Shown here piece after piece: positions 1 to 25,596 of a DNA stretch of 25,596 nt. A program made the position numbers and the translations under genes. The DNA comes from a virus: positions 1-25,596 of IMG/VR virus record IMGVR_UViG_3300025030_000388. One strand, given 5' to 3'. Under the pieces are notes generated by a model that did no database searches, was not told where the DNA came from, and saw only the letters and a list, made by a program, of their open reading frames with translations. How positions within the stretch are numbered: the stretch's first letter is position 1; each line of letters opens with the position of its first letter.

Positions 1-341
1 AAGATTTTAGCTAAATCAATTTTCATGTCTTTACAGATATCTACAACACTAGTACCTTCAGTCTCAAAAAGAATTACATAAGAATGATCATCCTTTTCAA
101 TAAACTTTTTCATAAGGTTGATAGTGAAATAACTTTTACCTGTAGAAGAAGGGCCAGCTATACCAACCCTTTTCCCAAGAAAAATACCCTTATAAATATC
201 CCCATCAGAGAACATACAATTTAGTACAGGAATGCCGGTGTCAAAAAATTCATCATAAGTGTAAGGATTATTATCATCACTCATGATAACTGCGCCATTA
301 CCTATTGATTTTTTCAAACGTTCCAAAGGATTTTTTGCCAT
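1..341 (-). CDS. uvsX: UvsX-like RecA-family recombinase, N-terminal part (runs off window)
   Basis: Strand-exchange recombinase of T4-type phages, which coats ssDNA and drives homologous pairing for recombination-dependent replication. Only the first 113 residues are in the window. They contain the Walker A loop GPSSTGKS after a hydrophobic strand (GKRVGIA), preceded by the family's typical 'GIPVLNCMFSG'-like segment (here PVLNCMFSDGD) and followed by VILFETEGTS, the position where UvsX has LFYDSEFG. The ATG at 341-339 has a GGGAG ribosome site 8 nt upstream. It is the most downstream gene of the minus-strand block. UvsY and UvsW, its functional partners, are encoded on the plus strand at 14370-16551. 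A DnaB-type helicase also has a Walker A loop, but the short N-terminus before it fits UvsX better. Confidence 0.82.
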   Translation of the reverse strand, partial: MAKNPLERLKKSIGNGAVIMSDDNNPYTYDEFFDTGIPVLNCMFSDGDIYKGIFLGKRVGIAGPSSTGKSYFTINLMKKFIEKDDHSYVILFETEGTSVVDICKDMKIDLAKI

Positions 342-371
342 TAATTAACTCCCATTAATATTAAAATAGTA

Positions 372-402
372 CCTTAATGTAAACTCATACTTTACATTAA
401 GG
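372..402 (-). terminator. Perfect 12-bp hairpin upstream of uvsX
   Basis: CCTTAATGTAAA and TTTACATTAAGG form a perfect 12-bp inverted repeat around a 7-nt loop, between the 105-aa gene and uvsX. On the minus strand the stem is followed by TACTATTTT, a poor U-tract. It could be a weak terminator or attenuator, an RNA-processing hairpin, or an operator for uvsX. No canonical promoter is visible in the 76-nt gap. Confidence 0.5.
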
Positions 403-417
403 CGAATTTCTAAAAGT

Positions 418-735
418 TTAACCACGATACTCAGACTTAAGATTATAAATCCTATTCTTAATACTACATAAACGGTTAGTCACTATGGAAAGTTCATATT
501 CCATATTACACATAGGAGACTCTTTCTCTGCCTTACTCTCACATTTATCTTCATTGTATTGAAGTAACATACCACTATCATAAATCTTCTCATAAAGTTC
601 ATGAAAGGCTTCCTCAAGATAAGTGGTCATATCTCTTAGATTCACGATTTGTTGATGAAATGGTGAAACTTCTTTAACACAACAATCATTGGCAAGGCTA
701 CCATTACCCAAACTACCAGAACCAATTTTATTCAT
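418..735 (-). CDS. Hypothetical protein, 105 aa
   Basis: Not recognised. A Gly/Ser/Asn-rich N-terminus (GSGSLGNGS) leads into a mostly helical, charged region of about 80 residues. It has four cysteines (a Cys-Cys pair near residue 19, then near 65, 76 and 90) with no clear metal-binding spacing. An AAGGAG site lies 8 nt before the ATG at 735-733. An in-frame ATG two codons earlier (741) is only 2 nt from that site, so I prefer the later start. It sits between dut and uvsX, in the same direction and probably in the transcript that begins at the promoter near 1220. Confidence 0.6.
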   Translation of the reverse strand: MNKIGSGSLGNGSLANDCCVKEVSPFHQQIVNLRDMTTYLEEAFHELYEKIYDSGMLLQYNEDKCESKAEKESPMCNMEYELSIVTNRLCSIKNRIYNLKSEYRG

Positions 736-752
736 CTTCATTTCTCCTTAAG

Positions 753-1190
753 TTAATTTTTATTAGTACTTCCGAAACCACCTTCACCACGATTAGTTTC
801 TTCTAATGTTTCAACTTCATTAAATTCTACTCGCTCATGTTTAGCAATTACTAACTGAGCAATTCTATCACCATGATTAATTATAAATGGAATGTGGTCA
901 GTGTTAGTGAGGATTACACCTACCTCGCCAGTATAATCAGCATCGATCGTGCCGGGGGAATTTAGGACAGTGATACCATACTTGAGAGCATTACCAGAAC
1001 GAGGGCGAACTTGACCTTCATAACCTTGAGGGATAGAAATAGAAATACCAGTTTTAATCAATTTCCGTTCGCCACACTGAAGACAAACAGTTTCATCTAG
1101 ACAAGCATGAAGATCTAGGCCAGCACTAAATTCTGTTTGATGTTGAGGGATGATTGCCTTGGGATTTTTCTTAACTACGTTAATTTTCAC
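753..1190 (-). CDS. dut: Trimeric dUTP diphosphatase (dUTPase)
   Basis: Hydrolyses dUTP to dUMP and pyrophosphate, keeping uracil out of phage DNA and feeding dTMP synthesis. All five motifs of the homotrimeric family are present in 145 residues: SAGLDLHA (about 22-29), RPRSGNALKYGI (about 62-73), TIDADYTGEVGV (about 81-92, with the catalytic Asp), GDRIAQLVI (about 107-115) and the C-terminal arm RGEGGFGST (about 134-142). The length is normal, so the enzyme looks complete. The start codon is GTG at 1190-1188, 6 nt after AAGGAG; an ATG one base earlier is out of frame and stops at once. It has its own strong sigma70 promoter (1220-1248). Confidence 0.95.
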   Translation of the reverse strand: MKINVVKKNPKAIIPQHQTEFSAGLDLHACLDETVCLQCGERKLIKTGISISIPQGYEGQVRPRSGNALKYGITVLNSPGTIDADYTGEVGVILTNTDHIPFIINHGDRIAQLVIAKHERVEFNEVETLEETNRGEGGFGSTNKN

Positions 1191-1219
1191 ATTTAACTCC
1201 TTCTAAATTTTTATTCATT

Positions 1220-1248
1220 ATTATACCACTAGAGTAATTATTAGTCAA
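1220..1248 (-). promoter_or_regulatory. Sigma70-type promoter driving dut leftward
   Basis: On the minus strand there is TTGACT (1248-1243), a 17-nt spacer and a perfect TATAAT (1225-1220), about 30 nt before the dut GTG. The -35 element overlaps the stop codon of the upstream 64-aa gene. The -35 and the 17-nt spacing match the promoters at 10237-10265 and 13405-13433. Confidence 0.8.
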
Positions 1249-1439
1249 TCATTTTCTTTAAGAAATTTAATTGGTATCCCTCTATATTCCTCATACAATC
1301 CAAAACCACGGAAATACTTATACTCATCAAACTCTTCATCGTCGAGACAAAATGCCTCTATAACCTTACCAGAGTTAATAGCAGATTCAACAACTTTATC
1401 TAATTGTTGTAAAATGTTATCACGATAAATTACCCTCAT
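1245..1439 (-). CDS. Hypothetical protein, 64 aa
   Basis: Not recognised. A short acidic protein (LDDEEFDEYKYF in the middle) rich in aromatic residues in its second half, with no membrane segment or metal motif. Its ATG overlaps the stop of the upstream nuclease gene at 1439, so it is probably translationally coupled. Its own stop lies inside the dut promoter -35 box. Confidence 0.6.
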   Translation of the reverse strand: MRVIYRDNILQQLDKVVESAINSGKVIEAFCLDDEEFDEYKYFRGFGLYEEYRGIPIKFLKEND

Positions 1440-1966
1440 TATTTCTCCTCAAGTTTCTTTAACAAATCAAAAAATACATCACAGTCAATACTCACGATTG
1501 CCTTATCTCTATCTCGCCTTGTCACTAAAAGCCAATTAGTATTAGGTAAGATATTCTTTCTCGCTTGTTCCACTGCTGATTTAAAACTGAATGAATTTCC
1601 TGCTTTTGCTTCGACAGACCATTTAAATTTCTCCTTGGCGATTCCAGTTAACCTAACATCAGTTCCAGATTGTCCCATCTCGCGTCCACAAATCATCTCG
1701 TCTTTGCCAATAGGTAGGTTTAAGAGTTCTCCTATTTTTTTAGCAACATCATTCTGAAGATTTCTACCCTTTGCCTTGGCTGAGGACGTTTTGATTTTGG
1801 CCTTAACTTTAGGTTCAAAGAAACTTCCAGTATTAAAATTAGTATACCCTAAAATTTTATCCTTCTTACCTTCAGGACAATTTAAATGGAATTCTCTATG
1901 GAACTCTTTTGTTTTACCACAATTCTTACACTTAATTTTAGCTTCAGCTTCTTCTTTTTTATTCAT
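1439..1966 (-). CDS. Putative PD-(D/E)XK nuclease with N-terminal zinc ribbon
   Basis: Likely a metal-dependent DNA nuclease. Residues 13-30 hold a CxxC...H...C cluster that could bind zinc. Residues 66-121 resemble a PD-(D/E)XK core: a helix (GRNLQNDVAKKIGELL), then GTDVRL with Asp103, then a strand WSVEAK giving the E-x-K signature (Glu119, Lys121). A helix with QARKN (135-139) follows, as in resolvase-like members. The target is unknown; neighbours (gp46, dut, uvsX) suggest recombination or branched-DNA processing. The ATG at 1966 is 6 nt after AAGGAA and overlaps the end of the upstream gene by 8 nt. The general fold is fairly certain; the substrate is not. Confidence 0.7.
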   Translation of the reverse strand: MNKKEEAEAKIKCKNCGKTKEFHREFHLNCPEGKKDKILGYTNFNTGSFFEPKVKAKIKTSSAKAKGRNLQNDVAKKIGELLNLPIGKDEMICGREMGQSGTDVRLTGIAKEKFKWSVEAKAGNSFSFKSAVEQARKNILPNTNWLLVTRRDRDKAIVSIDCDVFFDLLKKLEEK

Positions 1967-2177
1967 CTGATTCCTTTAATTTCTTTAAAAGGTAAGCTAA
2001 CAAATCTTCAGATAAGATATGTCCTATACAACATCCAGTGACAGCACACCTATAACTATTTTTAGCTTTAGGATTAAAGGAGTGACACCTATAACACTCT
2101 TCTTCAATACTTAAAGCGTCAATTAACTTTTTAAACCTGCCATTATCAATATTAATTAACTTTTCCTTGAGATTCAT
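1959..2177 (-). CDS. Small Cys-rich hypothetical protein, 72 aa
   Basis: Not recognised. Residues 28-50 contain CYRCHSFN followed by CAVTGCCIGH, i.e. five cysteines and two histidines that could form a small zinc site. Both ends are helical and charged. The gene overlaps the nuclease gene downstream by 8 nt. Upstream lies the 12-bp hairpin at 2197-2242. Confidence 0.6.
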   Translation of the reverse strand: MNLKEKLINIDNGRFKKLIDALSIEEECYRCHSFNPKAKNSYRCAVTGCCIGHILSEDLLAYLLKKLKESDE

Positions 2178-2196
2178 TCATTACCTCTAACGAAAT

Positions 2197-2242
2197 TTAT
2201 CTTTTGTCCTAAGAGTCTATTTGTTCTCAAGACAAAAGATAA
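2197..2242 (-). repeat. 12-bp inverted repeat between two early genes
   Basis: TTATCTTTTGTC (2197-2208) and GACAAAAGATAA (2231-2242) are perfect complements separated by 22 nt. They fill the gap between the 86-aa gene (ends 2250) and the 72-aa gene (starts 2177). There is no U-tract after the stem in the minus direction, so I do not call it a classic terminator. An operator-like or RNA-processing role is possible. Confidence 0.5.
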
Positions 2243-2249
2243 TATAGTG

Positions 2250-2510
2250 TTAATTAATTGGAGCTAAGACGACACAAGGAGGAGTTGAAGATTTAAATTC
2301 TTGCCACTCATCCCTTTCCATACAAGCGTCCTCGGCACTCCAATTTGTAGAATAAACGTCACCACTCCAAGTGCTATCAGCTTCATAAACAGCATCAGGA
2401 TCTACACAGGATAATGGGCTATAACCATTTCCCTCTGCATCCTTTTGAAGGATAACAATAGAGTCTTGTGGCATCAATTGAAGTTCAGCAATTAACTCTT
2501 TAACTGTCAT
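2250..2510 (-). CDS. Conserved phage hypothetical protein, 86 aa
   Basis: Begins MTVKELIAELQLMPQDSIV. From memory this is a common N-terminus of small phage proteins of unknown function (a helix, then 'MPQD..V'), followed by a strand and a KDAEGNGYSPL loop. The remainder is acidic and rich in Trp and Ser. No catalytic motif is visible. The ATG overlaps the upstream stop as TAATG, suggesting coupling. Confidence 0.65.
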   Translation of the reverse strand: MTVKELIAELQLMPQDSIVILQKDAEGNGYSPLSCVDPDAVYEADSTWSGDVYSTNWSAEDACMERDEWQEFKSSTPPCVVLAPIN

Positions 2511-2776
2511 TAGAATATAATCTCCTGTTTAAGTTCTTCCTTAACTTCACTAGGATCATCGAGGACTAAAATTTTACGAAGACAATTACAGATAATGGGA
2601 ATGTTATGAGTGACATCGAATCCTTTATGAAGTCTGCCTAAACATTTAGAGCAACCTTTAGGAACTTCGCTAGTCTTACACGTAAAAGGTTTACCATCTC
2701 GCATCGTATGACCATAACAATCAATCGTCACATCATAAGTTTTCTTCTGTTCAATTACTACTTGATCTTCAACCAT
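2510..2776 (-). CDS. Small Cys-rich hypothetical protein, 88 aa
   Basis: Not recognised. Seven cysteines include CSKC (about 42-45) and CNC (about 63-65), so a small zinc-binding fold is likely. The C-terminus is acidic and helical. It is coupled at both ends by TAATG overlaps with its neighbours. Confidence 0.6.
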   Translation of the reverse strand: MVEDQVVIEQKKTYDVTIDCYGHTMRDGKPFTCKTSEVPKGCSKCLGRLHKGFDVTHNIPIICNCLRKILVLDDPSEVKEELKQEIIF

Positions 2777-3285
2777 TAATATTTCTCCTCTAGGTAATAG
2801 TGGGTGTTATATACTTGGTATTTCCTACCAGCAAATTTATCTTTAATATTTTCCTCACCAACAATAAACTTAAGATTATCAGTTTCAGCACATCTAGTGT
2901 TACCAAGAATTTGAGTTATTCCTAATACTCTGCAAATACTAATAATCATCTCATAATGATAACGAACTTCTCTAAGGTTAGCTACACGAACAAGAGTTAA
3001 GGTATTAGTGTTATAACCTTCACTAAGAAGATTAACGATATTTAATACATCTCGGTTAGTCCTACCTGTTTGTCTATACTTAATCTGATCAAAAGCTTGT
3101 TTACCCTTACAACGAAGATTATGAAGGATAAAAGATTCCCTCTTAGGATTATCAAGAAGATGATCTAGAATTTTTGTGTCACTAATTTTGTTAATTTCGT
3201 CGTGCCACGAATGAGCACAAGGTACACACCCAAATCTTATCCTACGAAAATGTTTACTCTTACTATCACACCAAGGACAAATCAT
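2776..3285 (-). CDS. Zinc-ribbon protein of unknown function, 169 aa
   Basis: The N-terminus MICPWC...FGCVPCAHSW contains two CxxC pairs, a typical zinc ribbon (residues 3-6 and 20-23). The remaining 140 residues are helical with a basic stretch RQTGRTNRDVLNIVNLL. This could be a small nucleic-acid-binding protein, but I do not recognise the family. A longer frame opens 10 codons earlier, but that part overlaps the upstream 45-aa gene. The ATG at 3285 has GGAG 5 nt upstream, so I chose it. Confidence 0.62.
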   Translation of the reverse strand: MICPWCDSKSKHFRRIRFGCVPCAHSWHDEINKISDTKILDHLLDNPKRESFILHNLRCKGKQAFDQIKYRQTGRTNRDVLNIVNLLSEGYNTNTLTLVRVANLREVRYHYEMIISICRVLGITQILGNTRCAETDNLKFIVGEENIKDKFAGRKYQVYNTHYYLEEKY

Positions 3286-3296
3286 ATAGTCTCCAA

Positions 3297-3434
3297 TTAT
3301 TTTATATAACCACACTCAGGGGTAACACACTTCTTTACTCCAAAGAAAGGTTTACTTTTCAAGACACGCTCACCGCAACGAGGACACAAACAGGCAGAAG
3401 GGTGAAATTTCAAAGATTCCTTTTCATCATTCAT
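3297..3434 (-). CDS. Small zinc-ribbon peptide, 45 aa
   Basis: A complete reading frame in the gap between gp46 and the 169-aa gene. It encodes two CxxC-like pairs: CPRCGER (about 22-28) and CVTPECGY (about 36-43), a compact four-Cys zinc ribbon. It ends 12 nt before the start of the next gene and begins 2 nt before the gp46 stop codon region. No strong ribosome site is seen, so translation may depend on termination of an upstream reading frame. Function unknown. Confidence 0.55.
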   Translation of the reverse strand: MNDEKESLKFHPSACLCPRCGERVLKSKPFFGVKKCVTPECGYIK

Positions 3435-3435
3435 T

Positions 3436-5130
3436 TTAAATAATCTCCAATTTGGTAAATCTTTGTTTAGTTGCTAGGTAACTGATATCAGCTAATTGTT
3501 TAAAGCGTTCATCATGAGTAATAAAATTAATACTATAATCCTTAGACTTAAATAGGGTGAATATTTTCTCAACTCCTAAAACATCGTCCATATCTCCCAT
3601 TGTCTCATCAAAACAAATCAAATTACAGTTAACATTATTTTTCAGCTTACTAATCTCAAGAAAACTAAACATTAATGCTAAGTCACATCTTTGCTTCTCT
3701 CCTGAACTAAATGACGTATAACTTGTTCCAGCATTTTTACTAACTATCTTTTCCTCTAATTCATCATTAAAAATGATCTTATATTTTGCCTCAAGAATCT
3801 CAAGATAATTATTGACGTAAGAGTTAAGGACTGGCACATATTTATTGATGATGTAACGCTTGATTCCTTTATCACTGATTAATTTCTGTACTATTGTAAC
3901 ATTTTTCTTCTCATTAGTCAAGGTAATCTTTTCGCCAAGTTTATTATCTTTCTCTATATTAAGAGAATCTAATTTCGTTTGATTATCAGAACCAACTTCA
4001 ACAACCCTGTTTAATTCAGCCTTAAGTTGAATTATTTTTTGAGAATTATTGTTAGCCAATATTTCATTTTTAGAAATCTGCAACTGAGTTTTAGAGAGAA
4101 AATCTTGAATCTCCAGATCACCATTCTCAGCATTCTTGACCTTAACCATCCTGTCATCAGCGACTTTTTTCTTTTCATTTAAAATCTCCAAGTCCTTCTT
4201 AGCTTGGTCTAGTCTTTGCGCTGAATCTAGGATTTCCTGATTACAGGTAGGACAGACATTACCCTTAGAATAAAAGTTTATGTCCTTATTTACCCTATTC
4301 ACCTCAGAGGAAATATTAGCTAAGGATGTTACTACCTTATCTTTGTAATCAAGGAACTTTCTTAACTCCTTACGATTCTCTTTATACTTCTTTAACTCAC
4401 ATTCTAAGTCAACGTTAATGTTTCCCATTTCGATATTTTCGTCTTCTAAACTTATAATGAGATTTTTGATTTCTAATTTACGTTCTTCGCCAGTATTAAC
4501 CTCTTTCTCAATGAAATCCTCAATCAACTCAATGTTACTGTTGATTCTTTCAACATCTTTATCTAAGAATAATTCATCTTGTTTAAGTTGAGTGAGCCGC
4601 TTCTTGATATTATCATTCATCTCTGAGAGTAAGGTGATACCTAAGATAGTTTCAATGAACTGTCTCTTATCCTTAGCCTCAAGTTCTAGGAATGGAGTGT
4701 AAAAACGATTAGAGATAATTAAGATTTGTTTAATGATGGAAGGGGTTAAGCCAGTGATACCCTCTAGAATTTCCTGATAATCTTTGGTGTGAGATTCTTC
4801 ATCAATCTTGTGTTCTTTATCTCTTCCACCCTTATAGATTTCAAATAAATTAGGTTTAATTCCTCTTCTGAGGAAGTATGAGATTTCATTAATCTTAAAG
4901 GAGAGTTCAACTAGGCAATCTTTTTTGTTAGTCGCGTTGACTAGATCACCCTTATTGATATCACGATAAGGTTTGCCAGTGAGAACAAAATATAAGGATT
5001 CTATAATGGCGCTCTTACCCGCCCCATTCCTGCCGCTTATGACAGACACTTGACCTTTATTGAAATTAAAGGTTGTGGGTGCATTGCCATAGCTCAAAAA
5101 ATTCTTGATGGTTATATCTAAAATTTGCAT
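3436..5130 (-). CDS. 46: gp46-like (Rad50/SbcC) recombination nuclease ATPase subunit
   Basis: ATPase partner of gp47. Together they resect DNA ends for recombination-dependent replication and help degrade host DNA. The 564 residues show the full SMC/Rad50 plan: Walker A GRNGAGKS (33-40), a long coiled coil, a zinc hook CPTC (293-296), a second coiled coil, the ABC signature FSSGEKQR (474-481), Walker B NLICFDETMG (503-512) and an H-loop NFITHD (535-540). The length matches T4 gp46. Small genes separate it from gp47 (6465-7460), as in T4. The start is ATG at 5130. Confidence 0.95.
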   Translation of the reverse strand: MQILDITIKNFLSYGNAPTTFNFNKGQVSVISGRNGAGKSAIIESLYFVLTGKPYRDINKGDLVNATNKKDCLVELSFKINEISYFLRRGIKPNLFEIYKGGRDKEHKIDEESHTKDYQEILEGITGLTPSIIKQILIISNRFYTPFLELEAKDKRQFIETILGITLLSEMNDNIKKRLTQLKQDELFLDKDVERINSNIELIEDFIEKEVNTGEERKLEIKNLIISLEDENIEMGNINVDLECELKKYKENRKELRKFLDYKDKVVTSLANISSEVNRVNKDINFYSKGNVCPTCNQEILDSAQRLDQAKKDLEILNEKKKVADDRMVKVKNAENGDLEIQDFLSKTQLQISKNEILANNNSQKIIQLKAELNRVVEVGSDNQTKLDSLNIEKDNKLGEKITLTNEKKNVTIVQKLISDKGIKRYIINKYVPVLNSYVNNYLEILEAKYKIIFNDELEEKIVSKNAGTSYTSFSSGEKQRCDLALMFSFLEISKLKNNVNCNLICFDETMGDMDDVLGVEKIFTLFKSKDYSINFITHDERFKQLADISYLATKQRFTKLEII

Positions 5131-5133
5131 TAA

Positions 5134-5421
5134 TTATTCCCTATAATCGTCGTAAATTTCAATTACACCCAACCAATCATCTTCATGAATAAAATCCTCA
5201 AATTTATAATGTTCGTGTGCTGATTCCATATGAATAATAATTTTACCAACCTCTTTAATCAAAGCAGTTACATCATCAATAGTGTTTAACTCAACACTAT
5301 AAATAAATTTTCTATCCTCTTCATCATCCCAACTTTTTAAACGGGATTTATAAAGTTCAGCAGACTCACAGGGTTTACATTTCAAATCCCAATCTGTAGT
5401 TCTAAAAATTACATATTTCAT
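5134..5421 (-). CDS. Hypothetical protein, 95 aa
   Basis: Not recognised. A small acidic alpha/beta protein; the N-terminus MKYVIFRTTDWDLKC is a strand followed by a Cys-rich turn (CKPC). An upstream frame of 12 codons exists but overlaps the HD gene. The ATG at 5421 has GGAG 8 nt upstream and forms an ATGA overlap with the HD-gene stop (5418-5421), which decides the start and suggests coupled translation. Confidence 0.6.
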   Translation of the reverse strand: MKYVIFRTTDWDLKCKPCESAELYKSRLKSWDDEEDRKFIYSVELNTIDDVTALIKEVGKIIIHMESAHEHYKFEDFIHEDDWLGVIEIYDDYRE

Positions 5422-5936
5422 TTTCCATACTCCATCAGTTCGTCTAAGGTGTCCCACATTTTCATGTAAGAAAATTCATCATAACGTAAGGTATCACGAA
5501 AATATTGATACTCACTCTTATACATCTTATAATGACGCTCACCTTTAGGACTTCTACGAACGTTCTGAATCCTATCAGCAAGTTTTACCACAATAGCTCT
5601 ATCGTCTTCTCTTATCATAGGATAAGTACTTTTATGTCTTTGTTCTCTATTATTACCACCTTTATCAGTAACTAACCAGACAATATTGTATACACGTTCA
5701 CCAAAAGCGTTAACTAAATATGATGAGGTTGTATCAGTGTCCTCAAGAGTATCATGAAGCAAAGAAGCTAAAATGACATCTTCAGAAAATTCATAATCAA
5801 TGATCTCATGAAGCAAAAAATGACATACCCCAAACAAGTGATTGTTATAATAATCTAATCCATGTTTCTCAATAGCAAAATTAGCTGCTTTAAGAAATAA
5901 CTCATGAAATTTATAATCTTCTTCATCCATTAACAT
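5418..5936 (-). CDS. HD-domain hydrolase of the RelA/SpoT (MESH1-like) type
   Basis: Likely a metal-dependent phosphohydrolase related to the (p)ppGpp-hydrolase half of SpoT. Counting from the chosen start, it has an early metal-ligand histidine (around 33-39), LLHDTLEDTDTT (60-70) with the HD pair and the following ED, and KLADRIQNVR (118-127) with the distal Asp. FGERVYNIVWLVT (78-90) also matches the family. No synthetase domain is present. The ATG at 5936 starts 1 nt after the upstream stop. The frame is open further upstream (to 6032), but that part overlaps the preceding gene by about 95 nt and is probably not translated. The substrate could be ppGpp or another nucleotide. Confidence 0.75.
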   Translation of the reverse strand: MLMDEEDYKFHELFLKAANFAIEKHGLDYYNNHLFGVCHFLLHEIIDYEFSEDVILASLLHDTLEDTDTTSSYLVNAFGERVYNIVWLVTDKGGNNREQRHKSTYPMIREDDRAIVVKLADRIQNVRRSPKGERHYKMYKSEYQYFRDTLRYDEFSYMKMWDTLDELMEYGK

Positions 5937-5937
5937 A

Positions 5938-6231
5938 TCATTTCCAGTTGTACCATCCATGAGCGTTACGTTGTCCTTTGCGTCTTGGTTTCTTGTCTTC
6001 GCAATACGAGAGTGTATCTTCAGGAGGTTCATAACACGATAACATATCTTCTAAATCCCTTCTAAGTATATATTCGTCTTCAACCAATAATACTTTCTGA
6101 AGACTTTTATCATGAATCTCAGACTCATCAACAATTATACAATCAACATTAGCTTCCTTCAACTTATCTTCAATAGCTTTTCGCATAACTAAATCTATTC
6201 CCGCACCAATCAACGCAATCTTATGATTCAT
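5938..6231 (-). CDS. Hypothetical protein, 97 aa
   Basis: Not recognised. The N-terminus MNHKIALIGAGIDLVMRKAI reads as a beta-alpha start like a small nucleotide-binding or receiver-type fold, and DCIIVDESE as a second strand, but no complete motif follows. The C-terminus is basic (PRRKGQR). AAGGAAT lies 9 nt before the ATG. Confidence 0.55.
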   Translation of the reverse strand: MNHKIALIGAGIDLVMRKAIEDKLKEANVDCIIVDESEIHDKSLQKVLLVEDEYILRRDLEDMLSCYEPPEDTLSYCEDKKPRRKGQRNAHGWYNWK

Positions 6232-6243
6232 CTCACGATTCCT

Positions 6244-6468
6244 TTAGATTGTAATCTGAGCTATAAATAATCTTCCATCTGGTAATAGAATTAAACACTC
6301 ACCTTTGGCTTCTCTATCATCTCGGTTTAGAATTATTGCTTTTTGAGGAGATTCCATTAAATATTTATGAGGTAACAGATTTGCTAATTTATGTTTTCCT
6401 CTAACCGACATACCATCGATTGCAGAATTCCATAAAGATGTTTCGTCGAGTTCGTTTTCAATATTCAT
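6244..6468 (-). CDS. Hypothetical protein, 74 aa
   Basis: Not recognised. A helical N-terminal half is followed by a probable beta-hairpin (ECLILLPDGRLFIAQITI). Its ATG overlaps the gp47 stop codon (ATGA at 6465-6468), so it is probably translated by coupling to gp47. Confidence 0.55.
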   Translation of the reverse strand: MNIENELDETSLWNSAIDGMSVRGKHKLANLLPHKYLMESPQKAIILNRDDREAKGECLILLPDGRLFIAQITI

Positions 6469-7460
6469 CTCATCATCACTTTCTTATATTCTTCCTCAAA
6501 AATCCTAACGATATCGTCTTTATTATCTAATGCTTCAGTCTCAACATATTCATTCCAAAGCTCAATCACGCTACCATTATAATTCACAGTTGAATCTAAG
6601 GTAATTGATTCTACCATAAAATTATCTACGATGTCAAGGTTAATTATCTCATCTGTCATTTTTTGAATCAGTTTGTTCATAGGAATACTTTGTTCACAAT
6701 TTATGAACAAGCGAACATTCTTACATTTCAAATCATCAATATTAAAATCATCCTTCTCAATATCAACCTCAACATGATAATAGTTAGGATTCTTTAATAA
6801 TTCTAATTCGCCATTAGTATCGTTAAACACTCCAATATGCTTATTTTCGTTACAGTCACCCCAATTCATTTCATAGGGAGCGCCAAGGTAGGTAATGTTG
6901 CCCCTCTCGCTATAACAATGATAATGACCAGAGATAACTTTATCAAATTTATTTAGGAGTTCTCGGTCAATGGTGTCATGAAGAGAATTAATCCCCTTCA
7001 TTAATTTAAACCCCGCCAACTCAAAATGACCGATAAGATATTTAGCCTTAGTTTCCTCTAAGGCTTTACTAATTTGTTCAACGTTAGATTCATTAATCCA
7101 TGATGAGTAAAATATCTTTTCTGGACTGTAATGATACGGATTGGCTATCACGGCACTGTCAAGGAAATGTGAGGGGGAGTTTAATTCATTAGTATTTTTA
7201 AAATAACAATCATGATTACCTAAACATACTGTACCCAATTTAGGTTCGATCATACCCAAGAACCATTTAGCTAATTTCATAGCGTGTAACGAAATAGCCT
7301 TACGATTATGAAACAGATCACCCAAGAGACACACACTATCTATTTCAGGATCGTTAACTTGTCTAATAATCCATTCTAACGATTCTTTCTGATACTTAAG
7401 AAAGTTTTCATCTGATTCGTTAATACCAATGTGTAAATCGCCTATTAGGATTTGTTTCAT
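6465..7460 (-). CDS. 47: gp47-like (Mre11/SbcD) recombination nuclease subunit
   Basis: Metallophosphoesterase nuclease that works with gp46 to process DNA ends. The 331 residues carry the five calcineurin-type motifs: GDLHIG (7-12), GDLFHNR (47-53), GNHD (81-84), a GHFE (144-147) and GHYH (178-181). Length and order match T4 gp47. The ATG forms an ATGA overlap with the upstream gene's stop at 7457-7460. The C-terminal 130 residues are the variable capping region. Confidence 0.95.
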   Translation of the reverse strand: MKQILIGDLHIGINESDENFLKYQKESLEWIIRQVNDPEIDSVCLLGDLFHNRKAISLHAMKLAKWFLGMIEPKLGTVCLGNHDCYFKNTNELNSPSHFLDSAVIANPYHYSPEKIFYSSWINESNVEQISKALEETKAKYLIGHFELAGFKLMKGINSLHDTIDRELLNKFDKVISGHYHCYSERGNITYLGAPYEMNWGDCNENKHIGVFNDTNGELELLKNPNYYHVEVDIEKDDFNIDDLKCKNVRLFINCEQSIPMNKLIQKMTDEIINLDIVDNFMVESITLDSTVNYNGSVIELWNEYVETEALDNKDDIVRIFEEEYKKVMMR

Positions 7461-7786
7461 AATTTCAACTTCTCCATCGTAAATCTATCTTGAACGAAAC
7501 AAATATAATCTCCTTGAATATTACTAAAGTTAACATACTCTGGAATAGATATAAACCAAGAAAATCCTAATCTAGTTCTATATGACTCTGGAAATATAAC
7601 ACTCCAACCATCATCAGGATTATAACCTTTCTTAATCATATATTCCCTGATAGGTTCAGGAGGAATCAGTTTCATAACTTCTTTAATTTTCTCTAATGTT
7701 AATGGTTCTGAAGCTGAATAATCATTTGAGACTGAATTTGCTCCACTTATAAAATTAAACGCTAACTTATCAAAATAATCATTCAT
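7457..7786 (-). CDS. Hypothetical protein, 109 aa
   Basis: Not recognised. Contains LIPPEPIREYMIKKGYNPDDGWSV, which suggests a helix and a loop rich in Pro and aromatics, then FSWFISIPEYV. The frame is open 7 codons further upstream, but the ATG at 7786 makes a TAATG overlap with the upstream stop and is the better start. It begins MNDYFDK, close to the MNDYEKD start of its neighbour. Confidence 0.58.
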   Translation of the reverse strand: MNDYFDKLAFNFISGANSVSNDYSASEPLTLEKIKEVMKLIPPEPIREYMIKKGYNPDDGWSVIFPESYRTRLGFSWFISIPEYVNFSNIQGDYICFVQDRFTMEKLKL

Positions 7787-7989
7787 TATACACCAGCCTT
7801 TGCCCAATAATTATACCATAACACTTTACAGCACAATTCAAAATCTTCTCCACCATAAAGTTTCTCATAACTCTTTATCATATTTCTAATTATATTCAGC
7901 CTATCATAATAATGATGACCAGAACTAGAATAAGTAAAACTCTTCATCGTTCTCATAATCTTATAGAAGTCTTTTTCATAATCATTCAT
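7786..7989 (-). CDS. Hypothetical protein, 67 aa
   Basis: Not recognised. Helical, rich in Tyr and basic residues, with SSGHHYYDRLNIIRNM in the middle and C-terminal LCCKVLWYNYWAKAGV. The ATG at 7989 directly follows AAGGTG, and AAGGAG lies 12 nt upstream. A GTG one codon earlier or a TTG at 8001 are alternatives. Confidence 0.5.
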   Translation of the reverse strand: MNDYEKDFYKIMRTMKSFTYSSSGHHYYDRLNIIRNMIKSYEKLYGGEDFELCCKVLWYNYWAKAGV

Positions 7990-8023
7990 CACCTTTATCA
8001 ACTCCTTATATTTAAGGGTTTCA

Positions 8024-8365
8024 TTAAAATATATCCTCGAAATTTAATTCTTCAGTAACCTTCTTTAGTATATCTCCGTGACACTTCTTAGGTTTACAAT
8101 AACACACCAACGTTTTACCTAATAGAGATTTAACTTTTAATTTGAAATCTTCGTCGCTGAATATCCTAGTTCTTAAATATTTTTCATAACAAACCAAAGT
8201 ACTTCCATTTGTGGTATGAACTTTACCACAAATTATACAATTAACATATTTTAATATTGGATTACCAAATGTAAATGGTCTTCCAATATAAACAAAACCA
8301 TCTTGATCACCGTCTTTCTTTTGGAAAGAAATTGGCGCTTCCTTAATATTAATTACTCTTGTCAT
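8024..8365 (-). CDS. DUF4326-family protein with inserted zinc motif
   Basis: Matches the DUF4326 pattern: VYIGRP (25-30), FGNP (33-36) and the C-terminal CYCKPKKCHGDIL (88-100). The function is unknown; in phages it is often a stand-alone small protein of about 100 residues. Between the two conserved parts is CIICGKVHTTNG (43-54), which adds a possible metal-binding pair. It is coupled to gp55 upstream by an ATGA overlap (8362-8365). Confidence 0.75.
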   Translation of the reverse strand: MTRVINIKEAPISFQKKDGDQDGFVYIGRPFTFGNPILKYVNCIICGKVHTTNGSTLVCYEKYLRTRIFSDEDFKLKVKSLLGKTLVCYCKPKKCHGDILKKVTEELNFEDIF

Positions 8366-8895
8366 TCATTCTCATCTTCCTCTTCATAATCTTCAGAGTA
8401 TTCTTCCTCAACTACCTCTTCACTAAATTCATCATCATAAACTTCATCTTTTTCTAATTCTAAGGTAGCAATAGTAGCAGTAGCAGCATACATTTTTAAT
8501 CTAATTTCATCTGGAATAACTAAGGTAATATGATATTCATTCTCAGTCGCATTAATTAGATCAGATAATTCTTTCCACTTACGATTTTGATAAAGCCACT
8601 CAGCATTATTTACTTTTTGAAATTCATTTTCAATGGTGGTTTGAAAATAAGCGAAAGGGTTATCTCTATTTAAATCAAAACTACCTGCATACTTCATACA
8701 ACGTTCATAAGCCGCAACAATCATATCTTCTCGGAATGACCAATTATAATACTTAGATTTCCTTGAGATGTGTTGAGCCATAGTGAAGAACATAATATGA
8801 AGCCGTTCAGGTGCCTCACCAGTTTCTTTATATTCACTTAATGCCTTATGTAGATCAGCCTTGTCTACATAATTAGTCTTTGATGGTCTTGCCAT
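8362..8895 (-). CDS. 55: gp55-like late-transcription sigma factor
   Basis: Redirects host RNA polymerase to phage late promoters. The first 100 residues resemble T4 gp55: NYVDKADLHKAL (8-19) aligns with T4 NYVNNKELLQAI. FREDMIVAAYERCMKYAGSF followed by NPFAYFQTTIENEF (about 54-92) matches the sigma region-2-like core. The C-terminus is a long acidic tail (DDEFSEEVVEEEYSED); I do not see the T4 clamp-binding end (SLDFLYE-like), so how it touches the sliding clamp is unclear. The ATG at 8895 has no strong ribosome site. The product explains the GATAAATA motifs in front of the rightward genes. Confidence 0.82.
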   Translation of the reverse strand: MARPSKTNYVDKADLHKALSEYKETGEAPERLHIMFFTMAQHISRKSKYYNWSFREDMIVAAYERCMKYAGSFDLNRDNPFAYFQTTIENEFQKVNNAEWLYQNRKWKELSDLINATENEYHITLVIPDEIRLKMYAATATIATLELEKDEVYDDEFSEEVVEEEYSEDYEEEDENE

Positions 8896-8898
8896 AAA

Positions 8899-9075
8899 TT
8901 ATTTACTTTCTTTAATTAAATGTTTAGTAATATCAATTACACCAGAAACTTGATTAGATAATCTACGATCATTATAGAATACATTTCCTTCTACAAATTC
9001 CAGAGAAGTTTTCTTTGGCATAAGTGACATCAGTAAACTTAACGCATTTGTAATTTCTTCTGATTTGTCTATCAT
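8899..9075 (-). CDS. Small hypothetical protein, 58 aa
   Basis: A complete frame in the gap upstream of gp55. The product starts MIDKSEEITNALSLLMSLMP (helical), with a charged remainder and no recognised motif. The ATG at 9075 has AAGGGAA 7 nt upstream, which supports translation. It ends 3 nt before the gp55 start, so gp55, lacking its own strong site, may be coupled to it. Confidence 0.6.
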   Translation of the reverse strand: MIDKSEEITNALSLLMSLMPKKTSLEFVEGNVFYNDRRLSNQVSGVIDITKHLIKESK

Positions 9076-9090
9076 ATTTAATTCCCTTAA

Positions 9091-9312
9091 TTAAGTCCAA
9101 CTATAAACAATATCTAATAAATCATCTAATTGATGTTTAAGAAAGGTCTTTTCATATCTATCCTCACCACCATACTGAGGTGATTCAAAGAGAACCCAAA
9201 CATCATAAACCTTACAAACAGTTCCACCACCTTCTTCAAACCAATTTAAATATAACTCATCACCATGACGCATGTTAAAAAGGTTTTGTAGGTCTTTTTC
9301 TCTCTGAGTCAT
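9091..9312 (-). CDS. Hypothetical protein, 73 aa
   Basis: Not recognised. Predicted alpha/beta, with RHGDELYLNWFEEGGGTVCKV and VWVLFESPQYGG suggesting a small beta sheet, ending in a helix. AAGGA precedes the ATG by about 7 nt. Confidence 0.6.
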   Translation of the reverse strand: MTQREKDLQNLFNMRHGDELYLNWFEEGGGTVCKVYDVWVLFESPQYGGEDRYEKTFLKHQLDDLLDIVYSWT

Positions 9313-9321
9313 AATTAATCC

Positions 9322-9468
9322 TTACCAGTAAATTAAAAATTTAATAATCCAATGAGCAAAAATTCCAGTCGCAACAGATCCATCTTCCATTGAAAGTTCA
9401 AGAGGAGACTCAGAATCAATTGTAATTTCGTTATCTTCTAAAGCTTTCAATTCATCTTCATTTAACAT
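9322..9468 (-). CDS. Small acidic peptide, 48 aa
   Basis: A complete frame in the gap between two called genes. It begins MLNEDELKALEDNEITID, is acidic over the first 30 residues and ends with a hydrophobic, aromatic stretch (IFAHWIIKFLIYW) that could touch a membrane or a partner protein. The ATG at 9468 has AAGGA 7 nt upstream. The N-terminus resembles that of the 37-aa peptide at 10093-10206. Confidence 0.55.
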   Translation of the reverse strand: MLNEDELKALEDNEITIDSESPLELSMEDGSVATGIFAHWIIKFLIYW

Positions 9469-9471
9469 AAT

Positions 9472-9681
9472 TTAATCCTTACGTAATTTTCGTTTCCAAT
9501 TTTCCATGAATTGTTTGAGAAAGGATTCATTCATTTTATTACTTAACTTTCTCAAATCCCAAAGATGATCATTTACCTTCTTTGAACACTCAGAACAAAT
9601 ATCCTTAATTTTGTCGGTTTGATATTGAGGATTTAGTTGTTGTAAATATTGTTCAGACTTACCACACATATCACAGGCCAT
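9472..9681 (-). CDS. Small zinc-finger-like protein, 69 aa
   Basis: Two CxxC pairs, CDMC (3-6) and CSEC (29-32), bracket a 22-residue loop, giving a likely one-zinc treble-clef or ribbon fold. The C-terminal helix is basic (NWKRKLRKD). GAGGAG lies about 8 nt before the ATG. Probably a small nucleic-acid- or protein-binding factor; family not recognised. Confidence 0.62.
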   Translation of the reverse strand: MACDMCGKSEQYLQQLNPQYQTDKIKDICSECSKKVNDHLWDLRKLSNKMNESFLKQFMENWKRKLRKD

Positions 9682-9683
9682 AA

Positions 9684-10100
9684 TTAATTCTCCTCTTCTG
9701 GATTAAACTGAAATCCACATGACGAACAAACCATACCATCTAATCCCATAATTGTATTATAACTTCCACACTCAGGGCAATCATATTCATCTATAGATCC
9801 CGCTTGACGTTCAGTGTAATCCGTTTCCGGTATTTTGATATTACAAATATGATTTTGGTTATAACAACCACAAGGATATTCTTTAAACACATCCACATCA
9901 ACACAATGAACACAACCAACTTTAACAGTTACATATTGACCAATATAAGGAATCAATGAATCGTGTTGCCAATCACTGTTTACAAATTTAACAACTCCAC
10001 CCTTACGCACCATTCTCCATCCATATTCGGATACACCATCAGGAGCAAGAACATCATTAGGATATCCGTTTAATCTTTCTCCTCGTCTTCTTTTACTCAT
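9684..10100 (-). CDS. Zinc-ribbon hypothetical protein, 138 aa
   Basis: The basic N-terminus MSKRRRGERL is followed by a beta-rich middle with CVHC and CGCYNQNHIC, and a C-terminal zinc ribbon CPECGSY...CSSCGFQF. Two metal sites are possible. An earlier in-frame ATG (10118) falls inside the upstream 37-aa gene; the ATG at 10100 follows GGGTGGG and overlaps that gene's end, so I chose it. Function unknown. Confidence 0.6.
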   Translation of the reverse strand: MSKRRRGERLNGYPNDVLAPDGVSEYGWRMVRKGGVVKFVNSDWQHDSLIPYIGQYVTVKVGCVHCVDVDVFKEYPCGCYNQNHICNIKIPETDYTERQAGSIDEYDCPECGSYNTIMGLDGMVCSSCGFQFNPEEEN

Positions 10101-10206
10101 TATCCCACCCATCATCATTCCAAGATTTTTCGTATTCCTCTAAATAAGATTCAGGAACGATTTCATAATTTGTATTCAACATAGCTAACTCATCTTTACT
10201 TAACAT
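10093..10206 (-). CDS. Leader peptide-like small protein, 37 aa
   Basis: First gene of the leftward operon. A perfect AAGGAG lies 7 nt before the ATG at 10206, and the -10 box is about 31 nt upstream. It encodes a short acidic peptide starting MLSKDELAMLNTNYEI and ending DDGWDNE. It overlaps the next gene by 8 nt (ATGAGTAA), so it may serve to couple translation. The N-terminal ML..DEL..L pattern is shared with the 48-aa peptide at 9322-9468. Confidence 0.6.
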   Translation of the reverse strand: MLSKDELAMLNTNYEIVPESYLEEYEKSWNDDGWDNE

Positions 10207-10236
10207 AATTAACTCCTTATCGATTTATTAATTTAT

Positions 10237-10265
10237 ATTTTAACACTAATTAGGTAAGAAGTCAA
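10237..10265 (-). promoter_or_regulatory. Sigma70-type promoter of the leftward early operon
   Basis: On the minus strand there is TTGACT (10265-10260), a 17-nt spacer and TAAAAT (10242-10237). Transcription would start near 10230, just upstream of the AAGGAG of the 37-aa gene. The -35 context CTTGACTTCTTA is identical to that of the rightward promoter at 10317, with which it forms a back-to-back pair. Confidence 0.8.
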
Positions 10266-10283
10266 GGTTAAAATTCGTCAAAA

Positions 10284-10291
10284 GATAAATA
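10284..10291 (+). promoter_or_regulatory. Putative late promoter (GATAAATA) upstream of the RNA region
   Basis: An exact copy of the octamer found before the late genes, lying between the two divergent sigma70 promoters. It would start rightward transcription near 10298 and run into the putative structured RNA and the HNH gene. Confidence 0.5.
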
Positions 10292-10316
10292 AATTACGAT
10301 CACCTAAAAATAAAGC

Positions 10317-10345
10317 TTGACTTCTTAAATTAAACCGTGTATAAT
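10317..10345 (+). promoter_or_regulatory. Consensus sigma70 promoter, rightward
   Basis: TTGACT (10317-10322), a 17-nt spacer and a perfect TATAAT (10340-10345). The predicted start is near 10352. No open reading frame follows for about 500 nt, so the direct product should be a noncoding RNA or a very long leader of the HNH gene. Confidence 0.82.
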
Positions 10346-10362
10346 GTCAAATTATTAAATCG

Positions 10363-10399
10363 ATAATCCGAAATTAATCTGAGCATAATCCGAAATTAA
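10363..10399 (+). repeat. Direct repeat, 15 nt twice
   Basis: ATAATCCGAAATTAA occurs at 10363-10377 and again at 10385-10399, 22 nt apart (two helical turns). It lies at the very start of the putative RNA, just after the sigma70 start site, so it could be a protein-binding site on DNA or a repeated element in the RNA leader. Confidence 0.6.
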
Positions 10400-10750
10400 A
10401 TCTAATTTAACTTGAAGTAGGTGAGGGGAAAGAATCAAATTGTAATTTTATATTCAGTTTAACTTTTGGTTAGAGTGAGTCTATTTAATGCGCGGTTGAT
10501 CTGGCGGCGTACAAAGGGTGAATATAAAATAGCTACCACCGTGGGATTCTATTCGCAGGTAGCGGGTCAGGGACATTACTACAGACCTAGAATAGCCTCT
10601 GCTAAGAGAGTGAAAGTGTAGTTAAAGTCAATTCACTTAGTTGGTAATTGACCCCTAGTGTATTCCAAAAATGAATGCGTGTTAACTAGAGTGTCTAAAC
10701 TAGATGTAAAAATCTAGGATAGTAGAGGTTTGCCCTTTAGGAGCAAAATC

Positions 10751-10770
10751 TTAAATATTATAATATTTAA
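10751..10770. repeat. Perfect 20-bp AT-only palindrome
   Basis: TTAAATATTA followed directly by its complement TAATATTTAA. It sits just after the hairpin at 10729-10747 at the probable 3' end of the structured RNA. It could bind a dimeric protein, or help end the transcript as a weak AU stem. Confidence 0.6.
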
Positions 10771-10859
10771 TCAAATAAGATTATAAACGAGCGAAGCGAG
10801 TTATGAGCGAAGCGAATACATTATAATTAATGGCTAGAACTATATCCATAAGGTGAATA

Positions 10860-11525
10860 ATGAATAAATTTTGTAAAGTAATCTGTGAAGATACTCAAGA
10901 AATAGTTTTCACTTATGAAGATTACATGAAAACTAAACATTGGAAATTAACTAGAGACAAATTTAAGAAATCAAATAAGACTAATGGTAGATGTTATGTT
11001 TGTAATTCAAAATACGAAATTCATTATCATCATTTAACTTATGATCGTATAGGTAAAGAAAGATTAACAGATTTAATTGAGTTATGTTCTTATTGCCATA
11101 GGAAGGTACATAATAGAATATCTAGAGAAATTTCTGAAGTAAAGAATTCAATGTTTATTGTGGACTTACTTAAAGAGGAAAGAAACAAAGATTTTTATTA
11201 TAAGAAATTTAATTCACCAAAACCTATTTCTATTAAGAACAGATTTAAATGTTCTGGCAAAAGATATGAATCAAATAGATCAGATATGTTAAAGTACTTA
11301 GAGATATTTGGTATCACATATAATATTACTGATATTCCCAAAAACGAAATATTACTTAGTAAGGTTCTCTCTATAAATGAGAAATGTAAAATTTATGAGG
11401 ATGAAACAATATCTGATTATATTGGCAGATTAATGAATAATCATTATAATCAAAGAAGAGAAAAGGAACTACAAAGATTATCTGATTTAGAAAAGACTAG
11501 AATGACCAGACAAAATAATAGGTAG
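10860..11525 (+). CDS. HNH endonuclease, probably homing type
   Basis: Residues 45-84 hold an HNH/McrA-like fold: CYVC (45-48), IHYHHLTYDR with the His-His pair at 57-58, then LCSYCHRKVH (75-84) with the second CxxC. The remaining 130 residues are basic and helical and probably bind DNA. AAGGTG lies 6 nt before the ATG. The gene points against its neighbours on both sides, follows the putative RNA, and is bounded by an inverted repeat and a hairpin. These traits fit a free-standing homing endonuclease or a mobile element. It is not the large RuvC-HNH (IscB-like) type, being only 221 residues with no RuvC segment. Confidence 0.8.
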   Translation: MNKFCKVICEDTQEIVFTYEDYMKTKHWKLTRDKFKKSNKTNGRCYVCNSKYEIHYHHLTYDRIGKERLTDLIELCSYCHRKVHNRISREISEVKNSMFIVDLLKEERNKDFYYKKFNSPKPISIKNRFKCSGKRYESNRSDMLKYLEIFGITYNITDIPKNEILLSKVLSINEKCKIYEDETISDYIGRLMNNHYNQRREKELQRLSDLEKTRMTRQNNR

Positions 11526-11553
11526 ACTAAGATTTCTAATTAGTCTACCTATT
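11517..11553. terminator. 14-bp hairpin after the HNH gene, possibly bidirectional
   Basis: AATAGGTAGACTAA (11517-11530) and TTAGTCTACCTATT (11540-11553) form a perfect 14-bp stem with a 9-nt loop. The HNH stop codon (11523-11525) lies in the left arm. It stands between converging genes (the HNH gene rightward, the 84-aa gene leftward), where a two-way terminator is expected. A/T-rich flanks on both sides are short. Confidence 0.65.
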
Positions 11554-11578
11554 AAAGTTTCAATCCATTTCGCTTCGC

Positions 11579-11833
11579 TCATGGAACTTCGTAGTATATA
11601 TTTTCCTTTGATATATTTATATCTTTCTTAGCTAATACTACTCCTTTACTAAATGAATTATATCTAGCACTACCCATACTATAAGGATTTTCATATTCAT
11701 CTCCATTCAATATGTATTCTCTATATCCACTAAAGAAATATATTAGATGAGTGGTGTTACTATCTTGATTGCTATTCAACTCTTTAATAATATCTTCCAT
11801 CATATCAAATGAACTAATTTTAAGACCCATCAT
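11579..11833 (-). CDS. Hypothetical protein, 84 aa
   Basis: Not recognised. Acidic and helical in the first 25 residues, then HLIYFFSGYREYIL and an Asp/Asn-rich part. It begins in a TAATG overlap with the NADAR-SLOG gene, whose last codons supply the ribosome site GGAG. Its stop codon is inside the right arm of the inverted repeat that flanks the HNH gene, so its C-terminus may have been altered by that element. Confidence 0.58.
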   Translation of the reverse strand: MMGLKISSFDMMEDIIKELNSNQDSNTTHLIYFFSGYREYILNGDEYENPYSMGSARYNSFSKGVVLAKKDINISKENIYYEVP

Positions 11834-12621
11834 TATTCTCCTTTGTTAATTTTGTAAACAAATACTCTTAATCCCCTTGAGGTTGCATAATCAATCATAT
11901 GCTGCGTACCTTTACTCCCATTAGTCACAGCAATTAATGAGTCAGCATAATCTCCCATTTGTTTATTACGAATAGGACCAGCGGCATTCTTGAGATTTTT
12001 CCAGTCAGCAGGAAACTCCTTAATCTTAATGTTATGCTCCTTGGCGTATTGTTCACCTAAAGTATCAACTCCCTTAGCTTTACCAGATACCACCTCAGTA
12101 ATATTAAATCCACTTTTCTTAATTGCTTTTAATACTAAAGAATAATCAGTGATATCTCGACTACCAGCTATAATAGTCTTACCTTCATATTGTAAGTTTT
12201 CTCTAATCTTCATGATCATCTTACCTAAGTAATTCTTCCCCTCAATATCAACACATTTGTCACAAACACAATCTCCAAAGTGGTTATCGTGCCACAGGTT
12301 TTGTTCGATGATCTGTTTATTTCCAGTTTCAAGTAACCAAGATTTACAAGGCTCTTTCTCAAATTTTTGTTTAAGAAGATGCCACATAATCTTATTTTTA
12401 ATCTCGGCCCAATCATGTCTAATTTTAACAGTCTTACTTAATTTTTTAATTTCTCCTGAAGAATATTGATCACTGACACAAGTCTTCTTCCATTCTTCAT
12501 CAAGAGACTTAGCTGATTGATAAGCATGTTCAACTGAGATAAATTTGACTCCATGTAAAATAACTGGAACCTCAAACATGTTACTCAACCATCTATAGTT
12601 ACCTCTGAATTTATTAATCAT
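11833..12621 (-). CDS. NADAR-SLOG (DUF2493/YspA-like) fusion protein
   Basis: Two nucleotide-related domains are joined. Residues 1-142 are a NADAR (YbiA-like) domain: FRGNYRWLSNM (5-15), EHAYQSAK (31-38), NLWHDNHFGD (108-117) and the closing NYLGKMIMKIR (130-140). Known NADAR enzymes are N-glycosidases; some remove ADP-ribose from guanine in DNA, others act on riboflavin intermediates. Residues 147-260 are a SLOG/YspA-type Rossmann domain: IIAGSRDITD (150-159), VVSGKAKGVDTLGEQYA (177-193), GPIRNKQM (215-222), NGSKGTQHMI (235-244). SLOG domains bind nucleotides or ADP-ribose derivatives. A CDC...C insert (118-123) may bind metal. The ATG at 12621 has GGAG 5 nt upstream. Confidence 0.85.
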   Translation of the reverse strand: MINKFRGNYRWLSNMFEVPVILHGVKFISVEHAYQSAKSLDEEWKKTCVSDQYSSGEIKKLSKTVKIRHDWAEIKNKIMWHLLKQKFEKEPCKSWLLETGNKQIIEQNLWHDNHFGDCVCDKCVDIEGKNYLGKMIMKIRENLQYEGKTIIAGSRDITDYSLVLKAIKKSGFNITEVVSGKAKGVDTLGEQYAKEHNIKIKEFPADWKNLKNAAGPIRNKQMGDYADSLIAVTNGSKGTQHMIDYATSRGLRVFVYKINKGE

Positions 12622-12851
12622 TTCTGCTCCCACTTATCACAGATTTCGTCCCCATCAAAGATATCATAAAATTCAGAATGATTAATATCCTTACGAATAC
12701 ACTCACTAAATCCATCAAAATAACTATGAGATTTACAAGTCCAGCATTTTTTGTTAGCTGGATTAAATGAACATTTTAATTCATGTGTTGCTATAATGTT
12801 AGGGCTTTCGTTAGTTTCAAAACAATAATTACATTTCCATATTTGTTTCAT
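12618..12851 (-). CDS. Small Cys-rich zinc-finger-like protein, 77 aa
   Basis: Contains CNYC (8-11), a His and Cys around 23-27, CWTC (36-39) and two later cysteines, consistent with one or two zinc sites. Its TGA overlaps the ATG of the NADAR-SLOG gene (12618-12621), so the two are probably co-translated. Function unknown. Confidence 0.6.
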   Translation of the reverse strand: MKQIWKCNYCFETNESPNIIATHELKCSFNPANKKCWTCKSHSYFDGFSECIRKDINHSEFYDIFDGDEICDKWEQK

Positions 12852-12863
12852 GTTTAGATATCC

Positions 12864-13187
12864 TTAAATTAAAACCACAGAAAAATAACAATAAGGGCCG
12901 GAATTATTATATTGAATTTTTCCGAGTCCAGTGAATTCAGACCAATGTGAAAACGATTCCTCAAATATTACGTTTTCATCTTTATAAAATTTTATTTCAA
13001 AATCTTTGTAGCTACCCATAGTGTGTTCTGTAATTAAAAAATTATCATATTTCCCTTTGTACTCTCTTACTTGATGCCAACCTAAAGAATTGTTATATTC
13101 AAATCTCATTAAAATTTTTTTATTTTTAAAATATTTAGCCATTCTATTAAGTTGTCCTCTTTTTAAATACTCTTGTTTATTAATCAT
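12864..13187 (-). CDS. Hypothetical protein, 107 aa
   Basis: Not recognised. A basic N-terminus (LKRGQLNRMAKYFKNKK) precedes what looks like an all-beta body with many aromatics (LGWHQVREYKGKYDNF, GPYCYFSVVLI). It is coupled by an ATGA overlap to the gene upstream. Confidence 0.58.
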   Translation of the reverse strand: MINKQEYLKRGQLNRMAKYFKNKKILMRFEYNNSLGWHQVREYKGKYDNFLITEHTMGSYKDFEIKFYKDENVIFEESFSHWSEFTGLGKIQYNNSGPYCYFSVVLI

Positions 13188-13360
13188 TTATTTCTCTTTT
13201 CATAAAGTGATATAATATATTTTTTATAAAATTCCTCATTAGTGATTCCTTCATCAAGAGATAAAATAACGAATCCTTCCATACCATCCAGTAGAGAAAA
13301 ATCAGCTCTCTCCATCAAATCAATTTGGTGTTTATAATCTTCAATCAATTTTTTAAACAT
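13184..13360 (-). CDS. Small hypothetical protein, 58 aa
   Basis: First gene of the 11579-13360 leftward operon. Acidic and helical (MFKKLIEDYKHQIDLMERAD), with no known motif. The frame is open 19 codons further upstream, but the ATG at 13360 has AAAGGAAAGAG just before it, and the transcript from the promoter at 13405-13433 would start near 13398. Confidence 0.6.
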   Translation of the reverse strand: MFKKLIEDYKHQIDLMERADFSLLDGMEGFVILSLDEGITNEEFYKKYIISLYEKRNK

Positions 13361-13378
13361 TATTCTCTTTCCTTTCAG

Positions 13379-13386
13379 GATAAATA
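13379..13386 (+). promoter_or_regulatory. Putative late promoter (GATAAATA) of the rightward block
   Basis: Exact late-motif octamer, 58 nt before the ATG of the first rightward gene (13444). It faces the leftward early promoter at 13405-13433, so late transcription would run through the early promoter. Confidence 0.6.
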
Positions 13387-13404
13387 GTGTTATAATGTAA
13401 ACTA

Positions 13405-13433
13405 ATCGTAACAGCAATTTAACTTAAAGTCAA
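13405..13433 (-). promoter_or_regulatory. Sigma70-type promoter of the 11579-13360 operon
   Basis: On the minus strand there is TTGACT (13433-13428), a 17-nt spacer and TACGAT (13410-13405). It has the same -35 and spacing as the other two leftward promoters; its -10 is weaker. Confidence 0.65.
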
Positions 13434-13443
13434 GAGGAAAATT

Positions 13444-13653
13444 ATGGCAAAAATTAAATTTAAAGAGGTTAAAGATAAATGGACTTACTCAGTTTATTCC
13501 GTTAAAGATTATGGTGGTGGATGGTTTGATGTTAAGTTGTTTCGTAATGGTATGATCTGGCAAGGTTACAGTGGAACTTTGTTTGACAGTAGAGATAAGG
13601 CAAGAGATTGGGCTAAAGCAACCATAGAAGAAATAAAGGAAAATATCAAATGA
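13444..13653 (+). CDS. Hypothetical protein, 69 aa
   Basis: First gene of the late block. Reads as a small three-stranded beta sheet plus helix (WTYSVYSVKDYGGGWFDVKLF, then RDKARDWAKATIEEI). Not recognised. GAGG lies about 8 nt upstream of the ATG. It overlaps the next gene by 4 nt. Confidence 0.6.
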   Translation: MAKIKFKEVKDKWTYSVYSVKDYGGGWFDVKLFRNGMIWQGYSGTLFDSRDKARDWAKATIEEIKENIK

Positions 13654-14132
13654 ACCCCTCATACAATTTAGCTGGCGGTAATAGATTTAAATTAATTTTA
13701 GGTGGCGAAAGATTTAGGAATAACCCTTTCGAGTTACAAATTTCTGGCGTAACAATGCCGGGGATGTCTAGTGGTATCACTGAGATTAATTCCCCTATGC
13801 GCCCTATCCCTCAACCGGGAGGAACATTATCTTATGATGAACTTTATGTAACCTTTATTCTCACTGAAGATTTAAGAGAGTGGATTTATATGTTCAACTG
13901 GCTCAGAGAAATTAACTTTGGCTCAGATGATTCAATGTTACCTTATTATGCAACTGGCGAATTAATTATATTAACTAATAAATTCAATCCTCTCCTAAGT
14001 TTTAGTTTTGATAATCTCTTCCCAACATTATTAGGTACTATTGATTTCACTCAAGATTTGACTTCAGTGGAAACTTTGACCAGTAACACAAGTTTTAAAT
14101 TCACAGATATGAGGTTGAACCAAACATTATGA
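13650..14132 (+). CDS. Tail-tube-fold structural protein (gp19/gp54-like)
   Basis: 160 residues. The opening YNLAGGNRFKLILGG and FELQISGVTMPGM, then PGGTLSYDELYVTFILTEDLREWIYMFNWL, follow the pattern of myovirus tail-tube-type proteins: an N-terminal loop, a beta sandwich and the 'W...W' helix. The C-terminal part (LGTIDFTQDLTSVETLTSNTSF) also fits. It could be the tube subunit, a tube initiator or a tail-terminator protein. It lies away from a sheath gene and next to uvsY, so I leave the exact role open. It shares an ATGA overlap with both neighbours. Confidence 0.6.
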   Translation: MNPSYNLAGGNRFKLILGGERFRNNPFELQISGVTMPGMSSGITEINSPMRPIPQPGGTLSYDELYVTFILTEDLREWIYMFNWLREINFGSDDSMLPYYATGELIILTNKFNPLLSFSFDNLFPTLLGTIDFTQDLTSVETLTSNTSFKFTDMRLNQTL

Positions 14133-14368
14133 ATAAATTTTGGAGATGGGTCTATAGTGTTAATGAGACTGATTTATTCTTTGTGAGAATCAGAAGAACT
14201 TTAATATTTATAAAGGAGTTCAATGATATTCGTGGAGGATTAAAGTTAAGTCAAATTGAAGTGAGTGGTGATGGAGTTTTGAGAGCCAATTTCTCAGACA
14301 TAATAAATACTGATAACGCTAAGAGACAAATACAATTAGCGAAACACTTTAAAATTGAGGTGAAATAA
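14129..14368 (+). CDS. Hypothetical protein, 79 aa
   Basis: Not recognised. Basic N-terminus (FWRWVYSVNETDLFFVRIRR) and a mixed alpha/beta remainder. Coupled to the tail-tube-like gene by an ATGA overlap at 14129-14132; uvsY follows after 1 nt. Confidence 0.55.
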   Translation: MNKFWRWVYSVNETDLFFVRIRRTLIFIKEFNDIRGGLKLSQIEVSGDGVLRANFSDIINTDNAKRQIQLAKHFKIEVK

Positions 14369-14369
14369 A

Positions 14370-14777
14370 ATGACCATTGATGAATTAATGCAAATGATTG
14401 ATGAAGATTTAACTCTGAACGCTACTAACCTACAAGATAAACTTTACAAGATTCCTAATTATCATTCAAAATACCTGAGACTGTTCTTTGACTATAAGAA
14501 TAAATTACTTAAACATAAACAAAGTTTGGATCTGTGTTACAAATCTAAGTACCATTATTACGCAGGTATTGAAAAAGACTGTTATGAATTTACCTTAGAC
14601 AAGAAAGAAATTGAGTTTCATATTCTTAGTGATAAGGAATACAGTGATCTTAATTTGAAGGTTGAACAATATAAGCTCATAGTTCAATGTCTCGACTTAA
14701 CTTTAAAGAGAGTCCAGTACCTTTCCAATGACTGTAAGAATGTTATTTCTCTACTTCAGTATTATCAGGGGGTATAG
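14370..14777 (+). CDS. uvsY: UvsY-like recombination mediator
   Basis: Loads UvsX onto ssDNA covered by the phage ssDNA-binding protein. Its 135 residues match T4 UvsY (137) in length and pattern. The N-terminus has two helices (MTIDELMQMIDEDLTLNATNL), then YHSKYLRLFFDYKN like T4 'MLYSKWLNKHSSIK', and the diagnostic KSKYHYYAGIE...F (58-72) like T4 'RLDYYSGRG..DEF'. A long C-terminal helix set (QYKLIVQCLDLTLKRVQYL) would drive hexamer formation. It is followed by a frameshifted small gene and uvsW; T4 also places uvsY and uvsW together. Confidence 0.82.
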   Translation: MTIDELMQMIDEDLTLNATNLQDKLYKIPNYHSKYLRLFFDYKNKLLKHKQSLDLCYKSKYHYYAGIEKDCYEFTLDKKEIEFHILSDKEYSDLNLKVEQYKLIVQCLDLTLKRVQYLSNDCKNVISLLQYYQGV

Positions 14778-14934
14778 GTGCAAAAATCAACAAAACTAAA
14801 ATTAGAAGATATAATATTTAAATTAAATGAAAGAAATATCACTCTTTTATCTGATTATAATGGCACGGAACATAAAATTAGATTCGTTTGGATATTATGA
14901 AAATAGAATAGTGGCAATTGATTATGGAAGTTAA
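14778..14934 (+). pseudogene. Small ORF with probable single-base frameshift
   Basis: A GTG directly after the uvsY stop has AGGGGG 5 nt upstream and opens a 40-codon frame ending at 14900 (start MQKSTKLKLEDIIFKLNERN, then LLSDYNGTEHK). Read with one base fewer in the AAAA run near 14874-14877, the frame continues as LDSFGYYENRIVAIDYGS to a TAA at 14932-14934. The second part, FGYY..RIVAIDYG, looks like real protein sequence that the present frame does not translate. It is either a mutated gene, a sequencing or assembly indel, or a site of frameshifting. Confidence 0.5.
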
Positions 14935-14938
14935 TCAA

Positions 14939-14946
14939 GATAAATA
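14939..14946 (+). promoter_or_regulatory. Putative late promoter (GATAAATA) before uvsW
   Basis: Exact octamer 18 nt before the uvsW ATG. A start about 12 nt after it would leave a very short leader carrying the AAAAAGG ribosome site. Confidence 0.6.
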
Positions 14947-14964
14947 AAATTAAAAAGGTATGCA

Positions 14965-16551
14965 ATGGTTATCATAAGAAAAGTAAATGAGTCTTACCTG
15001 AAGATTGAATGTGAGTTAGATGTAGCAAGACTTATTAGTGATAAGTTTAGCTTTATGGCAGCAAATTATCATTTTATGAAAAAGTCTCGTCCTAACTGGA
15101 ATGGCCGTATCAAATTATTCGACTATAGAACTAATTTACTTCCCGCTGGTTGCTATGACAAATTAATTTCACTCTTAGATGAAAATGGATATGATCATAG
15201 GACTGAGGGAGAAGTTAAGAAGGAATTTAATGTTACCGACGAATCTCTAAGAACCTTTATGACTGATAGACTTAAGGTTGATACTAGTGAGATGAATCAG
15301 GAACAACTTGAGTATCAAATTGATGCAGCATTAATGACCTTCAAAAATAACAAAAACATTATTCTCCTTCCTACTGGTGCTGGTAAATCCTTTGCTCAGT
15401 TCTTAGTTGCTAATAAAGCTATAGCTAAGGGATTTAAAAAAATCCTCATGATTGTTCCTACGATTAACCTAGTTAATCAGATGGAATTTGATTTCTTAGA
15501 TTATGGTAAGAATATACAATCGTATGGTGATCTCATACATAAAATTTATTCTGGTCAAGAAAAAACTTCAAATAAGAAAATTCACATTTCTACGTGGCAA
15601 AGTTTAAGCTCAATTATGAAAAGTAAACTAACTTTACCTAATGGTGAGCCTTGGTTGAGTCAGTTCGATTGTTTACTTGTTGATGAAGTTCACGGTGCTG
15701 AATCAGGTGTACAATTAGCTAATATTGTTTCTAGTTGTGTGAACGCTAAAATTAAACTAGGAATGACTGGAACCCTTTCAGGCGATAAGATTAAGCGTGA
15801 ACAGATTGAAGCCTTATTTGGCCCTATTCTGTTCGTTTCTGATAGGGAAACAAATAAGGATATCGACACAAATTTACTTATCGAAAAAGGAATCCTCACT
15901 GACTACGATATTAAGATGTTAGTCTTTAAGTATCCTGAAGAAGAGAAGAAGAAATTTAACTCAGAATTAAAAAGAATTAAGAAAGAATTAGGTGAAAAAT
16001 TTCCTGATGGTATTCCTAAAAAAGATTTACAATTAGCTAAGTATAATTTTGAGATGGATTATCTCAAGGGAAGTAAAATTAGAACTAGGAAATTATTACA
16101 ACTCGTTAAGGCGACTAAGGGTAATACATTGGTACTCTTTAAGAATGTTGAGTATGGAGAATACTTAGCTGAGTTAGCTGATAAATATACAGGAAAGAAA
16201 GTTTACTTGATTCATGGAAGTATCAATAAAGATGAACGCGAAAGAATTAGACAAGTCATCGATACTGAGACTGACGTAATTTTATTTGGCAGTACTCAAA
16301 TTCTTAGTACAGGGATTAACATTAAAAGTCTTTCACATTTAATATTCAGTCAAGGTTCAAAAGGAAGAATAAAAATATTTCAAAGTTTAGGTAGACTACT
16401 TAGAAAATTTGAGGGTAAGTACAGTTCAAAATTTATTGATATTGTGGATGATATCAATGGTAAGAATTTTAGTTATCAACATGCTCTAGTTAGAATAGAC
16501 TTGTATGATGAACAGGCAAGTAAATATAGTATAAAAGAGATATATTTATAA
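14965..16551 (+). CDS. uvsW: UvsW-like superfamily 2 DNA helicase
   Basis: Late helicase that branch-migrates recombination intermediates, regresses forks and removes R-loops, shifting T4-type phages from origin- to recombination-dependent replication. Its 528 residues include Walker A LPTGAGKS (135-142), a DEVH box (240-243), MTGTL (267-271) and motif VI QSLGRLLR (473-480). The N-terminal about 100 residues (with HFMKKSRPNWNGRIKLFD) are the UvsW-specific DNA-binding part. A late promoter just upstream agrees with late expression. Motif IV-V context (LVLFKNVEYG, STGINI) is also intact. Confidence 0.93.
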   Translation: MVIIRKVNESYLKIECELDVARLISDKFSFMAANYHFMKKSRPNWNGRIKLFDYRTNLLPAGCYDKLISLLDENGYDHRTEGEVKKEFNVTDESLRTFMTDRLKVDTSEMNQEQLEYQIDAALMTFKNNKNIILLPTGAGKSFAQFLVANKAIAKGFKKILMIVPTINLVNQMEFDFLDYGKNIQSYGDLIHKIYSGQEKTSNKKIHISTWQSLSSIMKSKLTLPNGEPWLSQFDCLLVDEVHGAESGVQLANIVSSCVNAKIKLGMTGTLSGDKIKREQIEALFGPILFVSDRETNKDIDTNLLIEKGILTDYDIKMLVFKYPEEEKKKFNSELKRIKKELGEKFPDGIPKKDLQLAKYNFEMDYLKGSKIRTRKLLQLVKATKGNTLVLFKNVEYGEYLAELADKYTGKKVYLIHGSINKDERERIRQVIDTETDVILFGSTQILSTGINIKSLSHLIFSQGSKGRIKIFQSLGRLLRKFEGKYSSKFIDIVDDINGKNFSYQHALVRIDLYDEQASKYSIKEIYL

Positions 16552-16554
16552 TAT

Positions 16555-17013
16555 ATGAAGTATCCTAAACCATTTAAATATAATGTAATCAACAAACATA
16601 AATACATAGGTGATGTAAATAACGTTGTTGGACGCTCAATGCTCGAAAAAAAGTATATGCTTCAGTTGGACACGAACCCTCAAATTAAATTTTGGAACAG
16701 TGAAGAAATTTCAATCCCTTATTACATTACGATTCAAAGACCAGATGGAAAATATGAATTATTAGATAATAAACCTCATAGATATTTTTTAGATTTTTAT
16801 GTAGAGACAATTCAGGGTAATAAATTTTTAGTTGAGGTTAAGCCATATAGTCAAACACATAAACCAAGAAATAGTGCTAAGAAGAATTCTAAGACATTAT
16901 TAAATGAACATTTAGTTTTCGCTAAGAATGATTCCAAATGGCGAGCGGCGAAAAGGTATGCAGAGGAAAACCATATGTCTTTTATTATTCTCACAGAGAG
17001 AGATATCAAGTAA
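16555..17013 (+). CDS. 4: gp4-like head-completion nuclease
   Basis: Head-completion protein of T4-type phages (gp50/4), needed before tail joining; it has a nuclease-like fold. The 152 residues align by eye with T4 gp4: KYIGDVNNVVGRSMLEKKYMLQLDTNP matches 'KYRGDPKKITYRSNWEKFFFEWLDKNP'. It continues with SEEISIPYY and RYFLDFYV...FLVEVKP (Asp80, Glu94-x-Lys96, a PD-(D/E)XK-like core), then WRAAKRYAEENHMSFIILTE at the end. The ATG is 3 nt after the uvsW stop, without a strong ribosome site. Confidence 0.85.
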   Translation: MKYPKPFKYNVINKHKYIGDVNNVVGRSMLEKKYMLQLDTNPQIKFWNSEEISIPYYITIQRPDGKYELLDNKPHRYFLDFYVETIQGNKFLVEVKPYSQTHKPRNSAKKNSKTLLNEHLVFAKNDSKWRAAKRYAEENHMSFIILTERDIK

Positions 17014-17014
17014 A

Positions 17015-17479
17015 TTGAAAGAAACTGATTACCTTTTTCAAGGGACAAGAGAATCCCTACCTCAGATTAAAAGACCACAGAAATTTCCTAAGTTAGAGAT
17101 AGGAGATCTAGTGGAATTTTTTTATTTGAGTGAGACAGGTAAAAATGATTCTATCCCAAAATTACTATACATCATGAGCATAAGGAAGTCAAATCTTTTC
17201 GGCATAAATTTGAATTATTTAAGTGTCATGAAACCTGTCATCTTAGAAATTATCTTCAGAAATTTTCCAGTCAAACAAGAAGTCTATAAAGAAATCCTAA
17301 AGATAACCCTCACTCCTGAGTATAAAAATGAGGCAAGAAGGTTTTTCTTAGATAAACAAAACTTCACTACCTATGCTCTTGAGAATATAGTGAATGATGG
17401 AAGTTTTAAAAAGTTTTCATCTAAGGATGAGATAAATAATCTCATAAGGAATAATCCTATTAAAGGGAATTTAAAATAA
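17015..17479 (+). CDS. Conserved myovirus protein of unknown function, 154 aa
   Basis: Lies between gp4 and the portal gene. The central IGDLVEFFYLSE and SNLFGINLNYLSV recall, from memory, a protein seen in many marine T4-like phages with 'FFFFYDPK' and 'GFLGLNFHYL' segments, but I cannot name it. The frame is open back to 16928, inside gp4. The TTG at 17015, 1 nt after the gp4 stop, gives the shortest overlap and keeps the conserved part; an ATG at 16958 is an alternative. It ends in a TAATG overlap with gp20 and contains a GATAAATA motif near its 3' end. Confidence 0.6.
   Translation: MKETDYLFQGTRESLPQIKRPQKFPKLEIGDLVEFFYLSETGKNDSIPKLLYIMSIRKSNLFGINLNYLSVMKPVILEIIFRNFPVKQEVYKEILKITLTPEYKNEARRFFLDKQNFTTYALENIVNDGSFKKFSSKDEINNLIRNNPIKGNLK
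17431..17438 (+). promoter_or_regulatory. Candidate late promoter inside the gene before gp20
   Basis: GATAAATA 40 nt before the portal ATG, inside the coding region of the preceding gene. The distance is like that of the intergenic copies. It could be a coding coincidence (Glu-Ile-Asn-Asn codons). Confidence 0.4.
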
Positions 17480-19179
17480 TGGCGAACTTTGATTTTGTTA
17501 GAAGATTATTTAATACAGAACGACAAGAGGATTTAGCTAAACCTATTGATCCTCTTCAGGGCAACGTTAATCTTTCTGCCTTTGAGAAAGAGCCAGAAAA
17601 CAGGCAAGTTGACAATCTCAGTAACGCGACAGGTGGCTTAATTACCTACGGTAGTTATGGAACTGATAATGGTAATGATATTAAATCTATCATTAGTAAT
17701 TATCGGGAAATGGCGAATCAAGCTGATGTTGCTGATGCTGTCAGAGAAATAGTTAATGAAGCTATTGTTAAGACTGAGACTGATATTGTTACGATATCCC
17801 TAGAGGACACAGAATTAGCAGAAGACACTAAAGAACAAATCGTTAAGGAATTCAATAATCTCTTAAATGTCATGGATTTTACTCATGCTGGAGACGAATA
17901 TTTTCAGAGGTGGTATGTTGATGGAAGATTGTATTCTCAAAATATCTATAATACGAAAGATTCTACTGATGGAATTATAGGATTCAATGTTCTCTCCCCC
18001 TATAACTTAGAACGAGTAAAGACTGCTGAGGGGAAGCAGTACTACCTATATAAAGTGGATAAGAGTAAGAGATTTGGTGGCGGAGTTTCTTATATAGACA
18101 AATATTCTGGATTTATTATTCCAGATGATCATATTAACTTTACTCCTAGTGGTAAGAAAGATCCAACTGAGAGCTATTTTATTAGTTACTTACATGGAGC
18201 TATAGTACCTTATAATCAATTAAGACAAATCGAAGATGGAACAGTTATCTACTCCTTAACTCGTTCTATTGAGAGAAGACATTTTAAAGTTAAGACTGGT
18301 AAACTTCCTCCTATGAAAGCTGATGCTCATGCTAAGGAGATGATGAACAAGTTTAAAAATCGTGTTGTTTATGATAGAGCAACAGGATCTATTTTACAGA
18401 AAAAAGATGTCATGACCATTACTGAAGATTTTTGGTCAGCAGAAAGTGATGATGGTAGAGGGGTTAGTATTGAGCCGGTACAAGCTGGAACTGCCTTAAC
18501 TGATCTTGTTGCTAACATGGAATACTATAAGAGAAATCTTCTTAAGGCTCTTATAGTTCCTTTTGGTCGTTTTGATATCGCTGGAAGTAATATTAGTTTT
18601 GGGGATAATGCCAAGGAAATTAATAGAGAAGAGTTAAGATTTGCTAAGTTTGTTAATCATCTTCGTGATAAATTTGCTAGGGGTTTATTCATTCCCATGC
18701 TTAAGAGACATTTATCTCTTAAGGGAATAGTTGACCTAGATGATTTTTGGGAAATTGAAAATAACATTAAATTTGTCTTTGCTAAGGATCAATACTTTGA
18801 GGAGACTAGTGCTCAAGAAAGATTAAGAAGTAAGCTAGAACTTTTAGGATTAGTTAAGGAATATGTTGGTAGTGGAAAATACTTAAGCCAGAAATATGTT
18901 TATACTAATGTTCTGAATATGACCGAGGAAGAAGTTAAGGAACAACAAAAACAAATTAAGCTTGAGGAAAAAGTTGGTGGTGTTACCTTTGGCGATGAAA
19001 CTGATATGGGATTAGAAACTCCTGAAGGTGAGACTACCGATGTTAGTTCCTTTGGTGGGGAGGAAGTTGCTGCTCCTGAAGGTCAGAGTAATGTTCCTGA
19101 TGAGGAAATTTCTAAGGAAAAAGAGACAGCAAGTGTGAGTGACTTTGGTGGGACTCCAACAGAGGAACCTAAGAAATAA
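17479..19179 (+). CDS. 20: gp20-like portal vertex protein
   Basis: Dodecameric portal at the head vertex through which DNA is packaged and ejected. Its 566 residues match T4-type gp20, e.g. SIISNYREMANQADVADAVR, EIVNEAIV, QRWYVDGRLY, RNRVVYDRATG-like KNRVVYDRATG and the stem/crown region FGRFDIAG...FAKFVNHLR. The C-terminal 60 residues are an acidic, low-complexity tail with two DFGG/SFGG repeats. The ATG overlaps the upstream stop (TAATG). Confidence 0.93.
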   Translation: MANFDFVRRLFNTERQEDLAKPIDPLQGNVNLSAFEKEPENRQVDNLSNATGGLITYGSYGTDNGNDIKSIISNYREMANQADVADAVREIVNEAIVKTETDIVTISLEDTELAEDTKEQIVKEFNNLLNVMDFTHAGDEYFQRWYVDGRLYSQNIYNTKDSTDGIIGFNVLSPYNLERVKTAEGKQYYLYKVDKSKRFGGGVSYIDKYSGFIIPDDHINFTPSGKKDPTESYFISYLHGAIVPYNQLRQIEDGTVIYSLTRSIERRHFKVKTGKLPPMKADAHAKEMMNKFKNRVVYDRATGSILQKKDVMTITEDFWSAESDDGRGVSIEPVQAGTALTDLVANMEYYKRNLLKALIVPFGRFDIAGSNISFGDNAKEINREELRFAKFVNHLRDKFARGLFIPMLKRHLSLKGIVDLDDFWEIENNIKFVFAKDQYFEETSAQERLRSKLELLGLVKEYVGSGKYLSQKYVYTNVLNMTEEEVKEQQKQIKLEEKVGGVTFGDETDMGLETPEGETTDVSSFGGEEVAAPEGQSNVPDEEISKEKETASVSDFGGTPTEEPKK

Positions 19180-20192
19180 TGAAAAGCTATAAAGAATGGT
19201 TGAATAGAGAAGCAACCACGATGCAATTAATTTATGAGATGTTTGTGATTGGTAAGGAAGAAAAGAATTCTTACGTAGTAGCTTTTCATGACAAAATTTT
19301 CGTCTTTCCTATTGATGAGTTAGAAAAATATAAATTAAAAATTATTGATGCCATAAAAACTAAATTTAAGGAGTTTGACGAAACAGATTTGTTAGAAACT
19401 GAGACAATACAAGACTTCATAATTGTGATGTCAGAAAACTTACATGATGTATTTTTAGCTAAGATTAACAATGATAAAGAATTAGAAGTTCTCAATAAGT
19501 ATATGAATGACTGGAGAACTTCATTTACAGTTCAACAAATATTAAGGACACTTAAGACTAAAAAGATTTCACGATTTGATGATGGATTTGAACCTAATGA
19601 ATATATGTTACCTTTGAAGAAGAAACCAATGGAAGGATTTCATGGTACTAACACAGACAAAATTGAGAATATTCTAAGAATAGGAATGAGAAAAGATGCT
19701 GATAAAAATTTTGGTGTCTCTATTAGAATGAATAAAGATTTGTTGTTCTTCTCGACACAATTACAACAACCATTACTTCATGGTAATCTTTCATCTAAAC
19801 TGAAAGACAATACAGATAAGTTTTCAGCCTTACCAGTTATCATTTCTTTTAATGTACCAGATAAAACAAAACTTAGACAAGATTTTGATATGGAAAATGC
19901 GACAGGTAAAACTGAATTATATAATCATCCGTCATTTACAGAATTAAAGAATAGGAAATCTATTACAGATGATCCAATGAGACTGAGCAAGGAACTAGGA
20001 ATATATGCTTATGAAGGTAACATTTATCCTAACCACATTAATTATCTCTTAGTTCCAGACATCAAACATTTACAAAGACGTAAGAAGAACCATAGCTATA
20101 ATAATGAATTTAGCGCGATAGAGATGAAGAAAATTCAGTCTAAAGAATATAAAGATTATCTCTCCTCAATTCAGAAATTAGGAATTTTATGA
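19179..20192 (+). CDS. Putative virion-packaged ADP-ribosyltransferase, 337 aa
   Basis: The N-terminus MKSYKEWLNREA resembles capsid-targeting peptides of T4 internal proteins (T4: MKTYQEFIAEA), which gp21 cleaves after Glu. Residues 150-290 look like an ADP-ribosyltransferase fold: FHGTNTDKIENILRIGM (154-170, His155), LFFSTQ (189-194) and GIYAYEGNIYPNHINYL (274-290, Glu279), giving an H-(F/Y)-E-like set. The first 130 residues are unique and helical. It is encoded directly after the portal gene (TAATG overlap) and before a second protein of the same kind. The proposed role, by analogy to T4 Alt, is modifying host proteins after injection. Activity is inferred only from motifs. Confidence 0.6.
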   Translation: MKSYKEWLNREATTMQLIYEMFVIGKEEKNSYVVAFHDKIFVFPIDELEKYKLKIIDAIKTKFKEFDETDLLETETIQDFIIVMSENLHDVFLAKINNDKELEVLNKYMNDWRTSFTVQQILRTLKTKKISRFDDGFEPNEYMLPLKKKPMEGFHGTNTDKIENILRIGMRKDADKNFGVSIRMNKDLLFFSTQLQQPLLHGNLSSKLKDNTDKFSALPVIISFNVPDKTKLRQDFDMENATGKTELYNHPSFTELKNRKSITDDPMRLSKELGIYAYEGNIYPNHINYLLVPDIKHLQRRKKNHSYNNEFSAIEMKKIQSKEYKDYLSSIQKLGIL

Positions 20193-20650
20193 AGTCATAT
20201 AAGGAATGGTTAACAGAAGAATCATTATCAGATATCCCTAAGAATGATTGGGCTGGAAGAATAGTCTATCATGGCACTGATAGGAAATCTTATGAGGATA
20301 TTCTTAAGCGTGGCATAGACATGGAGAAGTCTAGTAAGGGATATTTTGGTAAGGGATTTTACACGACTCCAGACGAAGCCTTAGCTAAGTCTAATTATGC
20401 TGATTTTACTGGTGAGGATGAAGATGATACTGTAGTAATTAAATTAAGAGTTAATCCTAAAGCTAGGATATTAGATTTAAGAAGTGAAGAAGGATGGGAT
20501 AAATATTCTAAATTAGGATTAGGAAAAGATTTAAATAGGGATGACCTAGATAAACTCATGGTAAGAAATGGTGTTGATGGTTTAGTTGATAATTCCTTTG
20601 AGGGTCTAGTTATGTATAACCCTAAAATGATCTCTGTTGTGAAGGATTAA
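20189..20650 (+). CDS. Putative virion-packaged ADP-ribosyltransferase, 153 aa
   Basis: Begins MKSYKEWLTEES, identical in the first eight residues to its neighbour; LTE/E is a plausible gp21 cleavage site. The catalytic-like pattern is clearer here: IVYHGTDRKSYEDILKRGID (25-44, His28), KGFYTTPDEALAKSNYA (55-71, Tyr58) and NSFEGLVMYNPKMISVV (135-151, Glu138), typical of the H-Y-E class. It is nearly a bare catalytic domain. It is coupled to the 337-aa gene by an ATGA overlap, suggesting the two are made together. The target is unknown. Confidence 0.68.
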   Translation: MKSYKEWLTEESLSDIPKNDWAGRIVYHGTDRKSYEDILKRGIDMEKSSKGYFGKGFYTTPDEALAKSNYADFTGEDEDDTVVIKLRVNPKARILDLRSEEGWDKYSKLGLGKDLNRDDLDKLMVRNGVDGLVDNSFEGLVMYNPKMISVVKD

Positions 20651-20651
20651 T

Positions 20652-20894
20652 ATGAAAAAGAATTACACAGTGACAGTTAAGGGTAAGGAATCTAACTGGA
20701 GTTTAGTCGTTCAAGCTAAACCTGAACACGCTCAAGACTGGTTAGATGATGGATTAGAAGTTTATGAGTTAATTTATTCTATCCCTGTTTGGGTGGTTGA
20801 ATTAGGATTAGCTAAGTATTGGATGATCTGTTCTAACATTTTTAATTTTAGAAAACCATTTAAACATTTAGACTCTGAGATAAAAGATAAATAA
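20652..20894 (+). CDS. Conserved phage hypothetical protein, 80 aa
   Basis: N-terminal TVTVKGKESNWSLVVQA is a beta-hairpin; QDWLDDGLEVYELIYSIPVW then leads to a Trp-rich segment that ends NIFNFRKPF. I recall similar small proteins ('W.DGL.V.E..YSIP.W') in other phages, without known function. The Trp/Val/Leu-rich middle may be partly membrane-associated. It starts 1 nt after the upstream stop, and its stop codon lies within a late-promoter motif. Confidence 0.6.
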   Translation: MKKNYTVTVKGKESNWSLVVQAKPEHAQDWLDDGLEVYELIYSIPVWVVELGLAKYWMICSNIFNFRKPFKHLDSEIKDK

Positions 20895-20910
20895 TTAAAA
20901 CTGATAAATA
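20886..20910 (+). promoter_or_regulatory. Two tandem putative late promoters
   Basis: GATAAATA at 20886-20893 (overlapping the stop codon of the 80-aa gene) and at 20903-20910. Both precede the structured leader and the multi-zinc HNH gene at 21013. Confidence 0.55.
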
Positions 20911-20916
20911 AAAGTA

Positions 20917-20981
20917 GCAGGTAAGTAATAGTAATTAGGAGTTACTATTACGGCACTAGGAGCATTTAGTGTTGTCCCTGC
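20917..20981 (+). promoter_or_regulatory. Structured leader with three nested helices
   Basis: An outer pair GCAGG (20917-20921)/CCTGC (20977-20981) encloses a perfect 10-bp hairpin GTAATAGTAA/TTACTATTAC (20925-20934/20942-20951, loop TTAGGAG) and a smaller one CACTA/TAGTG (20954-20958/20967-20971). Together they form a three-way junction. It lies in the untranslated leader between two late promoters and the HNH start codon. It could control translation or be the scar of a mobile element. Confidence 0.5.
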
Positions 20982-21012
20982 CTAATATTTATCTTACATT
21001 AAGGAGCGCATT

Positions 21013-21996
21013 ATGTCAAGGAAGAAATGTAGTAAGTGTGGTGAAGAGAAAGAATTTAATTTAGAGAAATATTGTTGTGATGATTGTTTTAGAGATTACA
21101 GTAAAGAATATTATAAAAAGAGATCAAATAGAATAATATCTGATATTCCAGAAACTTTAACTTGCACTGAATGTAGGATGGTTAAGCCTATAACAGATTT
21201 TGTAAATTCAAAACACGGAAAATATGGCAAGGAAACTAATTGTAAAATCTGTTATAATTTAAAAAAGAAAATTTCATATCTTAAAAAACATCCTTTAAAA
21301 ATTAAAGAGGAGTATATTATACCAATTGAGAAGAAATGTAACGGATGTGGAGAAATAAAATCATTAGAGTTGTTTGATGTAAGAAATGCTTCTCCAGATA
21401 AAAGATCTTCTCATTGTAAAGAGTGCTGCAAAAATAGAGCAAAGATTTATATCCAAAGAAACAAAACAACAGAAAAAGTAATTCCAGAAACCAAAGTGTG
21501 TTATAAATGTAAAATAGAAAAATCAAAAGAAGAGTTTTATAAATCAAATTCTTTTGTGTCTGGATTAAGCGGGATATGTAAAAGTTGTTCAAGGGAATAT
21601 GAAACAAATTTGTCAGAGACGTTATTAGAAAAAAGAAGAGAACGCGATAGAAAATATTGTGAAGCTAATAAAGAATTGGTTTCTGCTAGGAAAAAAATTT
21701 ATAGACAGTCATTACATGGTAAAAATAAATACGCAGAACATAAACAAAAAAGAAAAGCAAAAAAGAAAAATTTATACCATGCTAAGTATGATAGATTAGA
21801 AATATTTTCTCAATTTGATAATACGTGTTTTAAATGCGGAGCAAAAGAAAACTTACAAATAGATCACATTATACCAATAGATAGAAAAGGGCATGACGCA
21901 GAATACAACTTGTGTGTTTTGTGTAAACACTGTAATAGCAAAAACATGCATCGTGTCCTACATCTTTCTTTACTGAAGACGAGTTTGAAAATTTAA
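21013..21996 (+). CDS. HNH endonuclease with tandem zinc fingers, probably homing type
   Basis: 327 residues. Several repeated Cys clusters precede the nuclease: CSKC (6-9), CTEC...CKIC, CNGC...CKEC and CYKC...CKSC, each with 'F' and basic residues after the second Cys, as in recombination-endonuclease-like zinc repeats. A long basic helix (about 200-255) follows. The C-terminal HNH domain has CFKCGAKENLQIDHIIPIDR and NLCVLCKHCNSKN. AAGGAG lies about 7 nt before the ATG. It is inserted between the portal/transferase genes and the protease gene gp21, a spot where T4 itself has head genes, so it is likely a free-standing homing endonuclease. Confidence 0.82.
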   Translation: MSRKKCSKCGEEKEFNLEKYCCDDCFRDYSKEYYKKRSNRIISDIPETLTCTECRMVKPITDFVNSKHGKYGKETNCKICYNLKKKISYLKKHPLKIKEEYIIPIEKKCNGCGEIKSLELFDVRNASPDKRSSHCKECCKNRAKIYIQRNKTTEKVIPETKVCYKCKIEKSKEEFYKSNSFVSGLSGICKSCSREYETNLSETLLEKRRERDRKYCEANKELVSARKKIYRQSLHGKNKYAEHKQKRKAKKKNLYHAKYDRLEIFSQFDNTCFKCGAKENLQIDHIIPIDRKGHDAEYNLCVLCKHCNSKNMHRVLHLSLLKTSLKI

Positions 21997-22014
21997 TTAA
22001 GATAAAGCAAATCA

Positions 22015-22022
22015 GATAAATA
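22015..22022 (+). promoter_or_regulatory. Putative late promoter (GATAAATA) before gp21
   Basis: Exact octamer 19 nt before the gp21 ATG; the leader carries AAAGGAT as ribosome site. Confidence 0.62.
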
Positions 22023-22041
22023 ACAATAAAGGATATCTCTC

Positions 22042-22716
22042 ATGGAATTATTAAGAGAAAGTTATAATGATACTGCTGTAGAAGAAATTTTAGAAGAATC
22101 AACAAATGAGAAAAAATTATATCTCACTGGTATAGCTCTCCAAGGAAATATAGTAAATCAAAATTTGCGCTGGTATCCCACAGAAGTTTTAGAAAAAGCG
22201 ATAAATGAACATGTAGATAAATACCTTAATAAAAACAGGAGTTTGGGCGAATTAGACCACCCCTTAACAGGTCAAGCGAGTATAAATTTAGAAAATGTTA
22301 GCCATAGATTTGTGAGTATTGAGAAGAAGGGGGATTCCTTTTATAGTAAAGCTCTGGTGCTTGATACACCTAAAGGAAAAATATTAAAGTCCTTAATTGA
22401 AGGTGGTGTAAGGGTTGGTTTTTCATCAAGGGGCTTAGGAAATATTGTTGAGGGTAAAAATGGTCAGAAGGTGGTGTCACAATACACACTGGTGGCAATC
22501 TCAGACGCCGTATATGAGCCATCGGCCCCTTTAGCTTTTCAGGATCATATTATGGAAAATTCACAATGGACTTGGGATTGCGGAATGTATGTCCAGAAAG
22601 ACCTCTCAGAGTCAATAGATACATATAAAAAATTAATCTCTGAAGCAAAATCTAAGGATGTTCAGAAAGTATTAAGAAGCATCTTTAAAGATTACATAAA
22701 TAAACTTTCATCATAA
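22042..22716 (+). CDS. 21: gp21-like prohead maturation protease
   Basis: Serine protease that cleaves scaffold, internal proteins and capsid protein after Glu in (L/I)-x-E sites during head maturation. The family motifs are present: SLGELDHPLTG with His73 (about 67-77), GGVRVGFSSRGLG with the nucleophilic Ser (121-133) and VAISDAVYEPSAPLAF with Asp155 (151-166). The length (224) is close to T4 gp21 (212). The N-terminus MELLRESYND recalls a targeting peptide. It has its own late promoter. Confidence 0.92.
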   Translation: MELLRESYNDTAVEEILEESTNEKKLYLTGIALQGNIVNQNLRWYPTEVLEKAINEHVDKYLNKNRSLGELDHPLTGQASINLENVSHRFVSIEKKGDSFYSKALVLDTPKGKILKSLIEGGVRVGFSSRGLGNIVEGKNGQKVVSQYTLVAISDAVYEPSAPLAFQDHIMENSQWTWDCGMYVQKDLSESIDTYKKLISEAKSKDVQKVLRSIFKDYINKLSS

Positions 22717-22718
22717 TA

Positions 22719-22726
22719 GATAAATA
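22719..22726 (+). promoter_or_regulatory. Putative late promoter (GATAAATA) before the 275-aa head protein
   Basis: Exact octamer 3 nt after the gp21 stop and 30 nt before the next ATG. Confidence 0.6.
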
Positions 22727-22756
22727 AATATAACCATATAAGAAAAGGATTAAACA

Positions 22757-23584
22757 ATGAAAAAGAATTTCAAGGATTTCCTATTAGAAAGTGTTATCGA
22801 AGAGAGTAACGATTTCGGTATCGAAGCAAAGAAGAATAAGTTTGTTATCAGTAAGGATGTTGTTTACAAAATTAAGGATTGTAGTGAAACCTCTGCTACT
22901 CTCGTTAATGGTGGTCAGACTAAAACTGTTGCACTTAAAAATGGTCGTTTCCCTAATACCTTTGAGTTTAGTCTAGCCGGTGAAGTTGCCAATGAGTCTA
23001 AGAATAAATCTAAGGGTAAGGTGGTTACTGAGGCTGTTAATAGTGTTAGTTTTGACTTAAGTTTTAGTTCTAGTAATGCTTCTATGGTTGATGATCCTGA
23101 AGGTGAAGTTTCTACTATCCTTAGAAATGTTGCTAAGAAGATTTCAAATGGTTCTACTCATGGCGCTGTAATGGATTCTGATGGAAATAAGATTGGTAAA
23201 TTTTCTTATGACATTGATGAAGACGATGACTCAGTAGAATTTGAAGCTGATGATGATCAAGGTATTTATGACGAAAAGAAATGCGCTAAGGGTTGCACTA
23301 AATGTGGCGCTAAGATGAAAGCTGATGAAGATGGTCGTTGCCCTGAGTGTGGTGCTAAAATGCTCACTGAAGCTTCAGGTAAGATTGGTGGTCAATCACT
23401 TTACTTTGATGATGATAATCAACGTAAGAAAGCTCAACGCCTAGAATCAGCTTATGTTAAGGAACATCCTGATGCACCCTTTAAAGAAGTTAAGGCGTTC
23501 ATCACCTTTGGGGTTAAGGAAGATAAACCTTATAAACAACTCATTGACACTTTCAAGGCTAAATGGAATGAGAGGGTTGGTTAA
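22757..23584 (+). CDS. Putative internal head protein with zinc ribbon, 275 aa
   Basis: Encoded between the protease and the scaffold genes. The N-terminus MKKNFKDFLLESVIEES fits a capsid-targeting peptide with a possible gp21 site (LLE/S). Other likely sites are VTE/A (about 91-94) and LTE/A (about 203-206). The middle is Ser/Asn-rich and beta-like, then very acidic (DIDEDDDSVEFEADDD). Next comes a four-Cys ribbon (CTKCGAK...CPECGAK, about 180-201) and a C-terminal helical domain (about 205-275) ending KAKWNERVG. AAGGA precedes the ATG. Function unknown; packaging is inferred from the N-terminus and position. Confidence 0.6.
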   Translation: MKKNFKDFLLESVIEESNDFGIEAKKNKFVISKDVVYKIKDCSETSATLVNGGQTKTVALKNGRFPNTFEFSLAGEVANESKNKSKGKVVTEAVNSVSFDLSFSSSNASMVDDPEGEVSTILRNVAKKISNGSTHGAVMDSDGNKIGKFSYDIDEDDDSVEFEADDDQGIYDEKKCAKGCTKCGAKMKADEDGRCPECGAKMLTEASGKIGGQSLYFDDDNQRKKAQRLESAYVKEHPDAPFKEVKAFITFGVKEDKPYKQLIDTFKAKWNERVG

Positions 23585-23587
23585 TTT

Positions 23588-23797
23588 ATGAAGACTTGGA
23601 AAGATATCCTCAAGGAATCCTCAACTAGAAATAGTTTTAAAATTACTTACGATGACGCCAACACCGTTAGTACCGATTTCAATGGCACCTTAGAAGACGC
23701 TAAGAATTACTGGAAGGTTGGACAGAAATTTAATCTTGGTGATGGTAAGGGTGGAGATAAAATGGCGAAGGTTAAGAGTGTTGAACAGATTAATTAA
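23588..23797 (+). CDS. Small putative internal head protein, 69 aa
   Basis: Begins MKTWKDILKESSTRNS, a targeting-like N-terminus with a possible gp21 cleavage at LKE/S. The mature part would be about 60 residues, beta-like (SFKITYDDANTVSTDF) with a Gly/Lys-rich loop. It resembles in plan the small T4 internal proteins and follows the 275-aa gene after 3 nt without a good ribosome site. Confidence 0.55.
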   Translation: MKTWKDILKESSTRNSFKITYDDANTVSTDFNGTLEDAKNYWKVGQKFNLGDGKGGDKMAKVKSVEQIN

Positions 23798-23804
23798 CTT
23801 AAAA

Positions 23805-23857
23805 GATAAATAAATAAAAAGGGTTAATTAAAATAAATTTAAGTCAAGAGATAAATA
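23805..23857 (+). promoter_or_regulatory. Two tandem putative late promoters before gp22-gp23
   Basis: GATAAATA at 23805-23812 and at 23850-23857 (20 nt before the gp22 ATG). No copy is seen before gp23, so the two promoters probably drive scaffold and capsid genes together, which would explain doubling. Confidence 0.65.
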
Positions 23858-23877
23858 ATAATACAAGGAGAAAAAGT

Positions 23878-24609
23878 ATGGAATTTTTAAAGGTGCTACA
23901 AGAAAAACTCGGTGAAGAAATTTTCACTGAAGAACTTCAGGATGAGTTTAAAGCTCAGATTGATGTTCTGATTAGTGAAAAGGTTCTTGAAGAGAAAGAA
24001 CTGATGGAAGAGAAATTCAAGGGAGAGTATGAAGCTAAAAAAACTGAACTTGAAGAGTCTCTACGCAAGGAAGCTGATGAGTATAAGGTAGAGCTAACCG
24101 AATCTATTGATGGTTATCTTGACTATGCTGTGAAAGAATTCTTTGTGGAAAACAAAATTGCTATTGAAAACGAGTACACCGTTAAGGCAGCTAAGGAGCT
24201 TGTTGAATCATTAGCTAATGTTCTTGAGTCAAATCACTTCACTGTTGACGTTGACCACACCAAAAAAGAACAAGCTCTAGAAGAAAAGATTGAGACTCTT
24301 GAGGAAAAATGTAATCGTATTATTAAGGAGAACATTGAACTTAAGGGTGAGATTACTGAGCAAGAAAAAGCTCTTAAGTTTACCAAGCTTACTGAAGGTC
24401 TTAGTAAATCCAAGGTAGACAAAGTTCTAGCTCTTACTGAGGGAATGGCTTTCAAGGATACCAAAGATTTTGAGCGCAAGGTTAAAATCTGTATCGAAGG
24501 TCTAAAGGAAAAAGTTGTCACTGAGAAGGAAGAAGAAAAAGAAGATCTTGGTGAGAAAAAAGAAATCGTCACTGAATCCGCTGTTAGTAAATATTATTCT
24601 AAAGATTAA
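23878..24609 (+). CDS. 22: gp22-like prohead core scaffold protein
   Basis: Major component of the prohead scaffold; gp21 degrades it to peptides before DNA packaging. Its 243 residues are almost wholly helical and charged with coiled-coil heptads (EEKELMEEKFKGEYEAKK, EQALEEKIETLEEKCNR) and several (L/V)-x-E sites. IDGYLDYAVKEFFVENKIAIEN (about 76-97) is the conserved segment of the family. It is preceded by AAGGAG and lies directly before gp23, the T4 order. Confidence 0.9.
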   Translation: MEFLKVLQEKLGEEIFTEELQDEFKAQIDVLISEKVLEEKELMEEKFKGEYEAKKTELEESLRKEADEYKVELTESIDGYLDYAVKEFFVENKIAIENEYTVKAAKELVESLANVLESNHFTVDVDHTKKEQALEEKIETLEEKCNRIIKENIELKGEITEQEKALKFTKLTEGLSKSKVDKVLALTEGMAFKDTKDFERKVKICIEGLKEKVVTEKEEEKEDLGEKKEIVTESAVSKYYSKD

Positions 24610-24632
24610 TCAATTATTAAAGGAGAAGTAAA

Positions 24633-25596
24633 ATGGCTGAAGATCGTAAAATTGTACTTGAATCTAAAGAAGTTCTCGTTGAAAAATGGGACGAAGTTCT
24701 AGAGCAAAAAGGTAAGTATGCTGAGGTGTACGGTACTGGCGCTCCTAAGCTTCGTGACGATAAGCAACGTGCGTTTATGGCTACGATGCTTGAATCTCTT
24801 GAGCAAACCGTCCTCAAGGAAAACACTGTCGCTGGTGATGTTGCCGTAGCTAACCCTACCCTCATTCCTATCCTTCGTCGTATCACTCCTCAAATGATCG
24901 GTCCTGAGATGTTTGGTACTCAGCCGATGCGTACTAGTAATGGAGTTATCTACTACCTCCGTTCGCTCTACACTGGTAAGGATGCCGATAACCTTAAATA
25001 TGGTGCTACTAAGTCTAGTCTATTTGTTCTTAGTACGACTGGTGGTCTTGTTGCTGGTGCTACCATTACTCAGGCTGGTGGGCTCGTTGGTACTGTTAAG
25101 TACACCGAAACTCAGGGTACGACTTATTACGCCCTAGTTGAAGCTACTGCTACTGCTGCTACCGCTGCTGCTCAGGCTACTATTGGTACTGTCTCTGGTA
25201 CTATCAGTTCAGTTATTGCTAATGAGGCGGCTTTCCAGTTTATTCTCAATGGTTATTCCGGTCCTTACACCACCTCAATGACTTCTTATGGTGCTAATGC
25301 TACTAACAGTGCTAATGAGACCATGACTAATCATAATGAGATGGGCTTTACCATTGAGCAAGACATCATGATTGCTAAAAAGCGTACTCTCAAAACCCGC
25401 TGGAGCCGTGAGCTTGAAGAGGATCTTCGTAACGATAAAAACATCAATGCTAAAGAGCTTCTTGTTCAGCTTTGCTCTGATGAAATTAGTCGTGAGATGA
25501 ACCGCGAGTTCCTTGCTACGATGGACGCTACTTGTACTGCCGGTAATAGCAACAGCTACACCCTAGCTTATGCTTCTCTTGATGGCCGTTATGAGG
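24633..25596 (+). CDS. 23: gp23-like major capsid protein (3' end outside window)
   Basis: The first 321 residues of the main shell protein. The leader (1-63) should be removed by gp21, probably after LKE (Glu63). The following DVAVANPTLIPILRRITPQMIG and EMFGTQPMRTSNGVIYYLRS match the T4 region 'MVRRAIPNLIAFDICGVQPMNSPTGQVFALR'. An Ala/Thr-rich segment (about 155-190) occupies a variable loop, then EMGFTIEQ and KKRTLKTRWSRELEEDLRN return to conserved sequence. AAGGAGAAG precedes the ATG. Codons look more regular than in early genes, as expected for an abundant product. Confidence 0.95.
   Translation, partial: MAEDRKIVLESKEVLVEKWDEVLEQKGKYAEVYGTGAPKLRDDKQRAFMATMLESLEQTVLKENTVAGDVAVANPTLIPILRRITPQMIGPEMFGTQPMRTSNGVIYYLRSLYTGKDADNLKYGATKSSLFVLSTTGGLVAGATITQAGGLVGTVKYTETQGTTYYALVEATATAATAAAQATIGTVSGTISSVIANEAAFQFILNGYSGPYTTSMTSYGANATNSANETMTNHNEMGFTIEQDIMIAKKRTLKTRWSRELEEDLRNDKNINAKELLVQLCSDEISREMNREFLATMDATCTAGNSNSYTLAYASLDGRYE

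Follow-up and report, generated by a model that had tools for sequence, protein, structure and literature searches.

A noncoding stretch of about 500 nt in a fragment of a T4-like phage, tentatively read as the leader of the HNH endonuclease gene that follows it

The question raised by this locus is whether a long gene-free stretch in a T4-like phage encodes a structured RNA of its own or belongs to the gene that follows it. The window, i.e., the whole 25,596-nt stretch of DNA analyzed, is a fragment (25.6 kb) from a T4-like phage and encodes a T4-type portal, a UvsW-like helicase, and SbcC and SbcD homologues; its left half contains mostly leftward operons and its right half rightward late genes. 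A gap without genes extends from 10208 to 10859 (∼652 nt), with ∼508 nt of it 3′ of the position at which early transcription is predicted to start. The 3′ end of the gap adjoins a rightward open reading frame (ORF) for an HNH endonuclease, which a preliminary description of this DNA did not mention. Gap and HNH gene form a reverse-oriented unit with leftward genes on both sides (Table 1). The reading that we favor, tentatively and with a confidence just short of even, is that the stretch serves as a long 5′ untranslated region of an HNH gene of the homing-endonuclease type, free-standing and oriented opposite to the two leftward operons between which it lies. This is the simplest reading; a new RNA class was neither established nor excluded.

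The stretch is noncoding. Between 10350 and 10860, each of the six frames contained 10 to 23 stops, and the longest open run spanned 52 codons; the frame that contains it scored 0.00 at best over 50 codons. Codon scores were at or below zero in all six frames, compared to +0.15 to +0.50 for the genes of this phage, and no frame, translated with X at stops, had a PHROGs match below an E value of 0.1. A decayed gene was, therefore, ruled out. The preliminary description had reported a gene-free stretch of 430 nt; its noncoding nature was borne out, while the gap proved to be longer. The stretch was also, as had been described, comparatively GC rich, reaching a maximum of 0.46 per 150 nt (range for the putative leader, 0.37 to 0.46) against a window mean of 0.326 (standard deviation, 0.052). 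The GC content of the HNH gene was ∼0.25, sharply below that of the leader. A similarity between 10384 to 10455 of the leader and 11008 to 11089 of the HNH gene was within chance.

Both an early and a late promoter had been proposed upstream of the stretch, and both motifs were upheld. The motif AGATAAATA, one copy of which starts at 10283 and corresponds to a late octamer previously placed at 10284, occurred 10 times in the window versus 1.17 times expected, a number reached by none of 100 shuffles. As this motif was overrepresented and the copies were mostly located just 5′ of rightward late genes, it is very probably the late promoter of this phage. A generic scan for sigma70 sites was unremarkable (32 sites in the window versus 30 in shuffles); support for the early promoter at 10317 to 10345 came instead from its leftward twin and from similar promoters preceding other leftward operons in the window. 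The divergent early promoter regions (10217 to 10269 on the minus strand and 10313 to 10366 on the plus strand) were 78% identical over 53 nt, inverted and 52 nt apart. The identity extended past the hexamers. With promoters of both types, the stretch would be transcribed from one or the other throughout infection, and early and late RNA polymerase might each produce an mRNA comprising leader and HNH gene.

Table 1. Positions of predicted and observed features in and around the noncoding stretch
Feature	Positions	Strand	Basis or remark
Short ORF, 37 aa, opening the leftward early operon	10094..10207	-	AAGGAG ribosome-binding site and ATG; downstream of promoter 10265-10237
Early-type promoter, TTGACT-17-TAAAAT, leftward, mirroring that at 10317..10345	10237..10265	-	Sequence scan
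Putative late-promoter motif, AGATAAATA	10283..10291	+	One of 10 copies in the window
Early sigma70-type promoter, TTGACT-17-TATAAT	10317..10345	+	11/12 consensus positions; predicted start ∼10352
22-nt tandem repeat, ATAATCCGAAATTAA present twice	10349..10398	+	At predicted early transcription start
Noncoding leader or candidate RNA	10352..10859	+	No coding signal; GC up to 0.46
12-bp Watson-Crick helix, ATTTTATATTCA (10445-10456) with TGAATATAAAAT (10519-10530)	10445..10530	+	Fold; further pairs inside
Hairpin GCTACC/GGTAGC, whose loop may form a pseudoknot with 10588-10595	10532..10563	+	Hairpin pair probability, 0.99
Best-supported structured domain	10590..10731	+	z -4.65 (300 shuffles), somewhat inflated as ends were picked after viewing the fold
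Left arm of imperfect inverted repeat, with two copies of GAGCGAAGCGA	10753..10843	+	Repeat score reached by 0 of 500 dinucleotide shuffles
HNH endonuclease gene, 221 aa, homing-endonuclease type	10860..11525	+	PF01844, phrog_8060, phage relatives
15-bp perfect hairpin (11516-11554) between convergent transcripts	11514..11557	.	z -6.8 on +, -5.7 on -
Right arm of inverted repeat, overlapping the end of leftward ORF 11579-11833	11541..11626	-	Counterpart of the left arm

Part of the stretch probably folds, as judged by comparison of predicted structures with shuffled sequences. Across the full 511 nt, folding was no better than in the shuffles (z, −0.56), and a core from 10435 to 10759 reached a z value of −2.1, near the edge of the background of the window itself. 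The strongest signal came from the domain at 10590 to 10731, in which an 11-bp helix (10594 to 10604 with 10720 to 10730) closes around several hairpins with a pair probability of 0.92 in the local fold; among windows of 142 nt across the fragment, ∼1% reached a z value of −4. A helix as long as the 12-bp one was found in 1 of 300 dinucleotide shuffles. The many complementary pairs that had been described thus hold for this domain and this helix but not for the stretch as a whole, and the pseudoknot that had been suggested at 10528 to 10563 was not above chance, as the complementarity of its loop was matched by ∼10% of shuffles.

The protein encoded downstream matched PF01844, its sole detected Pfam domain, with an E value of 2.7e-4, just above the cutoff of that family, and phrog_8060 with an E value of 2.7e-19; its relatives in phages carry an HNH endonuclease annotation. 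P0001, modeled alone, had a pLDDT of 45, and the predicted structure was unusable. The ORF is preceded by an AAGGTG ribosome-binding site. No terminator-like site was detected between the promoters and this ORF, and an mRNA leader is, therefore, the default reading. The leader reading rests on position, strand and the lack of an internal terminator, with the endonuclease genes of T4 as precedent; in its favor are noncoding sequence, early and late motifs upstream, an HNH ORF on the same strand and one domain folding above chance. A late promoter combined with RNA structure that covers the ribosome-binding site has been described for I-TevI, I-TevII, I-TevIII, segB and Aeh1 mobE (PMC2988022). 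The present locus resembles such genes in belonging to a T4-like phage, in having its own late promoter motif and in the predicted pairing of its ribosome-binding site. It differs in that an early promoter stands in tandem with the late one and in that its leader of ∼500 nt far exceeds theirs, which consist of one hairpin.

By analogy, the folded leader, aided by a weak hairpin that covers the ribosome-binding site, could limit or time translation of the endonuclease. The ribosome-binding site and start codon were partly to mostly paired in the predicted transcripts, but the hairpin was not unusual (z, −0.5) and would be common to both transcripts, so that, unlike I-TevI, it would provide no switch with time. 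Bases at the very start of the late transcript (10300 to 10305) may pair with the ribosome-binding site (10851 to 10856) at a probability of ∼0.5, a six-base match of a kind that chance can produce. If the stretch is a leader, the tight control of phage endonuclease genes would extend to a distant T4-like lineage, with a leader of unusual length and a tandem early/late promoter.

Two other observations sit less comfortably with a leader and would fit two separate units. One is the contrast in GC content between the stretch and the HNH gene. The other is an imperfect inverted repeat of ∼90 nt, with GAGCGAAGCGA at its core, which bounds the HNH gene and leaves out the noncoding stretch. Its score of 30 was reached by none of 500 dinucleotide shuffles and was the highest in the window for the left arm, the next unrelated place scoring 20. 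Near the right arm, the hairpin at 11514 to 11557 has a T-rich run on its leftward side and is, therefore, taken to be mainly the terminator of the leftward operon.

Known RNA families and homologues were sought by several routes. The covariance-model search against Rfam, a check proposed in the preliminary description, detected no group I intron or other known family; nothing reached a gathering score and only chance-level matches appeared at an E value of 10, in agreement with the earlier failure to recognize known RNA signatures. The positive control, the T4 nrdD intron (105 bits), covers group I introns and not GOLLD, ROOL or HEARO. Searches for homologues of the noncoding stretch by blastn (phages and plasmids) and with DNA patterns (IMG/VR and GTDB genomes) yielded none, nor did protein scans of IMG/VR with HNH, portal and SbcC and of GTDB genomes with HNH. 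The collection scans require exact shared words or patterns, and diverged relatives may escape them. Two DNA patterns gave four hits in IMG/VR, all judged from the sequence and local alignments to be chance: one lay within coding sequence unrelated to the leader (L010), and the others were GC-rich sequences with no similarity outside the pattern region (L022 to L024). For eight of nine pattern hits in GTDB, the match was limited to 19 to 29 bases and was attributed to chance. A hit in a Lachnospiraceae intergenic region (L025) matched at 25 of 27 bases, aligned no further, had no Rfam match and was likewise judged to be chance. Three portal relatives (L005, L011 and L012; 81% and 66% identity) lacked both the RNA and the HNH gene, but all three are fragments. 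The HNH relatives inspected had no long noncoding stretch 5′ of the HNH gene, a further point against the leader reading. In one of the related phages (L011, 2480 to 3484), an ORF of 334 aa, in which CxxC motifs recur and whose C terminus is HNH-like, was observed shortly after the portal gene; this ORF is possibly another endonuclease insertion.

A rather unlikely alternative is that the stretch is ordinary intergenic filler, made up of promoters and recombination leftovers at an endonuclease insertion site and free of selected structure. The chance-level folding over the whole length and at the pseudoknot is what such filler would give, the searches could show no conservation, and the tandem and inverted repeats suggest rearrangement. 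Against this, 500 nt of noncoding DNA would be costly in a tightly packed phage, the GC content is well above the window mean, and the domain at 10590 to 10731 folds beyond what filler would lead one to expect.

Free-standing homing endonucleases often settle next to conserved genes, and the stretch could be such a gene: an independent, trans-acting structured RNA gene, downstream of which the HNH endonuclease was inserted later. An older RNA gene of this kind would be compatible with the difference in GC content and with an inverted repeat that brackets the HNH gene without the RNA, and the above-chance domain and 12-bp helix agree with it. There is also a precedent in phage ICP1, in which an abundant ORF-less transcript of ∼800 nt has been described (PMC7567579). 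Both are long noncoding stretches between phage genes, outside a tRNA region; the ICP1 transcript was shown by RNA sequencing, whereas the present stretch is known from sequence and precedes an HNH gene. The absence of a homologue in any collection searched, of an Rfam match, of a terminator of its own and of above-chance folding over the whole length counts against an independent RNA gene, which we consider unlikely. The discrete, ornate RNA envisaged in the preliminary description was unsupported, as no homologue for a covariation analysis was found, overall folding apart from one domain was at chance and no terminator was detected between the stretch and the HNH gene.

A more specific form of this proposal, that the stretch represents a hitherto undescribed phage RNA family, large (∼400 nt), structured, trans-acting, transcribed from early and late promoters and with the HNH gene settled beside it, appears quite unlikely. 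GOLLD and ROOL, the nearest idea in the preliminary description, are usually found near tRNAs, although this is not obligatory; no tRNA or tmRNA was detected in the 25.6-kb window, which is a fragment. Like GOLLD (RF01998) and ROOL (RF03087), the stretch is phage borne, noncoding, hundreds of nucleotides long and partly folded. It differs from them in having no match to their covariance models, at the gathering score or at an E value of 10, no tRNAs in the window, no above-chance overall folding and no homologues found. For GOLLD and ROOL, assembly into RNA-only cages was demonstrated in 2025 (PMC12286853). A stand-alone RNA at this locus would be an addition to a small set of large phage RNAs whose function is unknown.

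Two readings that tie the RNA to the nature of the HNH gene fared worst. A degenerate or highly divergent self-splicing group I intron carrying the HNH gene is very improbable: HNH genes are frequently found within group I introns of phages, and a structured RNA 5′ of the ORF would suit one, but the conserved core (RF00028) had no match at an E value of 10 in a search sensitive enough for typical group I introns, as judged from the T4 nrdD control, and the neighboring genes lie on the opposite strand, leaving no interrupted gene on the plus strand, so that this reading was largely refuted. Equally improbable is the reading as a guide-type RNA for the HNH protein encoded next to it, comparable to HEARO or omega RNA with IsrB or IscB, since the position of the RNA directly 5′ of an HNH ORF, as in HEARO (RF02033) with IsrB, and a weak NCBIfam match to the HNH domain of IscB are set against the lack of a HEARO or omega RNA match in Rfam, a small protein of 221 aa with no other IscB or IsrB domain detected, HNH relatives without the RNA, and an IscB score of 21 bits versus a cutoff of 175, which reflects the HNH domain.

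Two other loci in the window were recorded. The leftward ORF at 11833 to 12633 encodes a NADAR domain fused to a YspA/SLOG-like domain, with a subthreshold match to the model of a NADAR family anti-phage protein; in a phage, such a fusion may be a counterdefense gene. A single rightward ORF at 21013 to 21996 contains matches to endonuclease VII (residues 158 to 310), HNH (272 to 311) and a Lar-like restriction-alleviation family (48 to 155) and is possibly a composite.
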